Positions 1 to 64,000 of a DNA stretch of 64,000 bases are shown here, piece after piece. The notes under the pieces were generated by a model. That model did no database searches, was not told where the DNA came from, and was given only the letters and a program-made list of their open reading frames with translations. This stretch comes from Buchnera aphidicola (Cinara kochiana kochiana). Lineage in GTDB: Bacteria; Pseudomonadota; Gammaproteobacteria; Enterobacterales; Enterobacteriaceae. Position numbers and translations under genes: made by a program. Where the stretch lies: contig NZ_LR217707.1 in assembly GCF_900698905.1 (NCBI RefSeq), positions 369,721 to 433,720 on the forward strand, written 5' to 3'. Within the stretch, counting starts at the first letter, position 1, and the number at the start of each line of letters is the position of its first letter.

Positions 1-266
1 TTTGCTATTTTTGTATATTTATTTGGTATTATAAATGATTTTTTTTTAAACGGTACCGTAATATTACACCCCAAGCCTCCATTTCTTAAAAATTTTATTA
101 CTTTAGTAAAAAAATTTGATTTTGTACATAAAAAAGAGTTATAATTGTAATTAATATTTATTTCTTTAGAAAAATTACTATGTATTATAGGAGATAAAGA
201 ATGATCTACCGGATTACCAAATAAAGCAATATATTTTTTTTTTTTTATAAAATTTTCTATGTTCAT
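1..266 (-). CDS. aroE: Shikimate 5-dehydrogenase, N-terminal part (cut by window edge)
   Basis: AroE reduces 3-dehydroshikimate to shikimate with NADPH, a step towards chorismate and thus Phe/Trp for the host. Translating the minus strand from the ATG at 266 gives about 88 residues. They contain the FGNPVDHSLSP block (family FGNPIxHSxSP) near residue 13 and the NITVPFK motif with its catalytic Lys near residue 70. An earlier in-frame ATG at 305 exists, but the 266 start has AGGA just upstream and gives the usual N-terminal length. The 3' end lies outside the window. It is divergent from def, as aroE is from the def-fmt cluster in E. coli, with the intervening tsaC-yrdD-smg-dprA genes missing. 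Identification is secure. Confidence 0.92.
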   Translation of the reverse strand, partial: MNIENFIKKKKYIALFGNPVDHSLSPIIHSNFSKEININYNYNSFLCTKSNFFTKVIKFLRNGGLGCNITVPFKKKSFIIPNKYTKIA

Positions 267-355
267 GTCTGTTCCTAAAAAATAAGTAATAACTGTGATA
301 TCCATACAAATATATAAAAATCCATTAATATATTAATTAATATATAATATTATAT

Positions 356-805
356 ATGTCAATACATAAAATTTTAAAATTTCCAGATTATCGTTTACGT
401 TTAAAATCAAAACCAATAAAAAAAATCAATAAAAAAACAATAAAAATTATATACGATATGTTTGATACCATGTATGCTAATAACGGAATTGGATTAGCGG
501 CACCACAAATTAATATATTAAAAAAAATTATAGTTATCAGTTCGCTTACATCCAATCAATCAGAATTGATTTTAATTAATCCTGTTATTTTAAAAAAAAA
601 TCAAGAATATATAAATACACAAGAAGGTTGTTTGTCTATACCTAACAAAACAGCCATTATTAACAGATCTAGTTATATAAAAATACAAGCTTTTAATCAT
701 CTTGGTAAATTATTCACACTAGAAGCGAGATCATTATTATCTATTTGTATTCAACATGAAATGGACCATCTAATCGGGAAATTATTTATAGACTATATAC
801 ACTAA
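356..805 (+). CDS. def: Peptide deformylase
   Basis: Removes the N-formyl group from nascent proteins in the cytosol, using a bound metal ion. All three family motifs are visible: GIGLAAPQ at residues 44-51, EGCLS at 90-94 and QHEMDH at 133-138. Cys92, His134 and His138 are the metal ligands and Glu135 the catalytic acid. At 149 residues it is about 20 shorter than E. coli Def: it stops right after the core (GKLFIDYIH) and lacks the C-terminal helix, which is not part of the active site. It is followed 36 bases later by fmt, the enzyme that adds the formyl group, as in E. coli, so the pair is probably cotranscribed. Confidence 0.96.
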   Translation: MSIHKILKFPDYRLRLKSKPIKKINKKTIKIIYDMFDTMYANNGIGLAAPQINILKKIIVISSLTSNQSELILINPVILKKNQEYINTQEGCLSIPNKTAIINRSSYIKIQAFNHLGKLFTLEARSLLSICIQHEMDHLIGKLFIDYIH

Positions 806-841
806 TGTATTTTCTATCAAATAAATTATCGTATTTATTAT

Positions 842-1798
842 ATGTTAAAAAAAAAATTAAAAATTATTTTTGCAGGTAGCAATGAATTTTCATTAGCACA
901 CCTTCGTTCATTATTTTATTCTAAACACACCATTGCAGCAATAATCATTAAACTGGATAATATCTATTGTAAAAAAAAAGAAAATCGGTTTTCTCCTATT
1001 AAAAAATTTGCAATTCGGCATAATATCTCAATCTTACAAACAAATAATTTATATGAAAAAAAAATTTATTCATCGATTTTAAAAATATATGCAGATATAT
1101 TAATCGTATCTTCTTACGGATCAATAATTCCAGATAAAATTTTGCAATTATTTACTTTTGGCGGTATTAATATACATGCTTCTTTATTACCTCGATGGAA
1201 AGGCGCTGCACCAATTCAATGGGCAATATTATCAGGAGATAAGTATACCGGAATTAGCGTAATAAAAATGAATTCTAAAATTGATTGCGGGAAAATCATT
1301 TATCAATTATCTTGTCCAATTAATATAACTGATAATGCAATAACATTATCCGCTAAATTAATTCCTATTTCATTACAGTGTATGTATCAATCATTAAATA
1401 TAATTGCAGAATCTAATATAAAAAATTTACACAAAAATAAAAATGTTATAGAAACCATTGCTCCAAAAATAAAAAAAATAGATGCTAAAATAAACTGGTC
1501 ATATCCAGTAATAAAAATAGACCGATTAATCAGAGCATTTATTATATGGCCATGTTGTTATTTTTTCATTAATAACTATTGTATAAAAATTAAAAAATCA
1601 TCCATCATATCTTTTGAAAAAACAAATTTTAAAAATGGAGAAATTATTAACATTAGTAAAGAAGGAATAGCAGTTAATACTCAAAAAGGAGTATTAAATA
1701 TAAAAAAAATACAAATACCTGGTAAAAAAACTCTGCATATTAAACAAATTTTAAATTCAAATAAAAAATTTTTTATTAAAAATACTATTTTAAAATAA
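842..1798 (+). CDS. fmt: Methionyl-tRNA formyltransferase
   Basis: Transfers a formyl group from 10-formyltetrahydrofolate to initiator Met-tRNA. The N-terminal GART-fold domain carries the signature around residues 110-125, with Asn110 and His112 followed by SLLPRWKGAAPIQ. The catalytic Asp is Asp148 in the KIDCGK segment. The C-terminal tRNA-binding domain is present but diverged and Lys/Ile-rich. Length (318) is close to E. coli (315). It follows def on the same strand. A clear hairpin terminator lies 49 bases after its stop, between it and the convergent rplQ. Confidence 0.96.
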   Translation: MLKKKLKIIFAGSNEFSLAHLRSLFYSKHTIAAIIIKLDNIYCKKKENRFSPIKKFAIRHNISILQTNNLYEKKIYSSILKIYADILIVSSYGSIIPDKILQLFTFGGINIHASLLPRWKGAAPIQWAILSGDKYTGISVIKMNSKIDCGKIIYQLSCPINITDNAITLSAKLIPISLQCMYQSLNIIAESNIKNLHKNKNVIETIAPKIKKIDAKINWSYPVIKIDRLIRAFIIWPCCYFFINNYCIKIKKSSIISFEKTNFKNGEIINISKEGIAVNTQKGVLNIKKIQIPGKKTLHIKQILNSNKKFFIKNTILK

Positions 1799-1846
1799 CA
1801 ATTAAAATTAATTTATATAAAAATAAAAAATTTTTTAAATAACAAG

Positions 1847-1869
1847 AACGGCATAAAAATGCCGTTTTT
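1847..1869 (+). terminator. Rho-independent terminator after fmt, facing rplQ
   Basis: An 8-bp perfect stem (AACGGCAT / ATGCCGTT) with an AAAA loop is followed directly by T residues. It is one of the few GC-containing hairpins in the window. It lies between the convergent fmt and rplQ genes, so it ends the def-fmt transcript. The reverse reading also forms the hairpin, with a poorer T-tract, and may help end the ribosomal alpha operon. Confidence 0.85.
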
Positions 1870-1918
1870 ATTAAACTAATATATATATAAAATACATTAA
1901 ATTTTGGTTTAATAATTT

Positions 1919-2281
1919 TTATAAATTTCGGTCTACTAACTCTATATATGCAATTACAGCATTATCACCTTTTCTGAAACCACATTTTAAGATACGTAAA
2001 TAACCGCCAGGTCGAGAATAAAAATGAGGTCCTAACTCACGAAATAATTTTTTTACTGTAAAAATATCACGAATACGAGAAAATATTAATCGACGATTAG
2101 AAATCGTATCATATTTCGATATTGTAATAATCGGTTCAACAAAACGACGTAATTCTTTAGCTTTTGGTAAAGTAGTTTTAATATGCTCATATCTAATTAA
2201 TGAACATGTCATATTTTTTAACATAGATTCTAAATGACTACGTTTTCTATTTAATAATCGTCCTATTTTTCGATGTCTCAT
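1919..2281 (-). CDS. rplQ: 50S ribosomal protein L17
   Basis: A component of the large ribosomal subunit near the exit tunnel. The start [18 protein letters not shown] matches the family, and the 120 residues cover the conserved core; E. coli L17 (127) has a slightly longer C-terminal tail. It is the last gene of the alpha operon, 70 bases after rpoA, and ends towards the convergent fmt gene with a hairpin between them. Confidence 0.97.
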
Positions 2282-2351
2282 AATTTATATACCTTACTAA
2301 AAATATGTAAAAATTTTTACATTATGTATAAAATAATATTGTTAAAAATAT

Positions 2352-3341
2352 TTAATCTTCAATAAGATTTTTAGGAGGCCAATTATCTAACTTCATACCT
2401 AATGACAAACCTCGAGCTGCTAATATATCTTTAATTTCAGTTAATGATTTTTTTCCTAAATTAGGAGTTTTTAATAATTCTACTTCAGTTTTTTGAACTA
2501 AATCACCAATATAATGAATACTTTCTGCTTTTAAACAATTAGCAGATCGTACTGTTAACTCTAAATCGTCTACGGGTCGTAATAAACTAGGCTCAAATTC
2601 AGGCTTTTCTTCTTTTATTTCCGGTTCACGTATCCCTCTTAAATCCACAAAAGATTCTAGTTGTTCTGCTAAAATGGTAGCTGCTTTTCTAATTGCTTCT
2701 TCTGGATCAATCGTTCCATTAGTTTCCATATCAATAATTAATTTATCTAAATCAGTTCTTTGTTCTACCCTAGCAGCTTCGACGTTATAGACTATACGTT
2801 CTATAGGACTGTATGATACATCTAAAAATAGTTTTCCAACAATACGATCAGTTTGCATCAAATCTTTTCTAGACTGCGCTGTAACATAACCTCTGCCTCG
2901 CATTATCTTGATACGCATATCGATATAAACATTTGGACAAGTAATATGACAAATTACATGATTTAAATTTACAATTTCTATAGAATAATCGCGATCAATA
3001 TCCGCAGCAATAACTGGGCCAATACCACTTTTTTTTAAATGTAATATAATTTCATCTTTTCCAAATAATTTTACAGATAAACCCTTTAAATTCAATAATA
3101 TATCTAATATATCTTCTTTTATACCCTCTTTATGCATATATTCATGCAAAATACCATTTATCTCAACTTCAGTAACAGCACATCCTGACATAGAAGATAA
3201 TAAAATTCTTCTTAATGAATTACCTAACGTATATCCAAAACCACGTTCTAATGGTTCTAATGTAATTTTAGCATGTGTAGAACTAATATGTTCAATATTA
3301 ACTAATCTAGGTTTTAAAAAATCTTCTACAAATTCTTGCAT
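2352..3341 (-). CDS. rpoA: RNA polymerase alpha subunit
   Basis: The scaffold subunit of RNA polymerase. The N-terminal assembly domain (to about residue 235) includes [23 protein letters not shown] near residues 28-50, the dimerisation and beta-binding region. An acidic linker ([11 protein letters not shown]) follows. The C-terminal domain ends with [15 protein letters not shown], and [14 protein letters not shown] is the helix that contacts UP elements and activators. Full length at 329 residues, identical in length to E. coli. It lies between rpsD and rplQ as in the classical alpha operon. Retention of the DNA-binding C-terminal domain suggests UP-element contacts still matter in this AT-rich genome. 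Confidence 0.98.
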
Positions 3342-3363
3342 TCGTCTCCTCTCTAATAGAGTT

Positions 3364-3984
3364 CTATTTAGAATACAGTTCTACAATCAAATGTTCATTT
3401 ATATCTGCAGATAAATCATTACGTTCAATAGAACGTATAAAAATACCTTCCATAATTTTATAATTTGTATCTAACCAACTAGAAGTTTCACGTTGTTTCA
3501 TAATTTCAATAGAAGCCTGAATTCTTAATTGATTCTTAGATTTTTCACAAACAGATATTTTATCGTTTACAGAAACTTGAAAGGAAGGAATATTAACTAT
3601 TCGATTATTTACGCAAATTGATTTATGATTAATTAATTGGCGTGATTCTAAACGAGTAGCACCAAAACCCATACGATAGACAATATTATCTAAACGATGC
3701 TCTAATAAAAATAATAAATTCTGACCCGTGTTACCTTTTAATTTAGAAGCTTTTTTATAATAATTATGAAACTGTCGCTCTAATATTCCATACAAACGTC
3801 GTAATTTTTGTTTTTCCCGTAGTTGTTTAGCATATTCAGATAAACGTAGTTTACGTGATCCATGTTGTCCAGGAGCTTGGTCAATATTACATTTCGATTC
3901 AATAGAACGTACGCCTGATTTTAAAAATAAATCTGATCCTTCTCGTCTACTTAATTTTAATTTAGGACCCAAATATTTTGCCAT
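3364..3984 (-). CDS. rpsD: 30S ribosomal protein S4
   Basis: A primary 16S rRNA-binding protein that nucleates the 5' domain of the small subunit. In E. coli it represses translation of the alpha operon. The start [16 protein letters not shown] is typical, followed by the [21 protein letters not shown] segment and the S4 RNA-binding domain ([12 protein letters not shown] ... [15 protein letters not shown]). Length 206, as in E. coli. It lies 22 bases upstream of rpoA. No pseudoknot-type leader was identified, so autoregulation cannot be asserted. Confidence 0.98.
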
Positions 3985-4019
3985 GTATATTATTTTCCTG
4001 TTAATTATATATAAAACAA

Positions 4020-4412
4020 CTAAACTCTACGTTTTTTCGGAGGTCGACATCCATTATGAGGAATTGGTGTCACATCAGTAATATTAGTAATACGAAAACC
4101 AGAAGCGTTTAACGCTCGAATAGTAGATTCACGACCTGGACCCGGACCCTTTACCATAATTTCTAAATTTTTTATTCCGTAGTCCTTAACACGATCTGCG
4201 CATTTTTCCGCAGCTACTTGTGCTGCAAAAGGAGTTGATTTTCTAGAACCTCTAAAACCAGAACCACCAGAAGTTGCCCAACCCAATGTATTACCTTGAC
4301 GATCAGTAATTGTAACAATTGTATTATTAAATGACGCATGAATATGCGCAATACCATCTAAAATTTGTTTTTTAATACGTTTCTTAGAAGGACTTGTTTT
4401 TTTTTTCAACAT
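4020..4412 (-). CDS. rpsK: 30S ribosomal protein S11
   Basis: A small-subunit platform protein close to the mRNA exit and E site. Near-identical to E. coli from [21 protein letters not shown] through the C-terminal [10 protein letters not shown]. An upstream in-frame TTG would add two residues, but the ATG at 4412 has AGGAAA at good spacing and is preferred (130 residues; E. coli 129). The N-terminus contains a run of ten A in the mRNA (T run at 4397-4406) within codons for LKKKT, a potential transcriptional slippage site. Order rpsM-rpsK-rpsD is conserved. Confidence 0.97.
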
Positions 4413-4430
4413 AATCAATTATTTTCCTAA

Positions 4431-4790
4431 TTATCTACTTTTTATTAACTTTCTCGGTCCTTTGCATGTACGAGCATTAGTTTTAGTTCTTTGTCCACGT
4501 ACCGGAAGATGTTTTCTGTGACGTAATCCTCTATAACAACCAATATCCATTAATCTTTTAATATTAATAGTTTTTTCTCTACGCAAATCTCCCTCTACAA
4601 TTAATTTTGATATTATCAAACGTAACTTTTCAATTTGTTGTTCATTTAATTTATTTACTTTAATATCATATTGAATCTTTACATCATTACAAATTTTTTT
4701 AGACGAAGATAATCCAATACCATAAATTTCTGTCAATGCTATTAATATGTGTTTATAATCAGGAATATTTATTCCAGCAATTCTCGCCAT
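4431..4790 (-). CDS. rpsM: 30S ribosomal protein S13
   Basis: A head protein of the small subunit that contacts 5S/L5 bridges and P-site t[17 protein letters not shown] at the start and [25 protein letters not shown] near the C-terminus are diagnostic. Length 119 (E. coli 118). First gene of the alpha operon, 120 bases after rpmJ of the spc operon and 18 bases before rpsK. Confidence 0.98.
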
Positions 4791-4910
4791 AAATATTTCT
4801 CCATATATATCAAATACAATTCAATTATTAATAATAATAAAAATATTTTCTTTATTTATAAAGAAATTGTTTATATCCATGATATGTTAATATTGTTAAT
4901 ATTGTTGATA

Positions 4911-5027
4911 TTAACCCTGTCTTTGTTTATGTTTAGGGTCATTACTGCAAATGACGCGAATCACATTTTTTCGGCGTATAATTTTACAACTACGACATAA
5001 TTTTTTAACTGATGCGCGAACTTTCAT
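4911..5027 (-). CDS. rpmJ: 50S ribosomal protein L36
   Basis: A 38-residue protein read directly from the minus strand, starting [19 protein letters not shown] and ending KHKQRQG. The zinc-ribbon residues Cys11, Cys14, Cys27 and His33 are all present. Length equals E. coli L36. It lies between secY and rpsM, its normal position as last gene of the spc operon. Too small for a routine length cut-off, but unmistakable. Confidence 0.96.
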
Positions 5028-5062
5028 AAATTCTCCAAAAAATAAAAATATATACTTTTTTT

Positions 5063-6358
5063 TTAATTTTTTAAATATAAGTTTGCTTTTTTTAATATTT
5101 TTTTATATTGAGTAGACATCATTAATGTTTGTATTTGTATAATAAATTCCATAAGAACTACTACCACAATTAATAAAGAAGTACCACCAAAATAAAATGG
5201 CACCTTAAACCATTCGCGCATAATATCTGGAACTAAACATATAAATACAGTGTACACAGAACCAATTGTAGTTAATTTTAAAACAATTTTTTTAATATAT
5301 TGTTCTGTACGTATACCTGGCCGTATTCCAGGCAAAAAAGCACCAGATTTTTTTAAATTTGTAGCTGTATCTCGTACATTGAACATAATATTAGTATAAA
5401 AAAAACAAAAAAATACTATTAATATAATATTTATTATTACATAAATACTATGATTAAATTTAAAAAAATCAAAAAATTTTATTAAGTAAATAAAATTACC
5501 AAATATATAACGACAATAAGTTACAATAATCGATGCAAATAAAATTAAACTAGACGAAAAAATTACAGGGACCACTCCAGCCATATTAATTTTTAAGGGT
5601 AAAAAACTATGATGTGATGCATATATACGTCGACCTTGTTGACGACGAGCATAACATACAGTAATTTTACGTTGACTTTTTTCTAAAAAAACTACTATAA
5701 AAATAGCAACAAACATTATTAATGAAATAAAAATCATATATAAAATACTAAAATGATTAATATGCATAACTGAAATTGTTTGTTTGATAGAAACAGGTAA
5801 AGTAGCTACTATTCCAAAAAAAATAATTAAAGAAGTGCCGTTACCTAAACCCTTTTCTGTAATAAATTCTCCTAACCACATTAAAAATATAGTTCCAGTT
5901 ACTAAACTAATAACTGCAATTACATAAAAATAAAAATCTGTAAATATAAAAATATTCTGCATACCGGGAATAAATGGTAATCCAACAATAACACTAATAG
6001 ATTGAATTATTGATAATAATAAAGTCAAATATTTGGTATATTGATTAATTTTTTTATTTCCTGCTTCTCCTTCTTTTTTTAAATTACGTAAATGTGAAAA
6101 AATTAATGTTAATAGCTGTATTATAATAGAAGAAGAAATATAAGGCATAACCCCTAACGTAAATACCGAAACACGATTTAATGATCCTCCAGAAAAAATA
6201 TTAAACATTGTTAATAAAGAACTATTTTGGTGAATTAAAAATTGTTCTAAAACTTTTATATTAATACCAGGAATAGGAATAAAAGAACCTATACGAAATA
6301 TTATAATAGCTATAAAAACAAACCATATTCTTTTTTTTAAATTATATAATGTAGACAT
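5063..6358 (-). CDS. secY: Protein translocase subunit SecY
   Basis: The channel subunit of the Sec translocon in the inner membrane. About ten hydrophobic segments are visible. Family signatures include [13 protein letters not shown] near the first segment, the plug region after it, [14 protein letters not shown] in mid protein and [14 protein letters not shown] in the cytoplasmic loop before the last helices. The ATG at 6358 gives 431 residues; an upstream frame would add eight without family support. The C-terminus is slightly shorter than E. coli (443). It lies between rplO and rpmJ as in the spc operon. Confidence 0.97.
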
Positions 6359-6407
6359 AATATATTTTCTATTAATAAACAATTATTTAAATAAAATAAT
6401 AATATAT

Positions 6408-6845
6408 TTAATTTTGAATAGTACCTCCAACTGATTCAATACAAAAACGAGCTCCTTGTGTTACGGTAATTCCGGAAACTACTATCGGTTTATTGATTAT
6501 TCCTGCTTTAATAATTTTAACATATTTAATATGTTTTTTAATTAAATTTACTTGTTTTAAAACAGCAAGGTTTATCTTATCAAATTGAGATAATTGATTT
6601 AATTCAAATAATCGAATTTCATCCACAAAATTTTTTTTATTAGAAGTAAAACCAAATTTCGGTAATCTTCGATATAGCGGCGTTTGACCTCCTTCAAAAC
6701 TATTACGAATTTTTCCTCCAGATCTAGATTTTTGACCTTTATGACCTCTTCCTCCTGTTTTACCTAATCCCGATCCAATACCTCTACATACACGTTTTCT
6801 TTTTTTTTTTATACATACCGAATTTGATAATAAATTTAAATACAT
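6408..6845 (-). CDS. rplO: 50S ribosomal protein L15
   Basis: A late-assembling large-subunit protein. The glycine-rich N-terminal tail [20 protein letters not shown] is diagnostic. Length 145 (E. coli 144). Codons for the Lys/Arg tract before this tail contain a run of eleven A in the mRNA (T run 6800-6810), kept in frame in the DNA but prone to slippage. It lies 11 bases after rpmD and is followed by secY. Confidence 0.97.
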
Positions 6846-6856
6846 AATTTATTCCT

Positions 6857-7030
6857 TTAACTAAAAGTTACCATATAAAAAACTTTTTTTATCATACCTC
6901 GAACAGCAGAAGTATCTTCTCGTTCTACAATATCACCGATATGACGTAAACCTAATCCTTTCATAGTAGATATATGTTTTGGTAAACGACCAATTTGACT
7001 TTTTATTTGTTTGATAGAAATTTTTTTCAT
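6857..7030 (-). CDS. rpmD: 50S ribosomal protein L30
   Basis: A small large-subunit protein of 57 residues, read from the minus strand: it starts [19 protein letters not shown], contains the [11 protein letters not shown] core and ends [13 protein letters not shown]. coli L30 is 59 residues with the same TLLGLGLRRIG pattern. The position between rpsE and rplO confirms it. Spacing on both sides is 11-20 bases, so it is part of the spc transcript. Confidence 0.95.
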
Positions 7031-7050
7031 AAATTAATTCACCATTTATT

Positions 7051-7545
7051 TTAAAATTTAATAATAGATTTACCAAGTTTTTTGGCAATCATATCTGGCG
7101 ATCGAACTTTTTTTAAACCATTAATAGTCGCCCGAACTACATTAATTGGATTAGTAGATCCATATATTTTAGCTAAAATATTTTGAATACCAATAACTTC
7201 TAATACAGATCTCATAGCTCCTCCAGCAATAATTCCAGTACCTTCCGATGCCGGTTTCATAAATATATTAGATCCTGTATGAGAACCATGTACAGAATGT
7301 TGAATAGTTTTATGGAATAACGGAATTAAAATCATATTTTTTCTTGCTTGTTCCATAGCTTTTTGAATCGCTGAGGGGACTTCGCGCGCTTTTCCGTAAC
7401 CAAATCCAACTTTTCCATTACCATCCCCCACTACTGTTAATGCAGTAAAAGAAAAAATTCTTCCACCTTTAACTGTTTTTGATACACGATTTACGGAAAT
7501 TAATTTTTCTTGTAATTCTACAGATAATTTTTTATCAGAATTCAT
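7051..7545 (-). CDS. rpsE: 30S ribosomal protein S5
   Basis: A small-subunit protein at the mRNA entry and decoding fidelity region. [19 protein letters not shown] and the S5 signature [21 protein letters not shown] are clear. An ATG four codons upstream exists, but GGAG lies between the two and serves the second ATG at 7545, whose N-terminus fits the family (164 residues; E. coli 167). It lies 13 bases after rplR. Confidence 0.97.
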
Positions 7546-7558
7546 ATATATCTCCATT

Positions 7559-7927
7559 TTAAAAAACTAAACCAGATATACGAGCTGATTCAGCTAATTC
7601 TTTAATTCGACCATGATATTTAAAACCAGAACGATCAAAAAAAACAGTTGTTATTTTTTTTTTTAACGCTCGTTGCGCAATTAATTGGCCGATTATTTTT
7701 GCAGAACATTTATTACCAGTATAAATATCATTAATATTTAATTTTTTAAATTCTAAAGTAGAAGCGCATACTAATACTTTCGCTGTATTACGAGAAATAA
7801 TTTGAGCATAAACATGTCTAGATGTACGATGTACAACTAATCGAAAAATACGATGACTACAAACATTTTTACGTATTTTGGTATAACGCCGAATACGAGA
7901 ATTTTTTTTATTTAATTGTCCTTTCAT
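7559..7927 (-). CDS. rplR: 50S ribosomal protein L18
   Basis: Binds 5S rRNA with L5 and L25. Conserved features are the basic N-terminus [14 protein letters not shown], the [16 protein letters not shown] block and the C-terminal [20 protein letters not shown]. The ATG at 7927 gives 122 residues (E. coli 117). Starting further upstream would run into rplF. The start lies one base beyond the rplF stop, so the two are probably translationally coupled. Confidence 0.97.
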
Positions 7928-7928
7928 A

Positions 7929-8468
7929 CTACTTTTTTTTCGCCTCCTTAATGCGCACAACTTCATTTAAATAACGAATACCTTTACCTTTATATGGTTC
8001 AGGAATACGATAAGATCGTATATTAGCAGCTACTTGTCCAACAAGTTGTTTGTCTATTCCTGTTAAAACAATCTCATTTTGAGGTAATAATATTACTTTT
8101 ATTGTATTAGGAATTTTATAAATAATAGGATGCGAAAATCCTAAATATAATTTTAAAATATTAGTGTTTTCCATTATAACACGATAACCAATACCAATTA
8201 AATTTAATTGTTTTTTAAATCCAACTGTAACACCTACAATCATAGTATAAACTAAAGAACGATAAGTACCAGCTTGCATCCAACCATATGATTCAGATAA
8301 ATGATCATGTGAAAAAAATAAAGAATTATTTTTTCTAGTAATTTTAATACATTTATGTATTTTACGTGTTAAAGAACCTAACGGACCATTAATAATGACT
8401 TCTAATTTAGATAAAAAAAACGTTACATTTTCGGGAATTGTAATAGATGATTTAGCAATACGAGACAT
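7929..8468 (-). CDS. rplF: 50S ribosomal protein L6
   Basis: A large-subunit protein near the factor-binding site, built of two related domains. [15 protein letters not shown] starts the protein and the L6 signature [14 protein letters not shown] lies near the C-terminus. Length 179 (E. coli 177). It sits between rpsH and rplR in the spc operon order. Confidence 0.97.
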
Positions 8469-8503
8469 TTTTATATTCCTTCATTCTAATAAAACAAATA
8501 ATA

Positions 8504-8896
8504 TTAATCCACATAACATATAACTTCTCCACCTAATCCTTTTTGTCGCGCAATTCGATCCGTCATAATTCCTCTTGATGTAGAAATAATAGCAATACCT
8601 AAATTATTCATAACAACAGGTAATTTATACTTTTTACAATACTTACGCAAACCTGGACGACTGACTCGAGAAATATGTTCAATAACTGATTTACCATTAA
8701 AATATTTTAAAAAAATTTTTAACTGTATAATCTTTATATTTTGAATTTTATAACTACCAATATATCCTTCATATTTTAAAACTTTTATAATATTTTCTTT
8801 CATTTTAGAAAAAGGAACTACTACAAAAATTTTATTTGCATTTTGACCGTTACGAATACAAGTTAACATATCTGCTATAGGATCCTGCATACTCAT
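8504..8896 (-). CDS. rpsH: 30S ribosomal protein S8
   Basis: A primary 16S rRNA binder of the central domain; in E. coli it represses the spc operon by binding near the rplE start. [18 protein letters not shown] matches the family start and [25 protein letters not shown] the end. Length 130, as in E. coli. It lies between rpsN and rplF. Confidence 0.97.
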
Positions 8897-8947
8897 AAAA
8901 TATACCTTATATATTAAAATTAAATTAATTAAAAATATTGTAACAGT

Positions 8948-9253
8948 TTACCAACTCGCCTTAGTTAAACCCGGAATTTCTCCTCTCATGGCAGCTTCAC
9001 GTAATTTCATACGACTTAATCCAAATTTACGCAAAAAAGCATGTGGACGTCCAGTTTGTCGACAACGATTACGTTGTCGAGATGGACTAGAGTCTCGAGG
9101 TAAAGTTTGTAATTTTAGCATAGCATTCCAACGATCTTTATCTAAAGATGTTTTAGATTTTATAATTTTTTTTAATTGAGATCGTATTGTACGATATTTT
9201 AATGCTAATTTAATTCTCTTAATTTCTCGTTCTTTCATAGATTGCTTAGCCAT
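8948..9253 (-). CDS. rpsN: 30S ribosomal protein S14
   Basis: A head protein of the small subunit. The ATG at 9253 gives [13 protein letters not shown] and 101 residues, the E. coli length; the open frame extends upstream but only into rplE. The C-terminal half has [23 protein letters not shown] and the ending [11 protein letters not shown]. It is the zinc-free type, because the Cys-x2-Cys pairs of the other class are absent. It is 19 bases after rplE. Confidence 0.97.
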
Positions 9254-9272
9254 ATAATTCACCATTATAATT

Positions 9273-9812
9273 TTATTTTTGGAAAGGAAAGTTAAACGCA
9301 ACTAAAAGAGATTCACACTCTTGATCTGATCGAGCATTAGTAGTAATAGTAATATCCATACCTCGAACAGAATCAATTTTTTCATAATTAATTTCTGGAA
9401 AAATAATTTGTTCACGAATACCCAGGCTATAATTACCTCTTCCATCAAATGATTTACGGGACATACCTCTAAAATCACGTATACGCGGTATTGCAATAGT
9501 AATAAGTTTATCGAAAAAATCCCATTTCCTCCTACCTCTTAAAGTAACTTTACATCCAATAGGATATCCCTTCCGAATCTTAAAAGTTGCAATAGATTTT
9601 TTAGCAACAGTAATAACTGGTTTTTGACCAGAAATTTGAGTTAAATCATTTATCGCATATTCCAATATTTTTTTATCTATAACTGACTTTCCTACACCCA
9701 TATTTAAAGTAATTTTTGTTATTTGAGGAACAGCCATTATAGTAGAATAATTAAATTCATTCATTAACTTAGGAATAACATAAGTAATATAATAACGATG
9801 TAATCTAGACAT
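9273..9812 (-). CDS. rplE: 50S ribosomal protein L5
   Basis: Binds 5S rRNA and forms a bridge to S13. The signature [22 protein letters not shown] and the [21 protein letters not shown] block are clear. Length 179, as in E. coli. It is in the fixed spc order rplX-rplE-rpsN, spaced 13 and 19 bases from its neighbours. Confidence 0.97.
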
Positions 9813-9825
9813 AAAATCACCTTTT

Positions 9826-10146
9826 TTATTTTAATAATTCTTCTTGAGTAGATTTATATCTACGTTTTTTTTTACCTGAAATCCAAACAAATTCTACTTT
9901 ATCTGCTTCATTAGTTTTTTTATTAAAAATTGATACATTAGATATATGAATAGGTGATTCCTGTAAAATAATTCCGCCCATTTGCTGTCTTTCTGGAATT
10001 GCCTTTTGATGTTTTTTTACTATATTAATTCCTTGTACAATTAACATACTATTCTTACGATATATTTTTTTTACTATACCAACTTTACCTTTATCTCGTC
10101 CGGTTAATATTATTACTACATCATTTAAATGTATTTTTGCAGCCAT
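9826..10146 (-). CDS. rplX: 50S ribosomal protein L24
   Basis: An assembly-initiator protein of the large subunit. It has a KOW motif near the N-terminus ([19 protein letters not shown]) and the [14 protein letters not shown] segment. Length 106 (E. coli 104). It lies 16 bases after rplN and 13 before rplE. Confidence 0.97.
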
Positions 10147-10162
10147 AATTTTATTTTCCTTT

Positions 10163-10534
10163 TTATAATACTTCTGGAGCTAAAGAAATAATTTTCATAA
10201 AAGATTCTGTTCTTAATTCTCGTGTAACCGGACCAAATATACGAGTTCCAATAGGTTGTCCGGTAGTATCATTTAGAATAACACATGCATTGTTGTCAAA
10301 ACGAATCATAGATCCATCTACTCTACGAATTCCTTTTTTCGTACGAACAATAACAGCCTTCATAACATCACCTTTTTTTACTTTACTACGAGGAATTGCT
10401 TCTTTTATTGCTATTTTTATAGTATCTCCGATATTAGCGTATCGTCGACGAGAACCACCTAATACCTTTATACACATTACTAAACGTGCACCAGAATTAT
10501 CAGCTACATGTAAAATAGTCTGTACTTGAATCAT
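10163..10534 (-). CDS. rplN: 50S ribosomal protein L14
   Basis: A large-subunit interface protein. [28 protein letters not shown] at the start and [23 protein letters not shown] at the end are diagnostic. Length 123, as in E. coli. It is the first gene of the spc operon. The unusually long 139-base gap upstream of it, in a region where neighbours are spaced by 2-20 bases, is where the spc promoter lies in E. coli. Confidence 0.97.
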
Positions 10535-10608
10535 ACATATATCCTTATAATGTTAAATTTATAAAATAAATTAATAATAAATTAAAAATACATATGTTAA
10601 AATAACAG

Positions 10609-10638
10609 AATAGAAGACATGAAACTATTTGTATACAA
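10609..10638 (-). promoter_or_regulatory. Possible spc operon promoter upstream of rplN
   Basis: The 139-base gap between rpsQ and rplN has TTGTAT and TCTATT hexamers 18 bases apart on the minus strand, resembling -35 and -10 boxes. E. coli has the spc promoter in this gap. The match is imperfect (each about 4 of 6) and AT-rich DNA gives such matches by chance, so the gap itself is stronger evidence than the hexamers. An isolated AGGAGG lies a few bases further upstream (10647-10652). Confidence 0.3.
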
Positions 10639-10673
10639 TTCTCATGCCTCCTTATTTTTAAAAATAAAAAATT

Positions 10674-10928
10674 TTAAATTATTGATTTTTCTATAACACG
10701 TAATAAAGTCCAAGATTTAGTTTTGGATATTGGTCGACATTCACATATTTCAACTAAATCTCCAATATTACAAATATCTTTTTCATCATGTATACATAAT
10801 TTTGTTCTTTTATTAATAAACTTACCGTACATAATATGTTTTACTCTACGATCTATAGTAACAATAGCAGATTTTTGCATCTTATTACTAGTAACATAAC
10901 CCTGTAAAATATTTTTTTTTTCATTCAT
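10674..10928 (-). CDS. rpsQ: 30S ribosomal protein S17
   Basis: A primary 16S rRNA-binding protein. [30 protein letters not shown] and the [20 protein letters not shown] block match the family. Length 84, as in E. coli. Last gene of the S10 operon, two bases after rpmC. Confidence 0.97.
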
Positions 10929-10930
10929 AA

Positions 10931-11122
10931 TTAATTATTTGTCCAATTCATTAACAAAGTTTTTATACGCGCAATCTTCCTTCTTATCTTCCTTATCAAA
11001 TGTGTCTTTTTTAATTTTCCAGATGATAACTGAAGACGAACATTAAATTGTTCTTGTAATAATTCCAATAATTTTTTTTTTAAATCTTGTTTATTAATAT
11101 TATATTGTGTAATATTATGCAT
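10931..11122 (-). CDS. rpmC: 50S ribosomal protein L29
   Basis: A large-subunit protein near the exit tunnel that contacts trigger factor and SRP. The [26 protein letters not shown] helix and [12 protein letters not shown] match the family. Length 63, as in E. coli. It is separated from rplP and rpsQ by two bases each, so translation is probably coupled. Confidence 0.95.
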
Positions 11123-11124
11123 AA

Positions 11125-11535
11125 TTATATTACCGTTTTAGCAACAAAAATAGTTTTAATAGGTAATTTAGATGAAGCTAGTTTAAACACAGATCGAGAT
11201 TCTTCTTCTGATATACCTTTAATTTCATATAATATTTTACCAGGCTGCACTAGTGCTACCCAGTATTCAACATTTCCTTTACCTTTACCCATACGTACTT
11301 CTAAAGGTTTTTGTGTAATAGGTTTATCTGGAAAAACACGAATCCACATTTTACCTTGGCGTTTTACAGATCTTGTAATTGTTCTGCGAGCAGATTCAAT
11401 TTGTCGAGACGTTAATCTACCTCGATCAATAGCTTTTAAACCATACGTTCCAAAGTTAATTTTATTATCTACAGACAAACCTCTATTTTTTCCTTTATGC
11501 ATTTTACGAAATTTTGTACGTTTTGGTTGCAACAT
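11125..11535 (-). CDS. rplP: 50S ribosomal protein L16
   Basis: A large-subunit protein that organises the A-site tRNA region. The ATG at 11535 gives [20 protein letters not shown] and 136 residues, exactly the E. coli length; the longer open frame upstream is not supported. [20 protein letters not shown] and [20 protein letters not shown] are clear family blocks. It follows rpsC by 21 bases. Confidence 0.97.
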
Positions 11536-11556
11536 ATAAACTAATCTCCATAACAT

Positions 11557-12261
11557 TTATCTACGATATTTTCGAGAAAATTTTTTTATTGGGCTAATTT
11601 GTTTTTTATCTTTTTTATGATTTGCAATCATACCATCCAATATTTCACCTTTAAAAATCCATACTTTTACACCAATTACTCCATACGTAGTATGTGCTTC
11701 TGAAGTACTATATTCAATATCCGCTCTTAACGTATGTAAAGGCACTCTTCCCTCTCTATACCATTCCCTACGTGCAATTTCTACACCCCCTAACCGTCCG
11801 CTGATTTCAACCTTAATACCTTTTGCTCCTTGACGAATAGCGTTTTGTACAGAACGTTTCATAGCTCGACGAAACATTATTCGTCTTTCTAGTTGCGAAG
11901 CAATATTATCAGCTACTAATTTAGCATCTAGTTCTGGTTTTCTAATTTCCGAAATATTAATTTGAGCTGGTACACTAGTTAATTTAGAAATTTCAACACG
12001 TAATTTTTCAACATCTTCTCCTTTTTTACCAATCACTATACCAGGCCTGGCTGTATATATCGTTAATTTAATACTTTTTGACAAACGTTCAATAATAATT
12101 TTTGATATCGAAGCTGTTATTAATTTTTTCATTATAAAACTACGAACTTTAAAATCATTATCTATATAGTCAGGAAATTCTTTTTTACTAGCAAACCAAA
12201 TAGAATTCCAAGATCTAATAATACCTAAACGCATACCATTAGGATGTACTTTTTGACCCAT
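11557..12261 (-). CDS. rpsC: 30S ribosomal protein S3
   Basis: A head protein at the mRNA entry channel with helicase function. The start [14 protein letters not shown], a KH domain with the GxxG loop ([12 protein letters not shown]) and the signature [24 protein letters not shown] are all present. Length 234 (E. coli 233). Its ATG overlaps the rplV stop by one base, which suggests translational coupling. Confidence 0.98.
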
Positions 12262-12611
12262 TATGATTCTCCAGAATGTGCAATATCAGATAAAATTATT
12301 GTCATGTGACTTGTTCGCTTTAAAATTCGATCTGCCCTACCTTTTGCTCGAGGCATCATACGCTTTAAACTGCTGCCACTGTCAACAAAAATTTTTGAAA
12401 TAATTAATATTTTTATGTTACAACCATAATTATGTTCAGCATTAGAAATAGCAGACTGTAATAATTTTTTTATTAAAAATGCTGATTTTTTATTTAAATT
12501 TGACAAAATATGTAATGCTGATAATGCATTTTTACCGCGAATAATATCAGCAACAAGACGAATTTTTTGAGCAGAAGAACGAATTTGATTATACTTAGCT
12601 AATATATTCAT
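12261..12611 (-). CDS. rplV: 50S ribosomal protein L22
   Basis: Lines the exit tunnel, where its long beta hairpin carries macrolide-resistance positions. The C-terminal [23 protein letters not shown] is the signature. Length 116 (E. coli 110). It lies between rpsS and rpsC and overlaps rpsC by a single base. Confidence 0.97.
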
Positions 12612-12629
12612 ATATATATTCTTTATAAT

Positions 12630-12914
12630 TTATTTAATTGGTTTTTTAATTTTTTTATCTGCAGTATGACCTCTATAAGTTCTCGTAATAGAAAACTCTC
12701 CCAATTTATGACCAACCATTTCTTCTGTGATAAATACAGGCACATGCTGGCGTCCATTATGAACTAATATCGTTAAACCAATCATATTTGGAAAAATAGT
12801 AGATCTTCGAGACCATGTACGAACTGGTTTTTTTATTTTTTCTCTTAATATTTTTTGAATCTTGTTTAGTAAGTGAACATCAATAAAAGGCCCTTTTCTA
12901 AGAGAACGCGGCAT
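12630..12914 (-). CDS. rpsS: 30S ribosomal protein S19
   Basis: A head protein that complexes with S13. [19 protein letters not shown] and [21 protein letters not shown] are diagnostic. Length 94 (E. coli 92). It follows rplB by 16 bases in the S10 order. Confidence 0.97.
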
Positions 12915-12930
12915 ATATTACCCCATATAA

Positions 12931-13752
12931 TTATTTTTTTCTGTGACGTATAATAAATCTTTCAGTTCTTTTATTTTTTCTAGTTTTTTTACCTTTCGTT
13001 TTTAAACCCCACGGACTAACAGGATGCTTACCAAAATTTCTACCCTCACCACCTCCATGCGGATGATCAACTGGATTCATTGCTGTACCACGTACTGTAG
13101 GCCTTATGCCGAGTCGACGATTAGCTCCCGCTTTTCCTAAAACGCGCAACATATGTTCTGCATTTCCAACCTCACCTATAGTAGCACGACATTCTACATG
13201 AATTTTTCTTAATTCTCCTGACCGTAAACGAATAACAACATATTGATCTTCTTTTGATATCAATTGCGCATAACTACCTGCAGACCTAGCAATCTGACCT
13301 CCTTTACCAATTTTTATTTCAATATTATGTATAATCGTTCCGATTGGAATATTTTTTAATGGCAAGACATTACCTATTTTAATTAAAGCTGAATTTCCAG
13401 ATTCTACTACATCACCTACTTTAATACCTTTAGGTTCTAAAATATAACTTCTACTACCATCACGATATAATATTAATGCTATATTAGATGATCGATTCGG
13501 ATCATATTCGATTCTCTGAACAACTGCTTTAACATTATCTTTACATCGTTTAAAATCAATACAACGATATAATTTCTTATGCCCGCCACCTATATGACGT
13601 GTAGTAATACGACCGTAATTATTTCTACCTCCTGTTTTATTTTTTTTTTGTAATAAAGGAGCATAAGGTCTTCCTTTGTATAAATTAGGATGAACAACTT
13701 TTATTACATGACGCCTACCAGGCGATGTTGGTTTGCATTTTACAATTGCCAC
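12931..13752 (-). CDS. rplB: 50S ribosomal protein L2
   Basis: Essential for peptidyl-transferase activity and subunit joining. The C-terminal signature [20 protein letters not shown] with the functional His is intact, and the N-terminus [19 protein letters not shown] is typical. Length 273, as in E. coli. A run of ten A in the mRNA (T run 13640-13649) lies in frame in the QKKNK segment near residue 36. It is between rplW and rpsS. Confidence 0.98.
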
Positions 13753-13771
13753 AAAAAACTCCTTGTTATAT

Positions 13772-14074
13772 TTATTTAGAATGACCTAAAAACTCCAAAT
13801 TTTGACCTGGCCGTAAAATTATATATGCTTTTTTCCAATCTCTACGCTTAAAGATTTTATTTTTTTGTCGTTTTTTTTTACCTTTAACAATTAACGTATT
13901 AATTTTATATACCTGAACATTAAAGAGTTTTTCAATAGCTGATTTAATTTCAAATTTAGTAGAGTTTTTTAATACTTTTACAACTACAGTGCTATTTTTT
14001 TGCATATTATCTGATGTTTTATCAGATACGTGTGGTGCTAATATTACTTTTAATAATCTTTCCGTAAGAATCAT
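13772..14074 (-). CDS. rplW: 50S ribosomal protein L23
   Basis: Sits at the tunnel exit and docks trigger factor and [31 protein letters not shown] matches the family start, and the basic loop [23 protein letters not shown] the C-terminal part. Length 100, as in E. coli. Its ATG overlaps the end of rplD by one base. Confidence 0.97.
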
Positions 14075-14676
14075 TAAAACATGTCCTCAATTTTTTTAAT
14101 TGCTGATACCGTTACTACAACATTATCATATGATATCAAACTAACGGGATTAATAGAATTTACACTAAGAACACAAACATGGTATAAATTTCTAGACGCA
14201 TAAAATAAATTACGACTAATATTATCAGTAATAATTAAAACACGTTTAAAATTCATAGATTGTACTTTTTTAAATAATAATTTTGTTTTAGGATTCTTAA
14301 CATCGAAATCTTTAAATAAAAATAAACGATTTTGCCGAATTAATTCCGAAAAAATACTTTTTATAGCTCCTTTATACATTTTTTTATTTATCTTAAAAAT
14401 ATATTTTTTAGGCTTTGCCGCAAATGATACACCTCCTGATCGCCAAATAGGACTTCTTAATGATCCTGAACGAGCTCTACCTGTCCCTTTTTGTCGCCAC
14501 GGTTTTTTTCCCGATCCAGATACTTCTGATCTACTCTTTTGAGCTTTACTACCCTGTCTTTGACGAGCCAAGTATGCTACTGCAATTTGATGAACAAGCG
14601 GTTCATTAAACGCAACATTAAAAATGTTTTCAGGTAGTATATATCGCTTGCCCGTATCATGAAATATTACTTCCAT
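14074..14676 (-). CDS. rplD: 50S ribosomal protein L4
   Basis: A tunnel protein that in E. coli also represses the S10 operon by acting on its leader. The extended loop [43 protein letters not shown] block is well conserved. Length 200 (E. coli 201). It overlaps rplW by one base and follows rplC by 14. I saw no leader element that would support L4-mediated attenuation here. Confidence 0.97.
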
Positions 14677-14690
14677 ATTTTCATACTCCT

Positions 14691-15323
14691 TTATTGTCCT
14701 TTAACAGAAGGATTTAATACTACATCTCCACCAATAGAACCGGGAACAGAACCCTTAATTAAGATTATTTTTTTAATATTATCTATTTTTATAACTCGTA
14801 AATTTTGAATAGTAATACGTACATTACCTAAATGACCAGACATTTTTTTACCTTTAAAAACATGACCAGGAGTTTGATTTTGACCAATAGATCCGGGTAC
14901 ACGATGAGATAAAGAATTACCGTGAGTAGCATCTTGCATCCTAAAGTTCCAACGCTTAACTGTACCAGCAAAACCTTTTCCTTTAGTAACACCAGTAATA
15001 TCTACTTTTTTAATATGATTAAATGAATTAATCGTTATTATTTGACCACATTTAAACTGTGATAATGTTTTACATCTAAACTCCCATAAACCTCTACCAA
15101 CAGGAGCATTATGTTTAATAAAATGACCTCGTTCTGGTTTTAAAATACTATTTTTCTTTTTTGTTCCCGTAGTAACTTGAATAGATTCATAGTAATCAGT
15201 TTTTAATGATTTAATTTGTACTACAACATTATCTAGTACCTCAATAACAGTCACAGGAATAGATGAATTATCATCCGCAAAAATACGTGTCATTCCTAAT
15301 TTTTTACCTACTAAACCTATCAT
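14691..15323 (-). CDS. rplC: 50S ribosomal protein L3
   Basis: One of two proteins that start large-subunit assembly. The ATG at 15323 gives [15 protein letters not shown] and 210 residues (E. coli 209). The signature [22 protein letters not shown] includes the Gln methylated by PrmB in E. coli ([14 protein letters not shown] follows). It is 50 bases after rpsJ, in S10 order. Confidence 0.97.
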
Positions 15324-15373
15324 GGCCGAATTGCCCTTATTAATTAACACTGAATGTTTATAATAATTTTAAT

Positions 15374-15703
<330 letters not shown>

Positions 15704-15802
15704 TTAAATAAAACCTACTCTTATTAATTTAATGGAATAAAATTAATATCTTGATAATTATATTGTTATATAAAATATAATTAATCTATAACATATAAAT
15801 TA

Positions 15803-15836
15803 TGTCAAGAAAAGAGATCAAACTCTATTCTTGACA
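15803..15836 (-). promoter_or_regulatory. Hairpin between tuf and rpsJ, carrying a perfect TTGACA
   Basis: A 9-bp perfect inverted repeat (TGTCAAGAA / TTCTTGACA) continues past one A-A mismatch into four more pairs (AGAG/CTCT) around a six-base loop. On the transcribed minus strand it lies 42 bases after the tuf stop, so it could end the str operon. The far arm, read on the minus strand, is a perfect TTGACA (15803-15808), the ideal sigma-70 -35 box for the following rpsJ operon; a -10 box at ideal spacing is only poorly matched (ATTAAT). The structure is directly visible; both roles are inferred. Confidence 0.55.
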
Positions 15837-15877
15837 AAATGTCAAAATATTGATATATAATAAAATTTATACCAAAA

Positions 15878-17062
15878 TTATGCAATCACTTTTGTAACTA
15901 CACCAGCCCCAACTGTCCGTCCTCCTTCTCTAATAGCAAAACGTAATCCTTCAGCCATTGCAATTGGATGTATTAAATTAACAACCATTTTTATATTATC
16001 TCCAGGCATCACCATTTCTACATTTTCAGGTAATTCAATAGAACCTGTAACATCAGTGGTACGAAAATAAAATTGAGGACGATATCCTTTAAAAAACGGA
16101 GTATGTCTTCCACCTTCTTCTTTTGATAAAACATATACTTCAGATTCAAATTTTAAATGAGGATGAATAGTGCCAGGTTTTGCAAGAACTTGGCCGCGTT
16201 CAATGTCATCACGTTTTGTACCTCTTAATAAAATTCCTACATTTTCTCCAGCACGACCTTCGTCTAATAACTTACGAAACATCTCAACTCCTGTACATAT
16301 TGTTTTAGTAGTAGATTTAATTCCAACAATTTCAATTTCTTCACCTACTTTAATAATACCTCGTTCAATACGTCCAGTTACTACTGTACCTCTTCCAGAA
16401 ATAGAAAAAACATCTTCTATGGGTAACAAAAAAGGTTCGTCAATTGCTCTAACTGGTACAGGAATATATGTATCTAGATAATTTGCTAACTCAATAATTT
16501 TATCCTCCCAAATCTTTTCACCCTCTAAAGCTTTTAACGCTGATCCGCGAACTATTGGAATATCATCTCCAGGAAAATCATATTGTGTCAATAAATCACG
16601 AACTTCCATTTCTACTAATTCTAATAATTCTTCATCATCTACCATATCACATTTATTTAAAAAAACGATGATGTGAGGTACACCCACTTGTCTACCTAAC
16701 AAAATATGTTCTCTAGTTTGAGGCATAGGACCATCAGTTGCCGCTACTACCAATATTGCTCCATCCATTTGAGCAGCACCAGTAATCATGTTTTTTATAT
16801 AATCTGCGTGACCGGGACAATCTACATGAGCATAATGGCGAATTTTAGTATCATATTCAACATGTGATGTATTAATAGTAATTCCTCTAGCTTTTTCTTC
16901 AGGAGCATTATCAATCTGATCAAAAGCACAAGCTGTCCCGCCAAATCGATTAGATAAAACAGTAGTAATTGCGGCAGTTAAAGTAGTCTTACCGTGGTCT
17001 ACATGTCCAATAGTTCCTACATTAATATGAGGCTTAGAACGATTAAATTTTTCTTTTGACAT
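15878..17062 (-). CDS. tuf: Elongation factor Tu
   Basis: The GTPase that brings aminoacyl-tRNA to the ribosome. The G1 motif [10 protein letters not shown] is near residue 19, DCPGH near 81 and NKCD near 136, followed by the effector and tRNA-binding domains. It ends with [17 protein letters not shown]. Length 394, as in E. coli. It is the only tuf copy in the window and closes the str operon 69 bases after fusA. The low A/T drift of the protein sequence is consistent with high expression. Confidence 0.99.
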
Positions 17063-17131
17063 TGTTTGATCCTTAATTATTTAAATTATGTTTATAAAAA
17101 TATTAAAAATTATCAGTATAATTGATACAAA

Positions 17132-19243
17132 TTAAATTTGTCGATTCGAAATAATTGAATCGCAAATGGTATGAGGCGCTTCTGTATATTTCATAAATTC
17201 CATAGAATAAGAAGCTCTACCCTGTGTTTGAGACCGTAAATCAGTTGCATAACCAAACATTTCTGATAACGGAATATACGCCTTAATATTTTTACCGCCA
17301 ATAGCATCGTCACCCATTCCTTCAATAATTCCGCGTCGTCGATTAATATCTCCAATTACATCACCCATATATTCTTCCGGAGTTTCTACTTCTACTTGCA
17401 TAATGGGCTCTAATAAAATCGGATTAGCTTGCTTAAACGCTAATTTAAATGCATAAGAAGCCGCTAATTTAAAAGCTAATTCAGAAGAATCAACATCGTG
17501 ATATGAACCATCATGTAAACGAACCCCAATATCTACAACAGGATATCCAGCTAAAGGACCTGATTTTAACTGTTCTTGAATACCTTTATCAATCGCAGAA
17601 ATATATTCTCCTGGAATTACACCACCTTTAATATCATTTATAAAAGAATATCCGGAATTATTGGATTGTAAAGGAAAAATATCAATTACAACATGTCCAT
17701 ACTGACCTCTTCCTCCTGATTGTTTTATATGTTTACCAGCAACATCAAATACTTTTTTTAAAATCGTTTCACGATATGCAACTTGTGGTTTTCCTATATT
17801 AGCATCTACTTTAAATTCACGTTTCATACGATCAATAATAATTTCTAGATGCAATTCTCCCATTCCAGCTACAATAGTCTGGTTAGATTCTTGATCTGTC
17901 CATACGCGAAAAGAAGGATCTTCTTTAGCTAATCTATTTAACGCTAATCCCATTTTTTCTTGATCTACTTTTGTTTTGGGTTCTACAGCAATTGAAATGA
18001 CTGGTTCCGGAAAATCCATTTTTTCTAAAACAGTAGGATACTTTACATCACACAATGTATCTCCGGTCGTAACATTTTTTAAACCTATAGCTGCAGCAAT
18101 ATCTCCTGCTCGTACCTCTTTAATTTCCTCACGTTTATTTGCGTGCATTTGAACAATTCGACCAAACCGTTCAGTATGATTTTTTACAGAATTTAAAACT
18201 ACATCTCCAGACCGAACAACCCCTGAGTAGACACGAAAAAAAGTTAAATTTCCAACAAAAGCATCAGACGCAATTTTAAAAGCTAAAGCAGAAAAAGGTT
18301 GTGTATCATCAGATCTACGACTACTATTGACATGGTCATTATCTTTTATAAATTCTTCAGTATTATCAATATCTTGAGGTGAAGGTAAATAATCGATAAT
18401 TGCATCTAATAATGCTTGTACGCCTTTATTTTTAAAAGCTGATCCGCATGTTATTAATGTAATCTCATTCTTTAAAGCTCTAATTCTTAATCCTTTTTTA
18501 ATATCTTTTTCTTGTAAATACTCGTTTTGTAAATATTTTTCCATCAACTCATCATTCGCTTCAGCTGCAATCTCTATTAAATTCATGTGCCATTTTTTAG
18601 AAACAGACGCTAATTCTTCCGGAATATCTAAATACTTAAAAGTTATACCTTGATCTTTTTCAGACCATTTAATTGCTTTCATTTTCACTAAGTCAACAAC
18701 ACCTTGAAAATTTTCTTCTGCACCAACAGCCAATTGAATAGGAACTGCTATAGTATTTAATCGTATATGAATTTGATCTACTACTTTTAAAAAATCAGCA
18801 CCCATTCGATCCATTTTATTTACAAAAGCAATCCTGGGTACCTTATATTTATTAGCTTGTCTCCACACAGTTTCTGATTGAGGTTGAACACCACCAACTG
18901 CACAATAAATCATTACAACTCCATCTAATATTCTCATTGATCTTTCTACTTCAATAGTAAAGTCAACATGTCCGGGAGTATCAATAATATTAATTCTATG
19001 CGCTAAAAATTGATTAGCCATACCTGCCCAAAAAGTAGTAGTTGCTGCTGAAGTAATAGTAATGCCACGCTCTTGTTCTTGTACCATCCAATCCATTGTA
19101 GCAGCACCATCATGAACTTCACCAATTTTATGATTAATTCCAGTATAGAATAATATACGTTCTGTGGTGGTTGTTTTACCAGCGTCAATGTGTGCACTGA
19201 TACCGATATTTCGATATCGAGTAATCGGTGTTATACGTACCAT
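17132..19243 (-). CDS. fusA: Elongation factor G
   Basis: The translocation GTPase. The N-terminal G domain has [37 protein letters not shown] G3 and NKMDRMGAD motifs. Domain IV contains the conserved [12 protein letters not shown] block and the C-terminal region the SMEFMKY segment. Length 703 (E. coli 704). It is in normal str order between rpsG and tuf. Confidence 0.99.
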
Positions 19244-19324
19244 AAAAATCCTCGTATTATTATAATTCTACCGTAAATAAATAAAATTTATTTACAGATA
19301 AAAAATTATTTATGCAAGATAAAA

Positions 19325-19795
19325 TTACCAACGATAGTGCGCAAAGGCTTTGTTAGCATCAGCCATTTTATGAACTTCTTCACGTTTTCGTACAGCTAAA
19401 CCTTTATTTTCTATAGCATCCAATAATTCATTTGATAATCGAACTGACATCGATTTATCTATACGTTTACGAGCAGCAGCTACAATCCAGCGCATTGCTA
19501 AAGCATTTTTTCTTGTCGGACGAACTTCTATAGGTACTTGATAAGTTGATCCCCCAACACGACGCGATTTTACTTCTACAGAAGGTTTAACATTATCTAA
19601 TGCAAGTATAAAAATATCTAATTCTTTTTTTTTTAATTTTTTGGATAAAACTGATAGAGCAGAATAAACAATATTTTCTGCAATAGATTTTTTACCATTA
19701 ATCATTAATATATTAATAAATTTAGCTAATAATTCTGAAGAAAATTTAGGATCAGGTAAAATTTTACGTTGACCTATTATACGGCGACGAGGCAT
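19325..19795 (-). CDS. rpsG: 30S ribosomal protein S7
   Basis: The primary binder of the 16S 3' domain and, in E. coli, repressor of the str operon. [37 protein letters not shown] and the C-terminal [14 protein letters not shown] are diagnostic. Length 156, like the shorter E. coli isoform. It lies 21 bases after rpsL. Confidence 0.98.
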
Positions 19796-19816
19796 AATTA
19801 AGTTCCTTTATATTAT

Positions 19817-20191
19817 TTATACTTTTAATTTTTTAACACCATATTTTGATCGACTTTTTCTTCGGTCTTTAACACCAGAACAATCTAAAGATCCTCTTAC
19901 AACATGATATCGAACACCGGGTAAATCCTTTACTCTACCTCCGCGAATTAAAATAACAGAATGTTCTTGTAAATTATGACCTTCTCCTCCAATATATGCT
20001 GTAACTTCATAACCATTAGTTAGTCGAACACGGCATACTTTTCTTAGAGCAGAATTTGGTTTTTTTGGGGTTGTAGTATATACTCGTATACATACACCCC
20101 TTTTTTGGGGACAACCTGACAATGCAGGTACATTAGTTTTTACTAATTTTCTTAGTCTAGGATGACGAACTAATTGATTGATTGTAGACAT
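19817..20191 (-). CDS. rpsL: 30S ribosomal protein S12
   Basis: A decoding-centre protein, the target of streptomycin-resistance mutations. [21 protein letters not shown] contains the Lys43-equivalent of the PKKPNSA loop, and [17 protein letters not shown] the second conserved loop. Wild-type Lys is seen at both classical resistance positions. Length 124, as in E. coli. It starts the str operon after a 111-base gap from tusB. Confidence 0.98.
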
Positions 20192-20224
20192 ATGTTCTCC
20201 AAAATATTTTATGTTAATAATAAT

Positions 20225-20255
20225 ATTATATGTATAATATTAAATTAAAAATCAA
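20225..20255 (-). promoter_or_regulatory. Possible rpsL (str operon) promoter
   Basis: In the gap between tusB and rpsL the minus strand has a perfect TATAAT about 34 bases upstream of the rpsL start, with TTGATT 19 bases before it. The -10 box is perfect, but the spacing is long and the region is nearly pure A/T, so chance matches are common. Readthrough from the tus genes is the alternative. Confidence 0.3.
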
Positions 20256-20302
20256 AAATTACTTAACATACATTTATATTCATTTTATGAATAATCAATA
20301 AA

Positions 20303-20593
20303 TTACCAAGTCATATTTGTATTATGACCGGCAGTTAAATAAACAAAATTTTGATAATTTGACATAATTAAATGATTTTTTTTAGCTATTTCTAATAATC
20401 CTCTTGCCGATAAATCATCTTTTAAAAAATAGACTAAATTAAAATTATTATATATTTTTTTATAATAAAAATTATTTATTACACTTAGTAATACACCATC
20501 TTGAATACAAATTAAATCATCAAATATTGAACTAAATGACAATAAAGAAGATACAGATATGTTGTACGGAGAATTTAATAAAATATGCAACAT
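20303..20593 (-). CDS. tusB: Sulfurtransferase complex subunit TusB
   Basis: Part of the TusBCD heterohexamer that relays sulfur from TusA to TusE and MnmA for 2-thiolation of the wobble uridine in Lys, Glu and Gln tRNAs. MLHILLNSP (family MLHTLxxSP), ICIQDGVL near residue 30 and DDLSARG near 65 match the family. Length 96 (E. coli 95). The ATG at 20593 is chosen because it gives the family start; an upstream in-frame ATG lies in the tusC end. It is 11 bases after the tusC stop. Confidence 0.9.
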   Translation of the reverse strand: MLHILLNSPYNISVSSLLSFSSIFDDLICIQDGVLLSVINNFYYKKIYNNFNLVYFLKDDLSARGLLEIAKKNHLIMSNYQNFVYLTAGHNTNMTW

Positions 20594-20604
20594 AATTATA
20601 ATTT

Positions 20605-20963
20605 CTACCATTTAAAAATAAAATTAAATTGATTAATTTTCCTTTTAATACGAGTACTATTTAAAAATTTTACTGGTAATAAAAAATTATCACGATCTTT
20701 TAAACCACGTTGATACGCTGATTTTTTGCAAAAAAAAAATCTGTTATTTCATATAATAATAAAATTTTAAACGAAAGAGAATAATTATGTAAACAAATTA
20801 ACTCTGGTTTTTGATGTCGCATTAACTGTAAAACACCATCATTAATAAAAAAAAGAGAAATTTTCTTATAAAATAAAGAACAAGAAATAATAAAATCTAG
20901 TCCTTCTTTACTACAAGTATCTCCGTGTGGAGAATGAGAAAAAATAAAAGCAATTGATTTCAT
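20605..20963 (-). pseudogene. tusC: TusC, frameshifted at a ten-T run (possibly rescued by slippage)
   Basis: The first 79 or so residues match TusC closely: MKSIAFIFSHSPHGDTCSKEG, then FINDGVLQLM and a QKPE segment. At 20730-20739 the coding strand has exactly ten T in the codons for a Phe run. In the DNA frame translation then runs to a stop after about nine unrelated residues (87 in all; E. coli TusC has 119). With eleven T the frame continues as CKKSAYQRGLKDRDNFLLPV to a stop at 20605, giving full length and placing tusB 11 bases downstream. The rest of the gene is intact, which argues for continued selection and rescue by polymerase or ribosome slippage, or for a sequencing error in the run. 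The full extent is given here; the unshifted stop is at 20700. Confidence 0.85.
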
Positions 20964-20986
20964 AAAATTAATTTTTAATATTGTTA

Positions 20987-21373
20987 TTAGAATTGTATAA
21001 TACGATCACAATCATGCATTGAGTACGATAATTCACTTAAAGTCATCCATTGAAACGAAGAAGAAAAATTCTCCTTAATCTTTTCAGCGTCACTAACAAA
21101 TTCATTCAGTAAAATTCCTCTCCTATAAGCAGAACTAGGACATACACATAATGGAATTTTATATTTTTTTTTTAAATTTATCCATCCCTGTAATATATTA
21201 AATTCATGTTCTGGAGGATACATCATACAATTAGCGTTATATACGCCTGAAGCATAAAAAAAAACTTTTTTGATACAAAAATTTAATAAAATAATTGATT
21301 TAATAAATAAAAAAGCAGTTATAGCATTTTGAGTTCCATAAGGTAAACCAGTTACAAGAATAATATAACTCAT
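20987..21373 (-). CDS. tusD: Sulfurtransferase complex subunit TusD
   Basis: The subunit that carries the persulfide in the TusBCD relay. Cys78 in the LCVCPSSAYRRGI segment aligns with the catalytic Cys78 of E. coli, and the ending YSMHDCDRIIQF matches the family. Length 128, as in E. coli. First gene of the tusD-tusC-tusB set, upstream of the str operon as in E. coli. An intact TusD argues that the complex still works, and therefore that tusC is expressed. Confidence 0.94.
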   Translation of the reverse strand: MSYIILVTGLPYGTQNAITAFLFIKSIILLNFCIKKVFFYASGVYNANCMMYPPEHEFNILQGWINLKKKYKIPLCVCPSSAYRRGILLNEFVSDAEKIKENFSSSFQWMTLSELSYSMHDCDRIIQF

Positions 21374-21619
21374 ATTTTAACCGTAAAAAATAAATTCTAG
21401 CCTAATAAATATTATATTTATTTCTAATAATTATTAAAATAAATAATTTATTAATATTAATAGAATAAATATCTTATAATTTTTTATCAAACGTCTATAA
21501 ATGTTAAAGAAAATAATAATATTTTTTACTTTTCAATATATTTAAATATAAAAGTATATTATACTTTAAAAAATAACTAAATATTATAATTATTTTATAT
21601 ATTTATTTAAATATTTTAT

Positions 21620-22636
21620 TTATAAATCTAATACTTGTAAAACACTAAATAAATTTTTTTTACTATAAATTAACGATTTTTTTGCACCAAATTTAAGAAT
21701 ATCAATTAAATAGTTTTCGTCTTCTCGAAACTTAAAATACAACTTTTGTATTTTTGAAATTGTATCACATACAATATCCGATAATTGTTTTTTAAAATCA
21801 AAATATCGATAATTTTTAAATTCATATTCAAGTGCAGAAATATTTTGTTGTGTTAAAAAAGATAAAATTGATAACAAATTAGAAATTCCGGGTTTATCAT
21901 AAATATTATATTTTATACGAGATAAAGGATCTGAATCAGTCAATGACTGTAATAACTTTAATCGTATTACATCAAGATTATCCAATAAAAAAATTGTATT
22001 ATTTTTATTGTTATCTGATTTGGACATTTTTTTTGTTGGTTCTTGTAAAGCCATAATTTTACATTCTCGTGATGTAATTAAAATATCCGGAATAATAAAA
22101 ACATCTCCATATATAGAATTAAAACGACGAGCAATTTTTTTAACTAATTCAACATGCTGTTTTTGATCTGAACCAACAGAAACATAATTTGTTTGGTATA
22201 ATAAAATATCTGCAGCCATTAGTACAGGATAACAAAACAACGATAAATTAATATTTTTTTTATACGTGGATATTTTTTTTTTAAATTGCGTCATACGTGA
22301 TAATTCACCAAAATATACAAAATTACTTAAAATCCAATATAACTGACTATGTGTATAAACATGAGACTGTACAAAAATTATACTATCGTATGGACTAACC
22401 CCGCAAGCCAAATAGAGCGCTACCATATCTAGTATATTAGCTGAAAAATTATATTTTATTGAATGATCATAGCTCCTGGTAGTTAAAGCATGCAAATCAG
22501 CAATACAAAAAAAACATTGATACTTTTTTTGTATAATTTTCCAGTTACACATAGTTCCACAATAATTACCAAGAGTAAGTAATCCTGTTGGTTGAATTCC
22601 TGTAAACATTACATCTTGCTTTTTAACATTCAACAT
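21620..22636 (-). CDS. trpS: Tryptophanyl-tRNA synthetase
   Basis: A class I synthetase charging tRNA-Trp. The HIGH-like motif is TLGNY near residue 21, and KKMSKSDNNKNN near 202 is the KMSKS loop. GELSRMTQFKKK and MAADILLYQTNYVSVGSDQKQH are conserved blocks. Length 338 (E. coli 334). A run of ten A in the mRNA (T run 22273-22282) lies in frame in the QFKKK segment. It heads a remnant of the E. coli trpS-gph-rpe-dam-damX-aroB-aroK cluster from which gph, dam and damX are gone. Confidence 0.98.
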   Translation of the reverse strand: MLNVKKQDVMFTGIQPTGLLTLGNYCGTMCNWKIIQKKYQCFFCIADLHALTTRSYDHSIKYNFSANILDMVALYLACGVSPYDSIIFVQSHVYTHSQLYWILSNFVYFGELSRMTQFKKKISTYKKNINLSLFCYPVLMAADILLYQTNYVSVGSDQKQHVELVKKIARRFNSIYGDVFIIPDILITSRECKIMALQEPTKKMSKSDNNKNNTIFLLDNLDVIRLKLLQSLTDSDPLSRIKYNIYDKPGISNLLSILSFLTQQNISALEYEFKNYRYFDFKKQLSDIVCDTISKIQKLYFKFREDENYLIDILKFGAKKSLIYSKKNLFSVLQVLDL

Positions 22637-22710
22637 GTGTTGATAATCCTTAAAAATTATATTTTTATATACAAACTATGCTTACTTAAATAAATTATTA
22701 CGAATTTATA

Positions 22711-23373
22711 TTAAACAACAATATCTTTAAAATCTTGTATAGCCTGTAAATAATTCTGAGAATGGAAAAGAGCAGACCCAATCACTATATAGTCGGCACC
22801 TGACTGAATTATCTGAACAATATTTGATAAATTAATACCTCCATCAACCGATAATATAACGCTCTTTTTATTTTTATCAATTAAATATCGTACCTGTTGA
22901 ATTTTTTTTAAAATATACGGTAAAAATGTTTGACCGCCAAAACCCGGATTTACTGTCATAATTAAAATTAAATCTACATCACCCATTATATAATCCAAAT
23001 AATGTAAAGAAGTAGCAGGATTTAAAGCTATACCAACTCCACAGCCAATTTTTTTAATTAATTGTATCGTTTTATCTAAATGAATAGTAGATTCTGGATG
23101 AACAGTAATAAATTTGACATTTAAATCATAAAATAACGGAATTAAAGAGTCTACAGGAGAAGCCATTAAATGTACATCAAATAAAACTTGAATTTTATTC
23201 TTTTTAATTGACTCTAATATCATAGGACCCATAGTTAAATTAGGAACATAATGGTTATCCATCACATCGAAATGAATTAAATTACATCCAGCATGCATCA
23301 TAGTCTTTATTTCACGCCCTAAATGACAAAAATTTGCAGATAAAATAGACGGAACAATTAAAAACTTTTTCAT
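22711..23373 (-). CDS. rpe: Ribulose-phosphate 3-epimerase
   Basis: Interconverts ribulose 5-phosphate and xylulose 5-phosphate in the pentose phosphate pathway, a TIM-barrel enzyme. VPSILSANF near residue 6, HFDVMDNHYVPNLTMGP near 32, MTVNPGFGGQ near 138 and SVDGGIN near 170 hold the metal and phosphate ligands. The ATG at 23373 has GAGGAAAT upstream and is preferred to the TTG four codons earlier. At 220 residues it is slightly shorter than E. coli at the C-terminus. Confidence 0.97.
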   Translation of the reverse strand: MKKFLIVPSILSANFCHLGREIKTMMHAGCNLIHFDVMDNHYVPNLTMGPMILESIKKNKIQVLFDVHLMASPVDSLIPLFYDLNVKFITVHPESTIHLDKTIQLIKKIGCGVGIALNPATSLHYLDYIMGDVDLILIMTVNPGFGGQTFLPYILKKIQQVRYLIDKNKKSVILSVDGGINLSNIVQIIQSGADYIVIGSALFHSQNYLQAIQDFKDIVV

Positions 23374-23486
23374 GAATTTCCTCAACTACAATAAATATAT
23401 TTTATATAATAAAATAATTATTTTTTATAAATACTATTAAATTAATTTAATTCTCAATACCATATACATCTATAAAATTAATTAAA

Positions 23487-24590
23487 TTAAAATTTATATA
23501 TTTGTTCCTGACAATTACGAATAGAATTTAACAAAACAGACTCCTTTACAGATGAAACCAATTTCACTTTTCCAATATCTACCGGGACAACTAATCTCAT
23601 TATTTTATTTAAAACTTTTTTATCACGTAACATTAATAAAATATAATCATCTGGCAACATTTTTTTAGGCCCTTTAATTGGTAATCCGATATTATATAAA
23701 ATTTTTACTATTCTAAAAAAATTACACTCATGCAATAAATTTAATTGAACAGACAAATAAGAAGCCATAATAATGCCAACAGATACCGCATAACCATGTA
23801 ACCACTTTCCATATCCGGTGTACGTTTCAATAGCATGAGCAAAGCTATGTCCTAAATTTAAAAAAATTCGTATATTATTTTCTTTTTCATCATTTTGAAT
23901 GACACGAGCCTTAAGTTCACAACATTTTTTTATACAAAATAGTAATTCCTTTTCCTGTAAACTTAATATTTTTAGTAAATTTTCTTCTAACCAAATAAAA
24001 AATTTTTTATCAAAAATAATAGCATATTTAATAATTTCAGCCATTCCAGAAATAATATGTTCTCGCGGTAATGTGAATAAAAAATTTATATCAATAAAAA
24101 CACCATTAGGTTGCCAAAAAGAACCTATCATGTTTTTTCCTAATTTGTGATTTACACCTGTTTTTCCACCTATAGACGCGTCTACTTGTGCCAATAAAGT
24201 AGTTGGAATCTGAAAAAAATTAACGCCTCGCTGATATATTGAAGCAACAAAACCGGTTATATCTCCAATAACACCTCCTCCTAATGCAATTAATGTAACA
24301 TCACGACCATATGATTTTTCTAATAAAAAATGTATTATACTTTCTACTACTTGTAAATTTTTATAAGATTCTCCATCCTTAATAGTAAAAAACGGTATAT
24401 TTTTTATAATTTTGTTAATATAAGTATATTTTTTTTTTGCAATAATACTTCTAACTGTATCATTTGTAATGATAACGCTATTCTTATTATTTAAAATAAT
24501 AGTAGGTATAGATAAATTTGATGAAAATTTATTATAAATATGTATATCATAGCTACTATGATCTAAACTAACACTAATTTTGTATACCAT
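23487..24590 (-). CDS. aroB: 3-dehydroquinate synthase
   Basis: The second step of the shikimate pathway, an NAD- and metal-dependent enzyme. GGGVIGDITGFVASIYQRG near residue 103 is the NAD-binding signature; IPTTLLAQVDASIGGKTGVNH contains the conserved Lys and Asp. The metal ligands Glu and His appear in MAEIIKYAI, LNLGHSFAHAIE and the following HGYAVSVG. Length 367 (E. coli 362). With aroK just downstream and aroE at the left edge it supplies chorismate for the aromatic amino acids the symbiont provides. Confidence 0.97.
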   Translation of the reverse strand: MVYKISVSLDHSSYDIHIYNKFSSNLSIPTIILNNKNSVIITNDTVRSIIAKKKYTYINKIIKNIPFFTIKDGESYKNLQVVESIIHFLLEKSYGRDVTLIALGGGVIGDITGFVASIYQRGVNFFQIPTTLLAQVDASIGGKTGVNHKLGKNMIGSFWQPNGVFIDINFLFTLPREHIISGMAEIIKYAIIFDKKFFIWLEENLLKILSLQEKELLFCIKKCCELKARVIQNDEKENNIRIFLNLGHSFAHAIETYTGYGKWLHGYAVSVGIIMASYLSVQLNLLHECNFFRIVKILYNIGLPIKGPKKMLPDDYILLMLRDKKVLNKIMRLVVPVDIGKVKLVSSVKESVLLNSIRNCQEQIYKF

Positions 24591-24635
24591 AATTGTTTAA
24601 CTCGCATGTTATTAAAATACAATTTAACTAAAATA

Positions 24636-25181
24636 TTAATTAACATTATTACTAATATGATAAAAATATCGTATAATGCTAGATGTAATTAACGATATAC
24701 TTTGATTTTGTGTGTCAACTATAAAATCAGAAATATTCTGATATATTGGATCTCGTATTTTTGATAATAATCTCAATATTTTTTCATTTTTACTATGAAC
24801 ATGCGATAACAATGGTCTTTTTTTATCTAAACGTGTTCTAATTAATTGCTCTTCCACTGTTGTTCGAAGATATATAACAATTCCTCTAGAAATTAAACAA
24901 TTTCTTGATTTTATAGAAATTATTGATCCACCGCCTGTAGACAATATTATACCTGTTTTATTAGTTAATTCATTAATAATTTTTTCTTCTCGTATACGAA
25001 ATTCGGATTCACCTTCTACATCAAAAACCCAAGCTATGTCTACTCCTGTTCTTCTTTCAATTTCAACATCAGAATCATAAAATTTCATATTCAAAACACG
25101 AGATAAATGACGACCAATAGTACTTTTACCTGCTCCCATAGGACCAACTAAAAAAATATTTTTTTTCTTATATTCATCCAT
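24636..25181 (-). CDS. aroK: Shikimate kinase
   Basis: Phosphorylates shikimate with ATP. The Walker A motif GPMGAGKST is at residues 13-21, the shikimate-binding Asp-Ser-Asp after [13 protein letters not shown] near 33, STGGGSI near 81 and the lid DKKRPLL near 118. Length 181, slightly longer than E. coli AroK (173) at the C-terminus. It lies upstream of aroB on the same strand, 45 bases apart, as in E. coli. Confidence 0.97.
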
Positions 25182-25391
25182 ACAAACTCCTAAAATAGGA
25201 TTTAATTATCAAACAAATTATTTATAATATTATAAACTTATATATAAAAATAAAATCAATGATAATATAGAAGTATAAAATATATAATATATGTCATGAC
25301 ATATTCTTAAATTAACAAAAAAACTTGATTTACGAAATACTTTTTTATATCATAAGTAAAATAATAAAATTATTACTATGATATCCTAAAA

Positions 25392-25478
25392 GGTGAGGTG
25401 TCCGAGAGGTTTAAGGAGCATGCTTGGAAAGCATGTATATGGTAAAACGTATCAAGGGTTCGAATCCCTTTCTCACCA
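25392..25478 (+). tRNA. tRNA-Ser (GGA)
   Basis: An 87-base cloverleaf with the long variable arm typical of Ser tRNAs. The anticodon GGA sits in the GCTTGGAAAGC stem-loop and the T-loop is GGGTTCGAATCCC. It is nearly identical to E. coli tRNA-Ser(GGA). The acceptor GGTGAGG pairs with TCTCACC (one G-T), and the base after it is A where Ser tRNAs usually have G73. No CCA is encoded. Confidence 0.95.
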
Positions 25479-25538
25479 TACAAAATCTACTAAATTATAT
25501 CTTTTAGTCTATTATTTATTTTAATAAAAATATTATCA

Positions 25539-26120
25539 TTAATAATACGAATGTTGACCCGAAATATGATTAGTTACATCTTCTATTCTAGAAATTTCAG
25601 GAAAATATTTAATTAATTCTTTCTCTATACCAACTTGTACAGTAGTATTTATCATAGAACATCCATTACAACCTCCTAAAAATTTTAAAAATACTACTCC
25701 TAATTTATTTACTTTAATTAAAGTAACAGAACCGCCATGTAATGATAATTTCGGGTTAATGTGAGTATACAAAAAATTTTTTATCTTACACTCTAATTGA
25801 GAAAATTTTTTTGATTTTTTTAATAACTTTGCATTTGGAGCATTTAAAGTAATTTGCGAATTTAAATTATTTTTAATAAGATCTATTTTAGAATTTTTTA
25901 AAAATGGTTTTAAATATTTACGAAAATAAATCTTAAACTTAACATAAGAAATTTTTTTATCTTTAGTGGTGTCAATATCTTGGTAATCACAATACGACAT
26001 TCCACATTCAGCATACATAGTACCAGGAGAGTTTATAAAAATTCTAATATTTGTTCCTTTGCTTTGTTTAGATAGTAAACTAGCTATATATTGTTCAGCC
26101 AAATCAGAAATTGTAATCAT
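25539..26120 (-). CDS. nfuA: Fe/S biogenesis protein NfuA
   Basis: A carrier that delivers 4Fe-4S clusters to targets. The N-terminal degenerate A-type domain lacks the three cluster cysteines, as is normal for NfuA. The C-terminal Nfu domain has GGCNGCSMINTTV with the Cys151-x2-Cys154 pair that bridges the dimer cluster. Length 193 (E. coli 191). IscA is absent from the isc operon in this window, which should make NfuA more important. It is convergent with tRNA-Ser and divergent from bioH; in E. coli gntX lies between nfuA and bioH. Confidence 0.97.
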   Translation of the reverse strand: MITISDLAEQYIASLLSKQSKGTNIRIFINSPGTMYAECGMSYCDYQDIDTTKDKKISYVKFKIYFRKYLKPFLKNSKIDLIKNNLNSQITLNAPNAKLLKKSKKFSQLECKIKNFLYTHINPKLSLHGGSVTLIKVNKLGVVFLKFLGGCNGCSMINTTVQVGIEKELIKYFPEISRIEDVTNHISGQHSYY

Positions 26121-26264
26121 AGAATTGTTCTACATAATATATTATTGTATAATATTAAAAATAAATATTTAAATATCATTAATAAATAAAATTACTACTA
26201 AAATAGTAGTCTTTATAAATACCATCAATTCATTTATAATCATATATATAATTATATCAATAAA

Positions 26265-27050
26265 ATGAAAAAAATAATACATCAATCTATATTTGGAAAA
26301 GGAAAAATACATCTAGTATTTTTACATGGATGGGGTCTATATTCCATGGTTTGGAATAAAATAATCCCTATATTAAAACCGTATTTTACTTTACATATTA
26401 TTGATCTACCTGGATTCGGTAAAAATATTAATTGCCCAATTATGAACTTAGATCAAATATCTATTTATTTAATAAATACAGTAAAAAACAAAGCTATTTG
26501 GATAGGGTGGTCAATGAGCGGATTAATTGTACACTATTTAGGATTAAATTATCCGCATAATATACTTGCAGTAATTTATATAACATCATCGCCGTTTTTT
26601 ATACAAACTAAAATATGGCCGGGTATACCAATTAATTTATTAAAATCTATAAAAAAAAAAATTTTAATAAATTATACAGAATTTTTAATGCAATTTAATT
26701 TAATACACGTTATTAACGTAACACAAAATAGTAAATATAATTTTACAATAAAAAAAAATTTTTTTCAAAAATATCCTAATCCAAGAAAACAAGCAATTGA
26801 AATAGGATATCAATGGTTAAAAAAAATCGATTATAGAACAATACAATTATCTAAAAATATTCCAATATTACAAATATATGGAGAATTAGATAATCTAGTA
26901 CCTATACAAACATGCCAAATAATACAATCTTTACGGAAAAATTATAATTCTATTGTTATAGATGGCGCTAAACATGCACCATTTTTATCACACCCTAATA
27001 TTTTTTGTAATATATTACAAAAATTTATAAAAGATTTATATTTAATATGA
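26265..27050 (+). CDS. bioH: Pimeloyl-ACP methyl ester carboxylesterase
   Basis: Demethylates pimeloyl-ACP methyl ester, closing the pimelate branch of biotin synthesis. Alpha/beta-hydrolase features are HGWG near residue 21 (oxyanion hole), nucleophile Ser83 in GWSMSG (family GWSLGG), Asp in the GELDNLVP segment and His in DGAKHAPFLSHP. Length 261 (E. coli 256). The triad is intact even though the loop next to Ser83 differs. It is adjacent to nfuA as in enterobacteria. Confidence 0.93.
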   Translation: MKKIIHQSIFGKGKIHLVFLHGWGLYSMVWNKIIPILKPYFTLHIIDLPGFGKNINCPIMNLDQISIYLINTVKNKAIWIGWSMSGLIVHYLGLNYPHNILAVIYITSSPFFIQTKIWPGIPINLLKSIKKKILINYTEFLMQFNLIHVINVTQNSKYNFTIKKNFFQKYPNPRKQAIEIGYQWLKKIDYRTIQLSKNIPILQIYGELDNLVPIQTCQIIQSLRKNYNSIVIDGAKHAPFLSHPNIFCNILQKFIKDLYLI

Positions 27051-27121
27051 TTAAAAATAAAATATACATGATAGGCAATCATATGTATAACTAGATATTT
27101 AATAATTCTTAAAGTTAAACA

Positions 27122-27658
27122 TTAAAAAGGAATATCTTCATCATCAAAATCAATCTTAGAAGTAGTATCTATTAAATGAGATTTATTCTGAAATTCATCA
27201 GAAATATTGTGAGATACTTGTTCTGAAGGTATTAATTTAGATAAAGAATTTTCATGAGATATATCTTGTTGCATCTCCGAATCAGACAATGATGATGTAC
27301 TATTCGTATTACGCGATCCCAACATTTGCATAGAACCAGTTACACTCACTACTATTTCCGTAGTATAACGATCAAGCCCGTTTTGGTCTTTCCATTTACG
27401 AGTATGTAAAGATCCTTCAATATAAACTTGTGATCCTTTTTTTAAATATTGACCAGAAATTTCAGCAATTTTTCCAAATAAAACAACACGATGCCATTCG
27501 GTTTTTTCTTTTGTTTCACCAGTATTTTTATCTTTCCACACATCAGAAGTTGCTATATTAATGTTTACTACCGCGCCTCCATTGGGCATGTATCGTACAT
27601 CTGGATTTTGTCCTAAGTAACCAATTAAAATTACTTTGTTTACGCCTCTACTTGCCAT
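27122..27658 (-). CDS. ssb: Single-stranded DNA-binding protein
   Basis: Coats single-stranded DNA in replication and repair. The OB fold spans about residues 1-112, starting [20 protein letters not shown] with [15 protein letters not shown] and [12 protein letters not shown] Ser/Gln-rich disordered linker follows, and the acidic tail ends DFDDEDIPF, the partner-binding tip. Length 178, as in E. coli. It converges on bioH; a weak imperfect hairpin lies in the 71-base gap. Confidence 0.98.
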
Positions 27659-27911
27659 ACACTTTAACCTAAATATAATTGATATAGATATATAATAATT
27701 TTTAAATTATACCACAAAATAAAAAATAATTTAATCATACTAAATACTTTTATGAAATAAAATCGATATAATATATATTTTAATTAAATAAAAAATTAAT
27801 AAAAACAAAATAATATATTTTATAATAATTAATAAAATTATTATAAAATATTTTAAAATCATATTTTTTAATAACCTCATAACTCTTATTATATAAGTTT
27901 ACAACATAAAC

Positions 27912-28901
27912 ATGCAAAAAAAATATTCAAATAAATTTTCTGTTGCACCGATGTTAAAATATACTGATAGACACTGTCTATTTTTTTATAGACAACTTAC
28001 AAAACATACTTTGTTATATACTGAAATGATCACTACCCATGAAATGCTTTTCAATAAAAAAATATTTAAAAAAAAACAAATTAAAAATATTAACCCATTG
28101 GCCATTCAATTAGCGGGAAATAATCCAATCCATTTTCAAGAATGTGCAAAAATAGCACATTTATTAGGATTTAGTGAAATAAACTTAAACATTGGATGCC
28201 CTTCTCAACACGCTCAAAATGGTAATTTCGGTATATTTTTAATGTATAAACCTAAACTAGTATACCAATTAATAAAATCTATATATTTTACTGTATCAAT
28301 TCCTATTAGCGTAAAAATTAGAATAGGAACACATAAAGATTCTCAGTATAAATTTCTAAAAAAATTTATTCAACAGGTATCTAAAAATAAATATTGTAAT
28401 AAATTTATTATACATGCCAGAATTGCAGATTTAAGAATTACTAGTCCTAAAAAAAATCGCAATATACCTGAATTAAATTATCAATATGTTTATCAGATTA
28501 AAAAAGATTTTCCAAATCTAATTATCATTCTAAACGGAGGTATTAAATCTATCCAAGAAATTCAGCAACATTTAAAACATGTAGATGGTATTATGATAGG
28601 TAGAGAAATATATAAAAATCCATTTTTATTACGGCAAATAGATGAAAAAATTTTTTTTAAACAAAAAAATATTAAAATAAAGCAATTTTTTAAAAAAATG
28701 TCGGCATATATCACTAAAGAACAAAAAAAAGGAACAAAAATAATTCATATTATAAAACATATGTTAAATATTTTTTATAATCAACCATATTCAAAAAAAT
28801 GGAAATTACACATAATACAATACATACATCATAAAAAAAATATACATCATTTATTTCACAGTATATACAAAATATTTAACCAAGAATTAAAAATAAAATA
28901 A
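27912..28901 (+). CDS. dusA: tRNA-dihydrouridine(20/20a) synthase
   Basis: An FMN enzyme that reduces uridines in the tRNA D-loop. The start SVAPMLKYTDRHCLFFYRQLT, the TEMITTHEMLF segment and NLNIGCPSQHAQNG with catalytic Cys96 identify the DusA subfamily. IHARIADLRITSPKKNR and NGGIKSIQEIQQHLKHVDGIMIGR complete the TIM barrel. Length 329 (E. coli 330). It stands alone, followed after 192 bases by dnaB. Confidence 0.95.
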   Translation: MQKKYSNKFSVAPMLKYTDRHCLFFYRQLTKHTLLYTEMITTHEMLFNKKIFKKKQIKNINPLAIQLAGNNPIHFQECAKIAHLLGFSEINLNIGCPSQHAQNGNFGIFLMYKPKLVYQLIKSIYFTVSIPISVKIRIGTHKDSQYKFLKKFIQQVSKNKYCNKFIIHARIADLRITSPKKNRNIPELNYQYVYQIKKDFPNLIIILNGGIKSIQEIQQHLKHVDGIMIGREIYKNPFLLRQIDEKIFFKQKNIKIKQFFKKMSAYITKEQKKGTKIIHIIKHMLNIFYNQPYSKKWKLHIIQYIHHKKNIHHLFHSIYKIFNQELKIK

Positions 28902-29093
28902 TCGATATATTTAAAAATATATTGTATACATAATTTTATTTTAAATCCTAATGAAATTAAATAACCTTAAATATAATTATTTAATAAATATTAATAAAAA
29001 TTTTATTTTAAATATTAATATTTTATATAAATTTTATTTATATAAAATATTCATACATATATTTAAAAATTTATGCAAGAGAATTAATTATTT

Positions 29094-30467
29094 ATGATAG
29101 ATTTAAAAAAAAACAAACCAATGTTCAAAATACCTCCACATTCACTAGAAGCAGAACAATCTGTATTAGGAGGATTGATGTTAGATAATCAACAGTGGGA
29201 TATAATTTCTGAATATATTGTTGCAAAAGATTTTTATAGTCGGCAACATCAATTAATTTTTTATGAAATGAAATATTTAATTGAAAAAGGGTCTCCTATA
29301 GACTTAATCACTTTATCGGAATCATTGGAACAAAAAGGAGAATTAAATAATGTAGGAAGATTTTCTTATCTAGCAGAAATTTCTAAAAATACACCAAGTA
29401 TTAATAATATAATCTCTTATGCAGAAATTATACGTGAACGAGCAATTATACGCGAAATTATTTTAACAGCTCATAATATTGCATATGCAGGATATCATCC
29501 AAAAGGACGAACAAGTATAGAATTACTGGATTACGCTGAATCCAGCGTATTTAAAATTTCAGAAACACGTACAGCTGATAATAGCGGTCCAAAAAATATA
29601 GAAAAAATCTTAGATACAACTATTCAATCTATTGAAAAACTATTAAAAAAACCTCATACTGGAATAACAGGGCTAAATACAGGATATCATGATTTAAATA
29701 AAAAAACATTTGGGTTACAAAAATCAGAATTAATAATTATTGCGGCTCGACCATCCATGGGTAAAACTACATTTGCGATGAATTTATGTGAAAATACAGC
29801 TATGTTATATGAAAAACCAATTTTAATTTTTAGTTTAGAGATGCCGGGAGAGCAAATTATGATTCGTATGTTAGCTTCACTATCAAGAGTTAACCAGTCT
29901 AAAATTCGTACCGGACAATTGAATGATGAAGAATGGAGCAGAATATCTAGTACAATAAATATTTTATTGAAAAAAAAAAATATCTATATAGATGATTCAT
30001 CCGGATTAACTCCGAACGAAGTCCGTTCTCGTTCACGCAAAATATATAGAGAAAATAATGGATTAAGCTTAATTATGATTGATTATCTTCAATTAATAAA
30101 AATACCGGCATTATCAGGAAATAGAACTTTGGAAATAGCTGAAATTTCTAGAACATTAAAATCATTAGCTAAAGAATTAAACATCCCTATTATTGCTTTA
30201 TCACAATTAAACCGATCTCTAGAACAAAGATCTGATAAAAGACCTGTAAATTCAGATCTCAGAGAATCGGGTTCATTAGAACAAGATGCGGATTTAATCC
30301 TATTTATTTATAGAGATGAATTATATCATGAAAATAGTGAATTTAAAGGTATTGCGGAAATTATAATTGGAAAACAGAGAAATGGACCTACAGGAACTAT
30401 ACGATTAACATTTAATGGACAGTGGTCTAGATTTGATAATTACACTAATCAAAAATATCATTTTTAA
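29094..30467 (+). CDS. dnaB: Replicative DNA helicase
   Basis: The hexameric helicase that unwinds DNA at the fork. The N-terminal domain has PPHSLEAEQSVLGGLMLDN, and the RecA-like domain Walker A is ARPSMGKTTFA near residue 220. IMIDYLQLI is Walker B, and QLNRSLEQRSDKRPVNSDLRESGSLEQDADL is the H4/DNA-binding region. Length 457 (E. coli 471). A run of eleven A (29970-29980) lies in frame in LLKKKNIYID. No loader gene dnaC is seen nearby. Confidence 0.98.
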   Translation: MIDLKKNKPMFKIPPHSLEAEQSVLGGLMLDNQQWDIISEYIVAKDFYSRQHQLIFYEMKYLIEKGSPIDLITLSESLEQKGELNNVGRFSYLAEISKNTPSINNIISYAEIIRERAIIREIILTAHNIAYAGYHPKGRTSIELLDYAESSVFKISETRTADNSGPKNIEKILDTTIQSIEKLLKKPHTGITGLNTGYHDLNKKTFGLQKSELIIIAARPSMGKTTFAMNLCENTAMLYEKPILIFSLEMPGEQIMIRMLASLSRVNQSKIRTGQLNDEEWSRISSTINILLKKKNIYIDDSSGLTPNEVRSRSRKIYRENNGLSLIMIDYLQLIKIPALSGNRTLEIAEISRTLKSLAKELNIPIIALSQLNRSLEQRSDKRPVNSDLRESGSLEQDADLILFIYRDELYHENSEFKGIAEIIIGKQRNGPTGTIRLTFNGQWSRFDNYTNQKYHF

Positions 30468-30878
30468 ATTTTAAAAATAATAATAAATTAGTATTTATCA
30501 TCAATAAAAAAAATTTTATATTTTAAATTTTACATAAAAATCAATAACAATTATTTAATGTAACAAATATTCATGTATACAAATATTATTAATATATTGT
30601 TGTGAAAATATATTTATTAATATCTTGATTTATTATTTATTATAAATGTTATATATTTTATACAATGTTATAATTAATATTTTCATTATATATAATGTAT
30701 ATCTATAACAAGATTTATTAAATAAAAATTATGACTATTTTATAGTATAAAATATATTATTTATAATTACTAGAAAATATATTATAAATATGATATATAT
30801 AACATACGTAGTTATGATTTAAAAGTATTAAAATATAGAGAAAATAAAAATATTTAAATTCATTATAATAAAAATTAT
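30468..30878. other. Gene-free A/T spacer between dnaB and ruvX
   Basis: 411 bases made almost wholly of A and T. I see no open frame of note, no tRNA-like structure and no recognisable gene remnant in either strand. In E. coli gshB and yqgE lie just before yqgF (ruvX), so this may be eroded sequence from deleted genes. Confidence 0.7.
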
Positions 30879-31280
30879 ATGATTATTTTATCTTTCGATT
30901 ATGGTACCAAAAATATTGGTCTAGCTGTAGCTGAAACAGAACTAAATTACTCAGTTCCAATAAAATCCATTATTTACGATAAAAAAAATATTTTTTTTAA
31001 AAAAATCAAAGAAACAATAAATTATTGGAATCCAAAATATATAATTATTGGTTATCCCTATAAAATAAAAAAAAAAATAAATAAAAAAATTAAAAAGTTT
31101 AGCTATATATTAAAAGAAAAATACAATAAAAATATTTTCTTATACAATGAAAATTATTCCACTAAAGAAGCGAAATTTTTTTTAAATGATTATAAAAAAA
31201 AAAAAAACAATTCATATTGTATACACTCTATTGCTGCAAAAATAATACTTGATAGTTGGTTAAAATCCAAATATCATTAA
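30879..31280 (+). CDS. ruvX: Putative pre-16S rRNA nuclease YqgF/RuvX
   Basis: A RNase H-fold protein needed for maturation of the 16S rRNA 5' end. The first motif, SFDYGTKNIGLA, carries Asp7. VIGYPYK-like IIGYPYKIKKK marks the second strand, and NENYSTKEA near residue 90 holds the conserved Glu. In the last motif, where most homologues have Asp (as in VDSASA of E. coli), the sequence is CIHSIAAKIIL, so His replaces the expected acid. Length 133 (E. coli 138). A run of thirteen A (31194-31206), the longest I noticed in a gene here, lies in frame just before that motif. Confidence 0.85.
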   Translation: MIILSFDYGTKNIGLAVAETELNYSVPIKSIIYDKKNIFFKKIKETINYWNPKYIIIGYPYKIKKKINKKIKKFSYILKEKYNKNIFLYNENYSTKEAKFFLNDYKKKKNNSYCIHSIAAKIILDSWLKSKYH

Positions 31281-31375
31281 TATATAAATTTTATTTATTC
31301 AAAAAATATATTTTTATATACAAATCAAAAATAATTATCATAACGATGATATCAATTTAATTCTCATTAAACCTT

Positions 31376-32524
31376 ATGCCTAATAAAAAATTACATATAT
31401 TACCGCCAATTAGTTTATATATTCATATACCGTGGTGTATTAAAAAATGTCCATATTGTGACTTTCATTCATATAAATATTCACAAAAAATATCAGAAAA
31501 AAAATATATAAAACATATCATAAAAGATTTAAAAAATGATAAAAAAATGATATCTAATAGATCTATTGAATCAATTTTCATTGGAGGTGGTACACCAAGT
31601 TTACTAAAAAGTAAAACTTTCTTATATTTACTAAAAAAAATAAAAAAAATTATATCTATCTCAAAAAAAACAGAAATATCTATAGAGATTAACCCCGATA
31701 TCAATAAAAAAAACAAATTAATAGAATATTATGAAGCAGGTATTAATAGATTTTCAATCGGGGTGCAAACATTTAACGAAATTATACTAAAAAAAATTGA
31801 ACGAAAATATAATGCAAAAAAAACTATACAATTAATTAATTCTATAAACCACATACCACATAAAAACTTAAACATAGATTTAATGTACGGACTTCCTGAA
31901 CAAACTATTCAAAATGTTTTAGAAGATTTATATCAAGCTATTACATTAAAACCAGAACATATATCATGGTATCAATTAAATATTGAGCCAAATACTAAAT
32001 TTTATACACAGAATATTAATCTACCTTCTCTTCAAATTACAAAAAATATGCGCTTAAAAGGAAATAAATTATTAAAAAAATATGGATATATACAATATGA
32101 AATCTCTTCTTACTCCCTAAAAGAGAAGTATCAATGTAGGCATAATTTAAATTATTGGAATTTTGGTGACTATATAGGTGTTGGATGTGGAGCTCACGGT
32201 AAAATAACACAACCCAATAAAACAATTATTCGAACTATAAAAGCTAAACATGATACAACATATATAAGTAAAAAATATATAGAAAAAAAATACATTGTTT
32301 TAAACAAAGATATTCCATTCGAATTTTTCTTAAATAAATTCAGGTTATTTCAACCAATTTACTATCAAGATTTCGAAAATCAAACTTATATCAAAAAAAA
32401 TAAAATTTATAAAAAAATGACTATAGCTATAAAAAAAGGTTATTTAAGAAAAACAACGGATTCGTGGTTCGTTACTGATAATGGAAGAGAAAAATTAAAT
32501 TCATTGCTATCAATATTTTTATAA
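31376..32524 (+). CDS. hemW: Radical SAM heme chaperone HemW-like protein
   Basis: A radical SAM protein formerly called YggW, related to coproporphyrinogen dehydrogenase but thought to handle heme. The CxxxCxxC cluster motif is Cys21, Cys25, Cys28 in IPWCIKKCPYCDFHS. GGGTPSLL near residue 71 binds SAM, and NIDLMYGLPEQT and GVGCGAHG are conserved later. Length 382 (E. coli 378). It ends six bases from the convergent trmB. The substrate in this organism is not clear from the sequence. Confidence 0.93.
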   Translation: MPNKKLHILPPISLYIHIPWCIKKCPYCDFHSYKYSQKISEKKYIKHIIKDLKNDKKMISNRSIESIFIGGGTPSLLKSKTFLYLLKKIKKIISISKKTEISIEINPDINKKNKLIEYYEAGINRFSIGVQTFNEIILKKIERKYNAKKTIQLINSINHIPHKNLNIDLMYGLPEQTIQNVLEDLYQAITLKPEHISWYQLNIEPNTKFYTQNINLPSLQITKNMRLKGNKLLKKYGYIQYEISSYSLKEKYQCRHNLNYWNFGDYIGVGCGAHGKITQPNKTIIRTIKAKHDTTYISKKYIEKKYIVLNKDIPFEFFLNKFRLFQPIYYQDFENQTYIKKNKIYKKMTIAIKKGYLRKTTDSWFVTDNGREKLNSLLSIFL

Positions 32525-32530
32525 AAAAAA

Positions 32531-33253
32531 TTATTTTAAATTAAATTGATATTTATAATCAAAAATATTTTTTTTTAAAAATAAAGCTTTCTTTTTAAAT
32601 TTAGTATCCTTTTGTATTTTTACTAGTGGAAACATAACTGTTCCAGAAAAAATACGTTTAAAACTAGAATACAATGAAATTGTATTATATATTTGTTTTG
32701 AATATAATGGACAATCTGTAATAATATGTAAAAAACCTTTATTAATAATTTTATTTAATATCAAATCTATAAAACAATCATTTATTAATCTTCTTTTACG
32801 ATGTTTAGTTTTAAACCAAGGATCTGGAAAAAAAATTTGAAAAATATTAACCGCCCTATTAGGAATCATGTATTTAAGTATTTCTACAGCATCATAACAT
32901 ATTAATTTAATATTAGTAATATTATTTATATAAGCATACTGAATAGCTGTTAATACACCCTTTAAATATACCTCTATACCAATAAAATTTACATGAGGAT
33001 TATTTATAGCCTTTTCTATAAATAATTTTCCATCACCAAACCCAATTTCTATAATAATTGGTTGTTTTATAGGAAATAAATCAAGAAAATTTAACTGGAC
33101 ACTATTAAAATTAATTCCATATATTTTCCAGCATATTGTAATATGTTCTATTTTTTGTATCTTGACATTTCTTTGTCGAGTTACATAACTTTTAATTGAT
33201 GTTGCACAAGTTATATTTTTTTTACAAAATAAATCATTTGTTGAAATAATCAT
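32531..33253 (-). CDS. trmB: tRNA (guanine-N7)-methyltransferase
   Basis: Methylates G46 in the variable loop of tRNAs using SAM. IEIGFGDGKLFIEKA near residue 70 is the SAM-binding loop, FIGIEVYLKGVLTAI the second motif and FPDPWFKTKHRKRRLI the TrmB signature with the catalytic Asp. Length 240 (E. coli 239). Divergent from mutY, as in E. coli. Confidence 0.96.
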   Translation of the reverse strand: MIISTNDLFCKKNITCATSIKSYVTRQRNVKIQKIEHITICWKIYGINFNSVQLNFLDLFPIKQPIIIEIGFGDGKLFIEKAINNPHVNFIGIEVYLKGVLTAIQYAYINNITNIKLICYDAVEILKYMIPNRAVNIFQIFFPDPWFKTKHRKRRLINDCFIDLILNKIINKGFLHIITDCPLYSKQIYNTISLYSSFKRIFSGTVMFPLVKIQKDTKFKKKALFLKKNIFDYKYQFNLK

Positions 33254-33393
33254 TTTATATTACCCATAAAATCTATTTATAATATATGTAACTCAAAATA
33301 TATTATTTAAAAATATTTTTTTTTAAATAATACAAACGTATAAAATTGATATGCAAAATACTAATTATTTTTAATAACAAATTTAGGATTAAT

Positions 33394-34683
33394 ATGTTAT
33401 TCTCACAAAAAATACTAAATTGGTATCATATTCACGGAAGAAAAAATTTGCCTTGGCAAAAAAAAAATATATACTTTATTTGGATATCTGAAATTATGTT
33501 ACAAAGAACACAAGTGCAAACAGTAATCCCGTATTTTAAAAAATTTAAAAAACGTTTTCCTACTCTTAAATCATTAGCACAAGCCAATATAAATGAAATT
33601 TTGTATTTATGGAGTGGTTTGGGATATTACCAACGAGCTCATAACATACATAAAACCGCTATCATTATTCAAAACATATATAATGGAATTTTTCCAAAAA
33701 ATATCAATGAAATAAAAAAATTACCCGGAATAGGCCAATCAACGGCAGGAGCGATTTTATCGTTTGCCTATAATTTTGTATATGCTATTTTAGATAGTAA
33801 TGTAAAACGCATATTAATACGATTTCATGCAGTCTGTACAAATAACCAAACAAAAAATCAATTAGATAAAATATTATGGAAATTAATTAACCAATATCTT
33901 CCGATTCATCACTCTAATAAATTTAATCAAGCTATGATGGATATTGGTTCATTGATTTGCACTAATCATAATCCTCGTTGTATTATATGTCCTTTAAATA
34001 ATACATGTAATTTCTGCATTAATAAAACAATTATTAATAAAATTAAATATAAAAAAAAAAATACAATAGGTCTTCTATTTTCTATTATCAATTACAAAAA
34101 CATGTATTTTTTAAAACAACAAAAACAAATTTCTATTTGGAAAAGTCTATTTTATTTTCCCATAACTTTTTTTTCAATATCTAAAAAAAAACATGAAAGT
34201 TTTAAAAAAAAAATGAATAATTTTAATATAGTAATTAATCCATTTATCCATTACGTCAGTAACATAAAACTATATATTTATTCACACACCATAACAACTC
34301 AAAAAAAAAATATACTAAAAGATATAAATCAAAAAAAAATATGGTATGATATTTTTATAGGTAAAAAGATCGGTATTCCTACTCCAGTACATAAAATATT
34401 AAATTTAATACATAAACAATTAATTAAAAAAAATATGAAAAAAACCAATATACGTATAATTTTTTGTTCTTTTTTAAAAAAAAAAGCAGAAGGATTAGAT
34501 TATCCGTTTTTCACAGGTAAAACAGGAAAAAAAATTTATCAAGAAATTTCTAAAGAGGCATGGTGTTATTGGTTACAAAAACAAACAAAAATTATTAATG
34601 AAAAAAAATTAAATATGTTTATAGAAAAAGATAGAACATACATAAAAATTAAAATGAAAAAATTTTTATTTACTAAAAAATAA
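33394..34683 (+). CDS. mutY-yggX: MutY adenine glycosylase fused to YggX iron-trafficking protein
   Basis: One open frame of 429 residues that covers two normally separate neighbours. Residues 1-347 are MutY, which removes A mispaired with 8-oxoG: catalytic Glu33 (WISEIMLQRTQ), helix-hairpin-helix LPGIGQSTAGA at 110-120, Asp134 (ILDSNVKR), the 4Fe-4S ligands Cys189, 196, 199 and 205, and a diverged NUDIX-like C-terminal domain. Residues 348-429 are complete YggX, protecting Fe-S proteins: IIFCSFLKKKAEGLDYPFFTG with its Cys, then EISKEAWCYWLQKQTKIINEKKLNM. In E. coli yggX directly follows mutY with its own start. Here no stop separates them, and the old YggX ATG (34435) is preceded by A/T without a clear Shine-Dalgarno. 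The ATG at 33394 has AGGA upstream and is preferred to a TTG 16 codons earlier. Internal initiation at 34435 is possible. Runs of ten or more A occur at 33458, 34051 and 34301. Confidence 0.93.
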   Translation: MLFSQKILNWYHIHGRKNLPWQKKNIYFIWISEIMLQRTQVQTVIPYFKKFKKRFPTLKSLAQANINEILYLWSGLGYYQRAHNIHKTAIIIQNIYNGIFPKNINEIKKLPGIGQSTAGAILSFAYNFVYAILDSNVKRILIRFHAVCTNNQTKNQLDKILWKLINQYLPIHHSNKFNQAMMDIGSLICTNHNPRCIICPLNNTCNFCINKTIINKIKYKKKNTIGLLFSIINYKNMYFLKQQKQISIWKSLFYFPITFFSISKKKHESFKKKMNNFNIVINPFIHYVSNIKLYIYSHTITTQKKNILKDINQKKIWYDIFIGKKIGIPTPVHKILNLIHKQLIKKNMKKTNIRIIFCSFLKKKAEGLDYPFFTGKTGKKIYQEISKEAWCYWLQKQTKIINEKKLNMFIEKDRTYIKIKMKKFLFTKK

Positions 34684-34730
34684 ACAGAGTAAATAAAAAA
34701 ATTTAATTTTTTAAATAAAAAATAAAAATT

Positions 34731-36179
34731 TTAAATTAAATTATTAATATTATAGATTATCTGATTCATATAAATTATTAGTTTTTCTAATAAAAAAAAT
34801 TTTTTTTTATTTAAATAATATTTATTTTGTAAGCATTTTATTTGTCTGACATATTCTTTAATATAAGTATTATTAATTTTATTTTGGCAATGTAACTGCC
34901 ATCGTTTCATTTCATCAAAATTTAATAAACTTATAAAATTTCTTGCTTTTAAACGAAAAAAAATTTCTTCAATTCTAGTATCAATAAATTTTGGACACCA
35001 GTGTATCCATTGTACCGGTATATGAGTATGAATAAAAGAAAATGATAATTTATCTAAAGAATTAAAAAAGTTTTTATATAACAATAAATCTACATCATTA
35101 CACACTTCATTTTTTTTATTTAGTAAAAAAATTGATAAGATCCAATTTTTTAACAAAATATTATTTTTTAATAAAAAAAAATTTTTTTGACATCTTTTAT
35201 AATTTATATTTAATCTTTGACAATCCTGCAGAGATAATGAATTATATGAAAAAAATAATGGAGATTTATTGATATATATAATGTGTATTCCGCAATCAAA
35301 TAATTGACGAACGGTCAACATTATATTGTTAGAAAGTGAATATAAATGAAATATTTTTTTAATATTGATTGATAAATTAATAACAATTAAGTTATTAGTA
35401 TATTTTGGATGTGTACCTATAATTAATATACAACCCAAATTATTATTTTGTGATCCAAAAAAACTAGATAAATAGAAAAAAGGTCTATTATAATTTTGAG
35501 AAATAAAATATATTATATGTTTTTTATGAGATATTTTATACAAATATAAAAAAAATTTTTTATTTTTTTTATATAAATACCGCGCTACTGTAAAAGTAGC
35601 TATAACATCAGAATATGCGTCATGAGCATCGATATGTACAATATTATTAATAAATGTTATATCAGATAATTTAAAGCTAACAGAACCGTTAACCTTACGA
35701 TACCAAATCATAGTATTTGGATAAAAAATATAAAAAGCACGTAAAATATTTAAAATATCCCAACTAAAATTACCATTTTTCCAACTCCATTCATACGGAT
35801 CTAATAAATTTCTATAAAAAATATTACGTGTTATTAAGTTATCAAAATTAATATTATTAAATCCTACAATACAGGAATTTTTTTGAGAAAAAATATCATA
35901 AATTCTTTTAGCAAAAAAATATTCATTTAGACCATACTTTTGCGTATATTGAGGTAATATTTTAGTGATTAAAACAGCATTAGGATCTGGCAAATAATCT
36001 ATAGGAGGATAGCAAAATAAAACTGTTTTTTTGCGAATAACTTTGAATTCATGATCTGTTTCTATACTACAAAATTGAGCAACTTTATCCAAAGATATAT
36101 TTAATCCGAAAGTTTCATAATCATAAAAAATAAAAGATTTTTTAGTATCGATATTAGTATTGTTATTTTTAATAAACAT
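34731..36179 (-). CDS. sbcB: Exodeoxyribonuclease I
   Basis: A 3'-5' single-strand exonuclease of the DnaQ fold used in recombination and mismatch repair. Asp20 and Glu22 in FYDYETFGLN form ExoI motif, GFNNINFDNLITRNIFYRNLLDPYEWSW carries motif II, and HDAYSDVIATFTVARYL has motif III His and Asp. Length 482 (E. coli 475). The C-terminal half is strongly diverged and Lys/Asn-rich. It converges on the mutY-yggX fusion 47 bases away. Confidence 0.95.
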   Translation of the reverse strand: MFIKNNNTNIDTKKSFIFYDYETFGLNISLDKVAQFCSIETDHEFKVIRKKTVLFCYPPIDYLPDPNAVLITKILPQYTQKYGLNEYFFAKRIYDIFSQKNSCIVGFNNINFDNLITRNIFYRNLLDPYEWSWKNGNFSWDILNILRAFYIFYPNTMIWYRKVNGSVSFKLSDITFINNIVHIDAHDAYSDVIATFTVARYLYKKNKKFFLYLYKISHKKHIIYFISQNYNRPFFYLSSFFGSQNNNLGCILIIGTHPKYTNNLIVINLSINIKKIFHLYSLSNNIMLTVRQLFDCGIHIIYINKSPLFFSYNSLSLQDCQRLNINYKRCQKNFFLLKNNILLKNWILSIFLLNKKNEVCNDVDLLLYKNFFNSLDKLSFSFIHTHIPVQWIHWCPKFIDTRIEEIFFRLKARNFISLLNFDEMKRWQLHCQNKINNTYIKEYVRQIKCLQNKYYLNKKKFFLLEKLIIYMNQIIYNINNLI

Positions 36180-36267
36180 AAAATTAAATTACTAAACTAT
36201 TTTAGTATGAAATATGATTCTTGTATAATATTAGTTATAAAAATTTTTATAATATATAAAACATTAT

Positions 36268-36340
36268 CTCCCCTGACTGGACTCGAACCAGTGACATACG
36301 GATTAACAGTCCGCCGTTCTACCAACTGAACTACAGAGGA
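36268..36340 (-). tRNA. tRNA-Asn (GTT)
   Basis: A 73-base cloverleaf on the minus strand. The acceptor TCCTCTG pairs with CAGGGGA (one G-T), discriminator G. The anticodon loop CTGTTAA shows GTT, and the T-arm is CTGGTTCGAGTCCAG. It closely matches E. coli tRNA-Asn. No encoded CCA. Confidence 0.96.
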
Positions 36341-36527
36341 ATATATTAAGTATATATCATATGAAAATTTCTATGTCAATTAATAATTAAAAATATATTT
36401 TGTTTGTATTAAAATTAATTTATCATTTAAACATAAAATTTGATAAAAAAATATAGATTAGTATTTAAAATTGATTTATAATAATGTTATTAAAATTAAT
36501 ATTATTTAAAATATAATAATTTTGTTA

Positions 36528-36600
36528 GGCCCTTTAGCTCAGTGGTTAGAGCACACGACTCATAATCGTTTGGTCGCTGGTTCAAATCCAGCAAGGGCCA
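36528..36600 (+). tRNA. tRNA-Ile2 (CAT, lysidine type)
   Basis: A 73-base cloverleaf with anticodon CAT. It is not a Met tRNA: the D-arm TTAGCTCAGTGGTTAGAGCA, the anticodon stem CGACTCATAATCG and the T-arm GCTGGTTCAAATCCAGC match E. coli tRNA-Ile2, not elongator or initiator Met. The acceptor is GGCCCTT / AAGGGCC with discriminator A. It needs TilS to convert C34 to lysidine before it reads ATA, a frequent codon in an AT-rich genome. Confidence 0.9.
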
Positions 36601-36649
36601 TATTATTGCATATATAATTTATTTTATTGATATAAATATTTTTAAAAAT

Positions 36650-37057
36650 CTATATATATATCAGTTTAATTCTTTTATTTGAAATAAATAATAATTGCGC
36701 AACTTTATCACCAGGATTAATATAAAAACTTTTATTACTACGATTCCATAAAGATATTTTTAGTTCATCTTTACAGATATCAATAATGCCAAACGGGTTA
36801 CCAATTATAATATTATATTTTTTTTTTATAGAAACAAGCGGCTCAATAACTATACGAGTAGTACTATCCAACAAATTTATCAAAATTCCTGTAGAAATTA
36901 ATAATGTTTTTTCAGATAAAATATATATGGGTTTTTTAAGACACGCTATTAAAAAAAAACCAAAAAATCCATTAGATAGATATTCAGGAAAAAAAAAATC
37001 TGTTTTAAGACGCGGATCAATAATCTCAATTTTAATTTCTAATAAATCCATATACAT
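36650..37057 (-). CDS. dut: Degenerate dUTPase-like protein
   Basis: Homologous to dUTPase (KIEIIDPRL at the start, conserved spacing of the beta strands, and LKISLWNRSNKSFYINPGDKVAQLLFI near residues 98-124), but most catalytic motifs have decayed. Motif 1 (family SAGLDLRA) reads FFGFFLIA, losing the Asp. Motif 2 (PRSGLG) reads PLVSIK, losing Arg-Ser-Gly. Motif 3 (GLIDSDYQG) reads GIIDICKDE, losing the catalytic Asp equivalent to E. coli Asp90. Motif 5, the Gly-rich C-terminal tail, is absent (135 versus 151 residues). The frame is open and a good AGGA precedes the ATG. It is either a non-catalytic relic or a repurposed trimer-fold protein; dUTPase activity is unlikely. It follows rplI by 30 bases. 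Confidence 0.8.
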   Translation of the reverse strand: MYMDLLEIKIEIIDPRLKTDFFFPEYLSNGFFGFFLIACLKKPIYILSEKTLLISTGILINLLDSTTRIVIEPLVSIKKKYNIIIGNPFGIIDICKDELKISLWNRSNKSFYINPGDKVAQLLFISNKRIKLIYI

Positions 37058-37087
37058 AACATTAATTCCTATTAATATAATTATATA

Positions 37088-37537
37088 TTATTTTGACAAA
37101 ATTGAAACTTGAATTTCAGTATCCATATTCTTATATGGAGTAAAAAAAACTGTATGAGTACCTAAATATCGTAATAATCCTTGAGGTAATTTAATTTCAT
37201 GTTTTTCTACTATAATACCCATTAACAATAAATTTTTTACAATATCTCTAATACCAATAGAACCAAAAATTTTATTTTTTTTACTAGATTTTACAAAAAA
37301 AATCATAGCACCAATTAATTTAATAGAATTAATTCTATTCTTTGCTTGATTTATTTTTTCAGATTTTTGTTTTTCAGCAATTATTCTCGTTTGTTTAAAA
37401 ATTTTAATATTTTTAGAAGTTGCTAATAATGCTTTTTTCATAGGTATTAAATAATTTCTAGCATATCCATTTTTAACAGAAATTAATTGACCTTTTTTAC
37501 CTAATTTCTCTGTAGAATTTATTAAAATCACTTTCAT
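37088..37537 (-). CDS. rplI: 50S ribosomal protein L9
   Basis: A large-subunit protein at the L1 stalk base that helps hold the reading frame. MKVILINSTEKLGKKGQLISVKNGYARNYLIP is the signature N-terminal domain; a long helix and a C-terminal domain follow. Length 149, as in E. coli. It ends the rpsF-(priB)-rpsR-rplI operon, from which priB is missing. Confidence 0.97.
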   Translation of the reverse strand: MKVILINSTEKLGKKGQLISVKNGYARNYLIPMKKALLATSKNIKIFKQTRIIAEKQKSEKINQAKNRINSIKLIGAMIFFVKSSKKNKIFGSIGIRDIVKNLLLMGIIVEKHEIKLPQGLLRYLGTHTVFFTPYKNMDTEIQVSILSK

Positions 37538-37597
37538 ACAATATAAATACCTTAAAAATTATCTAAAATGTTATAGAAAAAATAGTTAATATTATCT

Positions 37598-37825
37598 CTA
37601 CTGATGTTGATCAGTGTATGGCATTAAAGCAATAAAACGAGCTCTTTTAATTGCACGAGCTAATTGTCTTTGATATTTTGCTTTCGTTCCTGTAATACGA
37701 CTAGGAACAATTTTTCCATTTTCAGTAACATAATTCTTTAACATTACTATATCTTTATAATCTATATATTTAACTCCTTCTGCTGTAAAACGACAGAATT
37801 TTCTACGTCGAAAATAACGCACCAT
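37598..37825 (-). CDS. rpsR: 30S ribosomal protein S18
   Basis: A platform protein that pairs with S6. [24 protein letters not shown] and the [30 protein letters not shown] block are nearly identical to E. coli. Length 75, as in E. coli. It lies between rpsF and rplI. Confidence 0.98.
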
Positions 37826-37907
37826 AAATTACACCTCTTAATTATATTTCATGAATGTATTAATGAGATATTAATATTTAAAAATATAAATATTTTTAAA
37901 TTTGAAA

Positions 37908-38288
37908 TTATTTAATAATAACTTTATTTTGAGTATTTTTAACAGATGTTAATTCTTTTTTAATATGTTCCTGTGTTTGTAGCATAGGTGATTTTTTTTT
38001 AAAAGCTTCACAGCACAAAAGAATAAAGTGACGAATAATATTTAAATTAAATTTAAAATTATTTTCTAAATATTGCATACAATTAATAGAAACTTCAATA
38101 TTCATAAGAACGTAATGAGCTTTTTTTAATTTATTAATCATATATGATAAAGGACGTTGTCCCCAATCTTCTAAACGGTGTATTATGCCTTTTTTAGTTC
38201 GTATTATATTTGAATAAAATTCAATAATATGTGAAATTTTTTCACTTTTATCAGGATGAACCATTAATATTATTTCATAATGACGCAC
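37908..38288 (-). CDS. rpsF: 30S ribosomal protein S6
   Basis: Forms a heterodimer with S18 on the platform. MRHYEIILMVHPDKSEKI and RLEDWGQRPLSYMINKLKKAHYVLMNIE match the family. Length 126; the E. coli protein ends with poly-Glu additions made by RimK, whereas here the C-terminus is Lys/Asn-rich. First gene of its operon. A short A/T hairpin lies about 40 bases upstream but lacks the CCG element of the known S6:S18 leader motif. Confidence 0.96.
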   Translation of the reverse strand: MRHYEIILMVHPDKSEKISHIIEFYSNIIRTKKGIIHRLEDWGQRPLSYMINKLKKAHYVLMNIEVSINCMQYLENNFKFNLNIIRHFILLCCEAFKKKSPMLQTQEHIKKELTSVKNTQNKVIIK

Positions 38289-38715
38289 AAATAAAACTCC
38301 TTTAAAATATATAAAATGAATTGTTGAAAATAGTTATTTTCACAGTATTTAATATCGCAAAACATATATTAATAGAAAAAATTTAAAAATAAATTTCATA
38401 TATAAAACTTATATTTTTAAAATTTAATATAAATATAGTATATTTTAACATAATTATATTCATGAAAAATAATAGTTTTTACAAAATAAAAATAATTATT
38501 TTTAATCTATACATATTCTACGCAACATAAAACTGTATCAGTATACCAATCAATAATTTACTATTAATAATAGTTGTTATATTAGCGACTCTAGCTATAT
38601 ATAAAAATATATACGATTTACTCTTTATATAAAAATTATTATATACAATAATTTTATAAAAAATAAAATTAAAATATTTTATTTATTTAAAATTATTGAA
38701 TTAAACAAAATTAAT
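38289..38715. other. Gene-free spacer between miaA and rpsF
   Basis: 427 A/T-rich bases. In E. coli miaA is followed by hfq; I looked for an Hfq-like translation here and found none. No tRNA or clear terminator was recognised. An 8-bp inverted repeat at 38325-38342 is noted but is A/T-simple. Confidence 0.65.
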
Positions 38716-39654
38716 CTAATTTTTATTTTGTAATATTTTTTGAATTTTTTCTATTAATAGATCTTTCTGATTATCATATATTAATGTAATATTTTTCCAT
38801 CTATTTAACCAAGTCAATTGATGTTTAACTAAATGAAAAGTAGATTTAATTGTATTATCTATCATTTCTTGATATGAACATTTATTTTGTATATACAACC
38901 ACATTTGCTTATAACCTATACTATTTATAGAAGGAAAAGAAAGATTTAAGTCTTTTTTTTTATATAAATTAAAAACTTCTTTTTCAAAACCACAATCCAA
39001 CATGTTATAGAATCGTCGTACTATTTTAGTATATAAAATATTTTTATTATGAGGAATCAAACCAAATTGAAATATTCGATATGGTAATTTTTGATGAACT
39101 GACTGAATTAATTGACTTCTCGGTTGACCTCCCGAAACAAAAAATATTTCAATAGCACGCAAAACTCTTTGTACATCATTTATATGAATTTTTTTACTAG
39201 AAACTGGGTCTATTTTTTTTAAAATATCAAATAATCTTGCTTTTTTTTCTAGACAAATATTTTTATATATATAATTTCTTATTAAAGCATTAGATGGAGG
39301 TAAATACGCAAATCCATTTAATAATATTTTAAAATACAACATAGTTCCACCTACTAATAAAGGAATTTTACCAAATTTTAAAATATTTTTTATTTCCTGA
39401 GTAGCATCTTTATAAAAATCTATAGCAGAATAAATATCCTGTGGTTTTATAATATTAACTAATCGGTAAAAGTTTTCCCGTAAATCTTTTTCAAGCGGTT
39501 TATCTGTTCCGATATCTAATCCTTTATATATTAATTTAGAATCTACACTTAATAATTCAATTTGAGAAAATTTTTTTTTTATCTGTAACGATAATTTACT
39601 TTTACCAATTGCGGTAGGGCCCATCAAAAATAATACAATTGATTGATTATTCAT
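38716..39654 (-). CDS. miaA: tRNA dimethylallyltransferase
   Basis: Adds the isopentenyl group to A37 of tRNAs reading UNN codons. The P-loop GPTAIGKSKLSLQI is near residue 12, SVDSKLIYKGLDIGTDKP near 36, GGTMLYFKILLNG near 103 and the RRFYNMLDCGFEKEV region in the C-terminal half. Length 312 (E. coli 316). Its downstream partner hfq is absent. Confidence 0.97.
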   Translation of the reverse strand: MNNQSIVLFLMGPTAIGKSKLSLQIKKKFSQIELLSVDSKLIYKGLDIGTDKPLEKDLRENFYRLVNIIKPQDIYSAIDFYKDATQEIKNILKFGKIPLLVGGTMLYFKILLNGFAYLPPSNALIRNYIYKNICLEKKARLFDILKKIDPVSSKKIHINDVQRVLRAIEIFFVSGGQPRSQLIQSVHQKLPYRIFQFGLIPHNKNILYTKIVRRFYNMLDCGFEKEVFNLYKKKDLNLSFPSINSIGYKQMWLYIQNKCSYQEMIDNTIKSTFHLVKHQLTWLNRWKNITLIYDNQKDLLIEKIQKILQNKN

Positions 39655-39774
39655 TTTTAATTTTATCTTAATCTATAATATAAATATATTTATATTTAAA
39701 TATTTAATAAACTAATCATATATATAATAGATGAATCAGCTATTTATAATAATAGTTTTTACGTTAATGAAAAA

Positions 39775-41415
39775 TTAAATATTACTCCATTTTTTATATA
39801 TACGCACTAGTCCTTCAGTAGAACTGTCATACGAATTGTTAATATTTTTCTTAAAAAAATCATTAAATATACTATTCGCTACTAATTTACCTAACTCAAC
39901 ACCCCATTGATCAAAACTAAAAATATTTAATATAATTCCTTGTACAAATATTTTATGCTCATATAAAGCTACTAAAGCTCCTAAAGAATAAGGGGTAATT
40001 TTTTTCAACATAATAGAGTTAGTCGGTTTATTACCTGGACAGTATTTATATGAAATTTTATTATTACTTATAATACTATTGAAAATTGTTTTTGAATTAA
40101 TATCGATATTATTACCAAACGCTAAGGATTGAGTTTGTGCTAAAAAATTTGATAATAACTTTTCATGATGATCATTAACAGAATTATGGCTAATAGCTGG
40201 AATGATAAAATCACACGGAACAAACATTGTTCCTTGATGCAACAATTGAAAAAAAGAATGTTGACTATTGGTACCGGAATGACCCCATATAATCGGACTA
40301 GTTTTCCAAGTAACTAATTTGCCATTACGATCTATTGATTTTCCGTTAGATTCCATATAACTTTGCTGTAAATATTCAGGAAATGCATGCATATACGTAT
40401 CATAAGGAAAGATAGCTTCAGTTTCTATATTAAAAAAATTTGTATACCAAATACTAATTAAAGCTAAAACAACAGGAATATTATGCGATAATTCTTGATG
40501 CAAAAAATGTTGATCCATCATATACGATCCATATAATAATGATTCAAAATTTTTAAAACCAATTGATAAAACAATAGATAAACCAGAAGCAGACCATAAA
40601 GAATAACGGCCTCCTACCCATTTCCAAAATTTAAAAATATTTTTATCATGAATACCAAAATTTAAAGCTGCAGTAATATTTTCACACAATGCAAAAAAAT
40701 GTCTGGTAAAATATTCCTTACATTTTGTGCGCAAAAAACACCAATTTTTTAAGTAATCAGCATTACTAATAGTTTCTATTGTAGAAAAAGATTTAGAGTT
40801 AATAAGAAAGATTGTAGTTTCTAAGTTAATTCTTTTTAACACTTCCACAACTTCAGTTCCATCAATATTAGAAACATAATGAATATTTAAATGATTTTTA
40901 TAATATTTTAAAGATTCAGTAACCATATATGGACCTAAATGCGAACCACCGATTCCTATATTAACAACATCAGATATACTTTTTCCAGTATACCCCTTCC
41001 AATCACCATTAATAATAGAATTAGAAAATTTTTTTATTTTTTTTAATTCTTCCTTAATCATAGCCATAATATTAATATTATCTACAACAATATTATTATT
41101 TAATTGATTACGTAATGCTGTATGTAAAACCGATCTATTTTCTGTTTTATTTATTTTATCACCTAAAAACATACTTTGTATTGCATTACTTAAATAACAT
41201 TCTCGAGCCAGCATAAATAATAATCGTAAAGTTTCATAATTTATACGATTTTTCGAAAAATCTAAAAAAATTTCATCTTCAAAAAAAAGAGAATAATTAG
41301 AAAATCTCTCTTTATCTATATTAAAAAAATCTTTCATTTGAATATTTTTAATATCAATAAAATGATTTTTTAATTGCTGCCACGCAAATGTTTTAGTTGG
41401 ATTTATATTTTTCAT
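39775..41415 (-). CDS. pgi: Glucose-6-phosphate isomerase
   Basis: Converts glucose 6-phosphate to fructose 6-phosphate. The SIS-fold signatures VNIGIGGSHLGP near residue 150, GGRYSLWSASGLSI near 270 and the catalytic Glu region IIWGHSGTNSQHSFFQLLHQG near 350-380 are present; a C-terminal Lys lies in the QWGVELGKLVA segment near 515. Length 546 (E. coli 549). Monocistronic, divergent from orn. Confidence 0.97.
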   Translation of the reverse strand: MKNINPTKTFAWQQLKNHFIDIKNIQMKDFFNIDKERFSNYSLFFEDEIFLDFSKNRINYETLRLLFMLARECYLSNAIQSMFLGDKINKTENRSVLHTALRNQLNNNIVVDNINIMAMIKEELKKIKKFSNSIINGDWKGYTGKSISDVVNIGIGGSHLGPYMVTESLKYYKNHLNIHYVSNIDGTEVVEVLKRINLETTIFLINSKSFSTIETISNADYLKNWCFLRTKCKEYFTRHFFALCENITAALNFGIHDKNIFKFWKWVGGRYSLWSASGLSIVLSIGFKNFESLLYGSYMMDQHFLHQELSHNIPVVLALISIWYTNFFNIETEAIFPYDTYMHAFPEYLQQSYMESNGKSIDRNGKLVTWKTSPIIWGHSGTNSQHSFFQLLHQGTMFVPCDFIIPAISHNSVNDHHEKLLSNFLAQTQSLAFGNNIDINSKTIFNSIISNNKISYKYCPGNKPTNSIMLKKITPYSLGALVALYEHKIFVQGIILNIFSFDQWGVELGKLVANSIFNDFFKKNINNSYDSSTEGLVRIYKKWSNI

Positions 41416-41585
41416 ATAATCTCTTATTATATTTAAGTTATTTTTGAAAATAAATGTTAATAATATTATAATAATAATATTATTATATCATTATTAAGAA
41501 TAATCGTTGTAAACCTATTACTATAATTCATCAATTAATATATTTATTAATTAATAATCTATAAAATTAAAAAATTTATATAAAA

Positions 41586-42131
41586 ATGAAAAAAAAAAAC
41601 GAAAGATTAATTTGGATTGATTTAGAAATGACTGGATTAAATCCTAAAATTCATAAAATTATAGAAATTTCTACTATAATTACAGACAAATATTTAAATA
41701 TTATTAAAATAGGACCAAATATTGTTATTTTTCAAAACCAAAAAACATTAAAAATAATGAATCACAAAATATATAATATACATAAAAAAAATGGATTAAT
41801 AAAAAATGTAAAAATTAGCCAAGAAAATGAACATAGTGCCGAAGAAAAAACTTTATTATTTTTAAAAAAACAAATTAATGAAAAAATATCCCCTATGTGT
41901 GGAAATACAATATCTACTGACAGAAGTTTTTTATTACATTATATGCCAAAACTAGAATCATATTTTCATTATAGAAACTTAGATGTTAGTTCAATCAATG
42001 AATTAGTAAAAAGATGGACTCCAAACATCTTAAATAAAATAAAAAAAAAAAATGAACATCGTGCGCAAACAGACTTAATTGAATCAATACAAGAATTAAT
42101 AATATATAAAAAAAAAATATTTTGTATTTAA
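41586..42131 (+). CDS. orn: Oligoribonuclease
   Basis: Degrades 2-5 nucleotide RNA fragments, an essential last step of RNA turnover. DEDDh residues are visible: Asp12 and Glu14 in WIDLEMTGLNP, Asp in CGNTISTDRSFL and His plus Asp in HRAQTDLIESI. Length 181, as in E. coli. A run of twelve A (42041-42052) lies in frame immediately before the catalytic His, and ten A follow the start codon. tRNA-Gly lies 107 bases downstream on the same strand. Confidence 0.97.
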   Translation: MKKKNERLIWIDLEMTGLNPKIHKIIEISTIITDKYLNIIKIGPNIVIFQNQKTLKIMNHKIYNIHKKNGLIKNVKISQENEHSAEEKTLLFLKKQINEKISPMCGNTISTDRSFLLHYMPKLESYFHYRNLDVSSINELVKRWTPNILNKIKKKNEHRAQTDLIESIQELIIYKKKIFCI

Positions 42132-42238
42132 AAATATTTTCATTAAAAGTTCATTAATAATTACATCATAACTATATTAGTTAAATAATTCTTGCAAAAA
42201 AAAATAATCTTTATATAATTAAAAGATAATCATATATT

Positions 42239-42311
42239 GCGGGAATAGCTCAGTTGGTAGAGCACAACCTTGCCAAGGTTGCGGTCGCGAGTTCAAATCT
42301 CGTTTCCCGCT
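42239..42311 (+). tRNA. tRNA-Gly (GCC)
   Basis: A 73-base cloverleaf. The acceptor GCGGGAA pairs fully with TTTCCCGC's last seven bases, discriminator T. Anticodon GCC is in the CCTTGCCAAGG stem-loop. D-arm and T-arm are almost identical to E. coli tRNA-Gly(GCC). A 19-bp hairpin follows 80 bases later. Confidence 0.97.
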
Positions 42312-42391
42312 AAAGATTATAAATAAAAATAATGAAAATTAAAAAATTCATTATTCACAAAGATGAATATATTTTATACATAATTAAAATG

Positions 42392-42432
42392 TAAAAAATT
42401 AATATTTATTTTTAATAAATATTAATTTTTTA
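42392..42432. terminator. Perfect 19-bp A/T-only hairpin between tRNA-Gly and rpmE
   Basis: A perfect inverted repeat with 19-base arms and a TTT loop, composed only of A and T. Both arms end in A-rich/T-rich tracts, so each strand reads as a stem that ends in a U run. It lies between the convergent tRNA-Gly and rpmE units, as expected of a bidirectional terminator. The length without mismatch is well beyond casual A/T pairing. Confidence 0.65.
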
Positions 42433-42490
42433 ACAAATATCCAAATTTTTTTAAAAAATTACATATTTTAAAAAAATACAATTCTTTTTT

Positions 42491-42700
42491 TTAAATTTCA
42501 GATAAATTAAAACGTTTCTGAAATCTTTGTATTCGTCCTTTAGTGTTCATATTTCTTTGCTTACCTGTATAAAAAGGATGGCATTGTGAACATAAGTCAA
42601 GCATCATATCATGATTTATAGTAGAAAAAACTGGAATTTTATATCCGCAAGAACAAATCGCAAAAATTTGTTTATATGCTGGATGAATGTTTTTTTTCAT
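42491..42700 (-). CDS. rpmE: 50S ribosomal protein L31 (zinc-binding type)
   Basis: A large-subunit protein bridging to the small subunit head. Zinc ligands Cys16, Cys18, Cys37 and Cys40 are all present; TGKQRNMNTKGRIQRFQKRFNL is the C-terminal signature. The ATG at 42700 gives the family start MKKNIHPAYK and 69 residues; a GTG one codon earlier is possible but unneeded. It is divergent from hslV. Confidence 0.96.
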   Translation of the reverse strand: MKKNIHPAYKQIFAICSCGYKIPVFSTINHDMMLDLCSQCHPFYTGKQRNMNTKGRIQRFQKRFNLSEI

Positions 42701-42945
42701 CACATATTCTCAAAGTAAAGTGTAGTATCTGCACTGATACATATTTTATTTAAATAAATCTCAATTTGTATTATTAATACAATTAAATTTTTTTAAATAT
42801 TAATTATTATTAATAATACATATATTATATGTATTATTTTTTAAAATCAATATTTAATTACATTAAATATATATAAAAAAATTTTATCAAAAAATTTTAA
42901 ATATAATATATATATCATTATATACTATAAGAGATCATGTTATTT

Positions 42946-43476
42946 ATGACTACAATATTAAGTGTTCGTGTACAAGGAAAGGTAGTAATCGGAGGAGACG
43001 GACAAGCTACTTTTGGACATACTATCATGAAAAATAATGTAAAAAAAGTTCGTTCTATTTACAAAGACCAAGTAATTGCGGGATTTGCTGGAGGAACAGC
43101 TGATGCATTTACATTATTTGAATTATTTGAAAAAAAACTAGAAAAATATCAAGGACAATTACAAAGATCTGCAATTGAATTAGCTAAAGATTGGAGAACC
43201 GATCGATTATTGAGAAAACTAGAAGCTTTACTAGCGGTAGCTGACAGAAAAAATTCTCTTATTATTACTGGCACAGGAGATGTAATACAACCAGAAAATG
43301 ATGTTATTGCAATTGGATCAGGTGGTCCGTTTGCACAATCTGCAGCTTATGCTTTAATTAAAAATACCAATTTAACAGCATATAAAATAGTACAAAAAGC
43401 ATTAAAAATTGCAGCAAATATCTGTATATATACAAACCAATCATTTACAATACACGAAATATCTTCAGACAAATAA
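42946..43476 (+). CDS. hslV: ATP-dependent protease subunit HslV
   Basis: The proteolytic dodecamer of the HslUV (ClpQY) protease. The second ATG at 42946 must be the true start: it gives MTTILSVR, so Thr2 becomes the N-terminal nucleophile after Met removal. The ATG three codons earlier would block it. [21 protein letters not shown] and [16 protein letters not shown] are conserved. Length 176, as in E. coli. hslU starts 14 bases later. No heat-shock (sigma-32) promoter match was recognised upstream. Confidence 0.97.
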
Positions 43477-43489
43477 AAAGGAAACATAT

Positions 43490-44827
43490 ATGTCAGATAT
43501 GACTCCTAGAAAGATTGTACAAGAACTTAACAAACATATAATTGGACAAGAAAACGCTAAACGTGCTGTTGCTATTGCATTGAGAAACCGCTGGAGAAGA
43601 ATGCAATTAAGTTCAGAATTACGTAACGAAATAACTCCTAAAAATATTCTAATGATCGGACCAACCGGAGTTGGAAAAACAGAAATTGCACGTCGATTAG
43701 CTAAATTAGCAAATGCTCCTTTTATTAAAGTAGAAGCAACAAAATTTACTGAAGTAGGTTATGTAGGAAAAGAAGTAGATTCTATAATCCGTGATTTAAC
43801 AGAATTAGCAATTAAAATGATTCGTACAGAAAATATAAAAAAAAATAAAAAATATGCAAAAAAACGTGCCGAAAAAAAAATTTTAAAAATACTAATCCCC
43901 ACACCTAGTGATAATAAATGGGAAACGGATAGTTCAGTAAAAAAACCAGATAATACAATTCAAATTTTTAAACAAAAATTACGCGAAGGAAAACTCGATA
44001 ATAAAGAAATTGAAATACAAATCACTGCTGCGCCTCTTGGAATAGAAATCATGTCTCCGCCAGGCATGGAAGAGTTGACAAGCCAATTACAATCTTTATT
44101 TCAAAATTTAGGAGGAAGAAAAAAAAATTTACGTAAACTTAAGATTAAAGATGCAATGAAACTAATAATTGAAGAAGAAGCAGCTAAATTAATAAATTTA
44201 GAAGAATTAAAAAAACAAGCAATATATTCAGTAGAACAAAATAGTATTGTATTTATTGACGAAATCGATAAAATTTGTAAACATAATTCATCTACATCAA
44301 ATTCTGACGTATCTCGAGAAGGCGTACAAAGAGATTTATTGCCATTAATTGAGGGCTGTACTGTCTCTACAAAACACGGGACCGTTAAAACAGATCATAT
44401 CTTATTTATAGCATCCGGTGCATTTCAAACATCTACGCCTTCTGATTTAATCCCTGAATTACAAGGAAGATTACCTATACGAGTAGAACTAAATGCCTTG
44501 ACAATAGATGATTTTGAAAGAATTTTAATTGAACCAAATACATCTATTACTACTCAGTATACATCTTTAATAAAAACTGAAGGAGTAGATATTATCTTTA
44601 CAAAAAAAGGAATTCGTAAAATAGCTGAAGCAGCTTGGAAAATCAATGAATCTATGGAAAATATTGGAGCTCGAAGATTATATACAGTACTAGAAAAATT
44701 AATGGAAGATATTTCATTTGATTCTAATGAAAAATATGGACAGAAAATTTATATTAACGAAAATTATGTAAGTTTACATTTAGATAAATTAATGGAAAAT
44801 CAGGATTTAAGTCGATTCATTTTATAA
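43490..44827 (+). CDS. hslU: HslU ATPase, unfoldase of HslUV
   Basis: The AAA+ hexamer that unfolds substrates and feeds HslV. Walker A GPTGVGKT is at residues 57-64, the GYVGKEVDS pore loop near 90, Walker [12 protein letters not shown] near 250 and the C-terminal DLSRFIL tail that inserts into HslV is intact. The ATG at 43490 has AAAAGGA upstream; the longer open frame overlaps hslV and is rejected. Length 445 (E. coli 443). The I-domain is retained. Confidence 0.98.
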
Positions 44828-44871
44828 AAATACTATTTACTATTTTTTAAAAAAAAATATTTTAATTAAAT

Positions 44872-44914
44872 TAATTGCCTATCTTTAAAATAAATGCTTT
44901 ATGATAGGCAATTA
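44872..44914. terminator. Hairpin between convergent hslU and zapB
   Basis: A 12-bp perfect inverted repeat (TAATTGCCTATC / GATAGGCAATTA) with a 19-base loop. It includes five G-C pairs, rare for a spacer here. It lies 45 bases after the hslU stop and 81 bases beyond the zapB stop, consistent with a terminator or mRNA 3' stabiliser for either gene. The loop is long and no good U run follows, so processing protection is as likely as termination. Confidence 0.55.
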
Positions 44915-44994
44915 TTTGATAATAATTTATATTATATTAAAATAATTCAATAAAAAATTAATTTTTCATAAAATGAATATAGTACGTAGAATCA

Positions 44995-45237
44995 TTATTC
45001 TAAATTATTAATTTGTTCTAATAAAGATTTTATTTTACGCTTCCATTTCATTCTTTCTTCTTGTATTAAAATATTTTTTTCTTCTATACGTTCTTTTAAA
45101 GAATAAATATTTTTTAATTTTTCTTTTAAACTATTATTTTTCAATTTCAAATTATTTATTTCTAATTTTAATAATGAAATATAATCTACAGATTTTTGCA
45201 CTTGTATTTCTAAATTAGAGAATACTTCTAAAACCAT
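44995..45237 (-). CDS. zapB: Cell division protein ZapB
   Basis: A small coiled-coil protein that supports the FtsZ ring with ZapA. The start LEVFSNLEIQVQKSVDYISLL matches the family ([21 protein letters not shown]), and the rest is a continuous heptad-rich helix. Length 80, like E. coli (81). Its place between hslU and fpr fits the E. coli order hslVU-menA-rraA-zapB-glpFKX-fpr with the metabolic genes deleted. Confidence 0.92.
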   Translation of the reverse strand: MVLEVFSNLEIQVQKSVDYISLLKLEINNLKLKNNSLKEKLKNIYSLKERIEEKNILIQEERMKWKRKIKSLLEQINNLE

Positions 45238-45590
45238 AACAATACCATTAAAATATAAAAAAATTATTAATACAATGTGTAATAATTTGTAAAAATTTAC
45301 ATTGCTATAAAATACTTATAAACTAAAAATATATCGTCATTAATGATTACTATATTAATATATTTATATTTTAAATATATATATGTCAAATATTAAAAAT
45401 ATTAATATTAATATATTTAATAAATTTTAAAAATTGTTCCAAAAAATATAAATAATCAGTAAAATAAAAATATTATTATTTTAATAAAATAAATTAAGAA
45501 AATCAATAAATATTTTTTATATTTTATAAATTTAATCTTACTAAATATTAAAATAATTTTTTACAACACTATTATTTGGAATATTATTAT
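45238..45590. other. Gene-free A/T spacer between zapB and fpr
   Basis: 353 bases between divergent genes, nearly all A and T. It must contain both promoters, but no hexamer pair stands out from background. No remnant of glpF, glpK or glpX, which occupy this interval in E. coli, was recognised. Confidence 0.65.
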
Positions 45591-46337
45591 ATGAGTCAAT
45601 GGTTAAAAGCAAACGTAATAAAATTAAAAAAGTGGAAAAATAATTTATTTACACTAGTAATACAAGCTCCTATTAATTCATTTGTTGCTGGTCAATTTAC
45701 AAAATTGTCATATGTAAATTCGGATAAAAAAAGAATACAACGAGCCTATTCATTTATAAATCCACCACATGATAAAAATTTAGAATTTTATATTCTATTA
45801 ATTAAAACAGGTCAATTAACACCGCGATTATATGATATTTATCATCATAAAATTTATATTGCAAAAAATTCATTTGGTTTTTTTACTATAACAGAATTAC
45901 CAAGTAAAGAAAATATCTGGATGATTGCTACTGGAACTGCGTTAGGACCGTACTGTTCTATTTTACAACATGAAAATATTTTAAATAAATTTAATAAAAT
46001 CATTTTAGTATATGCGGTAAAATACAATATAGATTTAAATTATTTAAATATATTTAAAAAAATAAAAAACAAATATAAAGATAAAATCATTATAAAAATA
46101 ATATTAAGTCAAGAAAAAAATAAAAAATATTTATATGGACGAATACCAGACTTGATTCGTTCAGGAAAGCTAGAAAAATCTATTAATGAACCGCTACACA
46201 TCGATACATCACATGTAATGTTATGTGGAAATCCTAATATGATTCAAGATACACAAAAAATATTATTTTCATTAAAAAACATGAAAAAACATTTTCGAAG
46301 AAAACCAGGACATATTACTAGTGAAAATTATTGGTAA
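45591..46337 (+). CDS. fpr: Ferredoxin/flavodoxin-NADP reductase
   Basis: An FAD enzyme passing electrons between NADPH and ferredoxin or flavodoxin, the natural partner of the Fdx encoded further right. AGQFTKLSY near residue 35 and QRAYSFINPP bind FAD; ATGTALGPY near 111 and VMLCGNPNMIQDTQ near 210 bind NADP. The C-terminus ends in Tyr-Trp as in E. coli. The ATG at 45591 gives the family-like MSQWLKANV; an upstream start five codons earlier is weaker. Length 248, as in E. coli. Confidence 0.96.
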   Translation: MSQWLKANVIKLKKWKNNLFTLVIQAPINSFVAGQFTKLSYVNSDKKRIQRAYSFINPPHDKNLEFYILLIKTGQLTPRLYDIYHHKIYIAKNSFGFFTITELPSKENIWMIATGTALGPYCSILQHENILNKFNKIILVYAVKYNIDLNYLNIFKKIKNKYKDKIIIKIILSQEKNKKYLYGRIPDLIRSGKLEKSINEPLHIDTSHVMLCGNPNMIQDTQKILFSLKNMKKHFRRKPGHITSENYW

Positions 46338-46386
46338 AATTTTCAATATTATTTAAAAATATAATATATAAAAATAATTTTTCTCC

Positions 46387-46420
46387 GGAATTGATTCCCG
46401 TAAATACAGGAATCAATTCC
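46387..46420. terminator. 12-bp perfect hairpin between convergent fpr and the orphan gene
   Basis: The arms GGAATTGATTCC and GGAATCAATTCC are exact reverse complements around a ten-base loop. Five G-C pairs make it the strongest spacer hairpin after the one behind fmt. It lies 50 bases after fpr and 62 beyond the end of the orphan gene. No strong U run follows in either direction, so it may protect 3' ends rather than end transcription. Confidence 0.6.
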
Positions 46421-46481
46421 AAATACATGCAATAAATATATAAATCAATCTTCCTTAATAAAAAATAAAACAATAATGCTA

Positions 46482-47378
46482 TTATTGCACAAAAAATGAA
46501 TATTTTACTTCTGGATTAGAATCTTTAGCTATAATCATAGCAGCACGAACACCATATTGATTAATTTCATCAATATTATCAGAATAAGAGGATTGTAAAT
46601 CTGCTGTTTTAGTAACCGCTACTTTATATATACCGGGGCTAATTTCATCAATTTCATATGCAAAACGTATATTATTAGATGTTCGATATTCAACTTCTGG
46701 ATAACGATAAGATAAATTATTCCATGCAGCATCAAGTATTTCGGGATGTAAATAAGTAGAAATTAATTGTTGCGATTCATAATCGGTAATAGAAGTCTGA
46801 AATATATTCATTATATCTGGAGCTTGATTAGAAGGAATTTTTTGTCCATTTAAAAAAACAGTTTTATTATCGATATTATCTAAAAATTTTTGTTCTAGTT
46901 GACCAGTTTTAGTTAATTTTTTAAATGATTGTTGTAATTTTTTTGAAAACAGAGCAGTTTTATTTGAAAAATTAACAGAATGCAATACATGCCAATCTAC
47001 ACGAGAATTATTGAAAATTTTTAAAAATAAATCTTTAACACGATCATGTATTGGGCTACATTGCAGTATATTATTAGAATCAGATTCACTCATTGAATTA
47101 TTACAATATTCTTCTGCAGATACAGAATCAATAATATTAAAAGATTTCTCATCACATTTTGATTCACAAGAAGAATTTTCATCAGAATATATAAAACTTT
47201 CCTTATCATATTTATTTTTTGGAATAATATGCGCTATATATTCTTGATTAGCATCGTTAATAATTGCAACATTAACATTTTTTAAATTTTTATTGTTTAA
47301 TACACTGCCATTATCAACTTTTTTTATAATTTTTGAGTTAAGATGTATATTAGATCTTATTGAAGAAACTGATGACAT
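46482..47378 (-). CDS. Unrecognised 298-residue protein (orphan)
   Basis: I do not recognise a family. The frame is long, has a clear AGGACAG before its ATG and lies alone between fpr and dapF. The product looks soluble, with no signal peptide or membrane segment. Residues 1-15 are Ser/Asn/Ile-rich (MSSVSSIRSNIHLNS). Residues about 55-110 are low-complexity, Ser/Asp/Glu-rich with four Cys. Residues about 110-298 look folded: a helical stretch (FSKKLQQSFKKLTKTGQLEQKF), NGQKIPSNQAPDIMN, then YLHPEILDAAWNNLSYRYPEVEY and a beta-rich end (GIYKVAVTKTADLQ). Amino-acid usage is far less Lys/Ile-biased than in decaying genes here, which suggests purifying selection. It may correspond to one of the Buchnera-restricted hypothetical genes, but I cannot confirm which. 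Function unknown. Confidence 0.8.
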   Translation of the reverse strand: MSSVSSIRSNIHLNSKIIKKVDNGSVLNNKNLKNVNVAIINDANQEYIAHIIPKNKYDKESFIYSDENSSCESKCDEKSFNIIDSVSAEEYCNNSMSESDSNNILQCSPIHDRVKDLFLKIFNNSRVDWHVLHSVNFSNKTALFSKKLQQSFKKLTKTGQLEQKFLDNIDNKTVFLNGQKIPSNQAPDIMNIFQTSITDYESQQLISTYLHPEILDAAWNNLSYRYPEVEYRTSNNIRFAYEIDEISPGIYKVAVTKTADLQSSYSDNIDEINQYGVRAAMIIAKDSNPEVKYSFFVQ

Positions 47379-47850
47379 AATATTTCTGTCCTTTTATATT
47401 TATTAAACACAACATATCAATAAAATTAATTTATAAAATGTTTTTTAAAATCAAAAAATCACAAAAAAATAAATTAACATACATTAAATTTTTGTTATAA
47501 AAACAATAATATATTTGTATATATTTAAATTTATTTTTAACAAATAAATTATTAAAAATATTTTTTTTTATGCATGTACTTATTAATAATAAAAATAATT
47601 TAAAAATTTTATTATATAAATTATTTTAATAAAAATAAGTATATATTTATTACTTTAAAAATTAAAATATAAATATTAATCTTGAAATTTAATCTTATAT
47701 TTCTTATATACTGCACAATTTAAAAAAAGTCAAATAATAAATGTACTTTTATACAAAAAAAATAAAATAAAAAAATAAATTATTATTATTAATACAAAAA
47801 ATTATACACAAAAGTACAAATCAAATATTTATTTAGACTAAATATTAAAA
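47379..47850. other. Gene-free A/T spacer between the orphan gene and dapF
   Basis: 472 bases, almost only A and T, upstream of the orphan gene and downstream of dapF. I see no translation resembling a known protein, no tRNA and no convincing terminator. It is the longest empty stretch in the window. Confidence 0.7.
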
Positions 47851-48698
47851 TTAATAATGAATAATTCCATCATATACATGTTGTGCTTCTCCTGACATAT
47901 ATAACTTATGTCCCAAAAATCCAGTCCAATCAATTTTTAAACAACCTTGCTGTAAAATTACAGTCACATGATTAGTTAAATTTTTATTCCGTATTCCTGC
48001 TGCAACAGCTGCGCAAGCTCCGCTACCACAAGCTTGAGTTTCTCCAACATGACGTTCATATACACGTAATAAAATTTTTTTTTTTGATAATATTTGCATA
48101 AAACCTACATTAACGCCTTCAGGAAATAAAATATGTTGTGATAACTGTAAACCTATTTTATTAACTTTGACAGTTGTAATATCATCAACTTGAATAACAC
48201 AATGAGGATTTCCCATAGACACTACACTAAATATATATTTTTTTTGATCAATTGTAACAGAATAATATAATTGCGCAGTAGTGTATGTAAATGGAATATA
48301 TTTAGGCGTAAAAATTGGTTCACCCATATCTACTTTAAAAATGTTATTATTGACATGTTCTAAAAATAAATATCTATTTTTGGTGCTAACACAAACTTTT
48401 TTTTTATTAATTTTTTTTTTAATAAACAAATAATATGCAATACATCTAGCGCCATTTCCGCATTGCTCAACTTCTAAACCATTAGAATTAAAAATTCTAT
48501 AATGAAAATCAGCTTGCTGACAAATCGATTTTTGAAGTATTAGTAACTGATCAAATCCAATTCCTAAATATCTATGTGACCATTTCTGTATTAATTGCGA
48601 AGAAAAAAAAAATTATTTTTAATTGAATCAATCAAAACAAAATCATTTCCTAAACCATGCATCTTAGAAAAGAATACAGTATTTTTTTTAAAAAACAT
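47851..48698 (-). pseudogene. dapF: Diaminopimelate epimerase, frameshifted at a ten-T run (possibly rescued)
   Basis: DapF converts LL- to meso-diaminopimelate for lysine and peptidoglycan. From the ATG at 48698 the minus strand reads MFFKKNTVFFSKMHGLGNDFVLIDSIKNN, the correct N-terminus. The coding strand then has exactly ten T (48603-48612) and the frame ends three codons later. One added T restores SSQLIQKWSHRYLGIGFDQLL, followed by the intact remainder. Both catalytic cysteines are present, in QCGNGARC and QACGSGACAA, as are VVSMGNPHCVIQVDD and the ending HVYDGIIHY. The second part has no usable start of its own near the break, because a stop lies just before the T run. The gene also has in-frame A runs of ten (48411) and eleven (48075). 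The preserved catalytic core argues for function through slippage. Sequencing error is the alternative. Confidence 0.9.
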
Positions 48699-48784
48699 AT
48701 TAATGATTCCTCATATAAAAAATAAATGCTATAATTAACACTATAAAATAGATTATTTAAAAATATTTTTATGTTAGGTTAAAT

Positions 48785-49123
48785 ATGCGCGATTTGTTAT
48801 TTTATAGAAGATTCCATAAAACACTATCAATAATAGATACTATTATCAATAAAAATGATAAAAAAATAAATGTAGATTATTTTTTATTTGATAATATGAT
48901 GAATATTACATTTAATAATGAAAAAAAAATAATTATTACTTCTCAAGTATATTTACATCAATTATGGATAGCTACTTCTACTCAAGGATATCATTTAATA
49001 TACAATAATTTTACTTGGATATGTATACGTACAAAAAAAAATATTGATAATATATTAAAAAAAGAATTTTTTATACAAACTAATTGTAATATTGATTTTA
49101 TTTTATTAAAAAAAATAAAATAA
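48785..49123 (+). CDS. cyaY: Frataxin-like protein CyaY, acidic ridge depleted
   Basis: Bacterial frataxin regulates IscS and binds iron. LHQLWIATSTQGYHLIYNNFTWICIRT (residues about 58-84) matches the frataxin core LHQVWLATKQGGYHF...EWICDR. Length 112 (E. coli 106). The first helix and its end, which in E. coli carry a dense cluster of Asp/Glu (ERLDDWDGDSDIDCE), here read DTIINKNDKKINVDY, with only three acids and several Lys. Iron binding through the ridge, and charge contact with IscS, are therefore doubtful. It is divergent from dapF, as neighbours near dapF in E. coli. Confidence 0.88.
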   Translation: MRDLLFYRRFHKTLSIIDTIINKNDKKINVDYFLFDNMMNITFNNEKKIIITSQVYLHQLWIATSTQGYHLIYNNFTWICIRTKKNIDNILKKEFFIQTNCNIDFILLKKIK

Positions 49124-49138
49124 ATTTTTTATATATTA

Positions 49139-49212
49139 TCGGCGAAAGAGGATTTGAACCTCTGACCCACTGGTCCCAAACCAGTTGCGCTACCAAGCTG
49201 CGCTATTCGCCG
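49139..49212 (-). tRNA. tRNA-Pro (TGG)
   Basis: A 74-base cloverleaf on the minus strand with anticodon TGG in ACTGGTTTGGGACCAGT. Acceptor CGGCGAA pairs with TTCGCCG, discriminator A. It matches E. coli proM, last tRNA of the argX-hisR-leuT-proM cluster. The single Pro TGG species can read all Pro codons after wobble modification. Confidence 0.97.
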
Positions 49213-49283
49213 ATATAATTTAATAAAAATTTATTATTATTTTATTAATAAAAAAATCATTTAATAAAATAAAAATATATATG

Positions 49284-49357
49284 GGTGGTCAATGGGATTT
49301 GAACCCATGACCGCTGGAATCACAATCCAGAGCTCTACCGACTAAGCTATGACCACC
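49284..49357 (-). tRNA. tRNA-His (GTG)
   Basis: A 74-base cloverleaf on the minus strand, anticodon GTG in CTGGATTGTGATTCCAG. The eight-pair acceptor GGTGGTCA / TGACCACC includes the extra G-1:C73 pair that defines tRNA-His. It matches E. coli hisR and lies between tRNA-Arg and tRNA-Pro, with the Leu tRNA that follows it in E. coli missing. Confidence 0.97.
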
Positions 49358-49390
49358 AAAAATAGATATATATATAATATAATATAAAAT

Positions 49391-49465
49391 TGCGTCCGAC
49401 AGGATTTGAACCTGAGACCTTTACTTTCGGAAAGTAATGCTCTATCCATATTGAGCTACGGACGC
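49391..49465 (-). tRNA. tRNA-Arg (CCG)
   Basis: A 75-base cloverleaf on the minus strand, anticodon CCG in TTACTTTCCGAAAGTAA. Acceptor GCGTCCG / CGGACGC, discriminator A. It matches E. coli argX except for a weakened, A/T-rich anticodon stem and a D-loop one base longer. First gene of the Arg-His-Pro cluster. Confidence 0.95.
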
Positions 49466-49739
49466 AAAAATTTTAATATCATTAATTATAGCCAATATAA
49501 ATATTATATTATTAAAAATAATTTTTACTATCTGATAAATATTATATATACACTGATTAAAAAAATCTACTATTTTATTTTATTTATTAAATAAATATTT
49601 AATATTAAATAAAATAAATATTTATATAATATATAAATATATATATAATTGTTATTATTAAACAATAAAACAATAAAAAAATTATTTATTTAATTTTTTA
49701 TAAATTATGATTAAAAATTCTTTTATTAGCAAAAGAATA

Positions 49740-51002
49740 TTATTTTGATCTTTTCATCATATCAAAAAATTCATCATTAGTTTTAGTCATAGATAATTTA
49801 TTAATTAAAAATTCCATAGCATCTATTTCACCCATAGGATGAATAATTTTACGTAAAATCCACATTTTTTGTAATTCTTCAGGCATAGTTAACAGTTCTT
49901 CTCTACGTGTGCCCGATCTATTGTAATCAATAGCTGGAAAAACACGTTTTTCTGCTATTTTTCTAGATAAAGGCAATTCCATATTTCCAGTTCCTTTAAA
50001 TTCTTCATAAATAACTTCATCCATCTTAGATCCGGTATCAATTAATGCAGTCGCAATAATTGTTAAACTACCACCTTCCTTAACGTTACGCGCTGCTCCA
50101 AAAAATCTCTTAGGTCTATGTAATGCATTTGCATCAACACCACCCGTTAATACCTTACCAGATGCGGGTACTACAGTATTATATGCACGAGCTAATCTAG
50201 TAATTGAATCCAATAAAATAATAACATCTTTTTTATGTTCAACTAATCGCTTTGCTCTTTCAATTACCATTTCTGCTACTTGTACGTGTCTAGAAGCTGG
50301 CTCATCAAAAGTTGATGCTACTACTTCTCCTTTAACTAATCTTTGCATTTCAGTAACTTCTTCTGGTCGTTCATCAATCAATAAAACCATTAATACACAA
50401 TCTGGATGATTATATGCAATACTTTGAGCTATATTTTGTAATAATATAGTCTTTCCTGCTTTTGGCGGCGCAACAATTAACCCTCTTTGCCCGCGTCCTA
50501 TGGGAGAAGATAAGTCTAATACTCTAGCAGTTAAATCTTCTTTAGAACCGTTACCACGTTCCATCTTTAACCTAGAATTAGCATGTAAAGGTGTTAAATT
50601 TTCAAATAAAATTTTACTACGCGCATTTTCTGGTTTATCATAATTAACGGTATTTACTTTTAATAAAGCAAAATAACGCTCTCCTTCTTTAGGCGGTCTA
50701 ATTTTACCTGAAATAGTATCTCCAGTCCTTAAATTAAAACGACGAATCTGACTCGGCGATACATAAATATCATCAGGACCCGCTAAATAAGAACTATCTG
50801 ATGATCGCAAAAAACCAAATCCATCTTGTAAAATCTCTAAAACCCCATCTCCAAATATATCTTCTCCACTTTTTGAATGTTGTTTTAATATAGAAAAAAT
50901 AATATCTTGTTTACGCATTCGAGCTAAATTTTCAAGACCTATTTGTTTACCTAAAATAATAAGTTTTGATACTGATGTATTTTTTAATTTGGTAAGATTC
51001 AT
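49740..51002 (-). CDS. rho: Transcription termination factor Rho
   Basis: A hexameric RNA helicase that ends transcription. [18 protein letters not shown] is the N-terminal domain; the RNA-binding fold includes [23 protein letters not shown]. Walker A is [15 protein letters not shown], Walker [14 protein letters not shown], and the Q- and R-loops ([24 protein letters not shown]) are intact. The ATG at 51002 gives 420 residues (E. coli 419); an upstream start is unsupported. Retention of Rho matters where few strong intrinsic terminators exist. Confidence 0.98.
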
Positions 51003-51216
51003 AATAGTGAATATATCAATCCATTTTAGAGAAAAATATAAAATATATTTATATATAAACAATACATTATATATACATATATATACATTATTGTAGATGT
51101 AAGGTAATTATTTTAAGTAAAAAAAAACACATATATACTTAATATATAAAAAATTGTTATATTGTTAAATTTAATTTTATAAATATAAAAAATAAAAAAA
51201 ATAAAATTTAAAAACT

Positions 51217-51552
51217 TTAAAGTAATATTTTATTGTCTAAAAAATTTTTTAATTCTATTTTTGATATAACTCCTATTTTTGTTCCTATAATTTTATTTTT
51301 ATTAAACAATAATAATGTCGGAATTCCTCGAATGGAATATTTAATCGGTATTTTTTTATTCATATCAATATTAATTTTTCCCACAACAATTTTTTTATAA
51401 TATTCATGAGCAATATCTTCTAAAATTGGTGATAAAATTTTACACGGACCACACCAATCCGCCCAAAAATCTACCAATACATATTTATTTGAAGTAAATA
51501 CTTGTTCTTTAAAATTTTGATCTGTTAATTCAATGATTTTAGTTATTTTCAT
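51217..51552 (-). CDS. trxA: Thioredoxin
   Basis: A thiol-disulfide reductant for ribonucleotide reductase and others. The active site WCGPC is at residues 33-37, with the conserved cis-Pro in RGIPTLLLF near 77 and buried Asp in LVDFWADWC. Length 111 (E. coli 109). It sits between rep and rho as in E. coli, with gpp, rhlB and rhoL removed. Confidence 0.97.
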   Translation of the reverse strand: MKITKIIELTDQNFKEQVFTSNKYVLVDFWADWCGPCKILSPILEDIAHEYYKKIVVGKINIDMNKKIPIKYSIRGIPTLLLFNKNKIIGTKIGVISKIELKNFLDNKILL

Positions 51553-51698
51553 AAAAACCTTTATATGTATTTTATATTGTAATTAATATTTTTATATTAT
51601 TTATAAATACTGTATTGTATAAAACAATCTTTATTTACCTAAGACTAGTGTACACTTATACAATACAATTAAGATGTTATTGATATTTTTATTTAACT

Positions 51699-53636
51699 TT
51701 AGTATTTAATCCAATGAATTGCTCGTTGCGGTAATTCAAATAAAAATCGACTTGGCTGTACATGAATTAACATACCAAATTTTTTTTTATTTCTACAAAA
51801 ACTCAAAAAAAGTTGTTTTTTTGCACGAGTAATTCCTACATACATCAAACGACGTTCTTCTGTAATGTTATCGTCCATAATACTTTTCTGATGCGGTAAT
51901 GTACCTTCTTCCACTCCAATGATACATACTACCGAAAACTCCAATCCTTTTGATGCGTGTATGGTCATTAAATGTAATTTGTCAATATTTTTATTAGTAT
52001 CATATTGCATAATATTTTCAAAATCACCACATACAAACCGTATTAATACATCTTCTAATTTTATTGGTAAATTACCATTTCGACCTACTAATATATTTTT
52101 TAACCAATTAGAAAAACAAATTATATCTTTTATACGTTTTTCTGAAATATTATGATCATTATGATAATTTGTAATCCATGAAAAATAATTTACATCTTTA
52201 ATAACATTATTTAAAATTTTTTCCGGTTTATTTAATAGATTAGATGACAATTGTACAATCCATAAAACAAAATTATTTAATTTTAAAAAAACATTTTTAT
52301 TTAATTTTTTAATTATACGAAAATCCATACTGGCTGCAAATAAACTAATTTTATGATATGCAGCAAATTTCTTTAGTTTATTTAAAGTAACTAATCCTAT
52401 TCTTCGATTTGGAACATTAATAATACGTAGAAACGCTAAATCATCTTTATGATTAACAATTAACCGTAAATATGCTAATAAATCTTTAATTTCTAATAAA
52501 TCAAAAAAAGATTGTCCGGAATAAATATAATACGGAATATCTTGACATACTAATTCTGCTTCTACAGCTTGTACTTGATAATTATTCCGATATAAAATAG
52601 CATAATCTTTATACTGCATATTATGAAGATTCTTATGATATTGAATATAATTAATTATTTGTCGAGCTTCTTGTGCTTCATTTATTGACATAAATACATA
52701 AATTTTATTTCCATAATCTAAAGTAGAAAATAATTTTTTATTAAAAAAATTCTCATTATTAGAAATTAAAATATTGGCTGCATGTAATATACAACCAGAA
52801 GAACGATAATTTTGTTCCATTTTAATAACATTTAAAGTAGGAAAATCATATTTTAATAAATAAAAAATTTTTTGTTGAGCTCCTCTCCATGAATAAATAG
52901 ACTGATCATTATCACCAACTACTGTAAAATTAGCATTACAACCGCATAATAATTTAATTAACTCATACTGACTAATATTAATATCTTGATACTCATCTAC
53001 TAATAAATATTGAATTTTTTTTTGCCAATTCAATCGTATCTGAAGATTATTTTTTAACAAAACAGTAGGTAAAAAAATTAAATCATTAAAATCTAATATA
53101 TTATGTTGCTTAAGAAAACAATCATATTTTTCATAAAAAAAAACACATTTCTCTTCTAAAGCAGAATTTATACATTTATATGCAAGTTTAGGATTTAATA
53201 ATCGATTTTTCCAAACAGAAATTTGATAAAGTAACTGTTTTAAAAAAAAAATATTACTATTTTTATTAATATTTATCAAATTTTTTAATAAACGTAATTG
53301 TTCATTTTGATCAAATAAAGTAAAATTTTTTTTTAAACCCAATAAACGATATTCGTTTCTAATAATTTTTAAACCTAAAGCATGAAATGTAGAAATTGTT
53401 ATATCATGTATTTGCTGAAGGGTTAACTTTTTCAATAAACGTAATTCAATTTCTTTAGCTGCTTTATTAGTAAACGTTACTGCAAAAATTTTTTTAGGAT
53501 CATATTGATAAATAGTAATTAATGTTATCACTTTATGAATTATAACACTAGTTTTTCCTGATCCTGCCCCAGCTAAAATTAAACACGGATTATCAATAAT
53601 ATGAATAGCTTTTTCTTGAACTTTATTTAACATCAT
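51699..53636 (-). CDS. rep: ATP-dependent DNA helicase Rep
   Basis: A superfamily 1A 3'-5' helicase that helps forks past obstacles. Motif I LAGAGSGKTSVII is near residue 20, Ia VTFTNKAAKEI, II LLVDEYQDIN, III VVGDNDQSIYSWRGA, V LHLMTIHASKGLEFSVV and VI RRLMYVGITRAKKQLFLSFC. The order of conserved blocks and the position next to trxA and ilvC favour Rep over UvrD. Length 645, about 28 residues shorter at the C-terminus than E. coli Rep, losing the tail that binds DnaB, so the link to the replisome may be changed. It begins ATG ATG; either could start. Confidence 0.94.
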   Translation of the reverse strand: MMLNKVQEKAIHIIDNPCLILAGAGSGKTSVIIHKVITLITIYQYDPKKIFAVTFTNKAAKEIELRLLKKLTLQQIHDITISTFHALGLKIIRNEYRLLGLKKNFTLFDQNEQLRLLKNLININKNSNIFFLKQLLYQISVWKNRLLNPKLAYKCINSALEEKCVFFYEKYDCFLKQHNILDFNDLIFLPTVLLKNNLQIRLNWQKKIQYLLVDEYQDINISQYELIKLLCGCNANFTVVGDNDQSIYSWRGAQQKIFYLLKYDFPTLNVIKMEQNYRSSGCILHAANILISNNENFFNKKLFSTLDYGNKIYVFMSINEAQEARQIINYIQYHKNLHNMQYKDYAILYRNNYQVQAVEAELVCQDIPYYIYSGQSFFDLLEIKDLLAYLRLIVNHKDDLAFLRIINVPNRRIGLVTLNKLKKFAAYHKISLFAASMDFRIIKKLNKNVFLKLNNFVLWIVQLSSNLLNKPEKILNNVIKDVNYFSWITNYHNDHNISEKRIKDIICFSNWLKNILVGRNGNLPIKLEDVLIRFVCGDFENIMQYDTNKNIDKLHLMTIHASKGLEFSVVCIIGVEEGTLPHQKSIMDDNITEERRLMYVGITRAKKQLFLSFCRNKKKFGMLIHVQPSRFLFELPQRAIHWIKY

Positions 53637-53742
53637 AAATATATTATCATAAACATAAAATTTTTAAATTAATCTAATTTATTTAAAAATAAATACAACT
53701 TATATAGCGTACATGTATTTAACAATAATAACATTAATGGTT

Positions 53743-55224
53743 TTAATTATTTAAACATGTTGATGACTTCATAGCTGTCATGTACGAACGTAATTGTTCT
53801 CCAATTTTTTCAATAGCGTGATTTTTAATAAAATTATTAATAGACATTAATTCTTGATTGCTAATAAAATCATTTTTAATACATTCACCTAAATCACTAC
53901 TACGAATAGTTTTTATAAAATTATTTAAAATAGGAATAGCTTTTTCAGAAAATAAATGACTACCATATTCTGCGGTATCAGAAATAATCAAATTCATTTC
54001 GTATAATCTTTTTCTAGCAATAGTATTAGTAATCAATGGTAATTCATGTAACGATTCATAATATGCAGAGGCAGGCGTAATACCTGTTTCTATCATAGTT
54101 TCAAACGATAATTCAACACCTGCTTTTAACATAGCAATCATTAAAGTACATTTTTCAAAATATTCATGATCTAATATTTCTCTACCGGAATATAAATTAG
54201 CATTTTCAAAAGAAGATTTATGTAATTTTTTTCTCCATTGGATTAATTTTAAATCTCCTTGTTTCCAATCAGACATCATCTTTTTTGAAAAATTTCCGGA
54301 AATAATATTATCCATATGTAAACAAAATAGTGGTTTTAATATAGTTTTTAACTTTATTGATAAATTATAAGCACGAACTTTTGTAGGACCGGATAAACGA
54401 TCAAATAATAATTTAATTCCTCCTACTTTCATACATTCTGCTAATTTTTCCCAACCAAATTGCAATAATGTAGCAGAATAATCAGAACTATACCCTTTAC
54501 TAATTAAATGTTGATAACAAACTAATGAACAAGCTTGTAACATACCACATAAAATAGTTTGTTCTCCCATTAAATCAGATTTAACTTCTGCAATAAAAGA
54601 AGATCGTAATACTCCAGCCTTATGTGATCCTAAACCAATAGCCCATGATTTTGCAATATTTAAACCATTTAACTGTAAATCATTTTCTTGATGTACAGCA
54701 ATTAATGCGGGTACACCAAATCCATTTAAAAATTCTTGTCGTACTTCAGTACCAGGGCATTTAGGTGCTACCATGATAACCGTAATATCTGAACGAATTT
54801 TTTCTCCTTCTTCAACAATATTAAATCCATGAGAATACCCTAAAGTAGAATTTTTTTTCATTAACGTTTGCAGTTTTCTTACTACCTTAGAGTGTTGTTT
54901 GTCTGGAGTTAAATTAATAACTAAATCAGCATCAGGAACTAATTTTTTATATGTATCTACACAAAAATTATTTCGAATAGCATTATTCCATGAAGTAGAC
55001 TTATTAATTATAGAATTTTTTCTAAGTGCAAATGAAACCTTGAAACCAGAATCTCTTAAATTTAATCCTTGATTTAATCCTTGCGCACCACATCCAACAA
55101 TAACAATATTTTTATTCTTTAATATTTCTTTAGAATTCAAAAATTCTGATTGATTCATTAAAAATCCAGTACTTAAATTTATTAATTTTTCTCTAAAGGA
55201 AAGAGAATTAAAGAAATTTTTCAT
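53743..55224 (-). CDS. ilvC: Ketol-acid reductoisomerase (class II)
   Basis: The second common step of Ile and Val synthesis, Mg- and NADPH-dependent. The Rossmann fingerprint [20 protein letters not shown] is near residue 40; [16 protein letters not shown] and the duplicated C-terminal knotted domain (class II, enterobacterial) follow. The ATG at 55224 gives [14 protein letters not shown] and 493 residues (E. coli 491). It is upstream of rep as in E. coli. With ilvD it makes the 2-oxo acids the host can aminate. Confidence 0.98.
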
Positions 55225-55346
55225 AAAAACTCCGTTTGATTTAAAATAAAAAATATAGTTATTATAAATAACCAATAAATTTTATAAAAAATTAAATTAT
55301 TAATTAGTTGATATAATATAAAAATATTTTATAGAAATATATATTT

Positions 55347-57182
55347 CTATATTTTGCGTACCGCACCTGTGTCTGCACTAGTGGCAAACATACTATATAT
55401 TTTCAAAGAATCAGAAATATTACGTAAACGATTTTTTGGTGTATATGCCTTCTTACCTCTACTTTCTTCTTTTAATTGACGATTTAATAATTCTTTTTTT
55501 GGAACATTTAAAATAATACTACGTTTTAAAATATCAATACTAATAATATCTCCATTATATATCAACGCAATTAATCCGCGACTCGCAGCTTCAGGAGAAA
55601 TATGTCCGATTGAAATACCGGAAGTTCCGCCAGAAAATCGCCCGTCAGTAATTAAAGCGCATTTTTTGTCTAATTTCATAGATTTTAAATATGCAGTAGG
55701 ATATAACATCTCTTGCATACCCGGACCACCACATGGTCCTTCATATCGAATGACTATTACATCACCAAAATTAATTTTTTTGTGTAAAATAGCATATACA
55801 GCATCTTCTTGGCTTTCATATACTTTAGCTGGACCCATAAATACCATATTTTTTTTATCAATAGCAGCGGTTTTTATTATACTGCCGTATTTTGCTAAAT
55901 TACCTGTTAATATTGCTAAGCCGCCATCTTGATTATATGCATATTTTTGCGAACGAATACAACCTGTTTTACGATCTAGGTCTAAAGTAGACCATCGAAA
56001 TGATTGAGAAAAAGGAATAATAGTTTTTTTACCTTTAGGACCTGATGAATAAAAATGAAATGCATGTTTATTTTGAACATCAAGTATATCGTATTTATTA
56101 ATTATTTCTTTTAATGTAAACCCTAATATACCAAATACTGATGTATCTAATAAATTAATTTTATTTAATTCAGATAAAATACCAATCACCCCTCCAGCAC
56201 GATGTAAATCTTCCATATGATATTTAGAAGTACTAGGAGAAAGTTTGCATAAATGAGGTACTATTCTAGATAAATAATCAATATCTGACATAGTAAAATT
56301 AACCTTAGACTCATGAGCCATAGCTAATAAATGTAATACTGTATTTGTAGATCCTCCCATAGCGATATCTAAAATCATAGCATTTTTCAAAGTAGTTTTT
56401 GTAACAATACTTCTAGGTAATAATGCAAGATTATTATCTATATAATAATCTTTAGTATTTTTTACAATAACTTTGCCTGCTTTTAAAAATAATTTTTTTC
56501 TGTCAGTATGAGTGGCTAACACTGTTCCATTTCCAGGTAATGATAAACCAATAGCTTCCGTTAAACAATTCATAGAATTAGCTGTAAACATGCCTGAACA
56601 AGAACCACAGGTCGGACAAGCTGAATGTTCAATATCCGATAATGTTTCCGATGAAGTATTTGGATTAGCTCCATGAGCTATAGCATCTACTAAATCAATT
56701 TTAATAATTTTTTTATTAGATATAATTTTTCCTGATTCCATAGGACCACCAGACACAAAGACCGCCGGAATATTTAATCGTAATGCCGCCAATAACATGC
56801 CGGGTGTAATTTTATCGCAATTAGAAATACACACCATAGAATCTACACAATGCGCATTAATCATATATTCAATAGAATCTGCTATTAATTCTCGAGAAGG
56901 AAGAGAATAAAGCATTCCAGCATGTCCCATCGCAATTCCATCGTCAATAGCAATTGTATTAAATTCTTTAGCAATACCTCCAAAGTTAACAATTTGTTGA
57001 GATACTAATCTACCTAATTCACGTAAATGTATATGTCCGGGTACAAATTCAGTAAATGAATTAACTACTGCAATAATTGGTTTACCAAAATCTTTATCTT
57101 GAACACCAGTAGCACGCCATAAAGCTCTAGCTCCAGCCATATTTTTGCCGTTAATAGTTGTTGATGAACGATAAATTGGCAT
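55347..57182 (-). CDS. ilvD: Dihydroxy-acid dehydratase
   Basis: The third common step of Ile/Val synthesis, an Fe-S enzyme. Cluster and metal motifs are [12 protein letters not shown] near residue 122 and [19 protein letters not shown] near 192; [22 protein letters not shown] near 470 is the second signature. The ATG at 57182 gives MPIYRSSTT and 611 residues (E. coli 616). It lies 122 bases upstream of ilvC on the same strand, so the two may share a transcript. It depends on the Isc system encoded nearby. Confidence 0.98.
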
Positions 57183-57412
57183 TGAAATAAACTCGTTTAT
57201 ATAAAATTTAAAAATAAATAATATTTTAATACTCAATATATTCTTTAAATAATATATTTATATAGAAATATTAATGATTGTCAGTTTATAAAAATTTTTA
57301 ATAATTTTTATACTTATAATAGATATTTATTGGTAAGATATACAAAAGGATTAATATAATCAATATTGATTTTTTTATATTATTTAAAATAATATATATG
57401 TGATATTTATTA

Positions 57413-57486
57413 CAGGGGTGAAGGGAATCGAACCCCTAACTTTCGGTTTTGGAGACCGATGCTCTACCATATTGAACTACACCCCT
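57413..57486 (-). tRNA. tRNA-Trp (CCA)
   Basis: A 74-base cloverleaf on the minus strand, anticodon CCA in CGGTCTCCAAAACCG. Acceptor AGGGGTG / CACCCCT, discriminator G, as in E. coli trpT. The D-loop has one extra base (AATATGG for AATTGG), the same insertion type seen in tRNA-Arg here. The trpT neighbourhood of ilv genes is also kept. Confidence 0.96.
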
Positions 57487-57744
57487 AAAAATATTTTCAT
57501 AATACACATATAAGTATATATTTTAAATATATTATACATGAGAGATAAAAAAAATACAACTATACAAAATTTTCATAAATTTCACAAAAAACTAATTTAT
57601 GTATCAATAAATAATTTATATATATAAATTATTTATTGTTTTTTTATACAAAAAAGTAAATAAAATATATAATAAGATTTAAAAGATAATTAAAAAAATT
57701 ATTTTAAATAATATGTTGATATTTATTATAAGGATTTTATAAAA

Positions 57745-58953
57745 ATGAAATTTCCTATTTATTTAGATTATGCTGCTACTACTCCTACAGATCCTAAAGT
57801 AAAAAAAATAATGAATAAATATTATTCCATAAATGATATTTTCGGAAATGCAGCATCTAGATCTCATAAATTTGGATGGGAAGCAGAAGAATCAGTAGAT
57901 ATAGCAAGAAATGAAATAGCCAAATTAATTAATTCTGATTCCAGAGAAATTATTTTTACTTCTGGTGCTACTGAATCAAATAATTTAGCAATTAAAGGAA
58001 TATATGAATTTCATAAAAATAAAAAAAATCATATCATTACAAGCCAAATAGAACATAAATCAGTACTAGATTGTTGTCGATACCTAGAATATAAAGGGTG
58101 TCACGTAACATATATAAAACCAAATAAATACGGTATTATTGATATATCAAAAATAAAAGAAGCTATTAATGAACATACATTATTGATTTCAATCATGCAT
58201 GTAAATAATGAAATTGGATCTATTCAAAATATTAAAAAAATAAGTCATTTTTGTAGAGAAAAAAAAATTTTTTTTCATGTAGATGCCACACAAAGTATTG
58301 GAAAAATAAAGATAGATATAAAAAAAACACCAATAGATTTACTGTCATTTTCTGCTCATAAAATATACGGACCAAAAGGAATTGGAGCATTATATGTATG
58401 TCTTAAACCGAGAATTCGATTGTCACCGCAAATACATGGTGGTGGACATGAAAGAGGATTTCGTTCTGGAACATTACCGGTTCATCAAATTGTTGGTTTT
58501 GGAGAAGCATGTAAAATATTAAGAAAGAAAATGAAAGATGATATTTTACATACTAGATATTTACGCAATATACTATGGAATGGTTTGCGCGATATTCAAG
58601 AAATTTATTTAAATAGTCACTTTGATTATGTAGTTAACAATATACTTAATATTAGCTTTAATTATATTGAAGGAGAATCACTATTAATGGCTTTGAAAAA
58701 TTTAGCTGTATCTTCTGGATCTGCATGTACATCAGCAAGTCTAGAACCATCATATGTTTTGCGAGCTATAGGTGTAAAAGATGAATTAGCTCATAGTTCT
58801 ATTAGATTTTCTATTGGACGGTTTACAACATCAAAAGATATTAAATATGCTATAATAGCAATTAAAAATGCAATTGAAAAATTAAGAAAACTTTCTCCTC
58901 TTTGGGAAATGTTTCAATCTGGTATTAAAATGGATAAAATTATTTGGAGTTAA
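57745..58953 (+). CDS. iscS: Cysteine desulfurase IscS
   Basis: A PLP enzyme that supplies sulfur for Fe-S clusters and tRNA thiolation. The start [17 protein letters not shown], the PLP-Lys in [18 protein letters not shown] near residue 206 and the mobile-loop Cys in [19 protein letters not shown] near 328 are intact. Length 402 (E. coli 404). A good AAGGA precedes the ATG. It starts a reduced isc operon with no iscR repressor upstream, so [Fe-S] feedback control by IscR is lost. It feeds IscU and also the TusBCD relay. Confidence 0.98.
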
Positions 58954-58980
58954 TACTTTTATATAGGAAAATTTTAAATT

Positions 58981-59370
58981 ATGGCTTACAGTAAAAAAGT
59001 ATTAGATCATTACGAAAACCCAAGAAATGTTGGTTCATTTTCAGAACAAGAAAAAAATGTAGGTACCAGTTTAGTAGGCGCTCCTGCTTGTGGTGATGTA
59101 ATGAAATTACAAATAAAAGTAAATAAAAAAAATATTATAGAAGATGCTTGTTTCAAAACATACGGATGCGGTTCTGCCATTGCTTCTAGTTCATTAATGA
59201 CAGAATGGGTAAAAGGAAAAACATTGAAAGAAGCAAATAAAATAAAAAATACAGATATAGCAAAAGAATTAGATTTACCTCCTGTAAAAATTCACTGCTC
59301 AATTTTAGCAGAAGATGCAATTAAAGGAGCAATTGCCAATTATCAAAAAAAATATAAAAAAAAAAAATAA
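58981..59370 (+). CDS. iscU: Fe-S scaffold protein IscU
   Basis: The scaffold on which 2Fe-2S clusters form. Cys37, Asp39, Cys63 and Cys106 are all present, and LPPVK at 99-103 is the HscA-recognition motif. Length 129 (E. coli 128). It follows iscS by 27 bases. The coding end is a run of twelve A (59356-59367) right before the stop, encoding the Lys tail, so transcript slippage would alter only the C-terminus and read past the stop. iscA, next in E. coli, is missing. Confidence 0.98.
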   Translation: MAYSKKVLDHYENPRNVGSFSEQEKNVGTSLVGAPACGDVMKLQIKVNKKNIIEDACFKTYGCGSAIASSSLMTEWVKGKTLKEANKIKNTDIAKELDLPPVKIHCSILAEDAIKGAIANYQKKYKKKK

Positions 59371-59513
59371 TATTTATTCACTAAATATAGTAGTGCTGAA
59401 TTTAAATATAATTTATTCAGCGCTATTAAAATTAATATATATAAAAAACAACATATACACCTTAAATAACTATCTATTTATTAAAAATAAAAAAAAATTA
59501 TTATAGGCTTATA

Positions 59514-60032
59514 ATGAATTATTTTAATTTATTTCAAATACCCCAAAAATTTAATATTGATAAAAATAAATTAATTAACAATTTTTATGAATTACAAAAA
59601 AAATATCATCCAGATAATTGTGATAAAAATCATTTAAACGAAAATAAAAAAATATTAATATCTATTCAAATTAACAAAGGATTTAACATATTAAAAAATA
59701 AATTTACTAGAGCAAATCATTTATTGGAAATAAATAAAAAAAAATATAAAATAAAAGAAAAATATATTTTTAATAAAAAAAAAACATTAATTGAAAAATT
59801 TCAATTATACGAAGAAATACAAAAAATAAAAAATCAATCAAATTCATTTACTAAAATTAATATTTTTATAAAAAATATAAAAATTAAATTAAATTTATAT
59901 TTTTTAGAATTTAATAAAAAAATTAAAGAAAAAAAAATTAATTCTGCAGATCAGGTATATGGTCATATATGTTTTATATATAAAATTTTAAAAAAAGCTC
60001 AAAATTTAAAAAACACTTTAACTAATGAATAA
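59514..60032 (+). CDS. hscB: J-protein co-chaperone HscB
   Basis: Delivers IscU to HscA. The J-domain has HPD at residues 32-34 (KKYHPDNC), and a C-terminal helical bundle follows, strongly drifted to Lys/Ile/Asn. Length 172 (E. coli 171). Its end overlaps the hscA start by eight bases, so translation is coupled. The 143-base gap after iscU is where iscA would be. Confidence 0.93.
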   Translation: MNYFNLFQIPQKFNIDKNKLINNFYELQKKYHPDNCDKNHLNENKKILISIQINKGFNILKNKFTRANHLLEINKKKYKIKEKYIFNKKKTLIEKFQLYEEIQKIKNQSNSFTKINIFIKNIKIKLNLYFLEFNKKIKEKKINSADQVYGHICFIYKILKKAQNLKNTLTNE

Positions 60033-61512
60033 TAAAAATGAAAAAAAAAAAATTGTTATAGGTATTGATTTTGGAACAACATATTGTTTAGTATCTACCA
60101 AAAAAAATAAAAAAATACAAACTATTGAAGCATTTAATAAAAAAAATTTTTTTCCAACAATTATACATTTTGGAAAAAAGAAAACTAGTATAGGATGGAA
60201 AGCTCAAAAATTTTTAAAAACAGATACAAAAAATACCGTTACATCAATAAAAAGATTTATCGGAATATCTTATTCTGAATTAAAGAAAAAAAAATTAAAT
60301 ATTTTAAATATTATTTCAAAAAGTTCCAAAAAAGAATTAATTTTTAAAACTAATATAGGAAAAATTCCAGTTTCTTTAATTATTCAAAAAATTTTTAAAT
60401 ATATTAAAAAAAAAATAGAAAAAAAATTAAAAAAAAATATTTATGGAACAGTAATAACAATTCCGGCATATTTTAATAATATACAAAAAAATATCATAAG
60501 AAAATCTGCACAAGCAAGTCAATTAAAAGTATTACGTTTACTAAATGAGCCAACAGCAGCCGCTATTGCATATGGATTAGAAAAAAAAAGAAAAGGATTG
60601 ATGTGTATCTATGATCTAGGAGGCGGAACATTTGATGTATCTATTTTAAAAGTTTATAAAGGAATTTTCGAAGTACTCTCTACAGAGGGAGATAATAAAT
60701 TAGGCGGCGATGACTTTGATTATTTATTGGCTTATTTTTTATATTCTAAATTAAAAAATCAACCAAAATTAAACCATAATTTATTTAAAAAGTTGCTTAT
60801 TATTGCGGAAAAAGTTAAAATCCAATTAAGTCAAAAATCACAAATTAAAATTAAATTATCAAATGAAAAAATAAATTGTTCGGTATTAGAATTTAATACA
60901 TTAATTCATCCATACATTCAAAAAACATTGAAAATTTTAAATTCAGCTTTACAATATGCTGATATAAAAATATCTGATATTGATGACATAATTTTAGTAG
61001 GAGGTTCTACATATATTCCATTAATTCGTCAACAGATTTTTTCATTATTTAAACAAGAACCTTTAATTTCAATTAATCCAATCGAAGCAGTAGCTCAAGG
61101 TGCTGGATTACATGCAAGCTTTTTATTTTATAAAAAACAAGAAAAAAACCAATCAATGCTATTATTGGATGTAATACCAATTTCTATTGGAATTGAATTA
61201 TTAGGAGGTTTAATGGAAAAAATGATTGAAAAAAATACAAAAATCCCCACTGAAGTTATGAAAATATTTACTACCTTTAAAGATTATCAAACAGGATTTT
61301 GTATCAATATTTTTCAGGGAGAAGATAAATATGTACGAAATTGTAAATTATTAAAAAAATTTAAAATTCAAGGATTACCATCAAAACTAGCTGGTCAAAT
61401 AAAAATTATTACTATATTTCGTATAAATGTAGATGGACAATTATCTATAATAATTCAAGAAAAATTATCTAAAATTAATTATTCTATAAAAATAGATCCA
61501 CTATACCAGTAA
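60025..61512 (+). CDS. hscA: Hsp70-type chaperone HscA lacking the C-terminal lid
   Basis: HscA is the ATPase that drives cluster release from IscU. The nucleotide-binding domain is intact (GIDFGTTYCLV near residue 13, LRLLNEPTAAAIAYGL, IYDLGGGTFDVSIL, LVGGSTYIPLIR). The interdomain linker LLLDVIPISIGIE and the beta-sandwich substrate domain are also present. The protein then stops after IDPLYQ, about where E. coli HscA enters its alpha-helical lid: 495 versus 616 residues. The 140 bases before fdx hold no lid sequence in any frame, so the lid was deleted, not frameshifted. A run of twelve A (60041-60052) lies within codons 6-10. Confidence 0.93.
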   Translation: MNNKNEKKKIVIGIDFGTTYCLVSTKKNKKIQTIEAFNKKNFFPTIIHFGKKKTSIGWKAQKFLKTDTKNTVTSIKRFIGISYSELKKKKLNILNIISKSSKKELIFKTNIGKIPVSLIIQKIFKYIKKKIEKKLKKNIYGTVITIPAYFNNIQKNIIRKSAQASQLKVLRLLNEPTAAAIAYGLEKKRKGLMCIYDLGGGTFDVSILKVYKGIFEVLSTEGDNKLGGDDFDYLLAYFLYSKLKNQPKLNHNLFKKLLIIAEKVKIQLSQKSQIKIKLSNEKINCSVLEFNTLIHPYIQKTLKILNSALQYADIKISDIDDIILVGGSTYIPLIRQQIFSLFKQEPLISINPIEAVAQGAGLHASFLFYKKQEKNQSMLLLDVIPISIGIELLGGLMEKMIEKNTKIPTEVMKIFTTFKDYQTGFCINIFQGEDKYVRNCKLLKKFKIQGLPSKLAGQIKIITIFRINVDGQLSIIIQEKLSKINYSIKIDPLYQ

Positions 61513-61652
61513 TAATTATAATTAATGTAATTATATTGATTACAAAATAAAAATATTTCATTAAAAATAAATTTTATTTACATAAATAAAATTTATTAAT
61601 TCTAACGTAAAGATGATTATTGTTTAATAAAAACATTTTTTGGAAACATATT

Positions 61653-61988
61653 ATGCCAAATATAATTTTTTATCCACAAAAATTTATATTGCCTCATGGT
61701 TTAACCGTACAAGGAAAATCAGGAAAAACTATTCTTGATATTGCATTATCAAATAAAATAAATATGGAACATGCATGTGAAAAATCATGTGCTTGTTGTA
61801 CATGTCATTGTATTATTAGGAAAGGGTTTTTTTCTTTATCTCCTTGCCAAGAAAAAGAAGAAGATTTATTAGATAAAGCGTGGGGTTTAGAAAAATATAG
61901 TCGGTTAGGATGTCAGGCTCGTTTAGGAAATGAAGATATTGAAGTAGAAATTCCTCTATATCATGTAAATCACGTAAATGAACAATAA
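61653..61988 (+). CDS. fdx: Adrenodoxin-type 2Fe-2S ferredoxin
   Basis: An electron donor in Fe-S assembly, probably reduced by Fpr. Cluster ligands Cys42, Cys48, Cys51 and Cys87 lie in EHACEKSCACCTCHCI and RLGCQAR, and LLDKAWGLEKYSRL is conserved. The ATG at 61653 gives 111 residues, the E. coli length; the longer open frame is not supported. It ends the isc operon (no iscX follows), and its stop lies inside a perfect A/T palindrome. Confidence 0.97.
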   Translation: MPNIIFYPQKFILPHGLTVQGKSGKTILDIALSNKINMEHACEKSCACCTCHCIIRKGFFSLSPCQEKEEDLLDKAWGLEKYSRLGCQARLGNEDIEVEIPLYHVNHVNEQ

Positions 61989-62018
61989 AATATAAAAATA
62001 ATATTATTTTTATATTTT
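61987..62018. terminator. Perfect A/T palindrome between convergent fdx and der
   Basis: Thirty-two bases form an uninterrupted palindrome of A and T with 16-base arms. It begins within the fdx stop codon and ends nine bases from the der stop. The 3' arm of each strand is U-rich, so it could act as a compact bidirectional terminator for both genes. Chance palindromy is easier in A/T DNA, but 16 matched pairs at this exact place is notable. Confidence 0.55.
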
Positions 62019-62026
62019 TATGTTTA

Positions 62027-63394
62027 TTATATTTTATGAATATATGGATTAATATTATTTTTAAAAAAAATTTTAATGGGTGTATTCGGGATATGTAATT
62101 CTTTTTGTAAAAAATGCACTAAATATTTTTTATATGTTTGTGATATATATTGTGTTTGTGTTCCATGAATAATAATTAATATTGGATTTTGTTTAACAAA
62201 ATGTGCATATTTTAAACGTATTATTTTTCCTGTTGCACCCGTTGATAAAGGATGTTGTATGACAGCCTGCTGCACTATATTAGTTAAATAAGAAGAACTA
62301 AAAGTTAGTAAAGATTCTTTATAAATAATGTTAATTTGTTTAAAAATTTTTTTTAAACCTATTTTATATAAAGCAGATATTTTAATAATGGCAATATTTT
62401 TAATGAATTTTAAACGATTTAAAACAATACTGGTAATTATTTTTTTTTTATCTGATGTAATTAAATCCCATTTATTTAACAGTATAAAAAAAGAAAAACC
62501 AGAATTTATTATTCTATTAATAATAGATAAATCTTGAGCACAAATACCAGCATATACATCAATTACAATGATAATAATTTGATTGAATTTCATTATATCA
62601 AAAGATTTTTTTTCAGATATATATTCTAAAAAAGTACGTTTTTTATTTTTTTTATTAATACCAGCTGTATCTGTTAATATATATTCAATATTATTTACAA
62701 TTAAAGATTCTGTAATAATATCCCTAGTAGTTCCAGGTATAGAGCTAGTAATTATTCGATTATAATTAAGTAATTTATTTACTATGGTAGATTTACCAGA
62801 ATTTGGTTTTCCAACAAAACAAACTTTTATTTTAGTACTAATACTAACATTTTTTTGATTATTATCAAATAATTTATTAAGATTTAGTTCTTTATACAGA
62901 ACATATATTTTTTTTAAAAAATTAACAATTCCAATACGATGAAGTACAGATATTTTACATATATTTTTAATCCCAAAATCATAAAAATCAATTATTTTAT
63001 CATTTAAATTAATTTTATCAATTTTATTTATTAATAAAATAATTGGTTTATTGAATTTTCTTATTTTCTTTAAGATAAAATCATCTAATTTAGTTATTCC
63101 AATATATGCATCAACAACAAAAATTATTAAATTTGATCTTTTTATTGCGATTTTTGTTTGTTTATATGATTCTAATTTAATAATATTATTGGTTTCTTTT
63201 TTTTTAAAAAAATCAATACCTGCAGTATCAATAATACAAAATTGATGATTTTTTATTGAAAAATATCCAGAATTCATATCACGAGTAGTTTGATGAAATT
63301 TACTAATTAATGAATTATTTGATTTTATTAATAAGTTAAATAAACTGGACTTTCCAACATTAGACTGACCTATTAAAGTAATTATGGGTACCAT
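62027..63394 (-). CDS. der: GTPase Der (EngA)
   Basis: A ribosome-assembly GTPase with two G domains in tandem. The first has IGQSNVGKSSLFN, DTAGI and NKID; the second GKPNSGKSTIVNKLL, GTTRD, DTAGI and NKWD. The C-terminal KH-like domain includes GKIIRLKYAHFVKQNP and ends with FFKNNINPYIHKI. Length 455 (E. coli 490); the acidic linker between domains is shortened. Its ATG is one base beyond the yfgM stop; bamB, which separates them in E. coli, is gone. Confidence 0.96.
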   Translation of the reverse strand: MVPIITLIGQSNVGKSSLFNLLIKSNNSLISKFHQTTRDMNSGYFSIKNHQFCIIDTAGIDFFKKKETNNIIKLESYKQTKIAIKRSNLIIFVVDAYIGITKLDDFILKKIRKFNKPIILLINKIDKINLNDKIIDFYDFGIKNICKISVLHRIGIVNFLKKIYVLYKELNLNKLFDNNQKNVSISTKIKVCFVGKPNSGKSTIVNKLLNYNRIITSSIPGTTRDIITESLIVNNIEYILTDTAGINKKNKKRTFLEYISEKKSFDIMKFNQIIIIVIDVYAGICAQDLSIINRIINSGFSFFILLNKWDLITSDKKKIITSIVLNRLKFIKNIAIIKISALYKIGLKKIFKQINIIYKESLLTFSSSYLTNIVQQAVIQHPLSTGATGKIIRLKYAHFVKQNPILIIIHGTQTQYISQTYKKYLVHFLQKELHIPNTPIKIFFKNNINPYIHKI

Positions 63395-63395
63395 T

Positions 63396-63896
63396 CTAAA
63401 ATATTTCTCGTTTTAAAAGAATATTTAGTCTATATTTTGAAAATATTTTACGCCATGTATGATTTCTAACATTATTTACTATTTCTATAGCATTATAAAA
63501 TTGTCTTTGTTGTATATATAGTTTTACCAAATTTAATTTTATTAAAAACATTAAATTTTCTTCTAATTTTAAAGATATTAATTTTCTTAACATTAAAATA
63601 GATTTTTTATATTCTTTTTTTAAAAAAAAATGTTTAGATAAGTTCATTTGTATTAATGTAGTATAAATATTATTTTTTTTATTTAAAAAACCAATTTTAT
63701 TTTTAATAGTATTTTTTGCTCTATATGCAAAATTATCAATAATTCTATTAAATTCTGTAACAGTAACATTACTAGTCGTATAATTTCGGGCAATTAAAAT
63801 GACACAACCAGATAATGATAATAAAATCAATAATAATGTTATATATATATTTTTTTGAAAATAAGTTTTAAATTTTGCAAGTATATTATTTGTCAT
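63396..63896 (-). CDS. yfgM: YfgM-like membrane-anchored TPR protein, C-terminally shortened
   Basis: YfgM is an inner-membrane protein with a periplasmic TPR domain linked to Sec translocation and PpiD. Here one membrane segment (IYITLLLILLSLSGCVILIA) is followed by helical repeats; MNLSKHFFLKKEYKKSILMLRKL and LIKLNLVKLYIQQRQFYNAIEIVNNVRNHTW align with family TPR helices. The product is 166 residues against 206 and stops near the last repeat. The lost tail and the loss of bamB suggest one deletion that joined yfgM to der. The ATG at 63896 is preferred to an upstream TTG. No strong Shine-Dalgarno is visible. Confidence 0.75.
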   Translation of the reverse strand: MTNNILAKFKTYFQKNIYITLLLILLSLSGCVILIARNYTTSNVTVTEFNRIIDNFAYRAKNTIKNKIGFLNKKNNIYTTLIQMNLSKHFFLKKEYKKSILMLRKLISLKLEENLMFLIKLNLVKLYIQQRQFYNAIEIVNNVRNHTWRKIFSKYRLNILLKREIF

Positions 63897-64000
63897 ATTT
63901 ATTAAATTCAATAATTAGAAGGTTTTTATTTTCGATTAAGAAATTTTTAAAAAAATAATAACATATTTTTTTTTTAATTTCAATTATTTTTTATAAATTA

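Follow-up and report, generated by a model that had tools for sequence, protein, structure and literature searches.

The dapF gene of this Buchnera genome raises the question of whether it has been lost or is still read into a full-length protein. It lies within a stretch of 64,000 nucleotides (here called the window; G000:C1:369721-433720), which is part of a genome of 442,301 bases. On the minus strand, dapF contains a run of exactly ten T (A10 on the plus strand) that is preceded by AA and followed by C. Frame 0 reads MFFKKNTVFFSKMHGLGNDFVLIDSIKNNFFFLRN and then reaches a stop, so that the conventional reading ends after 35 codons, while the remainder of the gene is open over 253 codons in the shifted frame (Table 1). 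The original prediction, made from the sequence of the window, was that this run breaks a gene that is otherwise intact and that a shift at the run recovers a full-length DapF with both cysteine motifs. Both parts agreed with our reading. The tail alone scored 237 bits against the NCBIfam DapF model (TIGR00652; cutoff, 114.65) and contains both motifs (CGNG and CGSGAC), and it was identified as DapF on this basis. The two cysteines are the catalytic residues of the enzyme. The in-frame A10, A9, and A11 runs that had been described were also found, together with two A8 runs.

Table 1. Features of dapF and tusC in the window (positions are those of the window)
Feature	Position	Strand	Basis
T10 run of dapF (U10 in the transcript); frame is short by one base	48603..48612	-	sequence reading and 16-genome comparison
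dapF head, frame 0; 35 codons from ATG (48696-48698) to premature TAA, with GLGNDF motif	48591..48698	-	
dapF tail, shifted frame; 253 open codons, with motifs CGNG and CGSGAC	47851..48612	-	
A10 run in dapF tail, in frame	48411..48420	-	
A9 run in dapF tail, in frame	48397..48405	-	
A11 run in dapF tail, in frame	48075..48085	-	
T10 run of tusC; frame is short by one base	20730..20739	-	
tusC head ORF, 87 aa; NCBIfam NF001238 TusC, 97.9 bits (cutoff, 79)	20700..20963	-	
tusC tail, shifted frame; begins FFFCKKSAYQRG, resembles C-terminus of in-frame species	20605..20739	-	

We compared dapF across 16 genomes of the genus, all of which had a Pfam DapF match above the cutoff. The GLGNDF segment, the run, and the frame of the tail were located in each. 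Exactly T10 with the same shift was present in 12 genomes (G000, G002-G009, and G013-G015). Three genomes had T11 and an in-frame dapF (G001, G010, and G011), and the run was lost in the remaining one (G012), in which dapF is also in frame. A shift at an identical place in 12 of 16 genomes is beyond chance. The tails of the 12 T10 species were open over 253 to 257 codons, and the tail proteins aligned over 253 columns with a mean column identity of 76%.

A tree built from 27 single-copy proteins (9,453 columns; every support value at least 97) placed each T11 species as sister to a T10 species (i.e., G001/G009, G010/G005, and G011/G007). The dapF states were scattered over this tree like shuffled labels (2,000 of 2,000 shuffles required no more changes). 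Nine species that group together were all T10, across a branch length of 0.82 amino-acid substitutions per site. Under outgroup and midpoint rootings, parsimony required four changes with T10 ancestral and five with T11 ancestral (seven with T11 ancestral on the tree as printed), and the direction of the T10/T11 change is therefore unsettled.

Selection on both parts of the broken gene was estimated from nine pairs of T10 species. The dN/dS of the tail was 0.11 to 0.32 (tail dS, 0.21 to 0.55), and that of the head was 0 to 0.34. Among genes with at least 80 shared codons, dapF ranked one third to three quarters of the way up by pN/pS (e.g., 22 of 69, 49 of 67, and 95 of 136). Its constraint was slightly looser than that of the median gene in seven of the nine pairs and was otherwise ordinary. 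The statement that codons downstream of the run show no decay was thus borne out by the tail dN/dS in all nine pairs and by the open tails of the 12 T10 species. Neither lost constraint nor further disabling changes, which would mark a pseudogene, were found in dapF. The gene instead shares three features with those rescued by slippage: one indel within an extended A or T tract (T10 where T11 would be in frame), a frameshift kept across lineages (12 of 16 genomes), and an otherwise intact sequence under purifying selection.

The genes around DapF differed in their preservation. The lysA gene was above the cutoff in all 16 genomes, with a main match free of inner stops (in G010, an extra piece at the gene start was split off). 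Matches to murE were free of stops in eight genomes, contained one stop in G000 (G000:C1:165663-166961), were reduced to a remnant in G011, and were absent from six; none of the 16 genomes reached the curated cutoff for murE. The wall pathway therefore appears to be missing from several species, leaving lysine as the use of DapF that we infer to be common to all 16. As a side observation, all four species with an in-frame dapF had no murE match or a remnant only, compared with 3 of the 12 T10 species (4 of 12 if the stop in G000 is counted), a contrast that is confounded by relatedness.

A second T10 run that is one base short of frame was found in tusC. TusC has a role in thiolation of the tRNA wobble position, a modification that itself influences how well the reading frame is maintained. 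Across the 16 genomes, tusC had a one-short T10 in seven, an in-frame T11 in six, and an in-frame T10 in three; the last three owe their intact frame to a change in the base before the run's other T. At least five changes were required by parsimony. A T11 ancestor was cheaper under outgroup and midpoint rootings (5 versus 6 to 7 changes), and a one-short T10 ancestor was cheaper on the tree as printed (5 versus 6). The tusC states were clumped on the tree (58 of 2,000 shuffles), and the tail is short, with noisy dN/dS values (0.18 to 1.78). Two further genes had a one-short T10 in a single species each. The first, a dUTPase-like gene named from a match below the curated cutoff, was one short at T10 in G006, in frame with T11 in its close sister G008, and in frame with T10 in G000, G013, and G015. 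The second was trpS in G010. This genome contains many scattered single-base frameshifts, that in trpS included, which may reflect errors of sequencing in an older assembly, and the trpS case is therefore weak.

We then surveyed runs in a frameshift-tolerant manner across 145 gene groups (9 of 154 were dropped because of overlapping open reading frames), retaining 1,665 of 1,812 aligned gene copies. The sampled sequence came to about 60 kb per genome, extended by 100 kb (to 160-164 kb) in 8 of the 16 species. Only runs flanked on both sides by 15 or more aligned residues with an identity of 35% or higher were counted, and ambiguous rows with runs of at least 8 (105 A-run and 27 T-run rows) were left out of the comparison. 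T10 copies were in frame in 26 cases, one short in 21, one long in none, and ambiguous in 4. The 21 one-short copies comprised dapF (12 copies), tusC (7 copies), and the dUTPase-like and trpS copies described above. A10 copies were in frame in 425 cases, one short in 2, one long in 1, and ambiguous in 16. The 10 T11 copies were all in frame with none shifted, and T8 and T9 copies combined were in frame in 441 cases, one short in 3, one long in 2, and ambiguous in 23. The one-short bias was thus seen at T10 only.

The same tendency was apparent when sites were counted. Five T sites were in frame at a length of at least 11 in some species; three of these were one short elsewhere and none was one long. 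Of 221 such A sites, four were one short and four were one long. The difference in one-short sites gave a Fisher p of 0.0002 by a test that takes sites as independent, and independent T sites are few (two strong genes and the single-species dUTPase-like case in G006). When 424 long-run sites (23 T and 401 A) were ranked by how many species had at least 10 bases in the run, dapF (15 of 16) and tusC (16 of 16; 14 after filters) headed the list. The runner-up T site reached this length in 6 of 16 species. Among A sites, the maximum was 11 of 16, or 7 of 8 in the portion covered for eight species. TTC was present in 23 of 91 FFF tracts elsewhere versus 0 of 31 in the dapF and tusC runs; this codon purity is no more than suggestive, given that the runs were noticed for their purity and that related species are not independent. 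Among A runs, lysine-coding tracts of up to 18 stayed in frame, and very long A runs were common in the 16 species and seldom shifted. An A13 run that is one short was observed in three sister species (G002, G004, and G014) at about 58350-58430 of the joined 60-kb stretches, in a gene that we take to be hscA.

Given that the same fault recurs in most relatives and that the protein remains under selection, the fault is very probably corrected each time the gene is read. The original prediction proposed that this occurs by polymerase slippage at U10, and slippage is the best-supported reading on the strength of the T10 shared by 12 species, the purifying selection, and the concentration of one-short copies at T runs. 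We consider it probable, from these comparisons of sequences, that the dapF and tusC frameshifts are ancient and have stayed viable through the insertion of one U by transcriptional slippage. RNA polymerase crossing the T10 of dapF would often add one U, such that part of the mRNA would be U11 and would encode full-length DapF. A genomic T11 would in turn yield some out-of-frame U12. The two states would be nearly equal in effect because T10 would give some U11 and T11 some U12, and replication slippage could carry lineages from one to the other. In a T10 lineage, rescue would depend on the uninterrupted run itself, and any interruption would end it; point mutations in the run would thus be selected against, and the run would be locked in place. 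The tusC run would behave in the same manner.

Published measurements of polymerase behavior, as given in the accessible portions of the two studies cited here, fit much of this scheme. Slippage by the Escherichia coli enzyme requires at least 7 T or a greater number of A and has a strong poly(T) bias, with A runs slipping less than T runs and insertions rescuing about 5 to 10% at T7/T8 (PMC6260861). Deletions at T8 also reach about 10% (PMC6260861), and the restriction to one-short runs is therefore not fully predicted. The lesser slippage reported for A runs also bears on the further suggestion of the original prediction, that the in-frame A runs of dapF would make its mRNA pool very mixed. 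In the A/T runs of Buchnera, insertions are the prevailing slippage error of transcription and become more frequent with run length up to 11; the accessible text of that report states that a restored frame was detected in no case (PMC5574713).

The correction could instead be made by the ribosome, through a -1 slip on a U UUU UUU heptamer lying in frame 0 inside the U10, which we regard as unlikely and rank second, after polymerase slippage. All 12 T10 copies of dapF and all 7 one-short copies of tusC carry the heptamer in the required phase. It conforms to the X XXY YYZ pattern within AAU UUU UUU UUU, and a -1 shift on it would yield a protein identical to that from an mRNA with one extra U. 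The 60 nucleotides that follow the run folded at z scores of -2 or lower relative to shuffled sequences in 4 of the 15 run-bearing species (G003, G005, G006, and G014), and the predicted pairing begins 5 to 7 bases past the run in the first three of these; pairing this close to the run was not predicted in G000. However, a Shine-Dalgarno-like motif was found upstream in none of the 15 run-bearing sequences, and the recurring core stem lies about 20 bases past the run, in conserved codons. This stem was not the predicted fold in three T10 species (G000, G009, and G013) or in G011 (T11), but it was predicted in G010, which is also T11. Ribosomal slippage would also leave the preference for T over A without an obvious reason; the textbook -1 frameshift site of bacteria is A AAA AAG.

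Polymerase slippage could also be more than a tolerated remedy. The T10 would then be a maintained element, favored in most lineages, at which slippage sets a usefully lower output of DapF (and TusC), i.e., a recurrent, length-tuned expression device of this genus. We hold this to be improbable, although it fits the top-ranked conservation of both runs and the uniform T10 of dapF in the nine grouped species. Such a role may be connected with loss of the wall pathway, a connection that is confounded by relatedness.

A simpler account is that dapF is inactivated and decaying and that lysine is supplied by a co-symbiont or the host. The early stop in frame 0 agrees with this, and second symbionts are frequent in such aphids according to the accessible part of a study of Cinara (PMC6908640). 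Decay is nevertheless very unlikely in view of tails of at least 253 open codons in 12 species, purifying selection on both head and tail, and a lysA above the cutoff in every genome. A dapF pseudogene was rejected on these three lines of evidence.

An artifactual collapse of T11 to T10 in sequencing or assembly is similarly remote. Homopolymers are prone to error, and the dapF and tusC states covary, dapF being T11 only where tusC is T11 (3 of 3; Fisher p of 0.045 among 12 species with relatedness uncorrected and G002, G004, G012, and G014 left out). Against this, in-frame coding A runs of at least 11 numbered 4 to 88 per genome in the sampled genes (24 in G000), whereas frame-shifted A runs of this length numbered 0 to 2 (one in G000, an A17 that is one base long). 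One-short A10 runs occurred in 2 of the 16 genomes (once each in G005 and G011) and not in G000. Errors of this type would affect both strands alike, and runs of 12 T were present in all 16 assemblies. Collapse is thus unlikely because of both the recurrence of T10 in 12 species and the control offered by in-frame A runs. Least plausible is a truncated but working DapF that initiates inside the gene after the run: the tail retains both cysteine motifs and a GTG or TTG is within reach in 3 of the 12 T10 species, but the interval from the run to CGNG contains no ATG, GTG, or TTG in the other nine, for which standard internal starts were rejected, and the upstream GLGNDF segment, which holds a substrate-binding Asn, stays conserved.

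Homopolymer rescue of frameshifted endosymbiont genes is already known, and we compare dapF here with the cases as described in the accessible portions of the cited sources. Poly(A) rescue in endosymbionts (Tamas et al. 2008) involves 12 to 50% corrected transcripts according to a review (PMC5009743). Like those genes (PMC5009743, PMC3164680), dapF belongs to an AT-rich insect symbiont and carries a long-run indel in an otherwise intact gene. In the poly(A) system, extra bases in the mRNA restore the frame, as they probably do in dapF; the dapF run differs in that it consists of T and has the same shift in 12 species. Homopolymer shifts in poly(A) and poly(T) have similarly been proposed to be corrected by slippage in Blochmannia, in which a dnaX frameshift is common to two species (PMC3017870). 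Unlike these cases, the dapF site has been traced across 16 species, among which T10 and T11 differ repeatedly, and is accompanied by an A-run control. Homopolymeric frameshifts that recur in one gene are also reported for Buchnera of other aphids, e.g., in murF, which was read as four independent inactivations; 42 of 69 pseudogenes from four genomes were confined to a single genome and caused by homopolymers (PMC3164680). dapF shares the kind of lesion and its recurrence with murF but, unlike it, repeats an identical run length under purifying selection.

Judging from titles and the beginnings of abstracts, we found no report in the literature of a dapF or tusC shift in this clade, and the main text of the paper on Cinara, Buchnera, and Erwinia (PMC6908640) contains no mention of dapF, frameshift, homopolymer, or slippage. 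As far as these searches show, four elements are new: the cases of dapF and tusC in this clade, a comparison as deep as 16 species, T10/T11 differences that recur in both genes, and the bias of one-short runs toward T over A. Given that dapF is easily taken for a pseudogene, most of these symbionts would be wrongly predicted to be unable to make lysine. The 16 species, with T10/T11 differences in two genes, constitute a natural experiment on how much transcriptional error can be tolerated. The same set bears on whether T runs, and not A runs, are required for rescue, as the E. coli polymerase would predict, and the question of whether such frameshifts are tolerated or selected becomes directly testable in paired T10/T11 species.

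Outside the genus, dapF was examined in an even sample of 392 genomes of the family, 363 of which had a dapF match; 78 small genomes were picked from these. The gene was split in three. Two of these belong to one Buchnera-like genus (L186/L187 in G361 and G416) and are one short at a different site, with A11 and A10, respectively, and an open tail; the third (L291 in G139) is one short near an A9. dapF has therefore been hit repeatedly, and A runs can take part. These A-run cases and the hscA-like case in three sister species are points against the transcriptional slippage reading. Of the other small genomes, 74 had a single match without a stop, and the last (G154) had one TGA within an otherwise unbroken DapF match.
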